This document shows positions 1 through 64,000 of a DNA stretch of 64,000 nucleotides, in pieces. Both the position numbers and the translations under genes were made by a program. The DNA lies in contig DYJI01000004.1 in the NCBI GenBank assembly GCA_020723185.1, positions 62,001-126,000 on the forward strand, read 5' to 3'. The stretch's first letter is position 1, and each line of letters opens with the position of its first letter. The stretch comes from Sideroxydans lithotrophicus (GTDB lineage: Bacteria; Pseudomonadota; Gammaproteobacteria; Burkholderiales; Gallionellaceae). The notes under the pieces are model-generated. The model had not been told where the DNA came from, did not search any database, and saw nothing but the letters and a program-made list of their open reading frames with translations.

Positions 1-201
1 GCGCTCGGCCTGCAGGCCGTCGGTCAGCAAGGACAGATCGACCGCGGCCATGCCGCGCTTCTCGCTGGTCTTGGCGATGGCCGAGAACTGGTCTTCGAAG
101 ATGGACTTCGAGTCGTGCAGCAGGCGGCCGATCAAGGTGCTCTTTCCGTCGTCGACGGAACCGGCGGTGATGAAACGTAACAGTTGTGTGTTGGTATCCA
201 T
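1..201 (-). CDS. cysN: Sulfate adenylyltransferase subunit 1 (CysN), N-terminal part, cut by window edge
   Basis: Only the first 67 codons are inside the window. The translation opens with a GTPase P-loop, GSVDDGKST at about residues 14-22, followed by the conserved stretch with [10 protein letters not shown]. This is typical of the large GTP-binding subunit of ATP sulfurylase, which couples GTP hydrolysis to APS formation with CysD. The ATG is at 201-199 and lies downstream of cysD (same strand), separated by about 140 bp that holds two palindromic repeats. Whether the protein is CysN alone or a CysN-CysC fusion cannot be seen from this end. Confidence 0.93.
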
Positions 202-226
202 TATTCAATCCTCAAATTTCCGGCTT

Positions 227-255
227 CGTCATTCCGGCGCAGGCCGGAATCCAGC
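227..255. repeat. REP-like palindromic repeat, copy 1
   Basis: A GC-rich palindromic unit whose core is GTCATTCCGG-CGCAGG-CCGGAATCCAG. A second copy lies in opposite orientation at 313-343. The form resembles the widespread intergenic repeats of proteobacteria with a GTCATTCC...GGAATCCAG outline. It sits between cysD and cysN and could form an mRNA hairpin that modulates cysN expression. Family assignment is by appearance only. Confidence 0.7.
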
Positions 256-312
256 GGTTTTATGCAACATGCCTTCAGGCTTTGTCCCGCGTTGCGGGAA
301 TTCTCGTTCTGA

Positions 313-343
313 CTGGATCCCGGCCTGCGCCGGGATGACGGCC
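313..343. repeat. REP-like palindromic repeat, copy 2 (inverted)
   Basis: The unit reads CTGGATCCCGGC-CTGCG-CCGGGATGACGG, an inverted and slightly diverged version of the copy at 227-255. Its right end touches the cysD stop codon (345-343). The pair could fold into one larger structure in the cys transcript. Confidence 0.7.
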
Positions 344-1269
344 TAGAAGTAACCTTCCTTCTTGCGCAACTCCATCGACGCTTCCGAAGTCTGGTCGTCC
401 ATGCGTGTCGCGCCGCGTTCGGTGATGCGTGTCGAAGCGGTCTCGGCGATGATCTCTTCCACCGTGCGCGCGGTGGATTCCACCGGCGCGGTACAAGTCA
501 TATCGCCCACGGTACGGAAACGCACGGTGGCGATCTCCACCTTCTCGCCCGGCTTGGGCTGCACCAGATGCGATACCGGGATCACGTTGCCGCCGCGGCG
601 CATCACTTCGCGTTCATGTGCGAAGTAGATGTCCGGGATGTACAGCTTCTCGCGGCCGATGTATTCCCAGATGTCCATCTCTGTCCAGTTCGAGATCGGG
701 AACACGCGGATGTTCTCGCCGGCATTCACGCGGGTGTTGTAGGTGTCCCACAGCTCCGGGCGCTGGTTCTTCGGGTCCCATTGGCCGAACTCGTCGCGGA
801 AGGAGAAGATGCGTTCCTTGGCGCGCGCCTTCTCTTCGTCGCGGCGTGCACCGCCCAGGCAGGCATCGAATCCGAATTCCGCGATGGTCTCCAGCAGCGT
901 CACCGACTGGTACGGATTGCGCGGCTTGCTCTCATCCTTAATCACGATGCTGCCGCGCTTGATCGAGTCCTCCAGCGAACGCACGATGAGCCGCTCGCCC
1001 AAGTCGCTCGCCAGCTTGTCGCGGCACGCGATCACTTCCGGGAAGTTGTGCTCGGTGTCGATGTGCACCAGCGGGAACGGGAACTTCGCCGGACGGAACG
1101 CCTTCTCCGCCAGACGCAGCATCACGATGGAATCCTTGCCGCCCGAGAACAGCAGCGCGGGATTCTTACATTCCGCTGCGACCTCGCGCATGATGTGGAT
1201 GGATTCGCTCTCCAGTGCGTCCAGATGGGTGAAGCTGTGTTTCGTCATATTCTTCTCTACCAGTTTCAT
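343..1269 (-). CDS. cysD: Sulfate adenylyltransferase subunit 2 (CysD)
   Basis: 308 aa, the usual CysD length. Residues 42-47 read SGGKDS, the PP-loop that binds ATP in this family, followed by VMLRLAEKAF, and later the conserved GGARRDEEKARAKER and RFRTVGDMTCT stretches. The enzyme makes APS and pyrophosphate from sulfate and ATP, with CysN as GTPase partner. An AAGGG ribosome site lies six bases before ATG 1269; an alternative start at codon 8 (MTKHSF) also has a plausible site. It follows cysH closely and is part of the minus-strand cys operon. Confidence 0.96.
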   Translation of the reverse strand: MKLVEKNMTKHSFTHLDALESESIHIMREVAAECKNPALLFSGGKDSIVMLRLAEKAFRPAKFPFPLVHIDTEHNFPEVIACRDKLASDLGERLIVRSLEDSIKRGSIVIKDESKPRNPYQSVTLLETIAEFGFDACLGGARRDEEKARAKERIFSFRDEFGQWDPKNQRPELWDTYNTRVNAGENIRVFPISNWTEMDIWEYIGREKLYIPDIYFAHEREVMRRGGNVIPVSHLVQPKPGEKVEIATVRFRTVGDMTCTAPVESTARTVEEIIAETASTRITERGATRMDDQTSEASMELRKKEGYF

Positions 1270-1288
1270 GATGATCCCTTGTCGGCGT

Positions 1289-2170
1289 TCAAGCCGTTTG
1301 TTTCTGAGACACGGCGGGACGTGCCGCGATCTCGATGATGCGTTCGCGGCTGGCCTGCAGCGAGGTGCGGCTCACTTTCTCCGGTTCGCGGAGGTTTTGG
1401 CTACGGCTAACGTCGTGAGCTTCGCTCCCGACATTACCCTGCGCCGAAACCCTGCTCGCATCCGGGCCTTGCCCGGACCGGAGTGCGGATTGCACGTGCA
1501 ATCCGCATTCCTTGCTCGCCGGGTTTTCCCACCACCAGCGCCCGGCGCGGATGTCTTCGCCCAGCGAGATGGAGCGTGTGCACGGCGCGCAGCCGATGCT
1601 GGGGTAGAACTGGTCGTGCAATGCGTTGTAAGGCACGTCGTGCTCACGGATGTAGCTCCACACGTCGTTGTTGCTCCACTCCAGCAGCGGGTTGATCTTC
1701 TGCAGGCCGTTGTCGGCGTCGAAGCTGGAGACCTCCAGCGTGCCGCGCGTCACCGCCTGGTCGCGGCGCAGGCCGGTGATCCATGCGTCGTTGCCTTTCA
1801 GTGCACGGCGCAGCGGTTCCACCTTGCGCGCGAAGCAGCAGGCCTTGCGGCTTTCCACGCTGTCATAGAAACCGTTGATACCGTGCTGGCTGACATATCC
1901 CTCGGTCAGCTTGCTGTCCGGGAAATACACCTTGAGCGGGATGGCGTAGTGCTTCTCCACCTTGGCGATCAGGTCGTAGGTCTCTTTCGGCAGACGTCCC
2001 GTGTCCAGGCTGAACAGTTTGATGCTCGGCGCGTGTTTGGCGATGAGGTCGGTCAGCACCATGTCTTCCGCGCCCAGGCTGTTGGCGAACACCACGGCGG
2101 GGTATTGCTTGGCCGTTTGCTGCAATACCGCGATGGTGGTGGCGATCTTTTCTTTCAGGGCACTCATCAT
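1289..2170 (-). CDS. cysH: Assimilatory adenylyl-sulfate (APS/PAPS) reductase, with unusual C-terminal tail
   Basis: 293 aa from ATG 2170, which overlaps the DUF934 stop (ATGA); ATG 2167 is an equally possible start. The fold is CysH: VVFANSLGAEDMVLTDLI, SLDTGRLPKETYDL, and the catalytic ECGLH motif. Two cysteine pairs (ACCFARK near residue 125 and CAPC near 210) are those that bind a 4Fe-4S cluster in enzymes acting on APS directly, which fits the absence of a visible cysC. Family members normally end soon after ECGLH; here about 68 further residues follow, encoded by a hairpin-rich stretch (1412-1507) that looks inserted. Catalytic residues remain intact. Confidence 0.93.
   Translation of the reverse strand: MMSALKEKIATTIAVLQQTAKQYPAVVFANSLGAEDMVLTDLIAKHAPSIKLFSLDTGRLPKETYDLIAKVEKHYAIPLKVYFPDSKLTEGYVSQHGINGFYDSVESRKACCFARKVEPLRRALKGNDAWITGLRRDQAVTRGTLEVSSFDADNGLQKINPLLEWSNNDVWSYIREHDVPYNALHDQFYPSIGCAPCTRSISLGEDIRAGRWWWENPASKECGLHVQSALRSGQGPDASRVSAQGNVGSEAHDVSRSQNLREPEKVSRTSLQASRERIIEIAARPAVSQKQTA
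1412..1507. repeat. Cluster of three palindromes inside the 3' part of cysH
   Basis: Three inverted repeats lie in a row: GTCG-GAGC-TTC-GCTC-CGAC at 1412-1432, TCCGGGC-CTT-GCCCGGA at 1461-1477, and a perfect 24-bp palindrome at 1484-1507 with half-site TGCGGATTGCAC. The last one spans the codons right after the catalytic ECGLH motif. The grouping looks like a small palindromic mobile element inserted in frame. No second copy was noticed elsewhere in the window. Confidence 0.6.
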
Positions 2171-2679
2171 GCGACTCCTCTCACTACACGATTGAACAAT
2201 GGCGCTTCGATATCCACCGACGCCTGATATTTCACAGTGAACGTTTCGAAACCCGACCGCGCCTGCTGCATATCCTGGTCCGCGCGCATGGCAAAACTGT
2301 CGAAGCCCACGCGTTTCAGGTAGAACAACTGGTCGTACAACACATCGCCCATCGCGCGCAGTTCGCCGCGGTAGCCGTATTGCTTGCGCAGGCGGTAGGC
2401 CAGCGTGTAACCGCGCCCGTCGGTGTACTTGTGGATATCGATAGCGATCACCGGGAAGCGGTTCACGTCGTCGGGGATATCCTCGGCACGCTCCAACCCG
2501 CCCAGCCACAGCCCCAGCTCTTTACGCGCGCGCAAGGCTTCCCATTGGCAGTTCCACACCGGTAACGGCACGATGTATTCACCTTGCGGCACCACGATGC
2601 TGTCTGCTGCATCGCCTTCATGCAGACGCAGCACCTGCCAACTGTCGTTCACCACCTGTTTGTCTTTGATGATGTCCAT
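2167..2679 (-). CDS. DUF934 family protein of the sulfite reduction operon
   Basis: 170 aa. The middle carries the DUF934 hallmarks: LGLWLGGLERAEDIPDDVNRF, then FPVIAIDIHKYTDGRGYT, then RLRKQYGYRGELRAMGDVLYDQLFYLKRVGF. This family is regularly encoded beside cysI and cysH in beta- and gammaproteobacteria and is thought to assist sulfite reduction; the biochemical role is not established. Start ATG 2679 overlaps the cysI stop in TGATG and its own stop overlaps the cysH start, so the three are translationally coupled. Confidence 0.9.
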   Translation of the reverse strand: MDIIKDKQVVNDSWQVLRLHEGDAADSIVVPQGEYIVPLPVWNCQWEALRARKELGLWLGGLERAEDIPDDVNRFPVIAIDIHKYTDGRGYTLAYRLRKQYGYRGELRAMGDVLYDQLFYLKRVGFDSFAMRADQDMQQARSGFETFTVKYQASVDIEAPLFNRVVRGVA

Positions 2680-4424
2680 CAGAACCTCTTCGAAAAATAC
2701 GGCAGCTCGTATGGCACGCCGACCGCCAGTGCTTCGTAGTCCGGCAACAGCAGCTTCGCGTCTTCCACGATGGGCTCGGCATAGACAAAGGTCTTGAACG
2801 GTTCGTGACCGATGCGTTGCAGCGTGTCGATGAAACGCTCGCCGTCGAAACGCTCACTCACATACACATGCAGCAAGCGTGCGATCACCGTGGGGATCTG
2901 CGCGAACGAGAACGAGCGGCCAATGATCTTGCCGATGGCAGCGGGCGTACCCTTGTTGCCGCCTATGGTCACCTGGTACCACTCCTCGCCGGACTTATCC
3001 ACGCCGAGGATGCCAATGTGCGCCACATGGTGGTGGCCGCAGGCATTCACGCAACCCGAGATGTTCAGGTCGATGTCGCCGATGTCGTGCAGATAGTCGT
3101 AATCCTCGAAACGCTCGGTGATGGCCTTGGCCAGCGAGATGGAACGCGCATTGGCCAGCGTGCAGAAATCCGCACCGGGGCAGCACACGATGTCGGTCAG
3201 CAGGCCGATGTTCGGCGTTGCCAGTCCGGCCGCTTTCGCTTCCTGCCACAACGCGTACAGGTCGGACTGTTTCACGTCGGCCAGCACCAGGTTCTGCAAG
3301 TGCGAGACGCGCAGTTCGCCGAAGCTGTAGTGGTCGGCCAGTGCCGCCACCACATCGAGCTGGTCGGCGCTGATGTCGCCGGGGGCGCGACCGGGATGCT
3401 TGAGCGACAGCCACACTGCGGCATAGCCATCCACCTTGTGCGCGGTGACGTTGCGCTGCACCCAGCTGGCGAATGCCTTGTCGTCGCGCTGTGCCGCCTC
3501 GAAGGAAGCGTCGAGCTGTGGCAAGGTCTCGTAAGCGGGTGCGCTGAACGCTACGCTCACGCGCGCCACTTCCGCTTCGGTCAATGTCGAAGGGCCGTCC
3601 TTGTGCAACTGCCATTCCGTTTCCACATGACGGCGGAACTCGTCTATGCCGATGGCCTGCACCAGTATCTTGATGCGCGCCTTGTACAGGTTGTCGCGGC
3701 GGCCGAACTCGTTATAGACGCGCACGATGGACTCCATGTAGGTCAGCAGGTGCTGCCATGGCAGGAAGGCAATCAGCTCCTGACCGATGATGGGCGTACG
3801 GCCCAAGCCGCCGCCGACCAGGATGCGGAAGCCCAGCTCGCCTTGTACGTTCTTCACCAGTTGCACGCCGACGTCGTTGATCTCGGTGGCAGCCCGGTCC
3901 TGGCTCGCGCCGCTCACCGACACCTTGAACTTGCGCGGCAGGAAGGCGAACTCCGGATGGAAGGTGCTCCACTGGCGCAATATCTCGGCGAACGGGCGCG
4001 GATCGGCAAGCTCGTCGCGTGCCACACCGGCCAGCTCGTCCGAGGTGATGCTGCGGATGCAACTGCCCGACGTCTGGTTGGCATGCATCTCGACCTGGGC
4101 CAGTTCGGCCAGGATCTTCGGCGTGTCTTCCAGCTTGAGCCAGTTGAACTGGATGTTCTGGCGCGTGCTCAGATGGCCGTAACCGCGGTCATAGGTGCGC
4201 GCGATGTGCGCCAGCGTGTGCATCTGTGCGCTGCTCGCCAAACCATACGGGATGGCGATGCGCATCATGTAACCGTGCACCTGCATGTAGATGCCATTCT
4301 GCAAACGCAGCACGCGGAAGTCGTCTTCCTTCAGCTCGCCCGTCAGACGGCGACGCACCTGGTCGCTGTACTGTGCGACGCGCTCGGCGGTCAACTGGTG
4401 ATCGAAATCATCGTAGCGGTACAT
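2679..4424 (-). CDS. cysI: Sulfite reductase hemoprotein (CysI-like, nitrite/sulfite reductase family)
   Basis: 581 aa. The siroheme/4Fe-4S ligands are visible as CCPGADFC near residue 411 and GCVNACGHHH near 455. Earlier stretches include YGHLSTRQNIQFNWL and the TSGSCIRS region, both typical of the ferredoxin-like half-domains. It reduces sulfite to sulfide with six electrons. No cysJ flavoprotein is nearby, so the electron donor may be ferredoxin or another carrier. The ATG at 4424 overlaps the upstream small gene's stop in TGATG; a GTG one codon earlier is in frame but less likely. Confidence 0.95.
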   Translation of the reverse strand: MYRYDDFDHQLTAERVAQYSDQVRRRLTGELKEDDFRVLRLQNGIYMQVHGYMMRIAIPYGLASSAQMHTLAHIARTYDRGYGHLSTRQNIQFNWLKLEDTPKILAELAQVEMHANQTSGSCIRSITSDELAGVARDELADPRPFAEILRQWSTFHPEFAFLPRKFKVSVSGASQDRAATEINDVGVQLVKNVQGELGFRILVGGGLGRTPIIGQELIAFLPWQHLLTYMESIVRVYNEFGRRDNLYKARIKILVQAIGIDEFRRHVETEWQLHKDGPSTLTEAEVARVSVAFSAPAYETLPQLDASFEAAQRDDKAFASWVQRNVTAHKVDGYAAVWLSLKHPGRAPGDISADQLDVVAALADHYSFGELRVSHLQNLVLADVKQSDLYALWQEAKAAGLATPNIGLLTDIVCCPGADFCTLANARSISLAKAITERFEDYDYLHDIGDIDLNISGCVNACGHHHVAHIGILGVDKSGEEWYQVTIGGNKGTPAAIGKIIGRSFSFAQIPTVIARLLHVYVSERFDGERFIDTLQRIGHEPFKTFVYAEPIVEDAKLLLPDYEALAVGVPYELPYFSKRF

Positions 4425-4654
4425 CACTGTGCCTCGTCTGAATAATGTTTGGACACCGGCAGTTTCAGCGCGGCTTCCAGCGGGAACTTCGCACCGAAGG
4501 CGAGGATGTGCGCGACATCGTCATCTTCGTCGTGGCGCAGGGCCTGACCGATATAGGCATGCTCGCCCTCGTAGCCCACCACCACACCGACGCGTCCGCC
4601 GCAGCCGTTGAACCAGCTCACTTGTTTGGGTTTGTTGGGTGCGTTCTTGCTCAT
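4424..4654 (-). CDS. Small conserved protein at the head of the cys operon
   Basis: 76 aa, start ATG 4654, stop overlapping the cysI start. The sequence has a glycine-rich FNGCGGRVGVVVGYEGEHAYIGQAL stretch (shown here in parts: FNGCGGRVG, VVVGYEGEH) and an acidic DEDDD patch; no catalytic motif is recognisable. Position and coupling make a role in sulfite reduction likely, for example as an accessory or electron-transfer partner, but I do not recognise the family with certainty. Confidence 0.75.
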   Translation of the reverse strand: MSKNAPNKPKQVSWFNGCGGRVGVVVGYEGEHAYIGQALRHDEDDDVAHILAFGAKFPLEAALKLPVSKHYSDEAQ

Positions 4655-4673
4655 GTCTTTTCCTTCACTCGAA

Positions 4674-5456
4674 TCAATTCAAAGCCAGTCGCGTGCCGAT
4701 GACCAGCAACATCGTCGCCAATATCGGGCGCAACACTTTCTCGGGGACTTTCGCGGACAGGTGGCTGCCGATCCAGATGCCCGGCAAGGAACCCAGCAGC
4801 AGGCTGCCCAGCAAAACGAAGTCCACCGTGCCCAGCGTCATGTGACCCAGACCGGCGACTGCGGTGAGCGGCACGGCATGGGCGATGTCGGTGCCCACCA
4901 CTTTCACGGTGGTCAGGCGCGGGTAGAGGAACAACAAGGCGACCGTGCCCAGCACACCGGCACCGATGGAGGAGATGGTGACCAGCACGCCGACAATGGC
5001 ACCGGTGACGATGGTGGCGGCCGGCAGATGACGGTGATGAAGTTCAGCCACTGTGCCGTCTTCACGCTGCGCCAGCTTACGGATGCGGTCCTTGAACAAC
5101 AGCGCGGCGGCTGTCAGCACGAGGGCGACGCTGAGTACGCCGGTCACCAGGCCTGTGAGTGACTTCTCGTCCATATCCAGCAGTTTGAAAGCCAGGATGG
5201 TGAGCAGCGCGGCGGGCAGGCTACCCAGACTGAGCAGCCCGACGATGCGCCACTCCACGCTGCCATTGAGGCTGTGCACCCAGCCGCCCAGTGATTTGGT
5301 GATGGAGGCATATAACAGGTCGGTGCCGACGGCCGTGGCGGGCGAGACGCCGAAGAACAGCACCAGCAGCGGCGTCATCAGCGAGCCGCCGCCGACGCCG
5401 GTCACCCCGACGATCAGCCCGACCAGAAAACCCGAGATCGTATACAGCCAGTCCAT
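4674..5456 (-). CDS. TauE/SafE family sulfite exporter-like permease
   Basis: 260 aa, about eight hydrophobic segments. The N-terminus has the TauE hallmark GVTGVGGGSLMTPLLVL followed by FGVSPATAVGTDLLYA, and a related repeat VVGTDIAHAVPLT in the second half. The family moves sulfite, sulfoacetate or other organosulfur anions across the inner membrane. It lies just upstream of the cys operon on the same strand and divergent from cysB, which suggests sulfite export or anion uptake under CysB control. Confidence 0.88.
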   Translation of the reverse strand: MDWLYTISGFLVGLIVGVTGVGGGSLMTPLLVLFFGVSPATAVGTDLLYASITKSLGGWVHSLNGSVEWRIVGLLSLGSLPAALLTILAFKLLDMDEKSLTGLVTGVLSVALVLTAAALLFKDRIRKLAQREDGTVAELHHRHLPAATIVTGAIVGVLVTISSIGAGVLGTVALLFLYPRLTTVKVVGTDIAHAVPLTAVAGLGHMTLGTVDFVLLGSLLLGSLPGIWIGSHLSAKVPEKVLRPILATMLLVIGTRLALN

Positions 5457-5510
5457 TGCGTCACACCCTGTTGATTGAATATGGAGCGCATTCTAGGTTC
5501 GCCGCTTTAT

Positions 5511-5540
5511 ATCGTTAAATACTTTTATGTTAGTATTTTA
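5511..5540. promoter_or_regulatory. AT-rich divergent regulatory region with inverted repeat, candidate CysB site
   Basis: In an otherwise GC-rich window the cysB upstream DNA is strongly AT-rich. It contains the inverted repeat AAATACT (5517-5523) and AGTATTT (5532-5538) with an 8-bp spacer. It lies between the divergent TauE/cys genes and cysB, where a LysR-type regulator such as CysB would bind. The assignment is inferred from position and symmetry. Confidence 0.5.
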
Positions 5541-5567
5541 TAACCCAATCACATATAAGAACCTGCC

Positions 5568-6494
5568 ATGAACCTGCAGCAACTGCGTTACCTGAACGAG
5601 ATCGTGCGTTGCGAACTGAACATCTCGGATGCCGCCAATGCGCTGTACACCTCGCAGCCCGGCGTGAGCAAACAGATCAAAATGCTGGAAGAGGAACTCG
5701 GCATCGACATCTTCGTGCGCAACGGCAAGCGCGTCGTTGCCATCACCGATCCGGGCAAAGCGGTACTGGAGATCGCCCGGCGCGTGCTGCACGAGACGGA
5801 CAACCTGAAACAGGTGGGGCAGGAATTCAAAAGGCAAGACAGCGGTGCACTCACCATCGCCACCACCCACACGCAGGCGCGCTATGCGCTGCCGCCGGTG
5901 GTCAAGGCGTTCACGCAGGCCTACCCGGAAGTCAAACTCGGCTTGCACCAGGGCAGCCCGACGCAGATCGCCGAGCAGGTGTTGAGCGGCGAGGTGGACA
6001 TCGGCATCGCCACCGAGAGTCTGGCCCTATACGACGAGCTGGTCACCCTGCCCTGCTACGAATGGCACCACTGCGTGGTCGTACCGCCCAAGCACCCGCT
6101 GCTGGATGAGAAGCGCCTGACGCTGAAGAAGCTGGCGCAATATCCCATCATCACTTACGACTTCGCTTTCACCGGCCGCAACAAGATCAATCAGGCATTC
6201 AGCGAGGCGGGACTGGAACCAAACATCGCACTCACCGCCATCGATGCCGACGTGATCAAGACCTATGTCGAATTGGGGCTGGGGGTCGGCATCGTGGCGC
6301 AGATGGCCTTCATCCCGGATCGCGACCGTCACCTGCGCATGATCGATGCCGGACATCTGTTCCAGCCCAGCACCACGCGCATCGCCATCCGCCAGAACCA
6401 GTACCTGCGCGGCTTCGGCTACCATTTCATCGAACTGTTCGCCCCGCACCTGACGCGCGACGTGGTTGCACAGGCGCTGCATCAGACAAAATAG
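5568..6494 (+). CDS. cysB: LysR-family transcriptional regulator CysB
   Basis: 308 aa. The N-terminal winged helix reads MNLQQLRYLNEIVRCELNIS, then ALYTSQPGVSKQIKMLEEELG, which is characteristic of CysB/Cbl rather than generic LysR proteins. The effector domain keeps ATTHTQARYALP, the CysB anion-binding segment, and ITYDFAFTGR. CysB activates sulfate assimilation when O-/N-acetylserine is present. It is divergent from the TauE/cys genes that it probably controls and ends two bases from the convergent PAQR gene. Confidence 0.94.
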   Translation: MNLQQLRYLNEIVRCELNISDAANALYTSQPGVSKQIKMLEEELGIDIFVRNGKRVVAITDPGKAVLEIARRVLHETDNLKQVGQEFKRQDSGALTIATTHTQARYALPPVVKAFTQAYPEVKLGLHQGSPTQIAEQVLSGEVDIGIATESLALYDELVTLPCYEWHHCVVVPPKHPLLDEKRLTLKKLAQYPIITYDFAFTGRNKINQAFSEAGLEPNIALTAIDADVIKTYVELGLGVGIVAQMAFIPDRDRHLRMIDAGHLFQPSTTRIAIRQNQYLRGFGYHFIELFAPHLTRDVVAQALHQTK

Positions 6495-6496
6495 AG

Positions 6497-7117
6497 TCAG
6501 GCGACGTAAAGCAGGATGGCGCAGTAATGCAGCGCGCTGCCGGCCAGCACGAACAGATGCCAGATGCCGTGACCGTGTTTGAAGCGCTGCTCGTAGAGAT
6601 AGAACAGGATACCGACGGTGTAGGCGATGCCGCCCGCCAGCAGCCAGGAGAATCCCGCCCATGACAAAGCGGATACCAGCGGTTTGACGGCGACCAGCGC
6701 GACCCATCCCATGAGAATGTAGATCACCATCGACATCCAGCGCGCCTTGCCGGCCCGCCACAACTCCTGGAATATCCCCAACAACGCCAGCCCCCACACC
6801 ACGCCGAACAGCGACCATCCCCACGGCCCGCGCAGGCTGACCAGGGCGAACGGCGTGTAACTTCCGGCGATCAACAGGTAGATGGAATTGTGATCCAGCT
6901 TGCGCAGGATCAGCTTGAACTTCCCCTTGCGCGCGTTGTGGTACAGCGTGGAAGAGCTGTACAACAACACCAGCGTCGCGCCATAGATGGAAAAACTGAC
7001 GACCTTCCATGCATCGCCGCTGAGCGCACCCAGCACGATGAGCACCACACCGCCGATCAGGGCGAGGATCGTGCCAAGCAGATGACTGATAGTATTGAAT
7101 CGTTCACCGCGCTCCAT
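6497..7117 (-). CDS. Hemolysin III / PAQR family membrane protein
   Basis: 206 aa with seven predicted membrane segments. Family motifs are visible: FNTISHLLG near the start, LYHNARKGK (histidine after the third segment), LDHNSIYLLIAGSYTP, and the C-terminal GHGIWHLFVLAGS. The conserved histidines match the metal site of PAQR proteins (YqfA/TrhA type), which influence membrane lipid homeostasis. The hemolysin name is historical. It is convergent with cysB. Confidence 0.9.
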   Translation of the reverse strand: MERGERFNTISHLLGTILALIGGVVLIVLGALSGDAWKVVSFSIYGATLVLLYSSSTLYHNARKGKFKLILRKLDHNSIYLLIAGSYTPFALVSLRGPWGWSLFGVVWGLALLGIFQELWRAGKARWMSMVIYILMGWVALVAVKPLVSALSWAGFSWLLAGGIAYTVGILFYLYEQRFKHGHGIWHLFVLAGSALHYCAILLYVA

Positions 7118-7138
7118 CGTGATCGATTCCGTTTCCGC

Positions 7139-7501
7139 CTAGGCGCTGGCAGGGCCTGCCTGATGACGCTCGATCACGCTGTCGATGAACTTGCGCAGGA
7201 AGCCCTCGGTCTGCGAGCTGTGGAAGCGGTCGATCTCGACGCCGTGGCTGTAGGCGACCACGGTGGGGAAGCCGCGCACCTTGTGCTTGCCGGCGATGCG
7301 CATGTTCTCGTCGGCATCGACCACGCCGAGGTAGAACTTGCCGTCGTAGTCGAACACCATCTTGTGCAGCAGCGGTGCCAGTACCTTGCATGGCGCGCAC
7401 CATTCGGCACTGATATCCATCAACACCGGCAGTTGGTGCGAGCGCGCCACCACCAGTTCTTCGAAGCTGTCTTCTTCCACGTTGTATGAATAGTCGCTCA
7501 T
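7139..7501 (-). CDS. Thioredoxin-like protein
   Basis: 120 aa from ATG 7501, chosen because AAGGA lies five bases upstream; an ATG five codons earlier has no good site. It has a thioredoxin fold with active site WCAPCK near residues 34-39 and the cis-proline loop RGFPTVV. The second half (YSHGVEIDRF, FLRKFIDSVIE) fits thioredoxin-family proteins of the YbbN/TrxA type without TPR repeats. It is cytoplasmic, with no signal peptide. It lies 22 bp downstream of murJ, so it may share its transcript. Confidence 0.85.
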   Translation of the reverse strand: MSDYSYNVEEDSFEELVVARSHQLPVLMDISAEWCAPCKVLAPLLHKMVFDYDGKFYLGVVDADENMRIAGKHKVRGFPTVVAYSHGVEIDRFHSSQTEGFLRKFIDSVIERHQAGPASA

Positions 7502-7523
7502 TTCATTCCTTTCCAATTTCCAC

Positions 7524-9068
7524 TCAGTTCGCGCCGCGCTTGTAAAAGTCGCGCGGGCGGAATCCCAATACGAACAGCACTACGAAATACACCGCCGCCC
7601 CGCCCACGACCAATGCACCCAGATGCAGGATGCGCGCCCAGCCCTGCGCTTGCAGCCAGTGTGCTTCGCTGCCCATGCCGAACCACAGGCTCGCGCCCAA
7701 TGCAGTCACGGCCAGCAGCAGCTTGAGCATGAATTTGAGCCAGCCCGGCTCGGGCTGGTAGATGCCGCGCTTGCGCAGGAAGTAGAACAGGATGGCGGAG
7801 TTGAGGCAGGCGGCCAGACCGATGGACAGCGCCAGCCCGGTATGCGCCAGATCGAGGCCGAACACGAACCACACGTTCATCGCCTGCGTCGCCAGCAAGG
7901 TCACGATGCCGATCTTGACCGGCGTCTTGATGTCCTGTTTGGCATAGAAGCCGGGGGCCAATATCTTCACCAGGATCAGGCCGAGCAGGCCGATGCTGTA
8001 GCCGACCAGGGCATCGCGCGACATCAGCACATCGTGCGCGCTGAATTCGCCGTGCTGAAAGAAGGTCGCCAGCAGCGGCGTGGCGATCATGCCCAGCGCC
8101 AGCGCGGCGGGTAGCGCCAGCAGCAGGGTCAGGCGCAGGCCCCAGTCCAGCAGTTTGGAATATTCGGCGAGATTACCGTCGGCATGGCAGCGCGACAGCG
8201 ACGGCAACAGGATGGTGCCCAGCGCCACGCCCAGCAAGCCGGTGGGGAACTCCATCAAACGGTCCGCGTAATACAGCCATGACACGCTGCCCGCCACCAG
8301 GAAGGAGGCGAAGATGGTGTTGAGGATGAGGCTGATCTGCGCGATGGAGACGCCGAACACCGCCGGGCCCATCTGCTTGATGACGCGCCACATGCCCGCA
8401 TCCTTCAGGCTGAAGCGGATGTTGGGCAGCATGCCGATCTTTTTCAGGAACGGCAGTTGGAACGCGAGTTGCACGATGCCCGCCACGAACACCGCCCAGG
8501 CCAGCGCGAGGATGGGCGGGTCGAAATACGGGGCCGCCCACAGCGCGCCGCCGATGAAGCACACGTTGAGCAGGATGGGCGCGAAGGCCGGCACCCAGAA
8601 TTTGTTGTAGGTGTTGAGGATGCCCGCCGCCACGGCGACCAGCGAGATGAAGAAGATGTAGGGTGAGGTGATGCGCAGCAACTGCACGGTCAGGTCGAAC
8701 TTCTGCGGGTCGCTGGCGAAACCCGGCGCACTTATATATACGAGGATGGGCGCGGCGATGATGCCGACCAGCGTGACCACGAAAAGGATCAGGGCCAGCA
8801 TGGTGGTCACATGGTCGACCAGCAGCTTGGTCTCCTCCTGCCCGCGCCGGCTCTTGTATTCGCCGAAGATGGGCACGAAGGCCTGCGAGAACGCGCCCTC
8901 AGCGAACAGGCGGCGCAGCAGGTTGGGCAGTTTGAAGGCGACGAAGAAGGCATCCGTCGCTGCCCCTGCACCGAACACCCGTGCGATCAACACATCGCGC
9001 ACGAAGGCGAGGATGCGCGAGACCAGCGTGAGGCTGCTGACTGCGGCGAGTGCCTTCAGCAGGTTCAT
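7524..9068 (-). CDS. murJ: Lipid II flippase MurJ (MviN)
   Basis: 514 aa with about 14 membrane segments. The N-terminus [21 protein letters not shown] and the following [29 protein letters not shown] are MurJ signatures. The protein flips undecaprenyl-linked lipid II to the periplasmic face for peptidoglycan synthesis. It starts three bases from the end of the DUF3579-like gene and is followed by the thioredoxin-like gene. Essential in most Gram-negative bacteria. Confidence 0.96.
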
Positions 9069-9071
9069 GCT

Positions 9072-9479
9072 TTACCAGCCATTCTTCTTGGGATCCCTGC
9101 GTTCCATGCCGAGCGTCGGGTAGAGTCCGGTGGCGCCTGCGACATCGCGACTACGCCCCGCCCGCACCTGCAACTGGTTGCTGACCACGAACTGGCGCAC
9201 CTGCTCGAATCCTTTGGGATCGGCGCTTTCCAGCGAAAAACGCACCACCACGGAAGGCACGCCCTGGATCGTGGCAGGGTGCACATATGAGGAATAGACG
9301 GTGCGACCATCCTTGCCGGTCGTCGACAGCATATCGCTCAAGCGCTCATTCCAGTTGAACGGACGGAACGCCGCCCCTTCCTTGTCGACACCCTGGATGA
9401 CGAACTCGGCCAGATCGGGCGAACGTTTGATGTTTTCCAGCAATTCGGGGCGCTTCCGTGTGAATATGACGGCGCGCAT
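9072..9479 (-). CDS. DUF3579-like protein
   Basis: 135 aa from ATG 9479. The pattern FVIQGVDKEGAAFRPFNWNERLSDMLST, followed by YSSYVHPATIQGVPSVVVRFSLES (seen in separate blocks), resembles the DUF3579 family of betaproteobacteria. Function is unknown. Longer in-frame starts up to 9587 would run into the rpsT promoter and are less likely. It is divergent from rpsT and directly upstream of murJ. Confidence 0.7.
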   Translation of the reverse strand: MRAVIFTRKRPELLENIKRSPDLAEFVIQGVDKEGAAFRPFNWNERLSDMLSTTGKDGRTVYSSYVHPATIQGVPSVVVRFSLESADPKGFEQVRQFVVSNQLQVRAGRSRDVAGATGLYPTLGMERRDPKKNGW

Positions 9480-9540
9480 TGTAGCACCGCCCCCGGCACC
9501 CCCCACTGCCTGCGGGCTTCCGGGCGGCCGAAACAATATC

Positions 9541-9569
9541 TTGCAAAAGGCCGGGGCCGTACCTATAAT
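9541..9569 (+). promoter_or_regulatory. Sigma-70 promoter of rpsT
   Basis: TTGCAA at 9541-9546, a 17-bp spacer and a perfect TATAAT at 9564-9569, about 42 bp before the rpsT start. Transcription should begin near 9576. Confidence 0.85.
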
Positions 9570-9610
9570 GCGCGCCTTTTTACGCAAGCCGAATCCCTAG
9601 GAGTCATTAC

Positions 9611-9874
9611 ATGGCCAATACTGCACAAGCGAGAAAACGCGCACGCCAAGCTGAGAAACAGCACGCACACAATTCAACACTGCGCTCCGAGATGCGCACT
9701 GCGATCAAGAAAGTGATCAAGGCTGTCGCCGCTGGCGACAAGGCTGCAGCCCAAGCTGTCTATCAGGCTTCAACCAGCGTGGTCGACTCCATCGCCGACA
9801 AGAAGATCATCCATAAGAACAAGGCAGCCCGCCATAAGAGCCGCCTGTCCGCTGCCATCAAGGCAATGGCCTGA
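9611..9874 (+). CDS. rpsT: 30S ribosomal protein S20
   Basis: 87 aa, highly basic. It opens [17 protein letters not shown] and ends with [17 protein letters not shown], both diagnostic of S20. It binds 16S rRNA early in small-subunit assembly. AGGAG lies about nine bases upstream of the ATG. It is monocistronic, with its own promoter (9541-9569) and terminator (9904-9932). Confidence 0.98.
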
Positions 9875-9903
9875 TCTATCGCGGATAAGTTCTGCGACCA
9901 ATC

Positions 9904-9932
9904 AAGGCCGACAGCGCTGTCGGCCTTTTTTG
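9904..9932 (+). terminator. Rho-independent terminator after rpsT
   Basis: Perfect stem AAGGCCGACAG/CTGTCGGCCTT with a tiny loop, followed by a run of six T. Confidence 0.92.
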
Positions 9933-9978
9933 TTTATAGTTCCAGCATCAGAGAAGCAACAAGACCGGAGAGCTTGTC

Positions 9979-11154
9979 ATGTCACATTTGATGAACACCT
10001 ACGCACGGCAACCCGTCGCTTTCACCCACGGTGAAGGCGTATGGCTCTTCGACAGCAGCGGCAAGCGCTATCTGGATGCGCTGTCCGGCATCGCCGTCAA
10101 TACCCTGGGCCACGCCCATCCCGAATTCACCGCAGCGCTGTCGGCACAGGTCGGCAAGCTGATCCACGTCTCCAACGTCTACCAGATCCCCGAGCAGGAA
10201 CGCATCGCCGACAAGCTGTGTGCGCTGTCCGGCATGGACGAAGCCTTCCTGTGCAACTCCGGCTGCGAGGCGAACGAGGCCGCCATCAAGCTGGCACGCA
10301 TGTACGGCCACAGCAAGGGCATCGACATCCCCCACATCATCGTGATGGAGAAATCCTTCCACGGACGGACACTGGCCACGCTCTCCGCCACCGGCAACCG
10401 CAAGGTGCAGGCAGGCTTCGAGCCGCTGGTGAAGGGTTTCGTGCGCGTACCGTATGATGATCTGACCGCTGTCGAGCAGGTCGCCGCCAACAATCCTGAT
10501 GTCGTCGCCATCCTGGTCGAACCGATCCAGGGCGAAGGCGGCATCCGTATCCCGGACGCGGCTTATCTGCAAGGCCTGCGCAAGCTATGCGACGCCAATG
10601 GCTGGCTGTTGATGCTGGACGAGGTGCAGAGCGGCATCGGCCGCACCGGCAAGTGGTTCGCCCACCAGCACACCGGCATCACCCCGGACGTGATGACACT
10701 GGCCAAGGGCCTCGGCTCGGGCGTGCCGGTCGGTGCCTGCCTGACTGCGGGCAAGGCGACCGGCACATTCAAGCCGGGCAACCACGGTTCCACCTTCGGC
10801 GGCAATCCGCTGGCCTGCACCGCCGCACTGGCCACTTTGAGCATCATGGAAAAGCAGAACCTGCCAGCCCATGCCGCCACACTGGGCGCATGGATCAAGC
10901 AGCAGTTGCAAGCACGGCTGGGCGGCGTAAAAGGCGTGGTCGCCGTGCGCGGATCGGGCCTGATGCTCGGCATCGAACTGGACAAGCCCTGCGGCGAACT
11001 GGTCGGCAAGGCGCTGGCTAGCGGCCTGCTCATCAACGTCACCGCCGACAGCGTGGTGCGTCTGCTACCGTCGCTGATCTACACTCAGGCCGAAGCCCAA
11101 CAGCTGGTGGACCGGCTGTGTCCGCTGATCAAATCCTTCCTGATGCAGGAGTGA
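9979..11154 (+). CDS. argD: Acetylornithine aminotransferase
   Basis: 391 aa, class III PLP aminotransferase. GIAVNTLGHAHPEF, FLCNSGCEANEAAIKLARMYG and FHGRTLATLSATGN are family motifs. LLMLDEVQSGIGRTGKWFAH carries the cofactor aspartate, and the PLP lysine is in LAKGLGSG near residue 243. It converts N-acetylglutamate semialdehyde to N-acetylornithine, and perhaps also acts on succinyldiaminopimelate. The stop is two bases from argF, so the genes are co-transcribed. Confidence 0.95.
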   Translation: MSHLMNTYARQPVAFTHGEGVWLFDSSGKRYLDALSGIAVNTLGHAHPEFTAALSAQVGKLIHVSNVYQIPEQERIADKLCALSGMDEAFLCNSGCEANEAAIKLARMYGHSKGIDIPHIIVMEKSFHGRTLATLSATGNRKVQAGFEPLVKGFVRVPYDDLTAVEQVAANNPDVVAILVEPIQGEGGIRIPDAAYLQGLRKLCDANGWLLMLDEVQSGIGRTGKWFAHQHTGITPDVMTLAKGLGSGVPVGACLTAGKATGTFKPGNHGSTFGGNPLACTAALATLSIMEKQNLPAHAATLGAWIKQQLQARLGGVKGVVAVRGSGLMLGIELDKPCGELVGKALASGLLINVTADSVVRLLPSLIYTQAEAQQLVDRLCPLIKSFLMQE

Positions 11155-11156
11155 AC

Positions 11157-12080
11157 ATGGGCGAGCTCAAGCACTTCCTGCAATTCAAGGATCTGACCCG
11201 CGAAGAGTTCGAATACCTGTTCGAGCGTACCCGCATCATCAAGGAACGCTTCAAGGGCTACCAGAAATACTGGCCGCTGGAAGACCGCACGCTGGTGATG
11301 ATCTTCGAGAAGGCCAGCACCCGCACCCGCCTGTCGTTCGAGGCCGGCATGCACCAGCTCGGCGGTTCGGCCATCTACCTGAACACGCGCGACTCGCAAC
11401 TGGGTCGCGGCGAGCCGGTGGAAGACGCCGGCCAGGTGATCTCGCGCATGAGCGACATCGTGATGATCCGCACCTTCGAGCAGGACATCATCGAACGCTT
11501 CGCGCGCAACTCGCGCGTGCCGGTGATCAACGGTCTGACCAACGAATACCACCCCTGCCAGATCCTGGCCGACATCTACACCTACATCGAGCATCGCGGT
11601 TCGATCAAGGGCAAGACCGTGGCTTGGATCGGCGACTCCAACAATATGTGCAACACCTGGTTGCAGGCGGCGGAGATCCTCGATTTCAACGTGCACGTCT
11701 CCACCCCACCGGGCTACGAAGTCGAACCCGAGCGCGCCGGCTTGTACGGCACCGACCATTTCGAGGAATTCAAGGACCCGATGGAAGCCGCGCGCGGTGC
11801 CGATCTGGTCACCACCGACGTGTGGACCTCGATGGGCTGGGAAGCCGAGAACGAAGAACGCATGAAAGACTTCGCCGACTGGCAGGTCGATGAAGACATG
11901 ATGCGCGTCGCCGCCAAAGATGCGCTGTTCATGCACTGCCTGCCCGCACATCGCGGCGAGGAAGTCAGCGCCGGCGTCATAGATGGTGTTCAGTCCGTAG
12001 TATGGGATGAGGCAGAGAATAGACTGCACGTGCAGAAAGCACTGATGGAATACCTGTTGTTGGGGAAACTCGACAAATAA
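11157..12080 (+). CDS. argF: Ornithine carbamoyltransferase
   Basis: 307 aa from ATG 11157, the start that gives the normal family N-terminus MGELKHFLQFKDLTREE. The carbamoyl-phosphate loop STRTRLSFEAG, the HPCQ equivalent EYHPCQILAD and the ornithine loop HCLPAHRGEE are all present. It forms citrulline from ornithine and carbamoyl phosphate. It sits between argD and argG in the arginine cluster. Reading farther upstream would overlap argD. Confidence 0.96.
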   Translation: MGELKHFLQFKDLTREEFEYLFERTRIIKERFKGYQKYWPLEDRTLVMIFEKASTRTRLSFEAGMHQLGGSAIYLNTRDSQLGRGEPVEDAGQVISRMSDIVMIRTFEQDIIERFARNSRVPVINGLTNEYHPCQILADIYTYIEHRGSIKGKTVAWIGDSNNMCNTWLQAAEILDFNVHVSTPPGYEVEPERAGLYGTDHFEEFKDPMEAARGADLVTTDVWTSMGWEAENEERMKDFADWQVDEDMMRVAAKDALFMHCLPAHRGEEVSAGVIDGVQSVVWDEAENRLHVQKALMEYLLLGKLDK

Positions 12081-12089
12081 GGTGGCACC

Positions 12090-12521
12090 GTGAAAGACAC
12101 CCTGAAGCCCGGCATCCGTTACGAACACCGCTTCGTCATTCCGCCGACGAAGACGGTTCCCGCGCTTTACCCCGAATCACCCGAGTTCCAGGCCATGCCG
12201 GAAGTGTTCGCGACCGGCTTCATGGTCGGCTTCCTGGAATGGGCCTGCATCATGTGCCTGATGCCGCATCTGGACTGGCCGACCGAACAGTCGCTGGGCA
12301 CCCACATCAACGTCAGCCACGAGGCCGCGACACCGCCCGGAATGGAAGTCACCGCCACCGTCGAACTGACCGCCGTGGAAGGCAGACGTCTGACGTTCGC
12401 CGTCTCGGCGCATGACGGCGTGGACCTGATCGCGCGCGGCACCCACGAGCGCTTCGTGATCGACCGGGCGCGCTTCGACAACAAGTTGCAAAGCAAACGC
12501 AAAGATACACAAACGAAATAA
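12090..12521 (+). CDS. Hot-dog fold thioesterase (fluoroacetyl-CoA thioesterase-like)
   Basis: 143 aa from GTG 12090 with AAGGTGG just upstream. [40 protein letters not shown] (in parts) and [24 protein letters not shown] follow the FlK-like thioesterase pattern: glutamate in the first helix and a histidine in the S-H-E-A loop. The substrate is unknown; household members of this family hydrolyse small acyl-CoAs. It is inserted between argF and argG with short gaps, so it is likely co-transcribed with them. Confidence 0.8.
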
Positions 12522-12541
12522 CCAACATCGACAGGAACATC

Positions 12542-13768
<1,227 letters not shown>

Positions 13769-13788
13769 AACGACAGCGGGAGGGGATC

Positions 13789-14277
13789 ATGCTGTACGAG
13801 CTGACTGGAGACATCTTGCTGAGCGAAGCCAAGGCCATCGTGCACGGCGTCGCGCCCAACGACGATTTCCATCAGGGGCTGGCACTGCAGCTGCGTGAAC
13901 GCATGCCGGCCTTGTACAAGGATTTCCGCCACTATTGCCAGACGCAACACCCCAAGTCAGGCGAGAAATGGAGCTGGATGAGCGCCGACGGCCGCTATAT
14001 CGTCAACCTGTTCACGCAGGACGGCGCTTATGCACACGGCAGCAAACCCGGCCATGCCTCCCTCTCCCACGTCAACCATGCTTTGCACGCGCTACGCGGT
14101 TTCGTCCAGAAAGAAAAGCTGCCCAGCATGGCGCTGCCGCGTCTCGCATGCGGCGTGGGCGGTCTGGACTGGAACGATGTGAAGCCGCTGATCGAGAATC
14201 AGCTTGGCGACCTGAACATCCCCATTTACCTGTATGTGACCTATCAGCAGGGCATCAAAGCCAACGAACCCAAATAA
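13789..14277 (+). CDS. Macro domain protein
   Basis: 162 aa. The fold pattern is LTGDILLSEAKAIVHGVAPND near the start, the GLALQLRERMPALYKDF helix, WSWMSADGRYIVNLFTQ, and ALPRLACGVGGLDWNDVKPLIE, which correspond to the ADP-ribose-binding loops of macro domains. Likely an ADP-ribose or ADP-ribosyl-ester binder or hydrolase; the usual N-A-A-N loop appears as APND. It begins a run of small plus-strand genes after argG with GGGAGGGG upstream of the ATG. Confidence 0.82.
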   Translation: MLYELTGDILLSEAKAIVHGVAPNDDFHQGLALQLRERMPALYKDFRHYCQTQHPKSGEKWSWMSADGRYIVNLFTQDGAYAHGSKPGHASLSHVNHALHALRGFVQKEKLPSMALPRLACGVGGLDWNDVKPLIENQLGDLNIPIYLYVTYQQGIKANEPK

Positions 14278-14289
14278 AAAGGAACTGCA

Positions 14290-14604
14290 ATGTCGGACAA
14301 GATCGAGAACATCTCCGTAATCACCAAGGCCAACGTGTATTTCGACGGCAAGTGCATCTCGCACACCGTGCAATATCCGGACGGCACAAAAAAATCAGTG
14401 GGCGTGATCCTGCCCGCCACCTTGACCTTCAACACCGGCGTCCCGGAGATCATGCAGACGGTGGCCGGCAGCTGCCGCTACAGGATCAAGGGTGAAGACT
14501 GGAAGACCTGCCGGTCGGGCGAGTCCTTCAATGTGCCCGGAAATTCCAGCTTCGATATCGAAGTGACGAACGAACCCTATCATTACATCTGTCACTTCAA
14601 TTAA
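14290..14604 (+). CDS. ppnP: Pyrimidine/purine nucleoside phosphorylase PpnP (DUF1255)
   Basis: 104 aa, single cupin domain. ANVYFDGKCISHTV, GVILPATLTFNTGVPEIMQ and GESFNVPGNSSFDIE match PpnP/YaiE. In E. coli this small protein cleaves various nucleosides phosphorolytically. AAAGGAAC precedes the ATG, 12 bases after the macro-domain gene, which suggests a shared nucleotide-salvage transcript. Confidence 0.92.
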   Translation: MSDKIENISVITKANVYFDGKCISHTVQYPDGTKKSVGVILPATLTFNTGVPEIMQTVAGSCRYRIKGEDWKTCRSGESFNVPGNSSFDIEVTNEPYHYICHFN

Positions 14605-14625
14605 TTCGCGCCCCGGGGAGAGACC

Positions 14626-15114
14626 ATGCCAACCTTCGATATCGTTTCCGAAGTAGAGAAGACCGAAGTCAAGAACGCGGTCGAGCAGACCAACAAGGAA
14701 GTCAGCACGCGTTTTGATTTCAAGGGTAGCGACGCGCGTGTGGAACAGGCGGAACTGGTGCTCACCGTACATGCCGACAACGAGTTCCAGCTCAATCAGG
14801 TGCAGGACATCCTGAATGGCAAGCTGACCAAGCGCGGCGTGGACATCAAATGCCTGGACATCAGCGACAAGATCGAGAAGGTCAGCGGCAACAAGGTCAA
14901 GCGTACCTGCACCGTGAAGGTCGGCGTGGAGATCGAACTGGCGAAGAAGATCGTCAAACTGATCAAGGACAGCAAGATGAAAGTGCAGGCCAGCATCCAG
15001 GGCGACACCGTGCGCGTGACCGGCAAGAACCGCGACGATCTGCAGGCTGCCATCGCCTTCATCAAGAAATCCATCACCGACTTCCCGCTGCAATACCAGA
15101 ACTTCCGCGACTGA
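14626..15114 (+). CDS. yajQ: YajQ family cyclic-di-GMP/nucleotide-binding protein
   Basis: 162 aa, full family length. [30 protein letters not shown] and the C-terminal [15 protein letters not shown] are near-universal in YajQ. Two ferredoxin-like subdomains are expected. Xanthomonas members bind cyclic di-GMP and the E. coli member binds nucleic acid and nucleotides. It follows ppnP after 21 bp. Confidence 0.95.
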
Positions 15115-15119
15115 CACGC

Positions 15120-15536
15120 ATGGCGAATACCATCGACGCCTTCATCGAGTTTTCGTTCAAGGGCGAGGATTACGAGTTGCATTCCACGCTCGATCTGGAC
15201 CGGCAGCTGGAGCGACACATGTCGCTCGAATCCATGCACCACGTGCTGGCAGTGGAGCACGGCATCGACACCTACTCCTACCTGTTCGAGGTGATGCAGA
15301 TGGCGGACATCCGCTATGACAACCCGCAAGGCCGGGCCGCGCACTATCTCCGCGACGGCGAGTTCGATTTCGATGCCTACGCCGAGGAGAACACGACCGA
15401 CGCCTTGCTCGCGCCGCTACAGGCCATCGCCCTGCGCGAGATGGGCGTGGAGGACCTGGAACTGCAACCGCAGCTCAAACAGGCACTACTGCGCGCCTAT
15501 CGTCTTGGCCTGGAGCAGAACAGCCACAAACACTGA
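15120..15536 (+). CDS. Hypothetical conserved protein
   Basis: 138 aa from ATG 15120, five bases after the yajQ stop; longer reading frames upstream would overlap yajQ. The protein is acidic, with IDAFIEFSFKGEDYELHSTLDLD at the start and a helical C-terminal half. No catalytic motif or membrane segment is visible. The KGEDYELHSTLDLD pattern suggests a small beta-rich domain. Position suggests co-expression with yajQ. I do not recognise the family. Confidence 0.75.
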   Translation: MANTIDAFIEFSFKGEDYELHSTLDLDRQLERHMSLESMHHVLAVEHGIDTYSYLFEVMQMADIRYDNPQGRAAHYLRDGEFDFDAYAEENTTDALLAPLQAIALREMGVEDLELQPQLKQALLRAYRLGLEQNSHKH

Positions 15537-15598
15537 GTCATGTGCCAGGCTTTCGCGGGGCACACTGACTTGCGGCAACATCTCATCGGAGGACTGGC

Positions 15599-16141
15599 AT
15601 GCATTCAGTATTGGTTCTATTCGCCAACGGCAGTGAAGAACTGGAAGCCATCACCATCGTCAACATCCTGCGCCGCGCGGGCGTGAGCGTGACGCTGGCC
15701 GGTCTGGAAGCCGGCCCTCTGCGCGGCAGCCGCCAGACCGTGCTGCTACCCGACACCACGCTGGATGCAGCCATGTCACAGTCCTACGACATGCTGGTGC
15801 TGCCCGGCGGACAGCCCGGCACCAACCACCTCAAAGCCGATGCACGCGTGCTGAAGTTGGCAAAGGAGATGTATCGCGATGGCCGGTATGTCTGCGCCAT
15901 CTGCGCCGCGCCCTCGGTGCTCGCCACCGCCGGTTTGCTGGACGGCAAGCATGCCACCAGTTTCCCCGGCGCGCTCGATCCATTCCCGCGAGTGCAGCGC
16001 CAGCCGCAGGCTGTCGTCGAGGACGGCAAACTGATCACCTCGCGCGGCCCCGGTACCGCGATGGATTTCGCCCTGACACTGGTCGAACGCCTGTGCGGCC
16101 ATGCCAAACGGACGGAAGTGGAAACCGGACTGGTGCGCTGA
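15599..16141 (+). CDS. DJ-1/PfpI family protein (YajL-like)
   Basis: 180 aa, standard DJ-1 length. The nucleophile cysteine is C102 in AICAAPSVL, and the conserved glutamate lies in NGSEELEA (about E14). The GRYVCAICAAP elbow and SRGPGTAMDFAL complete the pattern. These proteins protect against oxidative or carbonyl stress or act as small-molecule chaperones; the exact activity is not deducible. ATG 15599 follows GGAGG. Its stop overlaps the next gene (TGATG). Confidence 0.92.
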   Translation: MHSVLVLFANGSEELEAITIVNILRRAGVSVTLAGLEAGPLRGSRQTVLLPDTTLDAAMSQSYDMLVLPGGQPGTNHLKADARVLKLAKEMYRDGRYVCAICAAPSVLATAGLLDGKHATSFPGALDPFPRVQRQPQAVVEDGKLITSRGPGTAMDFALTLVERLCGHAKRTEVETGLVR

Positions 16142-16920
16142 TGTCGGAGAACAGCATTCAGCCGCGACGGATGCGCAAGCTGCCGCCGGTCTTCCTGGCC
16201 CTGTTGTTGCAACTCGCGGCATTCGTGCTGCTGACGTTCGGTGTGCGCCTGCTCGGACACGCCCTGTCCCCCATCGTCTTTGCCCTGGCCTGCGGTGTGC
16301 TCGCCGCAATATTCAGCCATCTGGCGCAGCAGGCGCGCTGGTGGCTGCCCATCCAGCTGCTGTTCGTTCCCGCGCTGGTGATAACGCTTTCCGCAGGCAT
16401 CCCTTCCTATGTCTTCCTGCTGGCCTTCCTGTTGATGCTCGTGTCGTACTGGAGCACCTTCCGCACGCAGGTACCGCTCTACCTTTCCAGTGACAAGGTG
16501 TGGCAAGCGCTGGGAACGCAACTGCCTGCCGACCAGCCTTTCAGTTTCATCGATCTCGGCTCCGGCATCGGCGGCGTGCTGACGCATCTGTCGCGCACCC
16601 ATCCGCAGGGGACATTCCACGGTGTAGAGACGGCACCACTGCCGTTCGCATGGAGCTGGCTGCGCATCAAGCTCGGCGGCTATCATAACTGCCGCGTGTA
16701 CTGGCGCAGCCTGTGGGATTGCGACCTGTCGAGATACGACGTGGCCTTCGCCTATCTGTCGCCCGTGCCAATGGCCGCGCTCTGGGAAAAAGTGCAGAAA
16801 GAGATGCGCCCGGACAGCCTGTTCATCAGCAACACCTTTGCAGTCGCGGAACATCCGCCGCAACGAATCCTGAAAACTGATGACCTGCATCACTCCGAAC
16901 TCCATGTCTGGCGCAAATGA
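16141..16920 (+). CDS. Membrane-anchored class I SAM-dependent methyltransferase-like protein
   Basis: 259 aa from ATG 16141, overlapping the DJ-1 stop. Residues 15-110 are almost entirely hydrophobic (about four membrane helices: FLALLLQLAAFVLLTFG, IVFALACGVLAAIF, IQLLFVPALVITL, VFLLAFLLMLVSYW). The cytoplasmic part has motif I, DLGSGIGG, near residue 137 and an acidic residue after the next strand (HGVETAPL). This is a methyltransferase with a membrane anchor; the substrate is unknown. Confidence 0.8.
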   Translation: MSENSIQPRRMRKLPPVFLALLLQLAAFVLLTFGVRLLGHALSPIVFALACGVLAAIFSHLAQQARWWLPIQLLFVPALVITLSAGIPSYVFLLAFLLMLVSYWSTFRTQVPLYLSSDKVWQALGTQLPADQPFSFIDLGSGIGGVLTHLSRTHPQGTFHGVETAPLPFAWSWLRIKLGGYHNCRVYWRSLWDCDLSRYDVAFAYLSPVPMAALWEKVQKEMRPDSLFISNTFAVAEHPPQRILKTDDLHHSELHVWRK

Positions 16921-16948
16921 ACCGCTTTATTTCAGGCGCTTACAAGCC

Positions 16949-16982
16949 ATCCGGCAAAACGCTTCCCAAGCCGGATTTTTTT
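16949..16982 (+). terminator. Rho-independent terminator after the methyltransferase gene
   Basis: Stem ATCCGGC (16949-16955) and GCCGGAT (16970-16976), followed by a run of seven T. Confidence 0.85.
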
Positions 16983-17069
16983 CGCTAGGATGCCTTCCGT
17001 CCCAGTTGCACTTCAAAGCGCTATGGCGCGCCCAGACATAAAAACCCTTCAATAACGACGAGAATGAAC

Positions 17070-17396
17070 ATGAGCGAGCACATCCGTTACATCACCGACG
17101 ACACTTTCACCGCCGAGGTCCTGCAATCTCCGTTGCCCGTATTGGTGGACTACTGGGCAGAATGGTGCGGCCCCTGCCGCATGATCGCACCCATCCTGGA
17201 TGAAGTCTCCCAGGAATATGCGGGCCGCCTGAACGTCGCCAAGCTGAATGTCGACGAGAACCAGCAGACGCCCCAGAAGTATGGCGTGCGCGGCATCCCC
17301 ACCCTGATGCTGTTCAAGAACGGCAACATCGAAGCCACCAAGGTCGGCGCACTGTCCAAGTCGCAATTGACCGCTTTCATTGACAGCCATATCTAA
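17070..17396 (+). CDS. trxA: Thioredoxin 1
   Basis: 108 aa, the canonical thioredoxin size. Active site WCGPC is at residues 32-36, followed by the conserved helix [14 protein letters not shown], the [17 protein letters not shown] cis-proline loop and LFKNG. It reduces cytoplasmic disulfides, including those of APS reductase and arsenate reductase types encoded elsewhere in this window. ATG 17070 gives the usual MSEH start and has GAGAA seven bases upstream; ATG 17064 is also possible. It lies upstream of rho, the common proteobacterial order. Confidence 0.95.
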
Positions 17397-17557
17397 ACGC
17401 TTTAGTCTCCCGCCCGCACTTGCCTGTTTCGTCCTGAAACACTGATACAAAACCAAGAAAAGACAGACACGGCAACTCGGCGCGGGAACATCCGCAACCT
17501 GTGATCCACCTCCTGCAAGACTCCTAAAACTTTGCGTTCATTCGCAACATCCTGATC

Positions 17558-18814
17558 ATGCATCTATCCGATATCAAGACCAAACACATCACCGAACTGG
17601 TGGAAATGGCCGTTGCCAACCAGATCGACAATGCCAACCGCATGCGCAAGCAGGACCTGATCTTCGCCCTGCTGAAGAACCAGGCAAAGAAGGGCGAGAG
17701 CATATACGGCGAAGGTACGCTGGAAGTGCTGCCGGACGGCTTCGGCTTCCTGCGCTCACCCGACACCTCCTACCTCGCCGGCCCGGACGACATCTACGTC
17801 AGTCCCAGCCAGGTAAGACGCTTCAACCTGCACACAGGTGATTCCATCGAGGGCGAGATCCGCACCCCCAAGGAAGGTGAGCGCTATGTGGCACTGGTCA
17901 AGGTGGACAAGGTCAACGGTGAGCCGCCCGAGAACGCCAAGAACAAGATCCTGTTCGAGAACCTCACCCCCCTGTTCCCTACCCAGCAGATCAATCTGGA
18001 ACGCGACATCCGCTCCGACGAGAACCTGACCGGCCGCATCATCGACATCGTGGCCCCCATCGGCAAAGGCCAGCGCGGCCTGCTGGTGGCCTCGCCCAAG
18101 TCCGGCAAGACCGTGATGCTGCAGCACATCGCACACTCCATAGCCTCCAACAACCCAGAAGCGGTGCTGATCGTGCTGCTGATCGACGAGCGCCCCGAGG
18201 AAGTGACCGAGATGAGCCGCACCGTGCGCGGCGAAGTGGTCGCTTCCACCTTCGACGAGCCGGCTACCCGCCACGTGCAGGTCGCCGAGATGGTGCTGGA
18301 GAAAGCAAAACGCCTGGTCGAACACAAGAAGGATGTGGTCATCCTGCTCGACTCCATCACCCGCCTGGCGCGCGCCTACAACACCGTGATCCCCTCTTCC
18401 GGCAAGGTATTGACCGGCGGTGTGGATGCCAACGCGCTGCAGCGCCCCAAGCGCTTCTTCGGCGCGGCGCGCAACATCGAGGAAGGCGGCTCGCTGACCA
18501 TCATCGCCACCGCGCTGGTCGACACCGGCAGCCGTATGGACGATGTGATCTACGAGGAATTCAAGGGCACCGGCAACATGGAGATCCACCTGGACCGCCG
18601 CATGGCCGAGAAGCGCATCTACCCGGCCATCAACGTCAACCGCTCCGGCACCCGCAAGGAAGAACTGCTGATCAAGCCTGACCTGCTGCAGCGCATCTGG
18701 CTGCTGCGCAAGCTGATCTACCCCATGGACGAGCTGGAAGCGATGGAATTCCTGCTGGACAAGGTCAAGGCGACCAAGAACAACGCGGAATTCTTCGATT
18801 CCATGAAGCGTTGA
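17558..18814 (+). CDS. rho: Transcription termination factor Rho
   Basis: 418 aa. The N-terminal helix bundle [18 protein letters not shown] is followed by the RNA-binding cold-shock-like domain ([18 protein letters not shown]). Walker A SPKSGKT is near residue 180 and [15 protein letters not shown] is Walker B. The Q-loop/R-loop region [21 protein letters not shown] (in parts) is intact. The 160-bp leader from trxA is A/C-rich with little strong structure, as expected for autogenous Rho attenuation. Confidence 0.98.
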
Positions 18815-18832
18815 TCCATTAAAGAAAAGGTT

Positions 18833-18860
18833 TTGACGCGAAAGACGATTTGGGTATAAT
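18833..18860 (+). promoter_or_regulatory. Sigma-70 promoter of rplU-rpmA
   Basis: TTGACG at 18833-18838, a 16-bp spacer, and a perfect TATAAT at 18855-18860. It starts immediately after rho and fires about 80 bp before rplU. Confidence 0.85.
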
Positions 18861-18870
18861 GCGCGCCTTT

Positions 18871-18915
18871 CGGAAAAACTAGGTTTCAGGCGAAGGCCTC
18901 CCTTCGGGTTTTCCG
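18871..18915 (+). promoter_or_regulatory. Structured leader of the rplU-rpmA mRNA
   Basis: Near the expected 5' end of the transcript, CGGAAAA (18871-18877) pairs with TTTTCCG (18909-18915), enclosing an inner hairpin CGAAGG-CCTC-CCTTCG (18891-18906). Ribosomal protein leaders often fold like this for autogenous control. That L21 itself binds here is inference. Confidence 0.5.
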
Positions 18916-18946
18916 TAGCCGAATAACCGCAGCTAGCGAGGTAGTC

Positions 18947-19258
18947 ATGTACGCAGTAATCAAGACCGGTGGCAAGCAGTACCGTGTTGTCCAAGGTGAA
19001 ACACTCAAGATCGAAACCGTTGCCGGTGATGTCGGCGGAGAAATCGTGCTGGACAAAGTGCTGGCAGTCGGCGACGGCGCAGGCATCAAGATCGGCAAGC
19101 CGATGCTGGAGGGCGCCACAGTCAAGGCGACCATCATCTCCAACGGCCGTCACGACAAAGTGACCATCTTCAAGATGCGCCGCCGCAAGCACTACCAGAA
19201 GCATCAGGGACATCGTCAAAACTACACCGAGATCCGCATCGACGGCATCTCCGCTTAA
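18947..19258 (+). CDS. rplU: 50S ribosomal protein L21
   Basis: 103 aa. [23 protein letters not shown] and the C-terminal [19 protein letters not shown] are diagnostic of L21. GCGAGG lies upstream of the ATG. It is followed by rpmA after 15 bases, the universal rplU-rpmA-obgE order. Confidence 0.98.
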
Positions 19259-19273
19259 TAAAGGAGCTATAAC

Positions 19274-19531
19274 ATGGCATCGAAAAAAGGCGGCGGCAGT
19301 ACCAGTAACGGCCGCGACTCGCACTCGAAACGACTCGGCTGCAAAAGCTACGGCGGCGAACTGATCAGCGCAGGCAGCATCATCATCCGTCAGCGCGGCA
19401 CACAGGTTCACGCGGGCGACAACGTCGGCATGGGCAAGGACCACACACTGTTCGCAAAGATCACCGGTACGGTGCAATTCGCGACCAAGGGCGCTCTGAA
19501 GCGCAAGACGGTCAGCATCGTTCCCGCTTGA
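19274..19531 (+). CDS. rpmA: 50S ribosomal protein L27
   Basis: 85 aa. [22 protein letters not shown] is the conserved glycine-rich N-terminus that reaches the peptidyl-transferase centre, and [26 protein letters not shown] follows (in parts). AAAGGAG precedes the ATG. A terminator stands between this gene and obgE. Confidence 0.98.
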
Positions 19532-19552
19532 TACCGGCGAACAGCTAGAATG

Positions 19553-19580
19553 AGCCCTATCGCGAGATAGGGCTTTTTTA
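19553..19580 (+). terminator. Rho-independent terminator between rpmA and obgE
   Basis: AGCCCTATC (19553-19561), loop GCGA, GATAGGGCT (19566-19574), then six T. It probably reduces read-through from the ribosomal genes into obgE. Confidence 0.9.
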
Positions 19581-19609
19581 TTTGCCCTCCGGCATCACAG
19601 AACGAATAG

Positions 19610-21813
<2,204 letters not shown>

Positions 21814-21922
21814 AAAGCAGAACCAGGTTGCGGTGCAGGCAAACATGAACGCAGTGAATGTTTAGCCACGAAGTGGCGGCCGTCACCACAATCCAGTATT
21901 GCCGCGACGGCAGCCCGTGGCA

Positions 21923-22810
21923 TCACTCGTGATGCGTCAAAACACAGGACTCGCTGTCAGACTCGATCTGTATCGTGGCATGTTCGATGCCAAAGTCATC
22001 ATGCAAGGTCTGCATCACGCTGCACAAAAACGCGTCCCCGGCATGCCCCTGTGGCATGACCAGGTGCGCAGTCAGTGCCACCTCTGAAGTACTCATCGCC
22101 CACACGTGCAAATCGTGCACCGCCGCGACGCCCGGCAAACCAGACAGGTAGGTCCGCACTTGCTCCAACTCCACCGATATGGGCACACCGTCCAGCGACA
22201 GGTGCAACGCCTGCCGCAACAATCCCCAGGTGCCCAGCAGGATCACCAGCGCGATGAGCAGACTGATGAACGGATCCAGCCAGAACCAGCCCGTCCACAG
22301 GAACAAGGCGCCCGCAGCCACCACGCCGACCGAGACCAGCGCATCTGCCGCCATATGCAGGAAAGCCCCACGCAGGTTCAGGTCCTGATGGTCGCCAGAC
22401 ATGAACAACCATGCGGTCACGCCGTTGACCAGCACACCCATCGCTGCGACGACGATGACCGTCATGCCCTGTATCGCCACCGGGTGCGCGAGCCGGTCGA
22501 ATGCCTCCCAGGCAATGGCGCCGACAGCGACCAGCAGGAGCAGCGCATTGAACAGCGCCGCCATGATGGTGGCACGACCGAAGCCATAGGTGTGACTACG
22601 ACTCGGACGCAGGCGTGCCAGATAGTAACCACCCCATGCCAGCAGCAGCCCCAGCACATCGCTCAGGTTGTGTCCGGCATCGGACAGCAGCGCCAGCGAA
22701 TCTGCCATCCAGCCGTAGAACGCCTCGACCAGCACGAACAACACATTGAGCGCGATGCCTATCGCAAAGGCGCGATCGTAATTCGCGGCATGGGCGTGCG
22801 AGTGGCTCAT
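21923..22810 (-). CDS. Cation diffusion facilitator (CzcD/ZitB-like) efflux protein
   Basis: 295 aa from ATG 22810, the start of a histidine-rich N-terminus (MSHSHAHAAN). Six membrane segments; the metal-site pairs are DAGHNLSD (D44, H47, D51) and LHMAADALVSVG. The C-terminal cytoplasmic domain (VHDLHVWAMSTSEVALTAHL, in parts) is the usual CDF regulatory domain. It likely exports Zn, Cd or Co. It is the last gene of the minus-strand metal/arsenic cluster. Confidence 0.9.
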   Translation of the reverse strand: MSHSHAHAANYDRAFAIGIALNVLFVLVEAFYGWMADSLALLSDAGHNLSDVLGLLLAWGGYYLARLRPSRSHTYGFGRATIMAALFNALLLLVAVGAIAWEAFDRLAHPVAIQGMTVIVVAAMGVLVNGVTAWLFMSGDHQDLNLRGAFLHMAADALVSVGVVAAGALFLWTGWFWLDPFISLLIALVILLGTWGLLRQALHLSLDGVPISVELEQVRTYLSGLPGVAAVHDLHVWAMSTSEVALTAHLVMPQGHAGDAFLCSVMQTLHDDFGIEHATIQIESDSESCVLTHHE

Positions 22811-22839
22811 GTCTGCTCTCATTCGCGCCGCTCGGCGGT

Positions 22840-23073
22840 CTACTCCAGCCAACCTTCAATCTTGCGACGATCCGGCACACCGCCCGCATGCACTACCTTG
22901 CCGTCGATGACCACGCCGGGCGTGGACATGACGCCGTAGCCCATGATGGCCGCGATGTCTTCGACTTTCTCCAGCGCCACCTCCAGCCCTTTCGCCTTGG
23001 CGACATCGTCGATCAGTTTCAGTGTGGTCTTGCAATTGGCACAGCCTGTACCGAGTACCTTGATGTTTTTCAT
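22840..23073 (-). CDS. Thioredoxin-like small redox protein (redox-active disulfide protein 2 type)
   Basis: 77 aa from ATG 23073 with GGAGGAG upstream. It has a CxxC pair in GTGCANCKTTL near residue 9, the cis-proline region GVMSTPGVVIDGKVVHAG, and a thioredoxin fold without the WCGPC form. Small proteins of this type are often coded beside permeases of the adjacent DUF318/ArsP class. It may hold a metal or reduce a transport partner. Confidence 0.88.
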   Translation of the reverse strand: MKNIKVLGTGCANCKTTLKLIDDVAKAKGLEVALEKVEDIAAIMGYGVMSTPGVVIDGKVVHAGGVPDRRKIEGWLE

Positions 23074-23100
23074 TTCACGCTCCTCCTGTAGTGCCAACAA

Positions 23101-23406
23101 CTAACAGCATGACTGACCGGATGCGGTCGGGCTGCAACATGCAGCTTGTTCCGGCTGCGCCTTGGCGGGCGCTGCATCGCCCAGTCGCTCGGCCAATGCC
23201 AGATCGAAACTGGCATCGAGCTTCTGCGCAGCCTCGTCACGGATATGGCGCGCAATCTCGATCACGGTCTCGATATGTTGTTGCGGCACACCATATTGCT
23301 TGAGCCGGTCTATCTTGCATAACCCCTGTTTGGGGTGGTTGGACGCGATGTCCGCCGCCAGCGACACCAGCGCGACGATGGATGGGGGCAACTCCGCTTC
23401 ATTCAT
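23101..23406 (-). CDS. AhpD/CMD-like hypothetical protein with cysteine-rich C-terminus
   Basis: 101 aa. The helical middle (LVSLAADIASNHPKQGLC, YGVPQQHIETVIEIARHIRDEAAQKLD) resembles short carboxymuconolactone decarboxylase/AhpD-like proteins of arsenic clusters, but the usual CxxC region is reduced to a single cysteine. The C-terminus is CCSPTASGQSCC, four cysteines suited to binding soft metals. Family assignment is tentative. It sits between the permease and the thioredoxin-like gene. Confidence 0.7.
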   Translation of the reverse strand: MNEAELPPSIVALVSLAADIASNHPKQGLCKIDRLKQYGVPQQHIETVIEIARHIRDEAAQKLDASFDLALAERLGDAAPAKAQPEQAACCSPTASGQSCC

Positions 23407-23433
23407 AGTAAATCTCCCGTTTGAAACACCGGT

Positions 23434-24393
23434 TCACAGCAAGCCGTCAAGATTATTGAATAGCATGCCGGTCACCACAAAAGCTGTCGCAAGGTAGGCC
23501 GCGAACAGCGCCAGCAGCGGCCACTTCACCACTTTGCGCAGGATCAGCATCTCCGGCAACGATAACGCCACCACGGCCATCATGAACGCCAGCACTGTGC
23601 CCAGCGGCACCCCCTTCTGCAGCAACACCTCGGCGACCGGGATGATGCCGACCGCATCCGAATACAGCGGCACACCCACCAGCACAGCCCCGACAACGGA
23701 CAGCAGACCGCCATCACCCGCAATGCCCACGATGAATTCCTTCGGCACATAACCGTGCATCAGCGCGCCGACACCCACGCCGATCAGCACATATTTCCAG
23801 ATACGGCCGACGATCTCCTTGACCTGTGCCCAGGCATACTCATGACGCAGCTTGAGCGTCATCGCTTCCGTTTCAAGTTGTGCATCGCCCATCTTGATCT
23901 GCCACACATACTCCTCCACCCAGCGCTCCGGTTTGAAACGCTCCAGCACGAAGCCGCCGATCAACGCCACGCTCAAACCGCTGGCCACATAGATCAGCGT
24001 CATCTTCCAGCCGATGACGGTGGCCAGCACGACGATCGCCACCTCGTTCACCATCGGGCTGGCGATCAGGAAAGACAGCGTGACCCCCAACGGGATGCCT
24101 GCCTCGACGAAGCCGATGAACAGCGGCACCGAAGAACAGGAACAGAACGGCGTGACCGCACCCAGCCCGACTGCCATGAAACGCGAGCTGACATTGCCGC
24201 GCTTGCGGATGAATTCGCGCACCCGCTCCGGCTTGAGCAGCGCACGCAGCAGCCCCATCACGTAGATGACCAGCGTGAGCAGCACCATGATCTTGCTCAC
24301 ATCCATCACGAAGAAATGCGCGGCATCGCCAAGCTGGCTGCCGCGCATGCCTGCCATATCGTAGATCAGCCAATCGGCCATCATCTCGAACAT
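23434..24393 (-). CDS. Permease of the DUF318/ArsP-like family
   Basis: 319 aa with about eight membrane segments in two halves. The signature VTPFCSCSSVPLFIGF near residue 80 carries the paired cysteines typical of ArsP and related permeases, and SPMVNEVAIVVLATV follows. ArsP exports trivalent organoarsenicals; other members handle Cu or Zn. It starts two bases after the acr3 stop, so it belongs to the same transcript. The exact substrate is inferred from context. Confidence 0.88.
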   Translation of the reverse strand: MFEMMADWLIYDMAGMRGSQLGDAAHFFVMDVSKIMVLLTLVIYVMGLLRALLKPERVREFIRKRGNVSSRFMAVGLGAVTPFCSCSSVPLFIGFVEAGIPLGVTLSFLIASPMVNEVAIVVLATVIGWKMTLIYVASGLSVALIGGFVLERFKPERWVEEYVWQIKMGDAQLETEAMTLKLRHEYAWAQVKEIVGRIWKYVLIGVGVGALMHGYVPKEFIVGIAGDGGLLSVVGAVLVGVPLYSDAVGIIPVAEVLLQKGVPLGTVLAFMMAVVALSLPEMLILRKVVKWPLLALFAAYLATAFVVTGMLFNNLDGLL

Positions 24394-24394
24394 A

Positions 24395-25423
24395 TCAACG
24401 CCTTCCCGACATCTCGTACCACCCCTGGCTGCGCTTCACCAGATACACCACCGACAGCATTACCGGCACCTCGATCAGCACACCGACCACCGTCGCCAGC
24501 GCGGCACCGGACTGGAAACCGAACAGACTGATGGCGGCCGCGACAGCCAACTCGAAGAAGTTGCTGGCACCGATCAGCGCCGAGGGACCGGCCACACAAT
24601 GTGCCTCGCCCGTACGCTTGTTCAACCAGTAAGCCAACGCGGAGTTGAAGTACACCTGGATGGTGATCGGCACCGCCAGCATGGCGATGATTAGCGGCTG
24701 CTCGACGATGGCCTCGCCCTGGAACGCGAACAGCAACACCAGCGTCAGCAACAGTGCCGAGATGGAGAGCGGCCCCAATGCCGCCAGCGTGCGCTGCAAT
24801 GCCTCCTCTCCTCGCGCCAGCAACCACTTGCGCCACAGTTGCGCCAGCAGCACCGGGATCACGATGTACAGCACCACAGAGGTCAGCAGGGTATCCCACG
24901 GCACGATGATGGACGAGATACCCAACAGCAAAGCCACCAGCGGCGCGAAAGCGAAGATCATGATGGTGTCGTTGAGTGCGACTTGCGACAAAGTGAACAG
25001 CGGCTCGCCATTCACCAGTCGGCTCCACACGAACACCATCGCGGTACAGGGTGCCGCCGCCAGCAGGATCAGCCCGGCGATGTAACTATCCAGCTGTTCC
25101 GCGGGCAGATAAGGCGCGAACAGATGGCGGATGAACAGCCAGCCGAGCAAGGCCATCGAGAATGGTTTGACCGCCCAGTTCACGAACAGTGTGACGCCGA
25201 TACCGCGCCAGTGTTTACGCACCTCGTGCAGCGCACCGAAGTCGATGCGCAACAGCATGGGGATGATCATTACCCAGATCAGCAGACCGACCGGGATATT
25301 GACCTTGGCGATCTCCAACCCGCCCAGCCACTGGAACGGCGCGGGCATGAACTGGCCCAACAGCACGCCGACCACGATGCACAGGAAGACCCATACGGTC
25401 AGGTAACGCTCGAAGATGCTCAT
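24395..25423 (-). CDS. acr3: ACR3-family arsenite efflux transporter
   Basis: 342 aa with ten membrane segments. VGLLIWVMIIPMLLRIDF, NWAVKPFSMALLGWLF, LLAAAPCTAMVFVWSRL (essential cysteine) and SQVALNDTIMIFAFAP match Acr3. It exports As(III) using proton motive force. It is four bases from arsC and two from the permease. Confidence 0.95.
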   Translation of the reverse strand: MSIFERYLTVWVFLCIVVGVLLGQFMPAPFQWLGGLEIAKVNIPVGLLIWVMIIPMLLRIDFGALHEVRKHWRGIGVTLFVNWAVKPFSMALLGWLFIRHLFAPYLPAEQLDSYIAGLILLAAAPCTAMVFVWSRLVNGEPLFTLSQVALNDTIMIFAFAPLVALLLGISSIIVPWDTLLTSVVLYIVIPVLLAQLWRKWLLARGEEALQRTLAALGPLSISALLLTLVLLFAFQGEAIVEQPLIIAMLAVPITIQVYFNSALAYWLNKRTGEAHCVAGPSALIGASNFFELAVAAAISLFGFQSGAALATVVGVLIEVPVMLSVVYLVKRSQGWYEMSGRR

Positions 25424-25427
25424 GACA

Positions 25428-25925
25428 TCAGTCCTTGGTGCGCCCGATCTCGTTCATCTTCTCTTTGAGGGTAAGCTTGTCCAGCTTGTCGATGGGCAGG
25501 CTCAGGAACAACTGGATACGGCGCGTCAATTGGTCGGCCGCTTTGTTGAAGGCCGCGCGGCGCGCTTCGTCGCCTTCGACATGCGCCGGGTCAGGGATGC
25601 CCCAGTGCGCGGTCATCGGCGAACCGTACCAGACCGGACAGACTTCGCCCGCCGCGTTGTCGCACACGGTGAACACGAAATCGAACTCCGGCGCGCCGGG
25701 GGCGGAGAACTCGTCCCAGCTCTTGCTGCGCAAGCCTTCGGTACTGAAGTCATTGGCGCGCATCCATTCCAGCGCGCAGGGATTGACCTGACCGGCAGGT
25801 TTGCTGCCCGCGCTCCAGGCCTTGAAGCGGCCTTTGCCCAGTTTGTTGAACAACACCTCACCCAGGATGCTGCGTGCGGAATTGCCGGTGCACAGCACCA
25901 GTACGTTGTATGTCTTTTCGCTCAT
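25428..25925 (-). CDS. arsC: Arsenate reductase, low-molecular-weight phosphatase type
   Basis: 165 aa from ATG 25925, selected because AAGGA lies seven bases upstream. The P-loop CTGNSARS near residues 12-19 and DPAHVEGDE mark an LMW-PTP-like arsenate reductase. Further cysteines (NPCALEW, VCDNAAGEVCPVW) could relay electrons to thioredoxin. It converts As(V) to As(III) for Acr3. The C-terminus is longer than in the S. aureus pI258 type. Confidence 0.93.
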   Translation of the reverse strand: MSEKTYNVLVLCTGNSARSILGEVLFNKLGKGRFKAWSAGSKPAGQVNPCALEWMRANDFSTEGLRSKSWDEFSAPGAPEFDFVFTVCDNAAGEVCPVWYGSPMTAHWGIPDPAHVEGDEARRAAFNKAADQLTRRIQLFLSLPIDKLDKLTLKEKMNEIGRTKD

Positions 25926-25942
25926 TTTCATTTCCTTTGTGT

Positions 25943-26260
25943 TTAACATGTTTTGTCACCGATGCCGCAATCCGCGCCACCGCAACAATTCTCGGTCAGG
26001 TAATCCACCATGCCGTTCATCACCGTGAAGTTCGCCGCGTAATACACGAACCTTCCGTCCTGCCTGCTTTCCACCAACCCGGCATGGCTCAGCGTCTTGA
26101 AATGGAATGACAGCGTCGCCGGTGACACCTTTAATTTTTTCGATATCTGCCCGGCGGCCATCCCTCCAGGTCCCGCACTCACCAGCAATCGAAAGATCGC
26201 CAGCCGCGTGGTCTGCGCCAACGCAGCCAGCGCCTTAACAACTTGTGCCGGTTTCATCAT
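25943..26260 (-). CDS. arsR: ArsR-family arsenic-sensing repressor
   Basis: 105 aa winged-helix protein. The recognition helix region is VSPATLSFHFKTLSHAGLV, followed by the wing QDGRFVYYAAN. No CxCxxC is present in the recognition helix; instead the C-terminus has ENCCGGADCGIGDKTC, close to the C-terminal arsenite site described for Acidithiobacillus ferrooxidans ArsR. The first gene of the cluster, it is preceded by palindromes at 26264-26296. ATG 26260 or 26257 may serve as start. Confidence 0.93.
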   Translation of the reverse strand: MMKPAQVVKALAALAQTTRLAIFRLLVSAGPGGMAAGQISKKLKVSPATLSFHFKTLSHAGLVESRQDGRFVYYAANFTVMNGMVDYLTENCCGGADCGIGDKTC

Positions 26261-26263
26261 TAT

Positions 26264-26296
26264 TCATTTCCATTGTTAAATGATTATTAAAATAAT
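26264..26296 (-). promoter_or_regulatory. Candidate ArsR operator/promoter region
   Basis: Directly upstream of arsR are an inverted repeat TCATTT (26264-26269)/AAATGA (26278-26283) and a perfect 14-bp palindrome ATTATTAAAATAAT (26283-26296). The block is AT-rich against a GC-rich background. ArsR repressors bind such dyads over their own promoter. Confidence 0.55.
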
Positions 26297-26343
26297 AGCG
26301 CGATTTAAACAGAGGCGGCCGGATATATCAAGCCCGCGACCGC

Positions 26344-29300
26344 TCAGTAGAAACGGAAGGAATAGAACAGATCGATCGCATCTTCGGTACCGGTGCGGGT
26401 AACCAGCGTGATGCGTGGGGTGAGGGTATAACTGAACTTGGTCAGCCCGCCGACATCGGACAAGCCCTGTTCGTAACTCAGGTAGGCGCGCGACGACAGC
26501 CGTTTGCCGACAGTGAAAACCTGGTTCTCCAGCGCATCGCCGGTCTCGCGCTGCCGCAAGGACAGTTCATCCACGCCGATACTGCGCCCCAGCTGGCCGA
26601 CCGATTGTCCGCCCAGCAGATTGCCTGCTGCCGCGAGCAGCAGGGAGGAATCGATGCTTCCGCTCTCCGGGACGCGACCCAGCACGATCCACGAGAGCTT
26701 CTCCGCATCCGGCACAGCAGGTGTGGAAACCAGCCTCGTCACAGGGTGCCTTGCCGTACCCGTGACTTCGATACCAGCCTCGACCGATAGATCCTTGCGC
26801 AGCGCGAGGATGTTCAAACCCGGGTCTTCCGGCGGCCCCTGGAAGTTCACCATGCCCCGCTCGACCGTCAGTCGCTGGCCGTAGGCGTTGAACACACCAT
26901 CCTGGGTGGCGATGATGCCGGTGGCCTGCAAGGGCGAGCCCGCCTCGCCCTGCAGGTGCAACTGCCCCGTCAGGCGCGATTCCAGGCCGGCCGTGCGCAG
27001 GTAGAAATGCTCGCCCAGATCGAAGCCGGCATCGATATCGTAGGCCAGCGCGTCTTTCTCGATTTCCGATCGACCGCCGATCCTGACATCATCCGACCAA
27101 CGCGGCTTTCCCGTTTCGATCTGTGCCAGCAATCCCGCATCGGCACGGATATCGCCGCGCAGATTCAGGGTGCGGCTGGCATAGCCGACATGGCCCTCGC
27201 CGGAGACGATCAGCCAGCGATCCCCTCGCTGCACCAACGGCAGCGACTGCGCGCGGATCCGCAGGTCGCTGTCCCCCCCTTCCAGATCGATGCGTCCGCT
27301 GGCGCTCAAACGACCGGCAGTCCCCGGAAAATGATATCCATCCAGCAATTTGTCGTCGGGCTTGGGCTGATAAGGCGCGACGAAGGCCAGCTCCTCGATC
27401 TGCACTTGGTCCGTCTCGAAACGGGCTCGCAGACTGCCTTGTTCCAGGTTCACGCCCTGGTCCAGCAATGCCATGCGCAGCCCCTCACCATGGAGGCTAC
27501 CCTGCAGGCGCGGCACGCCGAAGGTCCCGCGCAGATCCGCGTCCAGCGCCAGACTGCCACCGCTTTGCAGGTTCTCATGCAACACCGGGCCGATCCAGGC
27601 GAGGTCCTCGCCATGCAACGCCACATGACCGGCCAGTGGTGCGTCATTGGACACGGCCCAGCGCCCATCCTGCAAGGACAACGGCAACTCGACCCGTGCC
27701 GCCACTTCGCCCAGCCGAGTTCCGCTCGCGTCCAGCTGCAGCGACAGTACGTCCTGCACGACACCTATCGCTAGGCGCAGTTCGCTCAAGCCCAACTGCA
27801 GACCGGTCTGTGCATCGACCATCAGATCGCCGCTCTCGCGCCGGATATCGGCATGCCCCCGCCAGTGCGCATCGGATGTGATGTCCCAATCGCCGCCGAA
27901 GAGCAGCATGTCGAACGAAGATATTGGCATGAACTGCTGCAAACCCACGGCCTGCGCACCCAGCCCGCTGAAGCGCCCCGTACTGCGCCACCCCTGCTGC
28001 GCCCAGTATGTGTCCTGCAAGGTCACTTCACCACCGCCGAGCGCGAAGCGTGCTGCACCCAATCGCACCTTGCCCGGCGCGATGGACAATTGTGCCGGTG
28101 CCTGCAAACGCAGCGGCACCACCCCCTCCGCTTCCAGCGCACCCAGCTCACCCAGCCATTGCCACGCCGCATCCGCCTCGCCGAATCCGCCACTGGATTC
28201 AAAATGCCACCGCCCCAGCGGCTGCTCGTTGTGCACCAGATTCGCGCTGCCATTCAGCGTGTGCTGCGCGCGACTCCCGGCCGCTTCCATGCGCAGCTCC
28301 GTTATCCCCAACCCGCTTCGGCTACGCACCCCGGATGCGCTCAGTTGCATTGCCAGCATGCGCTCGTCGTATCGACCACCGGCATCTATCTGCTCGATGC
28401 TATCCCCATTTGGCAGCACAAGGTTGATGCCGCCGAGCGTGAAGGTGACGGCGGGTTCCGCCAGACTGCCGATCAACTCGGCCTGACCGGATAAGCGCCC
28501 ACGCATCGCCCCGCCCAGTTGCTCCAGTCTGGGCGCATCCAGCATGAACCTGAAATAGTCCGCCGCCGTGCCATAGGCCAGCTCGGCGTTGAGGGTGTTG
28601 TCCCCGATGCGGAGCTCTACTTCGCCATCCGCCTGTTGCTTGCCGCTGAAATGCAGCTGTCCGTTGCCCTCGATGCCATAGCGTGAGAATCGACTCGGCT
28701 CCAGTTCGAAATCGAGCGCCACCTCGGGCTTCGGCATCAGGCTGCCCGAGGCGTGGAGCGCGGCATTCAGGTCGGTCGGCGCACTGTCGACGAAGTCGCG
28801 CAGGTCCAGCCGGCGCAGATGACTGTCGAAACGGAACGAACGCATGCTGTCCAGTTTCAATTCGCCTTCCCCGGCCAGTTCGGTACTTCCCCTTGCGAAA
28901 CGCAGGGCATGCAAGGTGACCGTATCGCCGCGACGGTGCAGACTGCCGTCGATGATGAGTCCGGCATCGGCCAAGCCCAGACTCATCTGCTGTTCACTGC
29001 CGGTACTACCCAGCGCGATCTCGCCGTGCAGGTCCATCTGCGGCGCGCGGCTGTCGATGGCGCTCGGATCGAAATCGCTCACCTGCAGACGCATGGCACC
29101 CTGCCCGGACTGCGGGCGCCAATCCAGCTCTCCGCTCGCATGCCCCTTCCTGCCGATACGCGCCTGCACCTCATAAAGTTGCCAGTAACGTTCCGACCAG
29201 CGCAAACGCGCCTGCAGGCTGCGCAAAGGCAAGCCCGCTTGATCCAGAGGGGCGTAATGCCGATTCTCGATGGATAGAGAACCTTCGAGTCTATCCTGCC

Positions 29301-30159
29301 CGGCCCCACGCAATTCGAGTTCACCATCGAGTCGCGCTGGCGGCGCTTCCGTATCCAGCCATTTTGTCGCCAGCCCCTTGAACCCGATCTGCGCATGCGC
29401 CAGCGGCACGCCGGCCAGCGGCAGCAACTGCGCACTCCCTTGCAGAGTCAACCCTTCGCCGCTGCCGTTCAACTGCACGTCCAGGTGCTGCAGATCGCCC
29501 TTAACCTCGATCTGGTAACTGGCGTTCATCGGCACGGTTGTCTGCAGTGCAGCGGTCGCCTGCGCCGCATACGGCGCTTGCGGCGCAACCTTGGCGGTAG
29601 CGACCAGATCACCGTATGCGGTGCGGGCACTCACCACCTGCAAACGATGGCCGTCGCCGTCGGCACTGAAACGTGCCTGCACAGCATCCACCTGAATGTC
29701 CGGCGGCCCATCCTCGCTGCTCGACACGTGCAAGCTGGCCACTTCAAGCTGCTCCAACTTGATGTCCAGCGGCAAGGACAGGCTTGCGGGCAATGAAGCC
29801 GCCTGCTCCGATGGCAGACTCAGCACATCCACGTTCTTTGCCTGCAGCTGCAGCAAATGGAGCTCACCACGCAGCAAGGCGGCGGGACGCCAATGCACCT
29901 CCACATCGCTCAGCGAGACGCGCCACCCTTCGCCGCGCAACAGCAGATGGCGCATGCCGAAATCCTTCAGCAGCGTACCGTGCTCGCCGTCGATCTCCAG
30001 CATATCTCCACTGAACTGTTGCACTGCACTGCTGACCCAAATCAATCCGGAGTGCGTCCCCAGCATCCAGCCACCCGCGACGGTGACCATTGCCGGCGGC
30101 GTGAGTGCGGCCAGCCACAACAATTGGCGCAACGAGGGAATGACGCGCCGGATGACCAT
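26344..30159 (-). CDS. tamB: Translocation and assembly module protein TamB
   Basis: 1271 aa, usual TamB size. One N-terminal membrane helix (QLLWLAALTPPAMVTVAGGW) anchors it in the inner membrane; the rest is beta-rich and extends through the periplasm. The C-terminal DUF490 region is clear: GMVNFQGPPEDPGLNILALR, then EVTGTARHPVTRLVSTP, then WIVLGRVP, ending in an aromatic YSFRFY. It works with TamA in outer-membrane protein insertion and lipid transport. It overlaps tamA (TGATG). Confidence 0.94.
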   Translation of the reverse strand: MVIRRVIPSLRQLLWLAALTPPAMVTVAGGWMLGTHSGLIWVSSAVQQFSGDMLEIDGEHGTLLKDFGMRHLLLRGEGWRVSLSDVEVHWRPAALLRGELHLLQLQAKNVDVLSLPSEQAASLPASLSLPLDIKLEQLEVASLHVSSSEDGPPDIQVDAVQARFSADGDGHRLQVVSARTAYGDLVATAKVAPQAPYAAQATAALQTTVPMNASYQIEVKGDLQHLDVQLNGSGEGLTLQGSAQLLPLAGVPLAHAQIGFKGLATKWLDTEAPPARLDGELELRGAGQDRLEGSLSIENRHYAPLDQAGLPLRSLQARLRWSERYWQLYEVQARIGRKGHASGELDWRPQSGQGAMRLQVSDFDPSAIDSRAPQMDLHGEIALGSTGSEQQMSLGLADAGLIIDGSLHRRGDTVTLHALRFARGSTELAGEGELKLDSMRSFRFDSHLRRLDLRDFVDSAPTDLNAALHASGSLMPKPEVALDFELEPSRFSRYGIEGNGQLHFSGKQQADGEVELRIGDNTLNAELAYGTAADYFRFMLDAPRLEQLGGAMRGRLSGQAELIGSLAEPAVTFTLGGINLVLPNGDSIEQIDAGGRYDERMLAMQLSASGVRSRSGLGITELRMEAAGSRAQHTLNGSANLVHNEQPLGRWHFESSGGFGEADAAWQWLGELGALEAEGVVPLRLQAPAQLSIAPGKVRLGAARFALGGGEVTLQDTYWAQQGWRSTGRFSGLGAQAVGLQQFMPISSFDMLLFGGDWDITSDAHWRGHADIRRESGDLMVDAQTGLQLGLSELRLAIGVVQDVLSLQLDASGTRLGEVAARVELPLSLQDGRWAVSNDAPLAGHVALHGEDLAWIGPVLHENLQSGGSLALDADLRGTFGVPRLQGSLHGEGLRMALLDQGVNLEQGSLRARFETDQVQIEELAFVAPYQPKPDDKLLDGYHFPGTAGRLSASGRIDLEGGDSDLRIRAQSLPLVQRGDRWLIVSGEGHVGYASRTLNLRGDIRADAGLLAQIETGKPRWSDDVRIGGRSEIEKDALAYDIDAGFDLGEHFYLRTAGLESRLTGQLHLQGEAGSPLQATGIIATQDGVFNAYGQRLTVERGMVNFQGPPEDPGLNILALRKDLSVEAGIEVTGTARHPVTRLVSTPAVPDAEKLSWIVLGRVPESGSIDSSLLLAAAGNLLGGQSVGQLGRSIGVDELSLRQRETGDALENQVFTVGKRLSSRAYLSYEQGLSDVGGLTKFSYTLTPRITLVTRTGTEDAIDLFYSFRFY

Positions 30160-31928
30160 CAGAACGCCACCGCGATCGCGAAGTGCACGCGTGTATCCGG
30201 CTCACCCTGGCCGCGTGCCGCATCCAGCGCCAGCGGCCCGACCGGACTGCGCCAGCGCGCGCCGAAGCCGTGGCCGCGATACCACTGCAGGGTCGGTGCC
30301 GTATCCGCCGCCGCCCCGGCATCGACGAACATGGCTGCCCCCCAGTTGCCGAACCAGCGCGTGTATTCGGCGCTCAGCGTGCTCATCGCCCGCCCGCCCA
30401 CCACCGCACCGCCTTCCTGGAAACCGATGCTCTGATAGGCGAAGCCGCGCACGGTCTGCGTACCGCCGACGCGGTACAGGTATTCCTGCGGGATACCCAG
30501 ACGCGTGGTAGAAGCGGTATAGCCCGCTTCGGCCCGCAGACTCAGCACATCGCGCGGGCTGAACGCTATCCATGACTGGTGGCGTGCATAGCTGCGCACG
30601 AAATCCTGGTCGGAGGCGAACGACTTGCTGGCACCGCCAATCTTGATCTCGGTCAGCGTTCCGTCCGTCGGTGCCAAAGGATCATCCACCACACGCCGGT
30701 ACCAGTGCCAGTCCAGCACCAGCGCCTGGTCGGTCTCGCGGATGCCGCCCGTCGGCAGGCGCCGCTCCTGCTGCCAGTTGAGACTGATGCCGGTCTCGAT
30801 ACCGAACAGGTTGCGCGTGCGCGTGACACCGAACTTGTCGCGTCGCGTGACCAGCTCCTGGATGTCGGTGCGCTCGCCGCTGGCGCGCCACAACAGCCGG
30901 TATCCCAGCGGGTTGGGCGGCGTGTCCAGTGCCAGCGCGATGTTCTGCCGGTTCTGTTCCACCACGGCGGCACTGTTCAGCGTCCACGCCTGATCGAGGA
31001 AGTTGTAGCTCTGGTAGTTCAGCTCGTTGCGTATACCGTTGTTGGTGCTGTAACCGATACCGAACGAGAGCTTGCGCGACTTCGCCTCCACCACCTGGAC
31101 CTGCACCGGTGCGCTGCGCACCACCTGCACGTCTCTGCCGCTCGTCCTGGCGGTATCCAGACTCACGATGATGGAGCTGAATTGCGGCAGCTTCTGCAAC
31201 TGTGTCTGGAATTCCAGCAGCAGGCTGCGCCGGTATGGCTGGCCGGGTTTGAAAGTGCTGTGACGCTCGATCAGCAAAGGCTCGTAGCGCTCAAGTCCAC
31301 GCACTTGCAGCGCCCCGAACTGATAACGCGGGCCGGAATCGATCACCACACGCAGCCTCGCGACACCCTGCTCGACATCGACCTCGGCCGCACTGCTGAC
31401 CATGCGCGCGGCGGCATAATCCTCTTTGGCTACATCCGCCAGCAACTCCGCCTTGGCGCGTTCCCATGCCTCGGAACGGAAGGGCGACCCGACCGGCAGC
31501 GACCAGGCTTTGCGGATCTGTTGTGCGCGCTGGGCGGCGCTCTGCTGCAGATCCCCGCGCAGCTCGATGTCCAGTGCCCCGACCGTGGTACGCATCCCCG
31601 GCAGCACCTGCAATGCCACTACGCCGGCATTGCTCACCTCCTCCAAACGTACCCGGGCAGAAAAGTAGCCTTCGGTCGCCAGCAGCTCCGGTATCTCACG
31701 CTGCGCGCGGCGCACGAACACGCCACGCTCGGATTCGGTTGCCAGCAGTTTCTCGGGTAACTTGAAATGCTGTTTCAGCAGCGGACGCAGCACATCGGGA
31801 ATATCGATGGTGACTGCCGGGTTATTGCCGGCCGCAAAGGATGGAGCCCCCCATGCGACGACGAGGAGCACCAGCAGCCATCGCCGCCAAACCGGCTGGT
31901 GCCGGCATGCGGAAGACTCACACTCCAT
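30159..31928 (-). CDS. tamA: Outer membrane assembly factor TamA
   Basis: 589 aa from ATG 31928; a signal peptide follows (RRWLLVLLVVAWGAPSFAAG). POTRA domains occupy about residues 35-270, with YFSARVRLEEV, and the Omp85 barrel is at the C-terminus with GGTQTVRGFAYQSIGFQEGG, the conserved VRG(F/Y) loop motif, and a final hydrophobic IAVAF strand. It is the outer-membrane partner of TamB. Earlier in-frame starts lie inside the NhaD gene and are rejected. Confidence 0.94.
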   Translation of the reverse strand: MECESSACRHQPVWRRWLLVLLVVAWGAPSFAAGNNPAVTIDIPDVLRPLLKQHFKLPEKLLATESERGVFVRRAQREIPELLATEGYFSARVRLEEVSNAGVVALQVLPGMRTTVGALDIELRGDLQQSAAQRAQQIRKAWSLPVGSPFRSEAWERAKAELLADVAKEDYAAARMVSSAAEVDVEQGVARLRVVIDSGPRYQFGALQVRGLERYEPLLIERHSTFKPGQPYRRSLLLEFQTQLQKLPQFSSIIVSLDTARTSGRDVQVVRSAPVQVQVVEAKSRKLSFGIGYSTNNGIRNELNYQSYNFLDQAWTLNSAAVVEQNRQNIALALDTPPNPLGYRLLWRASGERTDIQELVTRRDKFGVTRTRNLFGIETGISLNWQQERRLPTGGIRETDQALVLDWHWYRRVVDDPLAPTDGTLTEIKIGGASKSFASDQDFVRSYARHQSWIAFSPRDVLSLRAEAGYTASTTRLGIPQEYLYRVGGTQTVRGFAYQSIGFQEGGAVVGGRAMSTLSAEYTRWFGNWGAAMFVDAGAAADTAPTLQWYRGHGFGARWRSPVGPLALDAARGQGEPDTRVHFAIAVAF

Positions 31929-33337
31929 CAGAACAAGGCGTGATTGAAAGCCAGGTGGGTGGCGATGCTGCACGCATAACCCAGTGCGATCACCGGCGTC
32001 CATTTAAGGTGCGCGAAGAAGGTATACACCCCCCGTGCCTGCCCCATCAGGGCCACGCCGGCCGCAGAACCGATGGACAGCAGCGAACCTCCCACACCGG
32101 CGGTCAGTGTGACCAGCAGCCACTGGCCGATGGACATGTCCGGCTGCATGGTGAGCACAGCGAACATGACCGGGATGTTGTCCACCACTGAGGAGATCAG
32201 CCCCACTGCGATGTTGGCATTGGTTGCCCCCCATGAGCCGTACATCACTTCCGAGATCATGGCCAGATAGCCGATGAAACCGAGTCCGCCCACGCACATC
32301 ACCACGCCGTAAAAGAAGAACAGCGTATCCCATTCACTGCGCGCCACTTCGCGATAGATGTCGAACGCGGCCGGGCTACCGATCTCGCTGACCTGCTTCT
32401 GCGCGCGGCCGCTGGTGGTCTGGCGCAAGTAATAGGCGTAGAACTTGAGCACGCCCATACCGGTCAGCATGCCGATCACCGGCGGCAGACTGAGCAGGCT
32501 GTGGAAGCTCACGGCCAGCGCGATGGTTCCCAGGAACAGTCCGGCAATGACCAGCGCGCCGCGCTTCATCTCGATCATCTTGCCGCCGCCCGCCGGCTTG
32601 CCACTGGCGAGGAACAGGTGCATTACGATGGCCGGGATCAGCCAGTTGATCAGCGACGGCAGGAACAGGTTGAAGAAGGTCCAGAAACCGATCTGGCCGT
32701 TGCTGGCCATGATGTTCTTCTGCCACACCATCAGCGTGGTGATGTCTCCGAACGGAGAGAACGCGCCGCCCGCATTGGCCGCAACCACCACATTGATCAG
32801 TGCCAGCACCACGAACTTCGGATTATCCTTACCCACCGCCGTCACCACCGCCCCCATCAACAAGGCGGTCGTGAGATTGTCCGCCACTGCCGAAATGAAG
32901 AAGGCCAGCACGCCGGTCACCCAGAACAGCATGCGGTAGCTGAAACCCTTGCGGATCAGCCAGGAACGCAGCGCCTCGAACGCGTTGCGCTCATCCAGCG
33001 CGTTGATGTAGGTCATCGCCACGATCAGGAACAGCATCAGCTCGGCATACTCTTCCAGATTGTGACGCAGCGCGGCTTCCACCACATGCGGGATGTCGTG
33101 CCCCTGGTAATACCAGGCGATCAGTCCCCAGATGATGCCCGCCGCCAGCATCACCGGCTTGGACTTGCGCAGATGGGTGAACTCTTCCGCCATCACCGCC
33201 AGATAGGCGACGAAGAACAGCAGCAGGGCGGTTATCCCCACCCAGTGTCCGGTCAGATCAAGGCGTACTCCCTCAGCGGCAGCAAAGGCAGACAAAGGGG
33301 CGAGTGCGAATGCGAACAGGGCAAGCAGGCGATTCAT
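31928..33337 (-). CDS. nhaD: NhaD-type sodium/proton antiporter
   Basis: 469 aa from ATG 33337 with CCGGAGGAATCGC upstream. A signal-like first segment (LLALFAFALAPLSAFAAA) is followed by about 12 membrane helices. Conserved ion-transporter motifs are MTYINALDERNAF, AVADNLTTALLMGAV and NAGGAFSPFGDITTLMVW. It exchanges Na+ or Li+ for protons. It is cotranscribed with tamA (TGATG overlap), an unusual pairing. Confidence 0.92.
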   Translation of the reverse strand: MNRLLALFAFALAPLSAFAAAEGVRLDLTGHWVGITALLLFFVAYLAVMAEEFTHLRKSKPVMLAAGIIWGLIAWYYQGHDIPHVVEAALRHNLEEYAELMLFLIVAMTYINALDERNAFEALRSWLIRKGFSYRMLFWVTGVLAFFISAVADNLTTALLMGAVVTAVGKDNPKFVVLALINVVVAANAGGAFSPFGDITTLMVWQKNIMASNGQIGFWTFFNLFLPSLINWLIPAIVMHLFLASGKPAGGGKMIEMKRGALVIAGLFLGTIALAVSFHSLLSLPPVIGMLTGMGVLKFYAYYLRQTTSGRAQKQVSEIGSPAAFDIYREVARSEWDTLFFFYGVVMCVGGLGFIGYLAMISEVMYGSWGATNANIAVGLISSVVDNIPVMFAVLTMQPDMSIGQWLLVTLTAGVGGSLLSIGSAAGVALMGQARGVYTFFAHLKWTPVIALGYACSIATHLAFNHALF

Positions 33338-33458
33338 GCGATTCCTCCGGCGATAAGCGGGCAACAAGATTTTCGACGCGGGATTGTACCTTACGCACGC
33401 GTTCATATCGCAGTGTGGGCGCGTAGAATGATGCCCGTATCCTGCCCAAAGACACGAC

Positions 33459-33533
33459 ATGTTCATCGAGCTATTCATACTCGCGATAGTGGTTGCCGTG
33501 GTAGTTCTGGCGCTACGTCCGCCGCGCAAATGA
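33459..33533 (+). CDS. Possible 24-aa single-pass membrane microprotein
   Basis: An ATG at 33459 opens 24 codons: an initial MFIELF, then a run of I/L/V/A residues (about 14), then LRPPRK, a positive C-terminal tail. The shape is that of small membrane proteins. Support is weak: the ribosome site (AAAGAC) is poor and no close relative is recognised. It lies between the divergent nhaD and the convergent pbpG. Confidence 0.3.
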   Translation: MFIELFILAIVVAVVVLALRPPRK

Positions 33534-33580
33534 AAAGGGCCGCGACTGCGGCCCCTGCCCCCTGCACGGCCTGCCAGTGG

Positions 33581-34435
33581 CTAGCGCATCCTGCTTTGTC
33601 GCGAGCCGCTGGAAGGACGCTCCATCCAGCTCTTGATGCGGTTGGCGTCGCCGACCCGGGTGTTCTTGCCCCACGAATCCAGCAGCACGATCACCGTGGG
33701 GCGCTCGGAAAACTTGGCCTGCATCACCAGGCAACGTCCCGCTTCGCTGATATAGCCGGTCTTGGACAGGCCAACATCCCAATTACGATTGCGCACCAGC
33801 GGATTTGTGTTGACGAAATGCAGGGACTGGCGGGCATTCACCTTCACTACATGGCGGCTCTGAGTGGACGCACGCTGGATAGGCTCATAGTTCTGCGCTG
33901 CCAGCACCATCTTCACCAGATCCTGCGCAGTGGACACGTTCTCGCTGGTCAGGCCGGTCGGGTCCTGGAAACTGCTATCTTCCATCCCCAACTCGCGCGC
34001 CTTGGCATTCATCATCGCCACCAGCACCGGCATACCGCCGGGATAAGTGCGGGCCAGCGCGGACGCCGCGCGGTTCTCGGAAGCCATCAGCGCCAGCGTC
34101 AACAGATCGCCCCGGGAGAGCGTCATGCCCTGCTTCAGGCGTGACTTCGTGCCTTTCAGGCGATCCCGGTCTTCGCGGGTGATGGTGATGGGTTCGTCCA
34201 GCGGCAGTTTCGCGTCCAGGATAACCATGGCCGTCATGAGCTTGGTGATGGATGCGATGGGAACCACCGAATTGACGTTCTTGCTATAGACGGGCTGGCC
34301 GGTCTGCTCGTCATAGATCATGGCGATGGCCGAGCCCAACTTGGGCAGCTTGCCATAGTTCGCACGCTCGATACCCGCAGCCTGTGCGGAAAGCACAAAT
34401 GACGCAAACAACGCAAAGACCAGTAAATAACGCAT
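33581..34435 (-). CDS. pbpG: D-alanyl-D-alanine endopeptidase (PBP7-type)
   Basis: 284 aa from ATG 34435, whose AGAGG site is correctly spaced; ATG 34441 lies too close to it. A signal peptide (LLVFALFASFVLSAQA) is present. Active-site motifs are SITK (62-65), SEN (119-121) and KTG (225-227). PBP7-type enzymes cleave peptidoglycan cross-links in the periplasm. No carboxy-terminal amphipathic anchor is obvious. The gene stands alone, with about 200 bp to the Atm1 gene. Confidence 0.93.
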   Translation of the reverse strand: MRYLLVFALFASFVLSAQAAGIERANYGKLPKLGSAIAMIYDEQTGQPVYSKNVNSVVPIASITKLMTAMVILDAKLPLDEPITITREDRDRLKGTKSRLKQGMTLSRGDLLTLALMASENRAASALARTYPGGMPVLVAMMNAKARELGMEDSSFQDPTGLTSENVSTAQDLVKMVLAAQNYEPIQRASTQSRHVVKVNARQSLHFVNTNPLVRNRNWDVGLSKTGYISEAGRCLVMQAKFSERPTVIVLLDSWGKNTRVGDANRIKSWMERPSSGSRQSRMR

Positions 34436-34645
34436 ACACATCCTCTTGATACCTTACAAGACGGGGCGCAGGATAACCTATATGCCCCTGAGGGCAAGCC
34501 GGTCTGTTGCATATCCACCAAATATGGATAGCTCTACCGGGGCTGCATCCACAGATATTTTAAATATTGGCAGCAATTGAACGGTGAAAGCCGGCAATTG
34601 ACATGTCTATCCGCTCATCGGCAAATGCCGGCCGCTGGTCGCGCG

Positions 34646-36442
34646 CTATGCCTGGCGCGCTTCCTGTTGCTGCAAAGCCCACATCTGGCTGTATACCCCC
34701 TGCCGCGCCAGCAGTTCCCGGTGCGTACCGCGCTCGACGATGACGCCCTTGTCCATCACCAGGATCTGCTCGGCGTCCACCACGGTGGACAGGCGATGAG
34801 CGATGATCAGCGTGGTGCGTTCGCGGGCGATGTGGCGCAATTCGTCCTGGATAGCCTTTTCCGACTTGGAATCCAGGGCAGAGGTCGCCTCGTCGAAGAT
34901 CAGAATGGCCGGATCCTTCAGCATGGCGCGCGCGATGGCGACGCGCTGCTTCTCGCCACCGGACAGTTTCAGGCCGCGCTCACCCACCATGGTGTCGTAA
35001 CCCAGCGGCAGGGATTCGATGAAATGATGGATATGTGCCGATTGCGCGGCGCGCAGCACTTCGTCGCGCGTCGCGTCGGGACGGCCGTAGGCGATGTTGT
35101 AGTAGATGGTGTCGTTGAACAGCACCGTATCCTGCGGCACGATGCCGATGGCAGCACGCAGGCTGGCCTGCGTCACGCTGCGAATGTCCTGCCCGTCGAT
35201 CACCACCGCGCCGCTGTCCACATCGTAGAAACGGAACAGCAGCCGGGAAAGTGTGGACTTGCCGGCCCCGCTCGCCCCAACCACCGCCACGGTATGACCG
35301 GCAGGGACGTCGAAACTGACGCCGTGCAATATCTGCCGGGTCGGATCGTATGAGAACTCGACCTGCTCGAATCGCACGGCAGCATGCTCTAGACGCAGGG
35401 GCTGTGCATCCGGAGCATCCTCCACTTCACGGTGCACATCCAGCAGGCGGAACATCTTCTCCATGTCGGCCAGCGCGTTCTTGATCTCGCGGTAGACGAA
35501 GCCGAGGAAGTGCAGCGGCATGTACAGCTGCAGCATGAACACGTTGACCAGCACCAGATCGCCGACTGTCATCTTGCCGGCCACCACCTGCTGTGCCGCC
35601 AGCAACATCAACAGTGTGACGCCGATGGCGATGATGATGCTCTGCCCCGCGTTCAGTGTCGCCAGCGAGGTCTGGTTGCGCACCGCCGACACTTCCCAGC
35701 TCTTCATCTGTTCGTCGTAACGCGCCACCTCGTATTTCTCATTGCCGAAATACTTCACCGTCTCGTAGTTGATCAGGCTGTCGATGGCGCGCGTGTTGGC
35801 CTTGGAATCCATGTCGTTCATGGTGCGGCGGAACACCATGCGCCACTCCGTGACCACCAGCGTGAACACGATGTAGGCGGCCAGCGTGACGAAGGTGATG
35901 ATGGCGAACATCGGGTCGTATTTCACGAACAGGATGGCCGCCACCAGTCCGATCTCCAGCAGCGTGGGCAGGATGTTGAACAGCAGGAAGGTGAGCAGGA
36001 AGCTGATACCGCGCGTGCCGCGTTCGATGTCGCGGGAGACGCCGCCGGTCTGGCGCTCCAGATGGAAGCGCAGACTCAGGCTGTGCAGGTGCTCGAACAC
36101 CTGCAGCGCCACACGGCGGATGGCGCGCTGCGTGACCTTGGCGAACAGTGCGTCGCGCAGCTCGCCGAACAGCGTCGACAGCAGGCGCAGCAGGCCATAG
36201 CCCAAAATCAGCATCACCGGTACGGCCAGCATGGCCTGCGGTTTGCCCATCTCGTCCACGATCTCCTTCAGCGCCAGCGGCACGACCACGTTGGCCAGCT
36301 TGGAAGCGACCAGCAGCATGACGACGAAAGCGACCCGCCATTTGAATTCGAGCAGGTAAGGAACAAGACTCTTGATCACCGTCCAGTCGGTGCGGGTGGG
36401 CATGCCGGAGGAAGGTGAGTGGTGCGAACTGGCGTGGCGCAT
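34646..36442 (-). CDS. Atm1/heavy-metal-type ABC exporter
   Basis: 598 aa from ATG 36442. An N-terminal six-helix transmembrane domain (ALKEIVDEMG, GGVSRDIERGTRGISFLL) is followed by an ATPase domain: Walker A GASGAGKS, signature LSGGEKQRVAIARAML and Walker B ILIFDEATSALDSKSE. The RDIERGTRGI segment is typical of the Atm1/HMT1/ABCB7 branch that exports glutathione-bound metals or Fe-S related compounds. Half-transporter, acting as a homodimer in the inner membrane. Confidence 0.92.
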   Translation of the reverse strand: MRHASSHHSPSSGMPTRTDWTVIKSLVPYLLEFKWRVAFVVMLLVASKLANVVVPLALKEIVDEMGKPQAMLAVPVMLILGYGLLRLLSTLFGELRDALFAKVTQRAIRRVALQVFEHLHSLSLRFHLERQTGGVSRDIERGTRGISFLLTFLLFNILPTLLEIGLVAAILFVKYDPMFAIITFVTLAAYIVFTLVVTEWRMVFRRTMNDMDSKANTRAIDSLINYETVKYFGNEKYEVARYDEQMKSWEVSAVRNQTSLATLNAGQSIIIAIGVTLLMLLAAQQVVAGKMTVGDLVLVNVFMLQLYMPLHFLGFVYREIKNALADMEKMFRLLDVHREVEDAPDAQPLRLEHAAVRFEQVEFSYDPTRQILHGVSFDVPAGHTVAVVGASGAGKSTLSRLLFRFYDVDSGAVVIDGQDIRSVTQASLRAAIGIVPQDTVLFNDTIYYNIAYGRPDATRDEVLRAAQSAHIHHFIESLPLGYDTMVGERGLKLSGGEKQRVAIARAMLKDPAILIFDEATSALDSKSEKAIQDELRHIARERTTLIIAHRLSTVVDAEQILVMDKGVIVERGTHRELLARQGVYSQMWALQQQEARQA

Positions 36443-36499
36443 CGGGCGAACCAAGGATGAGAACGGGCTGCATTATAGCCGCAGCCCCCGCCGCGATGC

Positions 36500-38548
36500 T
36501 CAGTCCGGGACGCCCGGTCGCCCGAAGTGATAGCCCTGCGCGCTGTCCACGCCGATCTCCGCCAGCATGCGCGCGGTCGCCTCGTCCTCGACGAACTCGG
36601 CGATGGTCTTCAGGCCGAATTCGTGTGCCATGCGGTTGATGTGCTCGACCATGATGCGGTCGCGCGGGTCGTTGACGATCTGTTGCACGAAGCTGCCCTC
36701 GATCTTCACGTAATCCACCGGCAGGTATTTGAGATACATGAAGGACGAGAAGCCGCTGCCGAAATCGTCCAGCGCGATCTTGATGCCGGTCCCCTTCAAC
36801 TCCTCGATCACCGCCCGCACTTGCGACAGGTTGGGCAGGGCCTCGCGCTCGGTCAGCTCCAGCACGATCAACTCGCACGGCATGCCCGCCTCGCGCGCGA
36901 TCGCCGGAATGGCGCGCACCCATTCGATGTCATTGAAGCTGCGCGGGAACAGATTGAAGAATAGCTTCACACCCTGGTTCTTGCGGCTGACTGCGGCATA
37001 GTGGGCCAGCCCCTTGCGGAACACGGTGCTGTCCATCTCCTGCGCCATGCCCAGCTTCTCCGCCACCTCGACGAACTCGCCGGCCGGCACGACCACCTCG
37101 CCGTCGCGGATGCGCGCCAGCACCTCGTATGCCTTGATGGAGCCGTCGCGCAGGTTGATGATGGGTTGCAGGTGTGCCTCGACCCGGCCTTCGCGCAGCG
37201 CTGCGCGAAGGAACTCGCCCTGGCGGAACACATTCATCATGCTGCGGTCTTCTTCGCTCTCGGCCGTCATCACCTGGTTCTTGCCGCGCGACTTGGCCTT
37301 GTACAGCACCACATCCATGGCCGAATAAATCTCACCCTCGGTCAGGCCGTCCTCCGGATAGCTGACCAGACTGAAACTGGCGGTACAGCGTACCTTTCCG
37401 ACGGGCAATTCGAACTCCTTGTCCTGCAGCGATTGCAACAGTTTGTTCGCCACCTGCAAGCCCTTCGCCAGCTCGGTCTCGGGCAGCAGGATGGCGAACT
37501 CGTCGCCGCCCAGACGCGCCAGCACATCGCCTTTGCGCAGGCATCCCGAGAGCAGCATGGACAGCTCCTTGAGCACCAGGTCGCCGACCGGATGGCCGAA
37601 GGTGTCGTTGATGTACTTGAAGTTATCCAGATCGACCATGATCAGCGAGAAACTGCGCTGGTGGCGCGCGGAACGGATGATCTCGTAATGCAGGAAATCC
37701 TCGAACTTGCGCCGGTTGTACAGGTCAGTCAGCGGATCATGGGTGGACAACTCCTCCAGCCTGACGTTGTATTCGTGCACCGTCTTCAGTAGTCCGTTGA
37801 AATACTCGGCCAGACTCTGCAGCTCCAGCAGCGGGATGTCGTATTTCACGCGCCGCGTCAGATCCATGTCGACCGATATCTCGCGCATCACGCTGACCAG
37901 TTTGGCGATGGGCAACACGAACAGGTAGCGCAGTTTGAAATACAGTACGAGAAAAACGAAGCCGATGATGGCAAGGGTATAGACCAGCATGGAATTGAGC
38001 ACGCTGCTGAACGATACCTTGAGGTTCTTCACCGGATAGCCGATGTCAATCACGCCATGCACCGCGCCGACGTGCGACTGCGTGTGGCAGCCCAGACATT
38101 CTTCCGTGGCGTGCAGGGGATAGAGATAGCGGATCTCGTCCACATTCGGGAACAGCAAGGCCTCCTGTCCGTCGGCCAGCGCCTTGCGCAGCGGCGCATC
38201 GGCGGCCACCGCCGCCGCCTCCTGCGGCATCGCGCCGAACTGGCCGGCGACCGCCTCGCCGCGATAGACACGGATCCTGAGATCGGGGAACTGGCGGTTC
38301 AGACGCTCGATGGCCTCATTGATGTCCTGCTTGCTCCAGCCCTTGCGCATGGCGGAATACAGGCTCTGGAACACCAGCTGCGACGTCTGCCGCGCATCCT
38401 CGCGCGCCAAGTCGTGCACCGCGCGGTCGCGGATCGCCCCGGACAACCCGAAGATGAGCACGAACGCCATGACCATGGCGACAACCGACAGAATGACGAG
38501 CAAACGACCCAGCGACATGTGCCGGATAAGACCTAACAGATACGCCAT
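36500..38548 (-). CDS. Heme-c-motif sensor protein with GGDEF and EAL domains
   Basis: 682 aa from ATG 38548 (site AGGGGAGG). Two membrane helices (about 14-36 and 188-208) flank a periplasmic domain containing ECLGCH (C151, C154, H155), a c-type heme-binding motif. A HAMP-like linker leads to GGDEF (347-351) with an intact I-site RKGD (338-341), then an EAL domain with EVL (475-477), N532, E564, DDFG (594-597), K615, E651 and Q671. Both cyclase and phosphodiesterase residues are retained. Likely a redox- or gas-sensing c-di-GMP enzyme. Confidence 0.93.
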   Translation of the reverse strand: MAYLLGLIRHMSLGRLLVILSVVAMVMAFVLIFGLSGAIRDRAVHDLAREDARQTSQLVFQSLYSAMRKGWSKQDINEAIERLNRQFPDLRIRVYRGEAVAGQFGAMPQEAAAVAADAPLRKALADGQEALLFPNVDEIRYLYPLHATEECLGCHTQSHVGAVHGVIDIGYPVKNLKVSFSSVLNSMLVYTLAIIGFVFLVLYFKLRYLFVLPIAKLVSVMREISVDMDLTRRVKYDIPLLELQSLAEYFNGLLKTVHEYNVRLEELSTHDPLTDLYNRRKFEDFLHYEIIRSARHQRSFSLIMVDLDNFKYINDTFGHPVGDLVLKELSMLLSGCLRKGDVLARLGGDEFAILLPETELAKGLQVANKLLQSLQDKEFELPVGKVRCTASFSLVSYPEDGLTEGEIYSAMDVVLYKAKSRGKNQVMTAESEEDRSMMNVFRQGEFLRAALREGRVEAHLQPIINLRDGSIKAYEVLARIRDGEVVVPAGEFVEVAEKLGMAQEMDSTVFRKGLAHYAAVSRKNQGVKLFFNLFPRSFNDIEWVRAIPAIAREAGMPCELIVLELTEREALPNLSQVRAVIEELKGTGIKIALDDFGSGFSSFMYLKYLPVDYVKIEGSFVQQIVNDPRDRIMVEHINRMAHEFGLKTIAEFVEDEATARMLAEIGVDSAQGYHFGRPGVPD

Positions 38549-38643
38549 GCACCCTCCCCTTTTTTTGATGCCCTTATTTTTTGCGGGCTGAATACTAACC
38601 CGAGTCGGAAGATGGATGTCGCGAATGTTGCCCCCGAGGGCGA

Positions 38644-39801
38644 TCAATGCCTTTGCCGCACCAGCAAACCGACCAGCAGGCGGATCACACCATAGCTCAG
38701 ACGCGACAAGAAGATGGACACGAGATGGCTGGGCGGCCTGAGCACCTTTTCCGACTGATGCTGCACGGCATACATCACGTTATCGCGCAGACTGCCGGCG
38801 AACGCGCTGTCGCGCACAGCCAGGTTCGCCTCGCGCGCCATCCACAGGCTGAGCGGATCGAGATTGGATGAACCCAGCGTTGCCCACGTGCCGTCTACGA
38901 CGCAGGCTTTGGCATGCATGAAACTGGCACGGTACTCATGGATCTCCACCCCATCCGCCAGCATCCGCCCATACAGATACTGGGTCGCGTAATACTGGAA
39001 GCGGTATTCCACCCTGCCCTGGACCAGCAACACCACCCGCACGCCGCGCCGGGCGGCCCGCTTGAGTGCTCTGCGCATCCTGCGCCCCGGCAGGAAATAA
39101 GCATGCGCCAGCACGATCTCATGACGGGCAAGGTTGATCGCATGCAGATAGGCCGCCTCGATCTCGTGCCTGTGCCGCACGTTGTCGCGCAAGAGCAAAG
39201 TCGCCGCCGCATCGCCATCAGGGGCCTTGCGGCGGCGCAGCTGCCCGCGCAACCGTCCGATGCGCTTGCGCATACTGGCCCAGCGCACACCGGACCAGAG
39301 GTGGCGCATCGCCTCCCGCACATCATGGACCAGCGGTCCCTGCACGCGCACCGCATAGTCCAGGCGCGGCGCATCGAAACCTTCATCTTCCGGTATGTCG
39401 TCGATGATGTTTATCCCGCCCACATAGGCAGTCTCGCCATCGATCACCGCCAGTTTGCGATGCATGCGCCGCCAGCGGTAGCGGCGCATGGGAAAGAAGC
39501 CGCGCTCGCGGCGGAACCACAACACCTCCACGCCCGCATTGCGCAGCTCCTCCACCCACGTTTCAGGCAGATCGGCGGAGCCGAAGCCATCGATCAACAG
39601 CCTTACCGCGACCTGTCGTTGCGCCGCCTGCTGCAAGGCCAGCGACACATGTCTACCGGTCGTGTCGGCCGCGAAGATGTACGTCTCGAGATGCACGGTA
39701 TGTTGTGCCGCATCGATGTCCGCACACAGTGCGGGGAAGAATTCCATGCCGTTCTGCAACAGCGTGAGGCTATCGGGACCGACCTGGAAATGACGGCTCA
39801 T
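38644..39801 (-). CDS. clsB: Cardiolipin synthase B-like phospholipase D-family protein
   Basis: 385 aa. Two HxK(x)4D-type motifs are visible: MHRKLAVIDGETAYVGG near residue 113 and FMHAKACVVDGTWATLGSSN near 293. VHLETYIFAADTTGRHV in the N-terminal half is a Cls hallmark. No N-terminal membrane helices, so it resembles ClsB rather than ClsA. It makes cardiolipin from phosphatidylglycerol or phosphatidylethanolamine. Start ATG 39801 overlaps the next upstream gene (ATGA). Confidence 0.92.
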   Translation of the reverse strand: MSRHFQVGPDSLTLLQNGMEFFPALCADIDAAQHTVHLETYIFAADTTGRHVSLALQQAAQRQVAVRLLIDGFGSADLPETWVEELRNAGVEVLWFRRERGFFPMRRYRWRRMHRKLAVIDGETAYVGGINIIDDIPEDEGFDAPRLDYAVRVQGPLVHDVREAMRHLWSGVRWASMRKRIGRLRGQLRRRKAPDGDAAATLLLRDNVRHRHEIEAAYLHAINLARHEIVLAHAYFLPGRRMRRALKRAARRGVRVVLLVQGRVEYRFQYYATQYLYGRMLADGVEIHEYRASFMHAKACVVDGTWATLGSSNLDPLSLWMAREANLAVRDSAFAGSLRDNVMYAVQHQSEKVLRPPSHLVSIFLSRLSYGVIRLLVGLLVRQRH

Positions 39802-40541
39802 CTTCTTTTCAGGTCTGCAGAAAGTGCCGCATGGTCGGACTTGCGCCGTCCATCATGCACATCACACCCCACCACATCGAAACCGCGCGCGTAGATGCGG
39901 TCCAGCTTGAGCAAGGGGAATGCGGCCGGAAAACTGCGCGCGGGGACCCCGCAGCTGAGATGGAACACATCCTGCACGCCGAGGCTTTCGCTCAAACCGC
40001 GCGTCAGTTCATTGCGCCAGTCGTTGAAATCCCCCGCGATGAGCAACGGGGCCTCGGCGGGCACCTCCCGCTGCGCATGCTCGATCAGCGACTGCATCTG
40101 CTGCCGTCGGCCGCGCGCAAACAACCCGAAATGGGTGCAGAAGCAATGCACGGACTGCCCCTTCACATCGATCTCGCAATGCAGCAGGCCGCGTTGCTCG
40201 AAACGGTGTGCCGAGACATCGCGGTTGCGCGTCTGCACGATAGGGAAACGGCTCAGGATGGCATTGCCATGATGGCCATGCTCATACACCGCATTCATGC
40301 CGTAGGCCTGATGCGCCCAGAATTCATCGGCGAGGAACTCATGCTGCGGTTCGACCGGGTAAGTATGGTGACGCCGCGCATGATGTGCATGCTCGCCCTG
40401 CACTTCCTGCAGGAACACGATGTCCGCGTTCAACGCGCGCAACTGTTCGCGCAGGTCATGCAACACCACCCGCCGGTTGAACGGCGAGAAACCCTTGTGG
40501 ATGTTGTAGGTGGCGATCTTGAGATGGGGCATGGCAGGCAT
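39798..40541 (-). CDS. Endonuclease/exonuclease/phosphatase family protein
   Basis: About 247 aa. LKIATYNIHKGFSPFNRR, VFLQEVQGEHA, ILSRFPIV, LLIAGDFNDWRNEL and the C-terminal SDHAALSADL are the metal and catalytic motifs of the EEP fold. It is regularly coded next to cardiolipin synthase genes, which suggests a lipid-linked phosphodiesterase role rather than DNA repair. The start is uncertain between ATG 40541 and 40532. Confidence 0.88.
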   Translation of the reverse strand: MPAMPHLKIATYNIHKGFSPFNRRVVLHDLREQLRALNADIVFLQEVQGEHAHHARRHHTYPVEPQHEFLADEFWAHQAYGMNAVYEHGHHGNAILSRFPIVQTRNRDVSAHRFEQRGLLHCEIDVKGQSVHCFCTHFGLFARGRRQQMQSLIEHAQREVPAEAPLLIAGDFNDWRNELTRGLSESLGVQDVFHLSCGVPARSFPAAFPLLKLDRIYARGFDVVGCDVHDGRRKSDHAALSADLKRR

Positions 40542-40592
40542 TCTACCCAATCGGCCGGTCCGTTAGCAGGCACGACAGTTTGCGCCGCCGTA

Positions 40593-41690
40593 TCAAGCGT
40601 TGCCCAACCCCTTCGTCGGCAGATCGATCTGCTGCGCGAAATCCAGCATGCGTTTGATGGGCTGCACGGCGCGCGGGATGATGGCGGGATCGACATGGAT
40701 CTCGTTGTGGCCTTTTTCCAGCACTTCGGCGAGGTTCTGCAAACCGTTCATCGCCATCCACGGACAGTGGCTGCAGCTGGTGCAGGTGGCACCGTGACCG
40801 GCGGTGGGGGCTTCGAGGAATATCTTGTCGGGACACAGCGTGCGCATCTTGTGCAGGATGCCGTTATCGGTGGCGACGATGAATTCCTTCGCTGTTGAAT
40901 TCTGCGCGGCTTTGATGAGTTGCGTGGTGGAACCGACCACATCGGCCTGCTGCACCACGGCGCGCGGCGACTCGGGATGCACCAGCACCAGCGCGCCGGG
41001 ATGCTGCGCCTTCAGCTCCTGCAGTTCGCGGGCCTTGTATTCGTCGTGCACGATGCATGAGCCTTGCCACAGCAGCATGTCGGCGCCAGTCTGCTCCTGC
41101 ACGTAACCGCCGAGATGACGATCCGGTGCCCACAGGACCTTCTTGCCCTGCTCGTGCAGATGCTTCACCACCGGCAATGCGATGGAGCTGGTCACCATCC
41201 AGTCGGCGCGCGCTTTAACGGCGGCGCTGGTGTTGGCGTACACCACCACCACACGGCCTGGATGCGCGTCGCAGAAGGCGGCGAATTCGTCCGCCGGACA
41301 GCCGAGGTCGAGCGAACACTCGGCTTCGAGGTCGGGCATCAGCACGCGCTTCTCGGGGTTGAGTATCTTGGCCGTCTCGCCCATGAAGCGCACGCCTGCC
41401 ACGACTATCGTTTTGGCCGGATGTCGGTGACCGAAGTTGGCCATATCGAGCGAATCAGACACGATGCCGCCGGTTGCCTCCGCCAAATCTTGCAAATCCG
41501 GATGCACGTAGTAGTGCGCGACCAGCACGGCGTCCTGCTCTTTCAGCAGACGCTTGATGCGTGTGATCAGTTCGGCCTTCTCTGCCGCATCAGGCTCGCG
41601 CGGCTTTCTCGCCCAGGCATGCGCCGTACTGCAGCTGGCCTGCGCCATGTCGGGGTGTTCGTAAGCGATGGATATCTCCTGTTCAGCCAT
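40593..41690 (-). CDS. nadA: Quinolinate synthase A
   Basis: 365 aa, long form. The fold repeats are seen as [38 protein letters not shown] and [10 protein letters not shown]. The three cluster cysteines are in [10 protein letters not shown], and in the C-terminal [13 protein letters not shown]. It condenses iminoaspartate with DHAP in NAD synthesis using a 4Fe-4S cluster. It overlaps nudB by eight bases. Confidence 0.95.
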
Positions 41691-42132
41691 GCTGCACTTT
41701 CTCCGGTAATTGCATGATCGCCGCGCGGTTGCTCGGCGAGAAGACCTTGTCCGCCGCCTCCTGCCATGGCAACCAGAGACTGTTCAAATGCTCACGCGGC
41801 GAGAGTCTGACAGGAACGGGAAGAGGAAGTTGCAGACCGAATACATGTTCAGTGTTGCGCGTGACACCGGGCGGGTAGCGGTGACGCCAGTGCGGGTAGA
41901 TCTCATATTCGTTCTGATGTTGCCAGTCGGTCAGCTGGAACGCTGCTGCATCGATGCCGGTCTCTTCCGCCACCTCGCGCAACGCGGTGTCGCACAGCGT
42001 TTCATCACCGTCGCGACTGCCGGTGACCGATTGCCAATAGCCCGGGTGGTCGGCGCGTTCCAGCAACAGGACCTCGAGGGCTGCAGTGTAGATGACGACC
42101 AGAACGGAGACAGGCTGCTTGGTTCGCTGCAT
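41683..42132 (-). CDS. nudB: Dihydroneopterin triphosphate diphosphatase (NudB, Nudix family)
   Basis: 149 aa from ATG 42132, overlapping the barstar stop in TGATG. The Nudix box is [23 protein letters not shown] (in two parts, REVAEETG closing the motif), and [21 protein letters not shown] is the NudB-specific segment. It removes pyrophosphate from dihydroneopterin triphosphate in folate synthesis. In betaproteobacteria it often follows aspS, as here after the small RNase pair. Confidence 0.93.
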
Positions 42133-42533
42133 CACGCAAGGAACACCCAGAATGGTTTGCCCGCCTGTTTCCAGCAGCTCACCGTATCGTTGAATATTTC
42201 CATGACGATCCCATGATCCGCTGCGGTCAGCCCCAGCGTGTCGCCGCTGTTAAGCAGCAGCAACACGTATCCCTCGTCAAACTCGTCCAGCCATGACAGG
42301 TCGCACAAGGCATCTGCCAGCGCATCGAAGTTATGGCCGAACCAGTCCGGTGCCTGGATGGCATGTGCGATAGCCGCAAGGAATTCGCCCTTGCTGTGCA
42401 CATTCGCCATATCGATCTCGAAACTACGAAACTCGGCCAACGCGATATTGCCGCGCAACACTTCGACCGGACAGCCCAAGCGGTAGACACCAGCCTCACC
42501 CATATCCTGCAAGCGGTCACACAAGTCGCTCAT
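42132..42533 (-). CDS. Barstar-family ribonuclease inhibitor
   Basis: 133 aa from ATG 42533 with GGAGTGAAT directly upstream. The barstar core is visible: FEIDMANVHSKGEFLAAIAHA, PDWFGHNFDALADALCDLSWL. Acidic residues fill the helix-2 loop that blocks barnase-type active sites. It starts two bases after the RNase stop, so the toxin and its inhibitor are coupled. It would protect the cytoplasm from the neighbouring secreted RNase. Confidence 0.92.
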   Translation of the reverse strand: MSDLCDRLQDMGEAGVYRLGCPVEVLRGNIALAEFRSFEIDMANVHSKGEFLAAIAHAIQAPDWFGHNFDALADALCDLSWLDEFDEGYVLLLLNSGDTLGLTAADHGIVMEIFNDTVSCWKQAGKPFWVFLA

Positions 42534-42535
42534 AT

Positions 42536-42904
42536 TCACTCCTTGATGCGTTTGAAACTGCGGTAGTGGTCGTCTGTGTAGTAACACTCCGGTATGACGC
42601 CGCACACGATGCGGCGCGCACCGCGATGGCCGACACCCGGTGTCCTGACCGTGTATTCGCGGTAATAGTTGCGCGGCTGCTGGGGCAGGATGCGTTCGCG
42701 GTTCTTGAACTCGATGCCGTCACGCTGGTAGGGGAACGGGCCGCCCTCATTGATAAGCTGCAAGGTGTCGCGTGCCTCCGGAGGCAGTTGCGCAACGGAG
42801 ACGACCGCGAGCGTGGCGACTTGCTGGTCGCGTGCCTGTGCGAACGGCAGGCACAGCAGCAGGGCGATCAGCAGCCCCCAGCCAGCCTGTGCCGCGCGGC
42901 GCAT
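42536..42904 (-). CDS. Secreted barnase/RNase T1-family guanyl-specific ribonuclease
   Basis: 122 aa. A signal peptide (GWGLLIALLLCLPFAQA) precedes a compact domain: ARDTLQLINEGGPFPYQRDG, then YYREYTVRTPG (catalytic Glu in the REYTV strand), GARRIVCG (Arg) and CYYTDDHYRSFKRI (catalytic His). These match the Glu-Arg-His triad of barnase-like enzymes. It is exported to the periplasm or outside and may serve nutrition or competition. It lies between aspS and the barstar gene. Confidence 0.92.
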   Translation of the reverse strand: MRRAAQAGWGLLIALLLCLPFAQARDQQVATLAVVSVAQLPPEARDTLQLINEGGPFPYQRDGIEFKNRERILPQQPRNYYREYTVRTPGVGHRGARRIVCGVIPECYYTDDHYRSFKRIKE

Positions 42905-42907
42905 GGT

Positions 42908-44707
42908 TTATTCCTTGCTGACTTCCACGGTTGTCTGCACTTGCTGACGCAGACGGATGTGCAATTCGCGCAATTGCTTCTCGTCGACGGCGGACGGTGC
43001 CTGTGTCAGCAGACACTGGGCACGCTGCGTCTTGGGGAAGGCGATCACGTCGCGGATGGATTCGGCGCCGGTCATCATGGTGACGATACGGTCCAGACCG
43101 AAGGCCAAGCCGCCATGCGGCGGTGCGCCGTATTGCAGTGCGTCGAGCAGGAAACCGAACTTGAGCTGAGCTTCTTCCGCGCCGATGTTGAGCGCGCGGA
43201 ACACCTGGCTCTGCACGGCTTCCTTGTGGATACGCACCGAACCGCCACCGATCTCCCAACCGTTCAGCGCCAGGTCGTAGGCCTTGGCCAGACAACGCCC
43301 GGGGTCGGTTTCGAGGAACTGCAGGTGCTCGTCCTTGGGCGCGGTGAACGGATGGTGGCAGGCATTCCAACGCTTGGCTTCATCGTCGTATTCGAACATA
43401 GGGAAGTCCACCACCCAGATCGGCTCCCACGCCTTGCCGTTGGTGTAGCCTTTCTCGTGGCCGATCTTGCTGCGCAACGCGCCCAGTGCGTCGTTGACGA
43501 CCTTGGTCTTGTCCGCGCCGAAGAAGATGATGTCGCCGTTCTGCGCGCCGGTGCGCTCGACGATGGTCTTCAGCGCCGCTTCATTCAGGTTCTTGACGAT
43601 GGGCGACTGCAGGCCGGTCTCGTTCAATTGTGTCACGTCGTTGACCTTGATGTAGGCCAGCCCCTTGGCACCGTAGATACCCACGAACTTGGTGTACTCA
43701 TCGATCTCACCGCGTGTGAATGCGCCGCCGTTCGGCACGCGCAGGGCCGCCACGCGACCGCCGGAATTCGCCACGCCGCTGAACACCTTGAACGCCACGT
43801 CCTTCACCGCGTCGGTGACTTCGGTGATCTCCAGCGTGACGCGCATGTCCGGCTTGTCGGAACCGAAACGGGCCATCGCTTCGCCGTAACCGATGCGAGG
43901 GAACGGGTTGGGCAGATTGACGTTGAGTACTTCCTTGAACACGACGCGGATCATCTCTTCGGTCAGGTTCATGATCTGCTCTTCGCTCATGAACGAGGTC
44001 TCGATATCGACCTGGGTGAACTCGGGCTGACGGTCGGCGCGCAGGTCTTCGTCGCGGAAGCATTTGGTGATCTGATAGTAACGGTCGAAGCCGGCCACCA
44101 TCAGCATCTGCTTGAACAGCTGCGGCGACTGCGGCAGCGCAAAGAAGTCACCGGCATGCACGCGCGACGGCACCAGATAGTCGCGTGCGCCTTCCGGCGT
44201 GGACTTGGTCAGCATCGGCGTCTCGATGTCGATGAAGCCGTGGTCGTCGAGGAAGCGGCGGAACGCGCGGGCGGTCCTGTAGCGCAGCATCATGTTCTTC
44301 TGCATCTGCGGACGGCGCAGGTCGACGACGCGGTGGGTCAGGCGCACGTTCTCAGACAGGTTATCTTCATCGAGCTGGAACGGCGGAGTGACAGAAACGT
44401 TCAGTACTTCGATCTCCTGGCAGAGGATCTCGATCTCACCGCTGGTCATATTCTTGTTTTCGGTGCCTTCCGGACGGCGGCGCACGCGGCCGGTGATCTT
44501 CAGCACGAACTCGTTGCGCACGGATTCAGCGATGGCGAACATGTCGGCACGGTCCGGATCGCACACCACCTGCGCGATGCCTTCGCGGTCGCGCAGATCT
44601 ATGAAGATCACCCCGCCGTGGTCGCGGCGGCGATGCGCCCAGCCGCACAGGGTGACGGTCTGGCCGAGATGGTTAACGTTGAGTTGCCCGGAGTAATGAG
44701 TTCGCAT
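42908..44707 (-). CDS. aspS: Aspartyl-tRNA synthetase
   Basis: 599 aa, bacterial-type AspRS. The N-terminal OB-fold anticodon-binding domain ([27 protein letters not shown] in parts) is followed by class II motif 1 to 3: [23 protein letters not shown] for motif 2 and [15 protein letters not shown] for motif 3. A GAD insertion domain is between. It may be non-discriminating (Asp/Asn), as in many betaproteobacteria, but this cannot be read directly. Confidence 0.97.
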
Positions 44708-44724
44708 GATAGGGATACAAATAG

Positions 44725-48438
<3,714 letters not shown>

Positions 48439-48460
48439 TCCGCGCGTTCCGCGCAAACAA

Positions 48461-48491
48461 AAAGCCCGACGTGAGAACGTCGGGCTTTTTT
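48461..48491. terminator. Bidirectional terminator between icd and cold-shock gene
   Basis: AAAGCCCGACGT/ACGTCGGGCTTT stem with loop GAGA, T-run on the plus strand and A-run preceding it, so it can stop transcription from both sides. Confidence 0.92.
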
Positions 48492-48513
48492 ACGGCAACA
48501 AAAAAACCGCTAA

Positions 48514-48717
48514 TTAGGCGGCTTGGATGTTGGAGGCTTGCTTGCCCTTCGGGCCTTGCACGACTTCGAAAGACACCTTCTGACCTTCTTTGAGAGACTT
48601 GAAGCCGCTCATGTTGATCGCGGAGAAGTGCGCGAACAGGTCTTCGCTGCCGTCATCGGGAGTGATGAAACCGAAACCCTTTGCATCGTTGAACCATTTA
48701 ACAGTACCGTTTGCCAT
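48514..48717 (-). CDS. Cold shock protein (CspA family)
   Basis: 67 aa. [21 protein letters not shown] contains RNP1 (KGFGFI), and LFAHFSAI contains RNP2. It is a single-domain OB-fold protein that binds single-stranded RNA and DNA. The start ATG 48717 has AAGGAAG upstream and a leader of roughly 150 bases toward clpS, as usual for csp genes. Confidence 0.96.
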
Positions 48718-48946
48718 GTCTTGCTTCCTTACAAAAAACGCGGGTGGATTCCCGCCAACTGTTTAAATCCAAGACCGCACATGGCAAAACCAGTACTGCA
48801 GATACTTTGATTCAAACACCTGCGCGCTTTTTAACCCAGCTTTCGCCACACCGTCAAGAGCTTATTGTATTTATTTGCGCAACAGACTTGAAAAAGCCCC
48901 GCTAATCGTCAAATATGCAGACAAACGCAATGCGACAATGATTTCG

Positions 48947-49249
48947 ATGGCAACCAGGCAAGAGAACGTCCAATTACTGGAGCGCGGCAAGACCAAACCG
49001 CCGAAGATGTACAAGGTGGTCTTGCTGAACGATGACTTCACCACCATGGAGTTCGTCATCGAGGTGTTGCAGATGTTTTTTTCGATGAGCCTGGAACAGG
49101 CGACACAGATCATGCTCAAAGTGCACAACGAGGGTTCTGCCGTATGCGGACTGTATCCCAGGGACATCGCGGAAACCAAGGTTCAACAAGTCGTCGGATA
49201 TGCAATACAGCGTGGGCATCCCCTGAAATGCCGCATGGAGGAAAATTGA
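48947..49249 (+). CDS. clpS: ATP-dependent Clp protease adaptor ClpS
   Basis: 100 aa. [28 protein letters not shown] and [15 protein letters not shown] are the N-end-rule binding pocket and ClpA-contact regions. It delivers N-degron substrates to ClpAP. ATG 48947 gives the normal length; ATG 48938 is an alternative. The stop abuts the clpA start. Confidence 0.95.
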
Positions 49250-51511
<2,262 letters not shown>

Positions 51512-51512
51512 G

Positions 51513-52445
51513 TTGCAATACCGGGGGCGCTTCGCCCCCTCTCCCACCGGCCCGCTGCACTTCGGTTCGCTCGTTGCGGCGGTCGGCAGTTTTCTGGAAG
51601 CAAAAAAACACAACGGCGTCTGGCTGGTACGCATAGAGGATCTGGACACCCCGCGCTGCATGCCGGGTGTTGCCGATGACATCCTGCGCACGCTGGATGC
51701 ATTCGGGATGCACAGTGACGAGCCGGTCATCTACCAAAGTATGCGAACGGCAGCGTACGAAGAAGCACTGCAACAGTTGACAGCGTCCGGCGCAGCCTAT
51801 CCATGTTGCTGTACGCGCAAAGAGGTCGCCGATTCGGCGTTGCATGGTATCGAGGGGTTCGTGTATCCGGGTACCTGCCGCGACGGCATGGCACACCCGC
51901 GCGCGACCCCGGCCTGGCGGGTGCGCACCGGCCTTCCCGTTTCCCCTTCACCGATCGAATTCGAGGATGCGCTGCAAGGCCGCGTCGCGCAGGATCTGGC
52001 GCGCGACATCGGCGACTTCGTAGTGAAGCGCGCCGACGGGCTGTTCGCCTATCAACTGGCGGTGGTGGCGGACGATGCGGCGCAATCCATAACGCATGTC
52101 GTACGCGGTGCCGACCTGCTGAACTCCACGCCGCGCCAGATCCATCTGCAACGACTGCTGGGCGTTCCCGTCCCGTGCTACATGCATCTGCCCGTTGCGG
52201 TGAACGCGGCTGGCGAGAAACTGAGCAAACAGACCCTGGCACAAGCCGTGGATGTCTCGCAGCCGGTCGATGGGCTATGGCGCGCACTCGTATTCCTGCG
52301 ACAAAATCCGCCGCGAGAACTGCGGACGGCCGATCTGGATAAGGTGTGGGACTGGGCGCTCGCGAACTGGCGCCCGGAAAAGTTAGTCGGCCTGCGCGCG
52401 CTGCCTGCGATGACGGATGAACTCGAACATCGCGGGGACGAATGA
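51513..52445 (+). CDS. gluQ: Glutamyl-Q tRNA(Asp) synthetase
   Basis: 310 aa from TTG 51513, two bases after the clpA stop; no ATG or GTG in frame would keep the N-terminal catalytic strand. YRGRFAPSPTGPLHFGSLVAA carries the HFGS form of the HIGH motif, and AAGEKLSKQTL the KMSKS-like loop. Cysteines CCCTRKE/CRD fit the zinc site. It charges glutamate onto queuosine of tRNA-Asp, fitting queA and tgt later in the window. The last 63 bp overlap the convergent dedA gene. Confidence 0.93.
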   Translation: MQYRGRFAPSPTGPLHFGSLVAAVGSFLEAKKHNGVWLVRIEDLDTPRCMPGVADDILRTLDAFGMHSDEPVIYQSMRTAAYEEALQQLTASGAAYPCCCTRKEVADSALHGIEGFVYPGTCRDGMAHPRATPAWRVRTGLPVSPSPIEFEDALQGRVAQDLARDIGDFVVKRADGLFAYQLAVVADDAAQSITHVVRGADLLNSTPRQIHLQRLLGVPVPCYMHLPVAVNAAGEKLSKQTLAQAVDVSQPVDGLWRALVFLRQNPPRELRTADLDKVWDWALANWRPEKLVGLRALPAMTDELEHRGDE

Positions 52446-53033
52446 GATGAAGACGATGGCGAGGATCATCAGGGTGAGATTGTCCTTGATGACCGGGATG
52501 TTGCCGAAGAAGTAGCCGGCCAGCGTCAGGCTGCCGATCCAGGTCACGCCGCCGATGATGCTGTACATCACATACTGGCGATAGTCCATGGTGCCGATAC
52601 CCGCCACGAAGGGCGCGAAAGTGCGGATGATGGGCAGGAAGCGCGCGAAGATCACCGTCTTGCCGCCGTGTTTCTCGTAGAACGCATGGGTCTTTTCCAG
52701 ATGCTCGTGCTTGATGAGGCGAGAGCCGGCACGCTCCAGCAGTCGCAATCCCAACAAACGCCCTATCCAGTAGTTGGTGTTGTCGCCCATGAAGGCGGCC
52801 AGGATCAGCAGCGGCATCGCCACTTCCAGTTGCAGCGAGCCCATGCCGCACAGGGCACCGATCACGAACAGCAAAGAATCTCCCGGCAGGAAAGGCGCAA
52901 CCACCAGACCGGTCTCGGCGAAGATGATCGCGAACAGGATGGCGTAAACCCACACGCCGTAATCCTGCACCAACGCGAGAAGATGCGTATCCAGGTGCAG
53001 GACGATATCGAGAAATGCAGCGAGGAACTCCAT
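52383..53033 (-). CDS. DedA family membrane protein
   Basis: 216 aa. LPGDSLLFVIGALCG, AAFMGDNTNYWIGRLLG and GGKTVIFARFLPIIRTFAPFVAGIGTMDY (in parts) are DedA signatures. Members flip undecaprenyl phosphate or other lipids across the inner membrane. Its 3' end overlaps gluQ on the other strand. It begins four bases after the secF stop, so it is likely the last gene of the sec transcript. Confidence 0.94.
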   Translation of the reverse strand: MEFLAAFLDIVLHLDTHLLALVQDYGVWVYAILFAIIFAETGLVVAPFLPGDSLLFVIGALCGMGSLQLEVAMPLLILAAFMGDNTNYWIGRLLGLRLLERAGSRLIKHEHLEKTHAFYEKHGGKTVIFARFLPIIRTFAPFVAGIGTMDYRQYVMYSIIGGVTWIGSLTLAGYFFGNIPVIKDNLTLMILAIVFISFVPAMFEFIRHRRQRAQAD

Positions 53034-53036
53034 CGT

Positions 53037-53966
53037 TTAGGGCAACACTTCTTCGGATTCGGGTTTTTCCGGCTTGATGAAGTCTTCGCGACAAACACCG
53101 AACATGAGCAGCAAGGGGCTGGCGACCAGAACGGAAGAATAGATGCTGAACATGATTCCGATGGTCAGCGCCAGTGCGAAGTAATGCAGCGTCTCTCCAC
53201 CCAGCAGCAGCATGGCCAGCACCATCAACTGCGTGGAACCGTGGGTGATGATGGTACGCGACATGGTGCGCGTGATGGCGTTGTCGATGATCTCGGCGAC
53301 TTCGGCCTTGCGCATCTTGCGGAAGTTCTCGCGGATACGGTCGAACACCACCACCGACTCGTTCACCGAGTAACCCAGCACGGCCAGCACGGCCGCCAGC
53401 ACCGACAGCGAGAATTCCCACTGGAAGAAGGCGAAGAACCCAAGGATGATGACCACGTCGTGCAGGTTGGCGATGATGGCTGCGAGACCGAACTTCCACT
53501 CGAAACGCAGCCACAGGTAACCAACGATACCCAGCGAGACCAGCAGCAGTGCCATCGCACCGTTCTCGACCAGATCCTTGCCCACCTGCGGGCCGACGAA
53601 CTCGACTCGGCGCAACTCGACTTCCGCATCCGCACGCAGGGCGGCCAACACCTGCTCCGACAGGTTCGCACCCATCTTGTTGTGCTTGAGCGGCACCTGG
53701 ATCAGCACATCGTGCGTGGTGCCGAAGTGTTGCACCAGCGCATCCCCCAGTCCGATCGCAGCCAACTCCTCGCGCACCTTGTTGGTGTCGCTGGGTTGTG
53801 CGTAGTGGACTTCGATCACCGTACCGCCGGTGAAGTCCACGCCGAAGTTCAGGCCCTTAGTGGCCAGGAAGAACACGGAGAGCAGGAAGGTCACCAGCGA
53901 GATGGTCGTGGTGAGCTTGCCATAGCTCATGAAGGGGATGTCTTTATTGATGCGGAAGAATTCCAT
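53037..53966 (-). CDS. secF: Protein translocase subunit SecF
   Basis: 309 aa with six membrane helices. LNFGVDFTGGTVIEVHY, SVNESVVVFDRIREN and SRTIITHGSTQLMVLAMLLLGGETLH (in parts) are SecF signatures. With SecD it uses proton motive force to complete protein export. It follows secD after 12 bp. Confidence 0.97.
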   Translation of the reverse strand: MEFFRINKDIPFMSYGKLTTTISLVTFLLSVFFLATKGLNFGVDFTGGTVIEVHYAQPSDTNKVREELAAIGLGDALVQHFGTTHDVLIQVPLKHNKMGANLSEQVLAALRADAEVELRRVEFVGPQVGKDLVENGAMALLLVSLGIVGYLWLRFEWKFGLAAIIANLHDVVIILGFFAFFQWEFSLSVLAAVLAVLGYSVNESVVVFDRIRENFRKMRKAEVAEIIDNAITRTMSRTIITHGSTQLMVLAMLLLGGETLHYFALALTIGIMFSIYSSVLVASPLLLMFGVCREDFIKPEKPESEEVLP

Positions 53967-53978
53967 GTCTGTTTCCCC

Positions 53979-55790
53979 TTAACCGATAGCGACTTTGTTC
54001 AGACGCGCCTTGCGGCCGTAGATCAGGTTGACAAATGCGCGCGACACCATCACGCCGCTGAACATCGAGGTCAGGATGCCCAGACACAACACCACCGCGA
54101 AGCCCTTGACCGGACCGGAACCGAACATGAACAACGCCACACCCGCGATCAGCGTGGTGATGTTGGAGTCAAGGATGGTGGCAAAGGCATTCTCGTAGCC
54201 GGTGTGAATCGCCATCTGCGGCGGCACCCCGTTGCGCAGTTCCTCGCGGATACGCTCGTTGATCAACACGTTGGCATCGATCGCCATACCCAGCGTCAGC
54301 GCGATACCCGCCATGCCAGGCAGGGTCAATGTCGCTTGCAGCATGGACAGCAGCGCGATCAGCAGCAGCAGGTTGGCCCCCAGCGCCAGCACCGAGATGG
54401 TGCCGAACATCAGGTAGTAGGCGATCATGAACACCGCCACCATGATGAAACCGATCTTGGTGGAATCGAAACCGCGCTGGATGTTGTCCGCCCCCAGGCT
54501 GGGACCGACCGTGCGTTCCTCGATGATCTCCATCGGCGCAGCCAGCGCACCGGCGCGCAGCAGCAGGGCGATGTTCTGCGCTTCGGTGGTATCCATCTGG
54601 CCGCTGATCTGCACGCGACCGCCGCCGATCTCCTCGCGGATCACCGGCGCGGTCACCACTTCACCGCGTCCCTTCTCGAACAGGATGATCGCCATGCGCT
54701 TGCCCACGTTCTCGCGCGTCGCTTCCTTGAACTTGCGCGCACCGACCGCATCCAGATTGATATGAACGGCCGGTTCGTTGTTGCGGCTGTCGAAACCGGG
54801 CTGGGCATCGTTGATGCGCTCTCCGGTCAGGATCACGCTCTTCTTCACCACCAATGCCGTACCGTCGCGCTCCTGGAATATCTCGGTGCCGAATGGCGCC
54901 GCACCGTTCACGCCGATCTGGCGGTCATCGTCCACCAGACGCACTTCCAGCGTGGCGGTGCGGCCGAGGATGTCCTTGGCTCGCGCCGTGTCCTGCACAC
55001 CCGGCAACTGCACCACCACGCGGTCCGCACCCTGCTGCTGGATGACCGGCTCGGCCACACCCAGTTCGTTCACGCGGTTGCGCAGCGTGACCAGGTTCTG
55101 CTGCAAGGCCGAATCCTGGATGCGCAGCTTCTCCTGCTGTTTCAACGTCGCCTGCAGCAGATAGTCACGCCCCGCATCCTTGCCGTCGAACTGCAGGCCG
55201 GCGAAGCGCTGCTTGAGCTCGGCTTCACCCTTGCTGCGCGCCTCCGCATCGCGGAACTTGACGAGGATGGCTTCGCCATCCAGGCTCACGCCGGAATAGG
55301 GGATGCGCGCTTCACGCAGCGTACTGCGGATATCGCCGGAAAAGGATTCCAGCGCCTTGTCCAGCGCGGCCTTCATGTCCACCTGCATCAGGAAGTGCAC
55401 ACCGCCGCGCAAATCCAGCCCCAGATACATGGGCAGCGCGTTCATCCCGGTGAGCCAGGCGGGCGAACGCGACAACAGGTTCAGCGCCACCACATAGTCC
55501 TCGCCCAGTTTTGCGTGCAGCACATCCTTGGCCTTGAGCTGACTGTCAGTGTCGGAGAAACGCGCCTTCACGCTGTTCGCGTCCAGCGAGATCGCCTCGG
55601 GAGACAATTGTACATCGCGCAGCGCCTGTTCGACTGTCGCCAGCAGTTGGGTATCCGCCTTCAGATGACTACGCAGCGGCATCACCTGCACTGCCGGGGA
55701 TTCGCCATAGAAATTCGGCAAGGTATAGATGAATCCGGCCACCAGCACGACCAGGATCAACAGGTTCTTCCACAACGGATAACGGTTCAT
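53979..55790 (-). CDS. secD: Protein translocase subunit SecD
   Basis: 603 aa. LGLDLRGGVHFLMQVD, ERTVGPSLGADNIQRG, GMAIDANVLINERIREELRNG and GSGPVKGFAVVLCLGILTSMFSGVMVSR (in parts) are family hallmarks. The large periplasmic P1 domain lies between the first and second helices. It works with SecF and YajC. ATG 55790 follows yajC by 24 bp. Confidence 0.97.
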   Translation of the reverse strand: MNRYPLWKNLLILVVLVAGFIYTLPNFYGESPAVQVMPLRSHLKADTQLLATVEQALRDVQLSPEAISLDANSVKARFSDTDSQLKAKDVLHAKLGEDYVVALNLLSRSPAWLTGMNALPMYLGLDLRGGVHFLMQVDMKAALDKALESFSGDIRSTLREARIPYSGVSLDGEAILVKFRDAEARSKGEAELKQRFAGLQFDGKDAGRDYLLQATLKQQEKLRIQDSALQQNLVTLRNRVNELGVAEPVIQQQGADRVVVQLPGVQDTARAKDILGRTATLEVRLVDDDRQIGVNGAAPFGTEIFQERDGTALVVKKSVILTGERINDAQPGFDSRNNEPAVHINLDAVGARKFKEATRENVGKRMAIILFEKGRGEVVTAPVIREEIGGGRVQISGQMDTTEAQNIALLLRAGALAAPMEIIEERTVGPSLGADNIQRGFDSTKIGFIMVAVFMIAYYLMFGTISVLALGANLLLLIALLSMLQATLTLPGMAGIALTLGMAIDANVLINERIREELRNGVPPQMAIHTGYENAFATILDSNITTLIAGVALFMFGSGPVKGFAVVLCLGILTSMFSGVMVSRAFVNLIYGRKARLNKVAIG

Positions 55791-55814
55791 CGCGATACCT
55801 TGCCAATAGGGGGA

Positions 55815-56156
55815 TTACAGGGACTTGATGGTGCCTTTGGGCAGCACGGTCTGGACAGCGGGCTTTTGCACTTGCATTTCCACACCGTCAGCGATCTCCA
55901 CCATCACGTTCTCTTCGCCGACCTTGGTGATCTTGCCCAGCACCCCGCCGATTGTCACCACCTCATCACCTTTTTGCAGCGCGGCGACCAGCGCGGCATG
56001 TTCCTTGGCGCGCTTCTGCTGCGGACGCAGGATGAGGAAGTAGAACACCGCCAGCAATGCGATCAGCGGCAGGAACTCCATGAAACCGCCGCCCGCCGGT
56101 GCGGCAGCACCTTCCGCGTATGCATTACTGATGAACAGTTCGCTGATCGAAGTCAT
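55815..56156 (-). CDS. yajC: Preprotein translocase subunit YajC
   Basis: 113 aa with one membrane helix (FLPLIALLAVFYFLILRPQQKRAKEH). DEVVTIGGVLGKITKVGEENV (in parts) completes the family pattern. It associates with SecDF. A TamB-free, ordinary position between tgt and secD. Confidence 0.95.
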   Translation of the reverse strand: MTSISELFISNAYAEGAAAPAGGGFMEFLPLIALLAVFYFLILRPQQKRAKEHAALVAALQKGDEVVTIGGVLGKITKVGEENVMVEIADGVEMQVQKPAVQTVLPKGTIKSL

Positions 56157-56227
56157 TTATTACTCTCCAGTTGTTGGTTGGGTGACTAAAAAGAAGGCGC
56201 GCATTCTAGCATGGAAGACATGACACT

Positions 56228-57457
<1,230 letters not shown>

Positions 57458-58363
57458 CTACTTCTGCGCCTTTACGATACTCATCGCCGCCGCCACCATG
57501 CTGCCCATGTCAGCCATGTTGCCGGGCAGGATGAGGGTGTTGCCTTGTTTGGCGACGCCGCCGAAGGCTTCGACGTATTGCTCGGCGACCTTGAGGTTGA
57601 CTGCGTCCATGCCGCCGGGGGACTGGATGGCTTGCGCAACCTTCTGGATGGCTTCGGCATTGGCGGTGGCCACGGCGAGGATGGCAGCAGCTTCGCCCTG
57701 CGCGGTGTTGATGGCGGCCTGCTTCTCGCCTTCGGAGCGCTGTATGAAAGCTTCGCGCTCGCCGGTGGCGATGTTGATCTGTTCCTGTTTGCGTCCTTCG
57801 GAGGCGGCGATCAGGGCGCGTTTCTCTCGCTCGGCGGTGATCTGCGCCTGCATGGCGTGCAGGATCTCTTTCGGCGGGGTGAGGTCCTTGATCTCGTAGC
57901 GCAGCACTTTCACACCCCAGCTGGTGGCAGCCTCATCCAGCGCGGCGACCACAGCGCGGTTGATGTCGTCGCGCTCCTCGAAGGTCTTGTCCAGCTCCAT
58001 CTTGCCGATCACCGAGCGCAAGGTGGTCTGCGCCAGTTGCGTGATGGCCATGATGTAGTCGCTGGTGCCGTAGGAGGCCAGGCGCGGGTCGGTCACCTGG
58101 AAATACAGGATGCCGTCCACCTGCAGCTGGGTGTTGTCCTTGGTGATGCATATCTGGCTGGGCACATCCAGCGGGATCTCCTTGAGCACGTGCTTGTAGG
58201 CGACGCGATCGATGAAAGGGATGACGATGTTCAGGCCGGGCGACAGGGATGAATGAAAACGCCCCAGCCGTTCGACCACCCAGGCGTGTTGCTGCGGCAC
58301 GACCTTGAGTGCCTTGACGGCGAAGATGATGGCTGCGATCAGGATGAAGGTTGCGATTTCCAT
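57458..58363 (-). CDS. qmcA: SPFH/stomatin-family membrane protein (QmcA-like)
   Basis: 301 aa. One N-terminal helix (TFILIAAIIFAVKAL) anchors the SPFH domain (QQHAWVVERLGRFHSSLSPGLNIVIPFIDRV in parts). The C-terminal coiled coil (EREKRALIAASEGRKQEQINIATG) is followed by ASMSIVKAQ-like tail. These proteins form membrane microdomains and modulate proteases such as FtsH. It is nine bases downstream of an NfeD gene, the common pair. Confidence 0.93.
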   Translation of the reverse strand: MEIATFILIAAIIFAVKALKVVPQQHAWVVERLGRFHSSLSPGLNIVIPFIDRVAYKHVLKEIPLDVPSQICITKDNTQLQVDGILYFQVTDPRLASYGTSDYIMAITQLAQTTLRSVIGKMELDKTFEERDDINRAVVAALDEAATSWGVKVLRYEIKDLTPPKEILHAMQAQITAEREKRALIAASEGRKQEQINIATGEREAFIQRSEGEKQAAINTAQGEAAAILAVATANAEAIQKVAQAIQSPGGMDAVNLKVAEQYVEAFGGVAKQGNTLILPGNMADMGSMVAAAMSIVKAQK

Positions 58364-58372
58364 GATGTCTCC

Positions 58373-58789
58373 TCAGGATTTTTGCTGCGTCAGGATAAGC
58401 TTCGAACCTTGGACGGATCTGATATAGAGCGGCGCATCGCGCGGGACGTCCGCCTGCTCCGTCTCCGCGCTCCATTCCGCGCCCCGGTATTGCACGCGCA
58501 CCGAGCCGTCGTTTTCCCACGCGATGACGCGCACCGGCTGACCGATGTCGAAGCTGTCGTTGTTGGCGTCAGGAGTGCGGATGGCTCTGCTACGGCGCAG
58601 GAGGAGAATGCCGATGACGGCAGCCGCACCGGCCAGCGATATCTGCCAGACCAGGTCCAAGCCGGCCAGCGCCGCCACACCACCAAGCGCCAGCGCGACA
58701 GACAGTACCAGCATGTAGAACGTGCCTGTCATCATCTCCAGTCCCAGCAGGATCAGGGCCAGGATGAACCAGTATGTGTACGCTGCCAT
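58373..58789 (-). CDS. NfeD-family membrane protein
   Basis: 138 aa with three or four membrane helices in the first 80 residues (WFILALILLGLEMMTG, LSVALALGGVAALAGLDL) and a C-terminal OB-fold (GQPVRVIAWENDGSVRVQYRGAEW). Short NfeD forms partner with SPFH proteins, as with the adjacent qmcA-like gene. Confidence 0.92.
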   Translation of the reverse strand: MAAYTYWFILALILLGLEMMTGTFYMLVLSVALALGGVAALAGLDLVWQISLAGAAAVIGILLLRRSRAIRTPDANNDSFDIGQPVRVIAWENDGSVRVQYRGAEWSAETEQADVPRDAPLYIRSVQGSKLILTQQKS

Positions 58790-58831
58790 GTGACTCCTTT
58801 CGACGATGCGGAGGATGCCATGCTAGCAGAT

Positions 58832-59857
58832 TCAGTCCGGCTTTCTTTGGATCAGCATGGCGTCGCCGTAACTGAAGAAGCGATAGTTTTGTTCCACCGC
58901 GTGACGATAGGCTTGCAGCAGATCATCCATGCCGCCGAAAGCGCACACCAGCATCAGCAACGTGGAGCGCGGCAGGTGGAAATTGGTGAGCAGCACATCG
59001 ACTACCTTGAAGCGATAGCCTGGGGTGATGAAGATGTTCGTCTCGCCCGAACCGGCTTTCAGTTCACCGCCGGCGGCGGCGCTCTCCAGCGCGCGCAGAC
59101 TGGTGGTACCCACCGACACCACGCGCCCGCCGTTGGCCTTGGCAAGGGCGATGGCATCCACGGTCGCCTGCGGCACGGTGTAGCGTTCGCTGTGCATGAC
59201 ATGGTCGGCGACGCGGTCTGCACGTACCGGCTTGAAGGTGCCCGCGCCGACGTGCAGCGTGACAGTGGCGACTTCGACGCCCTGCTCGCGCAGGTTGTCC
59301 AGCATCGCCTCGTCGAAATGCAGGCCGGCTGTCGGCGCGGCGACCGCGCCCTGCTCGCGCGCGAACACGGTCTGGTAGCGCTCCTCGTCTTCCTCGCCTG
59401 CTGCATGCGTGATGTAGGGCGGCAGCGGCAGCTTGCCGTATCGCTCCAGCACAGCCTCGACCGGCGCATCACCTTCGAAACGCAGGTGGAAGAACTCATC
59501 CCTGCGCCCCAGCACGCTGACCTCGACCGCATCCGCCACCTTGAAAGTGCTGCCTGTCTTGGGCGACTTGCTGGCGCGCACCTGGGCCAGCACTTCATGT
59601 TCGTCCAGCACGCGCTCGACCATCACCTCGACCTGTCCGCCGCTGGCCTTCTGCCCGAACAGGCGCGCCTTGAGCACGCGCGTGTCGTTCAGCACCAGCA
59701 GGTCTCCTGCCCGCAGCAATTGCGGCAGATCGGAGAACATCCGGTCCGACATGCCTGCCGGGCCGACATGCAGCAAACGGCTGCCGCCGCGCTGTGCGGG
59801 CGGGTGCTGGGCGATCAAATGCTCGGGGAGCTCGAAGTCGAAATCGTCGGTACGCAT
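58832..59857 (-). CDS. queA: S-adenosylmethionine:tRNA ribosyltransferase-isomerase
   Basis: 341 aa from ATG 59857, usual QueA length. [49 protein letters not shown] and [20 protein letters not shown] are family motifs. It builds epoxyqueuosine on tRNA from SAM. Together with tgt and gluQ this gives three queuosine-related functions in the window. It is divergent from tRNA-Leu. Confidence 0.96.
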
Positions 59858-59897
59858 ACCTGGAATGTGGGCTGAAAAACCGGGCTGCGCATTGTAG

Positions 59898-59926
59898 TTG
59901 ATGACGCAGGGCGTTTCATGGATAAT
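59898..59926 (+). promoter_or_regulatory. Sigma-70 promoter of tRNA-Leu
   Basis: TTGATG at 59898-59903, spacer of 17 bp, GATAAT at 59921-59926, about 44 bp before the tRNA. Strong consensus match, positioned in the gap to queA. Confidence 0.75.
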
Positions 59927-59969
59927 TCGCGCCCTTCCGCGTGGTGATGGCTGCGCGCAAGATACCCTT

Positions 59970-60054
59970 GCCGGGGTGATGGAACTGGTAGACGTGCCGG
60001 ACTCAAAATCCGGTGCCGCAAGGCGTGCGGGTTCGAGTCCCGCCCCCGGCACCA
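59970..60054 (+). tRNA. tRNA-Leu(CAA)
   Basis: 85 nt, with the 7-bp acceptor stem GCCGGGG...CCCCGGC, discriminator A and encoded CCA at 60052-60054. The anticodon stem CCGGA/TCCGG encloses the loop CTCAAAA, giving anticodon CAA, and a long variable arm is present (class II tRNA). The T-arm reads GGGTTCGAGTCCC. Leucine tRNA genes are common targets for P4-type integrases, and one lies just downstream. Confidence 0.97.
60030..60054 (+). other. Likely attachment-site core (3' end of tRNA-Leu)
   Basis: P4-type integrases usually recombine at the 3' end of a tRNA gene, here the T-arm plus acceptor end from about 60030. The matching second copy would lie at the far side of the island, outside the window; no second copy was seen between 60055 and 64000. 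Confidence 0.4.
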
Positions 60055-60068
60055 AGCAATATGCAAAC

Positions 60069-60092
60069 AACCCGCCCATTGCGGGTTTTTTT
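60069..60092 (+). terminator. Rho-independent terminator after tRNA-Leu
   Basis: AACCCGC (60069-60075), loop CCATT, GCGGGTT (60081-60087), followed by a run of T. Confidence 0.9.
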
Positions 60093-60203
60093 GCGGCCTA
60101 AATAACCGAAAACCCCAATAGGCACAAGCCTTTCATCAGTTCGCCATCGTTCGAGGAAGTTCGCTTTCGTTCGCCCCTAGCCTCTGTCTTTTTTGGAGAA
60201 TTT

Positions 60204-60288
60204 GGGGGTATTTCGAATGTCGAAAAAAGTCATTTTTTGGAATGACCGGGGGTATTTCGAACGATGGATGAAGAAATTGGGGGTATCC
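60204..60288 (+). repeat. Three direct repeats upstream of the integrase gene
   Basis: GGGGGTATTTCGAA occurs at 60204-60217 and again at 60248-60261, and a shorter GGGGGTATCC at 60279-60288. Spacing is 44 and 31 bp, about four and three helical turns. They lie between the tRNA 3' end and the integrase start, where integrase arm-type sites or operator sites would be expected. Confidence 0.65.
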
Positions 60289-60337
60289 GTGCACAAATCT
60301 CCGCAGCTACTAGAATCCAACCAACAGGAGATCAAGC

Positions 60338-61603
60338 ATGCTGACGGACAAAACCATCAAAGCACTCAAACCCAAAGATAAGCAATACAAGGCCAGTGAC
60401 GGGAAAGGACTGTATCTGCTCGTCACCCCCAGTGGCGGTAAGCTCTGGCGTTTAAAATTCAGGGTGGCAGGAAAAGAGAAGCTTCTTACTTTGGGCCACT
60501 ACCCGGAAATCACACTTTCAGATGCTCGAACTCGCGCTCAAGAGGCCCGCAAAGAACTTGCTAACGGGATTGACCCCGCCCAGGCAAAACAGCGCACAAA
60601 AGACGACTTGCGCCGGAGAGTGCAGCACACATTCGGCAATATAGCCGTTGCCTGGCACAAGCGTGAGTCAGTACGCTGGACACCCAATCATGCGAAACGA
60701 ATAGCGCGCGAGATTGAGCGAGACCTTTTCCCACATCTGAAATATACCGAAGTCGACCAAATCAACACCCCCATGTTGATACGGGTGGTCAAGCGCATCG
60801 AAGCGCGTGGTGCACTGGACGTCGCCAGCCGAGCGCAACAACGTTTGACCAACATCCTGAAGTATGCGGTTCAGCATGGGTTGATACAGCACAATCCCGG
60901 TCTGAACCTTGGCGGGATCATTGTGAAACCTATTGAACAGCATCGTCCCGCCGTTCGACTGGAAGAAGTGGGGGAACTGGTTCGGAAAATATACGAACTT
61001 GATGGACATCGGTTATCGCCATTAACTCCACTTGCCCTCAAACTCACACTACTAACATTTTTAAGATCCATAGAGATCCGCGCCGCACGTTGGGAGGAGA
61101 TCGACTTCGCAAAATGCACATGGACTGTGCCCCCAATCCGAAATGAGATCACCAAGGATGGTGGCATGAAATGCCGAAAGGAACACATTGTTCCACTATC
61201 CCGGCAAGCCATCGAAGTGCTCTTGGAGATCAAGAATCTTGATCTTTCCACTTCACTGTTATTTCCGATGCGCGCAGGCTCAAATTCGGTGATGAGTGAG
61301 AACACCATGAATCAAGCCCTGAACAGACTGGGCTACAAGGGGCGACAGACAGTGCATGGTTTGCGCACTGTCGCCTCAACGGTACTCAACGCTGGCGACC
61401 GAAGGAATAAATGGAACAAGGATGCAATTGAGCGGCAACTTGCTCACTCGCCACGCAGCGAAAATGCAGTTCGTGACGCATACAACCGCTACGAATTTCT
61501 GGAGGAAAGGACGGAAATGATGCAATGGTATGCCGACCGGCTCGATCATCTGGCGGAAGCCAGCCAGCCATACGGTGTAGTTCTTGATCTGAAGCGGGCG
61601 TAG
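60338..61603 (+). CDS. P4-type tyrosine integrase (DUF4102 family)
   Basis: 421 aa. The N-terminal DUF4102 domain (MLTDKTIKALKPKDKQYKAS, LWRLKFRVAGKEKLLTLGHY) precedes a core-binding domain and the catalytic domain: arginine in TFLRSIEIRAARWEEID, lysine in CRKEHIVPLS, HGLR in the TVHGLRTVAS motif, histidine in ERQLAHS and the tyrosine in AYNRYEFL. All active-site residues appear intact. It opens the accessory region next to tRNA-Leu; ATG 60338 follows AGGAGAT. Confidence 0.95.
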   Translation: MLTDKTIKALKPKDKQYKASDGKGLYLLVTPSGGKLWRLKFRVAGKEKLLTLGHYPEITLSDARTRAQEARKELANGIDPAQAKQRTKDDLRRRVQHTFGNIAVAWHKRESVRWTPNHAKRIAREIERDLFPHLKYTEVDQINTPMLIRVVKRIEARGALDVASRAQQRLTNILKYAVQHGLIQHNPGLNLGGIIVKPIEQHRPAVRLEEVGELVRKIYELDGHRLSPLTPLALKLTLLTFLRSIEIRAARWEEIDFAKCTWTVPPIRNEITKDGGMKCRKEHIVPLSRQAIEVLLEIKNLDLSTSLLFPMRAGSNSVMSENTMNQALNRLGYKGRQTVHGLRTVASTVLNAGDRRNKWNKDAIERQLAHSPRSENAVRDAYNRYEFLEERTEMMQWYADRLDHLAEASQPYGVVLDLKRA

Positions 61604-61653
61604 CAAAGCATTGAAGGCCGTTTGCGGGCGGCCTTCAAACCATGACGCTTTGC
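61603..61653 (+). terminator. Hairpin downstream of the integrase gene
   Basis: Perfect 10-bp stem TTGAAGGCCG (61611-61620)/CGGCCTTCAA (61629-61638), framed by an outer pair GCAAAGC (61603-61609)/GCTTTGC (61647-61653) and followed by TTTTC. Probably the integrase terminator. Confidence 0.65.
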
Positions 61654-61852
61654 TTTTCAATTTCCTAATTAGCAATATCCGGCAGATTTGTCCGGCCTAG
61701 GCTTCAACAGACAAGTCCATCAGGTCGGCCCACAGTTTATCCGCCCCCGCCACTGGGTTACAATCCGCCGCAAGCCGCCATCATAACCAGCGCAATGCGC
61801 GCATAACAGGCCGCCCCTTCCATACGGAAGCACGAGGATAGTAAGAAAGAAA

Positions 61853-61870
61853 GCACGCAAACATGCGTGC
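61853..61870 (-). terminator. Candidate minus-strand terminator hairpin
   Basis: GCACGCA (61853-61859) and TGCGTGC (61864-61870) form a 7-bp stem. Read on the minus strand it is followed by TTTCTTTCTT, which would fit a terminator for an RNA transcribed leftward from the region before cas9. Confidence 0.45.
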
Positions 61871-61907
61871 GATGTTTATTTGCTTGTGCAATCGCAAAGG
61901 GGATTCA

Positions 61908-61964
61908 ATGACACGCAACCTCCACACCGCCTTCATCATCCGAAATGAAAGGGGCCGCATCTAG
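61908..61964 (+). CDS. Possible 18-aa leader peptide
   Basis: ATG 61908 with AAGGGG five bases upstream (spacing ATTCA). It encodes MTRNLHTAFIIRNERGRI, then TAG. The stop lies inside the loop side of the GC hairpin 61943-61977, so translation of the peptide would affect folding of that hairpin. Either a leader peptide of an attenuator or a chance ORF. Confidence 0.35.
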   Translation: MTRNLHTAFIIRNERGRI

Positions 61965-61977
61965 CGGCCCCTCATTT
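61943..61977. promoter_or_regulatory. Strong GC hairpin upstream of cas9
   Basis: GGGGCCGC (61951-61958), loop ATCTA, GCGGCCCC (61964-61971), extended by AAATGA (61943-61948) pairing TCATTT (61972-61977) across an AA bulge. There is no T-run on either side. It could be part of a small RNA or an attenuator structure. Confidence 0.5.
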
Positions 61978-62017
61978 GGTGCATCTTTCTGCTTGTTAGC
62001 GGTCTAGAGCACAAATC

Positions 62018-62068
62018 CCAATCTATTGATGGAATGCATCGTAGATTGGTTGACCTGAATCAGTCAAC
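62018..62068. promoter_or_regulatory. Overlapping inverted repeats just before cas9
   Basis: CCAATCTA (62018-62025) pairs with TAGATTGG (62042-62049), with an inner GATG/CATC pair. GTTGAC (62049-62054) pairs with GTCAAC (62063-62068). The two stems share a base at 62049 and end 24 bases before the cas9 ATG, where a repressor site, leader structure or part of a tracrRNA might lie. Confidence 0.45.
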
Positions 62069-62092
62069 TAAAAAAGCAATCAGGAGAAATCC

Positions 62093-64000
62093 ATGTTCGG
62101 AAAAATGCGTTACCGCCTGTCACTTGATCTGGGATCGACTTCACTGGGCTGGGCTATGGTCAGACTCGACAAGGAAAATAGACCATGCGCAATCATCAAG
62201 GCTGGAGTGCGCATTTTCTCAGATGGACGCAATCCAAAGGATGGCACCTCTCTCGCCGTAACCCGACGCGCCGCCCGCGCCATGCGTCGACGCCGTGACC
62301 GTCTACTCAAGCGCAAGCAGCGCATGATGGGCGCACTGATCAAGCATGGCTTCTTCCCCTCGGATCAGGTTGAACGCAAGACACTGGAAACGTTAAATCC
62401 CTATGCACTAAGAGCCAAGGGGCTGGACAAAGCACTAACTCCTGCAGAATTTGCCCGCGCCCTATTCCACATCAATCAGCGGCGCGGATTTAAAAGCAAT
62501 CGCAAGACAGACAAGAAAGAAAACGATAGCGGAGCATTGAAATCCGCAATCAGGAAGCTACACGAGGCCCTACAAACAGAGAATTGCCGCACCGCAGGCG
62601 AGTGGCTGAACAAACGACATGAAGCCAAGCAAACCGTTCGCGCCCGTTACCGCCAAGAAAAGTCATTGAAAGAGGATGGCAAAACCAAGATCGACAAGTA
62701 TTACGACCTCTACATTGACCGCGCCATGATCGAGCACGAGTTCGATGCACTTTGGACAAAGCAGGCCGAACTAAATCCAGCCATCTTCACCGAACCGTCA
62801 CGAGCCGAACTCAAAGATATATTGCTGCACCAGCGCCCACTTAAACCCGTCAAACCTGGGCGCTGCACCTTTCTGCCGGAAGAAGAACGCGCACCGCTGG
62901 CTCTACCCAGCACCCAACGATTCCGCATGTATCAGGAGGTAAACAACCTGCGCATCCTGCGCGAGGGGTTAAAGGAAGAGCCTCTGACGCTGGAACAGCG
63001 CGATACGCTCACTGCCGCTCTGGAAGAAAATAGCAAATGCTCGTTCACCAAGATCAAGAAATTGCTTGGTGTAGGCGGCACGGTTCAATTCAACTTTGAA
63101 GACCCAAAACGTCAGGAACTCAAAGGCAACACCACCAGTGCCATCCTCGGCAAAAAGGATTTATTCGGCCCGGCCTGGTTCAAGTTCGACGAGGCCAAGC
63201 AAGACGACATCGTGATGAAACTGCTCACGGAGGAAAGCGAAGAAACCTTGGTTCGCTGGCTGCAACGAGAAACGGGACTTGATGAAAAAACCGCCGAGAC
63301 CATTGCCAACGTTGGCCTGCCGGAGGGCTATGGCAACCTGAGCGCCAAAGCGCTTGCACTCATCTTGCCGGAGCTACGCCGAGATGTTTTGACTTATGAC
63401 AAAGCCGTGCAGGCTGCTGGATTCGAGCATCACAGCAAACTAGGCTCCGATACCGAAATTCCCGGTGTCACGTTCAAGGCAGAGCGCATAGATTTGGACA
63501 CGGGAGAAATTAAAACATTCCATGTCCACCACAAACTGCCCTACTACGGTGAATACCTGCAACGGCATGTTGGCTTCGGCAGCGGCAAGCCAGAGGATAC
63601 TGCCGAAAAACGCTACGGCAAGATTGCAAACCCAACCGTTCACATCGGCCTGAATCAAGTTCGCTTGGTCGTGAATGCGCTCATCCAGCGCTATGGACAT
63701 CCCAGCGAAGTCATCGTGGAAGTTGCCCGTGAACTGAAACAAAACCAGGAACAGCGCAAGGAAGAAAACCAGCGCCAAGCCAAAAATCAAGATCGCAACA
63801 AGCGGCTACGCAGCGATATTGCCGGCATCCAGAAGATCGGCATTGAGCAGGTCAGCCGCGACGACATCGAAAAAATGATTTTGTGGGAAGAACTGAGCAA
63901 CGATGTAGCCGACCGCAAATGCCCCTATTCAGGCATACCGATCAGCGCCGCCATGCTGCTCAGCAATGAAGTCGAGATCGAACACATCCTCCCCTTCTCG
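62093..64000 (+). CDS. cas9: Cas9 endonuclease, type II-C-like, N-terminal 636 codons (cut by window edge)
   Basis: Open to the right edge from ATG 62093; AGGAGAAATCC lies upstream. RuvC-I is SLDLGSTSLGWAM with D12. The arginine-rich bridge helix is RRAARAMRRRRDRLLKRK (58-75). RuvC-II reads VIVEVARELKQN with E543. HNH begins at the last residues, VEIEHILPFS, with catalytic H631 preceded by E630. Spacing of these motifs matches compact type II-C Cas9s such as N. meningitidis (about 1,080 aa). RuvC-III and the PAM-interacting domain are beyond the window. No frameshift or stop is seen. Confidence 0.95.
   Translation, partial: MFGKMRYRLSLDLGSTSLGWAMVRLDKENRPCAIIKAGVRIFSDGRNPKDGTSLAVTRRAARAMRRRRDRLLKRKQRMMGALIKHGFFPSDQVERKTLETLNPYALRAKGLDKALTPAEFARALFHINQRRGFKSNRKTDKKENDSGALKSAIRKLHEALQTENCRTAGEWLNKRHEAKQTVRARYRQEKSLKEDGKTKIDKYYDLYIDRAMIEHEFDALWTKQAELNPAIFTEPSRAELKDILLHQRPLKPVKPGRCTFLPEEERAPLALPSTQRFRMYQEVNNLRILREGLKEEPLTLEQRDTLTAALEENSKCSFTKIKKLLGVGGTVQFNFEDPKRQELKGNTTSAILGKKDLFGPAWFKFDEAKQDDIVMKLLTEESEETLVRWLQRETGLDEKTAETIANVGLPEGYGNLSAKALALILPELRRDVLTYDKAVQAAGFEHHSKLGSDTEIPGVTFKAERIDLDTGEIKTFHVHHKLPYYGEYLQRHVGFGSGKPEDTAEKRYGKIANPTVHIGLNQVRLVVNALIQRYGHPSEVIVEVARELKQNQEQRKEENQRQAKNQDRNKRLRSDIAGIQKIGIEQVSRDDIEKMILWEELSNDVADRKCPYSGIPISAAMLLSNEVEIEHILPFS

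Follow-up and report, generated by a model that had tools for sequence, protein, structure and literature searches.

A probable integrative mobilizable element at tRNA-Leu(CAA) in Sideroxydans lithotrophicus carries a complete type II-C CRISPR-Cas9 system

The tRNA-Leu(CAA) gene near the right end of the window (the whole stretch of 64,000 nucleotides that was analysed) most probably (roughly 85%) harbours a 10,464-bp integrative mobilizable element (iMOB), whose sole recognisable cargo is a complete type II-C CRISPR-Cas9 system. This reading is drawn from the sequence of one genome. The element continues beyond the right window edge on the same contig (280,721 bp long), and features located there are given as positions in the extended locus L006, which become window numbers upon addition of 59899.

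The integration target, tRNA-Leu(CAA), occupies positions 59970..60054 of the forward strand (ARAGORN; Rfam RF00005, 54.5 bits), as the preliminary description had proposed for a tRNA-Leu. The left attachment core, attL (GTCCCGCCCCCGGCACCAA, 60037..60055, forward strand), corresponds to the stretch over which the homologies of the two flanks overlap at the empty site. The tRNA end is repeated directly on the far side, past the window and 10,464 bp to the right of attL. This attR (L006:10602-10619, starting at G000:C4:132501) is a copy of the tRNA-Leu(CAA) 3' end that lacks one G, and excision may be impaired as a result. The segment between the two att sites has a GC content of 52.6%, compared to 56.2-62.5% in 128 overlapping windows of the same size nearby. 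Two relatives (G021 and G006) have an empty site, in which homology runs through tRNA-Leu into a NUDIX gene and the two flanks of the element overlap by exactly the 19-bp core (L094 and L096). Four relatives' loci yielded both an exact copy of the core and the start of NUDIX, at distances of 52, 51, 47 and 199 bp from each other, versus 51 bp from attR here. None of the relatives' 29 mnmA-side and 29 queA-side loci (1.5-kb flanks) contains a protein match to cas9, the integrase, the relaxase or AlpA. A site-specific integrase, an attL/attR pair (attR being one base short) and an empty site in relatives together make this segment an integrative element.

The same boundaries bear on the idea that a foreign CRISPR contig was attached to the tRNA-Leu site by mistake during assembly or binning. 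Such errors do occur in metagenome-derived records, and two of the comparison loci (L018 and L070) share 8,102 identical bases while being labelled as different families. Here, however, the contig is long, the breakpoints coincide exactly with the kind of tRNA-end repeat that the P4 integrase family uses, and the nearest Cas9 comes from the same genus, which makes an artefact of this kind extremely improbable.

The gene next to the tRNA encodes an intact P4-type tyrosine integrase of 421 residues (60338..61603, forward strand; PF13356, PF22022 and PF00589), which is 42% identical to the P4 Int over 411 aligned positions. The repeats noticed earlier between the tRNA and this gene are three copies of GGGGGTAT (at 60204, 60248 and 60279, spanning 60204..60286 of the forward strand), which are putative arm-type integrase sites by their likeness to the P4 arm repeats. 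A further GGGGGTAT is found near the right end (L006:10525), so the motif is present at both ends of the element. The arm repeats annotated in phage P4 have the form TTGGGGGCATAT, and in the comparison with this phage the arm motifs are similar (GGGGGCAT/GGGGGTAT). The P4 attP core matches the core of the element in 17 of 20 positions, as counted by eye. A P4 satellite was considered and rejected: the integrase is of the P4 type, but no alpha-type primase/helicase or helper-phage genes were identified in the element.

The CRISPR-Cas9 locus is a complete and, judging by its sequence, ordinary type II-C system, made up of a tracrRNA, cas9, cas1, cas2 and an array. The cas9 gene is open from 62093 to the end of the window at 64000 on the forward strand, in agreement with the initial reading, and runs on to L006:5301, encoding a protein of 1035 residues (TIGR01865, E 1.9e-195). 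The preliminary description saw no cas1, cas2 or array, which is true inside the window only, and the single-effector arrangement that it pointed to is an artefact of the window edge. The cas1 gene (L006:5305-6234) starts 3 bp past the cas9 stop codon and is followed by cas2 (L006:6240-6566) and, after a further 71 bp, by an array (L006:6638-8456) of 28 identical 36-bp repeats and 27 spacers. The consecutive order of the three cas genes, with neither csn2 nor cas4, defines type II-C. Cas9 carries both nuclease domains (PF13395 and PF18541), and its RuvC and HNH motifs, judged by the residues taken as catalytic, are intact and align with those of a solved Cas9 structure.

The tracrRNA maps to 61945..62024 on the reverse strand and is probably transcribed leftwards. 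It comprises an anti-repeat (62006-62024), all 19 nt of which pair with the CRISPR repeat, and a hairpin resembling a terminator (at about 61950-61972). A 131-nt stretch containing it folds with a z-score of -4.45, Rfam returns no tracrRNA match for it, and homology to most other cas9 loci begins at about this point. Eight of the 27 spacers were searched against viral contigs as 22-nt cores, and one of the eight matches two viral contigs at 30 of 30 positions, in phage tail genes; the same spacer finds nothing convincing in a phage collection (best E 0.6). Compared with the element and the comparison loci, the 27 spacers give only three matches of 15-19 nt, and there is no self-target within those stretches.

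The right end of the element carries mobilization genes. A MobA/MobL relaxase is encoded on the reverse strand at L006:8528-9907 (to 9964 with an earlier start). It scores above the cut-off of PF03389 (E 1.3e-24) and below that of every NCBIfam model matched (best Ti-type TraA, 2.3e-17, and MobQ, 1.9e-13), and plasmid relaxases match it over its N-terminal half only. A 60-bp stretch at L006:9915-9974 weakly resembles an IncQ-like oriT (E 0.03). In both plasmids inspected, the weakly matching stretch lies directly upstream of MobA/MobL in the same orientation and contains an inverted repeat. The last gene encodes an AlpA-like regulator or excisionase (L006:10055-10246, reverse strand; PF05930, E 3e-9). 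The genes identified from attL to attR include no mating-pair apparatus, in keeping with an iMOB. The suggestion that the cas9 locus sits on a tRNA-Leu-integrated element is thus borne out by the far-side repeat, the empty sites and the combination of relaxase, AlpA and oriT-like stretch.

Matches to cas9 are patchy among relatives: within the genus, 5 of 34 genomes have one (counting its own), and in a wider set 8 of 61 do. The earlier view of Cas9 as uncommon here is thus only partly right. The nearest Cas9 (87%) belongs to a congener, in which it is encoded in a chromosomal locus behind rsgA while the tRNA site is empty; the 10 kb upstream of that cas locus contain none of the element genes. 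Among 70 betaproteobacterial type II-C loci, the cas9-cas1-cas2 order is common to most, and many have a repeat and tracrRNA similar to those of the element. In the flanks examined, none of the 70 matches the element relaxase and two match the integrase, at 26-28% only. A CRISPR-Cas locus that was resident first, with a separate element inserted beside it, would agree with this chromosomal neighbour, with the scarcity of integrase and relaxase matches around most related loci, and with the way in which the cas genes adjoin the element genes. It is nevertheless very unlikely, given that the cas locus lies between the att copies, flanked by the integrase on its left and by the relaxase, AlpA and attR on its right, that matching arm-site motifs mark both ends, and that the relatives' mnmA-side and queA-side loci show no match to the proteins of cas9, the integrase, the relaxase or AlpA. 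The preliminary description would have given way to a standard cas9-cas1-cas2-array in a region syntenic in all relatives with no direct repeat of the tRNA end; the standard array is there, but a locus in the same place was not found in relatives, and the direct repeat is present.

The integrase has matches in 59 of 369 genomes of the class (E <= 1e-60) and in at least 92 of 158 genomes of the family (E <= 1e-40); the best outside its own genome among the matches listed is 63% identical (from G034, where the contig also bears a tRNA-Asn). The relaxase has matches in three of 369 class genomes (1e-15) and six of 158 family genomes (1e-8), own genome included in each, and its best matches are 35-44% identical over partial lengths. 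No second whole element was found through either protein among the matches listed from these 369 and 158 genomes. One genome (G033) contains the right end of a related element at the same site (82% over 534 bp), and no cas9 was found in it.

That right end looks decayed, with an early stop codon interrupting its AlpA frame, and raises the alternative of a former mobile element that is now fixed, i.e. an immobile chromosomal defence locus with real boundaries, stranded by the base loss in attR or by silent transfer genes. This alternative overlaps the iMOB reading, as the two share an origin and differ in the present state. The imperfect attR core fits it as well, and so does the divergence from the nearest relative: the CRISPR region is 82.5% identical at the nucleotide level versus 88% for the rsgA region, so that its divergence is no smaller and no very recent transfer is visible. 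On the other hand, the frames of the integrase, relaxase, AlpA, Cas9, Cas1 and Cas2 are all open, with family matches that span most of each protein (for the relaxase, its relaxase domain), and all array repeats are identical. Fixation is less probable than the iMOB reading, though far from remote, and the iMOB may be mobile at present.

If so, the integrase would recombine the tRNA-end core to insert the element and, together with AlpA, would excise it. The excised circle would be nicked at the oriT-like stretch by the relaxase and carried by the conjugation system of a helper. In the recipient, the inserted element would restore the tRNA end, and the cell would gain Cas9 immunity with a ready spacer memory and with Cas1-Cas2 able to extend the spacers. 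As for the origin of the cargo, the likelier direction is capture by the element, with the CRISPR module coming from a chromosomal site within the family; the congener's locus behind rsgA would be an example of such a site.

Candidate sister elements were sought among the betaproteobacterial loci. The integrase arm-domain family occurs somewhere in 43 of 49 genomes (the search covered the genomes of 49 of the 70 cas9 loci). In Hylemonella (L017) and Jezberella (L043), its position agrees with that of the cas locus, with no other clear agreement seen in the 49. A tRNA is found in six cas9 loci of the L011-L092 range; three have no tRNA-end repeat, and the repeat is 12 bp long in L076, 15 bp in L017 and 14 bp in L043. 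In Hylemonella and Jezberella, a P4-type integrase is accompanied by a phage-type primase/helicase, and the tRNA-Ser-end repeat surrounds a full cas9-cas1-cas2 locus. A search of 21 genomes for the empty site of L017 (12 loci compared, its own included) found no tRNA within 1.5 kb of aspS in any of the 11 relatives' loci inspected, and for L043 only one of 20 relatives gave any match, at 30%, so both are only leads. We tentatively propose that small tRNA-integrating elements with P4-type integrases are repeated vehicles for complete type II-C immunity, memory included, though this generalisation is doubtful at present. If true, CRISPR-Cas9 would have two sorts of carrier: satellite-type elements, as in these two candidates, and conjugation-type ones, as in the apparently mobilizable element at tRNA-Leu(CAA).

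The Cas9 islands at tRNA loci and CampyICE1, as presented in the accessible text of their reports, are precedents for element-borne Cas9. In Vibrio natriegens and Salinivibrio, tRNA loci harbour type II-B CRISPR-Cas islands (PMC6360697). Like the element, these islands combine a complete set of Cas9 and adaptation genes with an integrase and a tRNA locus and are absent from relatives, but they are of type II-B with cas4 and span a 30-kb region in V. natriegens, compared to a type II-C system within 10.5 kb here. The accessible text of that report mentions no relaxase or oriT and does not use the word 'mobilizable', whereas the element has a relaxase and an oriT-like site. CampyICE1 also carries a type II-C Cas9 on an integrated, conjugation-related element, which is larger (apparently 70 kb, versus 10,464 bp), has three short arrays without cas1/cas2 instead of cas1-cas2 and one 27-spacer array, and has 63.7% of its spacers predicted against plasmids, whereas the one matching spacer of the element hits phage (PMC8743540). 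A CampyICE1-like ICE was rejected as a description of the element, in which no conjugation apparatus of its own was identified and cas9 is accompanied by cas1-cas2. P4-like phage satellites with defence cargo (PMC9122126) share with the element a P4-type integrase and a similar attP core and arm-site pattern; the element differs in having a relaxase, and neither a primase nor a gene for hijacking a helper is among the genes identified in it.

CRISPR-Cas systems have a patchy distribution and evidently move, and a Cas9 vehicle with both ends visible has seldom been described. Since both termini of the element, its empty site, its mobilization genes and a closely related module elsewhere in a chromosome can all be seen, transfer of a whole system together with its spacer memory becomes directly testable. 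The element bears on the question of whether CRISPR systems carried by mobile genetic elements defend the element or the host, and illustrates one way in which adaptive immunity may spread among bacteria.

A 10,464-bp segment of the host contig (280,721 bp, in a genome of 2.6 Mb; the window spans its positions 62,001–126,000), bounded by the 3′ end of a tRNA-Leu(CAA) gene (attL) and a copy of that end (attR), carries a complete type II-C CRISPR-Cas9 system; the evidence for its limits and for the genes between them is good. The tRNA gene, located by a tRNA search (window positions 59970–60054, plus strand), is followed by three GGGGGTAT motifs and a 421-residue integrase, which consists of arm, core and catalytic domains. 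A tracrRNA with a perfect 19-nt anti-repeat and a strong hairpin lies on the minus strand between the integrase gene and cas9. The cas9, cas1 and cas2 genes occupy the plus strand at 2194–6566 of locus L006 (positions 121,900–140,000 of the host contig; add 59,899 for window numbering), and the CRISPR array at L006:6638–8456 comprises 28 identical 36-bp repeats and 27 spacers of 29–31 bp. Read as GTTCCGG..., the repeat lies on the minus strand, as does the anti-repeat with the hairpin beyond it, so the crRNAs are probably derived from this strand. A minus-strand gene for a MobA/MobL relaxase (459–478 residues, depending on the choice of start) is located 3′ of the array. Next to it is a 60-bp stretch formed by an inverted repeat, GTTTCTCG/CGAGAAAC, followed by AACTAAGTGCGC, and past this stretch, a gene for a 63-residue AlpA-type protein (PF05930, 3e-9). 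The copy of the tRNA end, GTCCCGCCCCCGCACCAA, is found at L006:10602 and is one G short of the core. A NUDIX-type gene (named by eye), mnmA and purB lie outside the element, beyond this copy.

The empty site is preserved in two relatives, G021 and G006, in which the homology on the tRNA side (L006:1–156) joins that on the NUDIX side (from L006:10602) in one unbroken stretch, and the two homologies overlap by exactly 19 bp, i.e. by the repeat itself. The distance from attR to the NUDIX start is 51 bp, and the corresponding distance from the core is 52 (L094), 51 (L096), 47 (L099) and 199 bp (L102) in the four relatives' loci in which an exact copy of the core could be placed together with the start of the NUDIX gene. 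A tRNA-Leu(CAA) gene is found within 1.5 kb upstream of mnmA, at a variable distance, in 22 of 29 fetched relatives' loci. Six of the other seven (L121 was left out) include two with a longer tRNA spacing, one split between contigs, two that stop near the tRNA, and one with a partial tRNA match in which ARAGORN finds none. The integrase, relaxase, AlpA-type protein and Cas9 have no protein match in 29 mnmA-side and 29 queA-side loci of relatives, 1.5-kb flanks included. The GC content of the element is 0.526, compared to 0.562–0.625 in 128 overlapping windows of the same size from neighbouring stretches, none of which is as low. In a further relative, G033, DNA at the same site matches the right end of the element (82% over 534 bp) with a broken AlpA frame and no cas9 match in the genome; a related element has thus visited this site. 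The G033 sequences concerned are L237 (C19, at the contig end) and L238 (C198). The matching right end is on the NUDIX side, and close to the edge of a contig the tRNA-Leu of G033 is followed by unrelated sequence.

The element is built like a P4-type integration system. Its integrase is 42% identical to that of phage P4, its core differs from the annotated attP core of P4 at only three positions (17 of 20 agree, counted by eye), and its arm repeats, TTGGGGGTATTT, follow the pattern of the annotated P4 form, TTGGGGGCATAT; GGGGGTAT is also present near the right end. P4 itself integrates at the tRNA-Leu gene leuX. The genes identified in the element do not include a primase, and it was therefore rejected as a P4-like satellite.

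The N-terminal 227 residues of the relaxase are ~38% identical to MobA/MobL of mobilizable plasmids. The protein scores well above the cut-off of Pfam MobA_MobL and below those of the NCBIfam relaxase models (TraA_Ti, 2.3e-17; MobQ, 1.9e-13). The 60-bp stretch is a putative oriT of the IncQ type. It gives weak matches only (35 records, best E-value 0.03). Two of the matched plasmids were inspected, and in each the matching sequence immediately precedes a MobA/MobL gene, is oriented as in the element, and has the inverted repeat and the end AACTAAG[TC]GCGC in common with the 60-bp stretch. Plasmid typing assigned one of the two as mobilizable (MOBQ) and the other as non-mobilizable despite its MobA/MobL gene. 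From these sequence features we infer that the element is probably mobilizable, with the aid of a helper.

Eight of the 27 spacers were scanned as 22-nt cores against viral contigs, and one of them, spacer 19, matched four contigs, two of them at 30/30 and the other two at 29/30. The target is intragenic; in L260, the gene concerned has its match in PHROG 290 ('minor tail protein'), and a major head gene lies nearby.

Integrated elements that carry Cas9 systems are already known: II-B islands at tRNA loci of Vibrio and Salinivibrio (PMC6360697) and CampyICE1 (PMC8743540); PMC9122126 is a survey of two phage families. Among the titles and abstract openings listed in searches of open-access papers, none points to a type II-C system carried by a mobilizable element with a relaxase. 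Of 34 genomes in the genus, 5 have a Cas9 match, as do 8 of 61 in a wider set; Sideroxydans ES-1 and Gallionella ES-2 are reported to have no CRISPR (PMC3770913). The relaxase has no match in any of 70 related cas9 loci, many of which have short flanks, and the integrase has a match in two of them, L017 and L043 (at 26–28%). Both encode a P4-type integrase and a phage-type primase/helicase (VapE-like or D5-type), with a tRNA-Ser-end repeat past the cas operon. L017 (6826–21573; Hylemonella gracilis MAG, CAMAWQ010000006.1) carries the integrase gene by a tRNA-Ser, a VapE-like protein, a full II-C cas operon and a T5orf172 protein, and the tRNA-Ser end recurs on the far side as a 15-bp copy. L043 (3592–19495; Jezberella montanilacus, NZ_PVTV01000014.1) carries a D5-type primase and a full II-C cas operon, with tRNA-Ser on one side and 14 bp of the tRNA-Ser end repeated on the other. 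No tRNA was found beside aspS in the 11 relatives inspected for L017, so the expected empty site was not shown, which speaks against the L017 boundary or indicates a rearrangement. For L043, the corresponding comparison gave a match in one of 20 relatives, at 30%. The two loci are leads only. Within the same set, the whole of L018 (8,102 bp) is identical to L070:8364–16465, CRISPR array included, although one is labelled Methylophilaceae and the other Gallionellaceae; this is probably cross-binning between assemblies.

The closest CRISPR module is that of G021 (Cas9 87%, Cas1 94% and Cas2 98%), whose tRNA-Leu site is empty. There, the cas operon sits directly behind rsgA, with genes for hrcA, ferrochelatase, an oligoribonuclease-type exonuclease and an M48 protease upstream. 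The rsgA region of our genome is syntenic with that of G021 (88% nucleotide identity) and continues into a two-gene pair with no CRISPR; this pair (L009:12650–13500, about 54650–55500 of the host contig) looks, by eye, like a RelE/HigA-type toxin–antitoxin system. In BLAST comparisons, homology between the two modules starts ~190 bp beyond the tracrRNA, before that of other loci begins. The two genomes thus have the module and a little of its surrounding sequence in common, but at unrelated positions. Nucleotide identity is 82.5% in the module versus 88% in the rsgA region, so the transfer seems not to be a recent one. The module may have moved in either direction between a chromosomal locus and the element, capture by the element being the likelier, and the CRISPR system is presumably active. 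A quick Cas9 tree (n = 67: our sequence and 66 of the 69 loci L011–L079, with three fragments below 850 residues dropped and L080 absent) groups our sequence with three Gallionellaceae with a support of 100 and places L017 and L043 elsewhere in the tree. Because a 149-kb Limnohabitans plasmid (NZ_AP027057.1:47137–48975) encodes a Cas9 that is 69% identical over the first 636 residues of ours, this Cas9 group is carried by plasmids as well.
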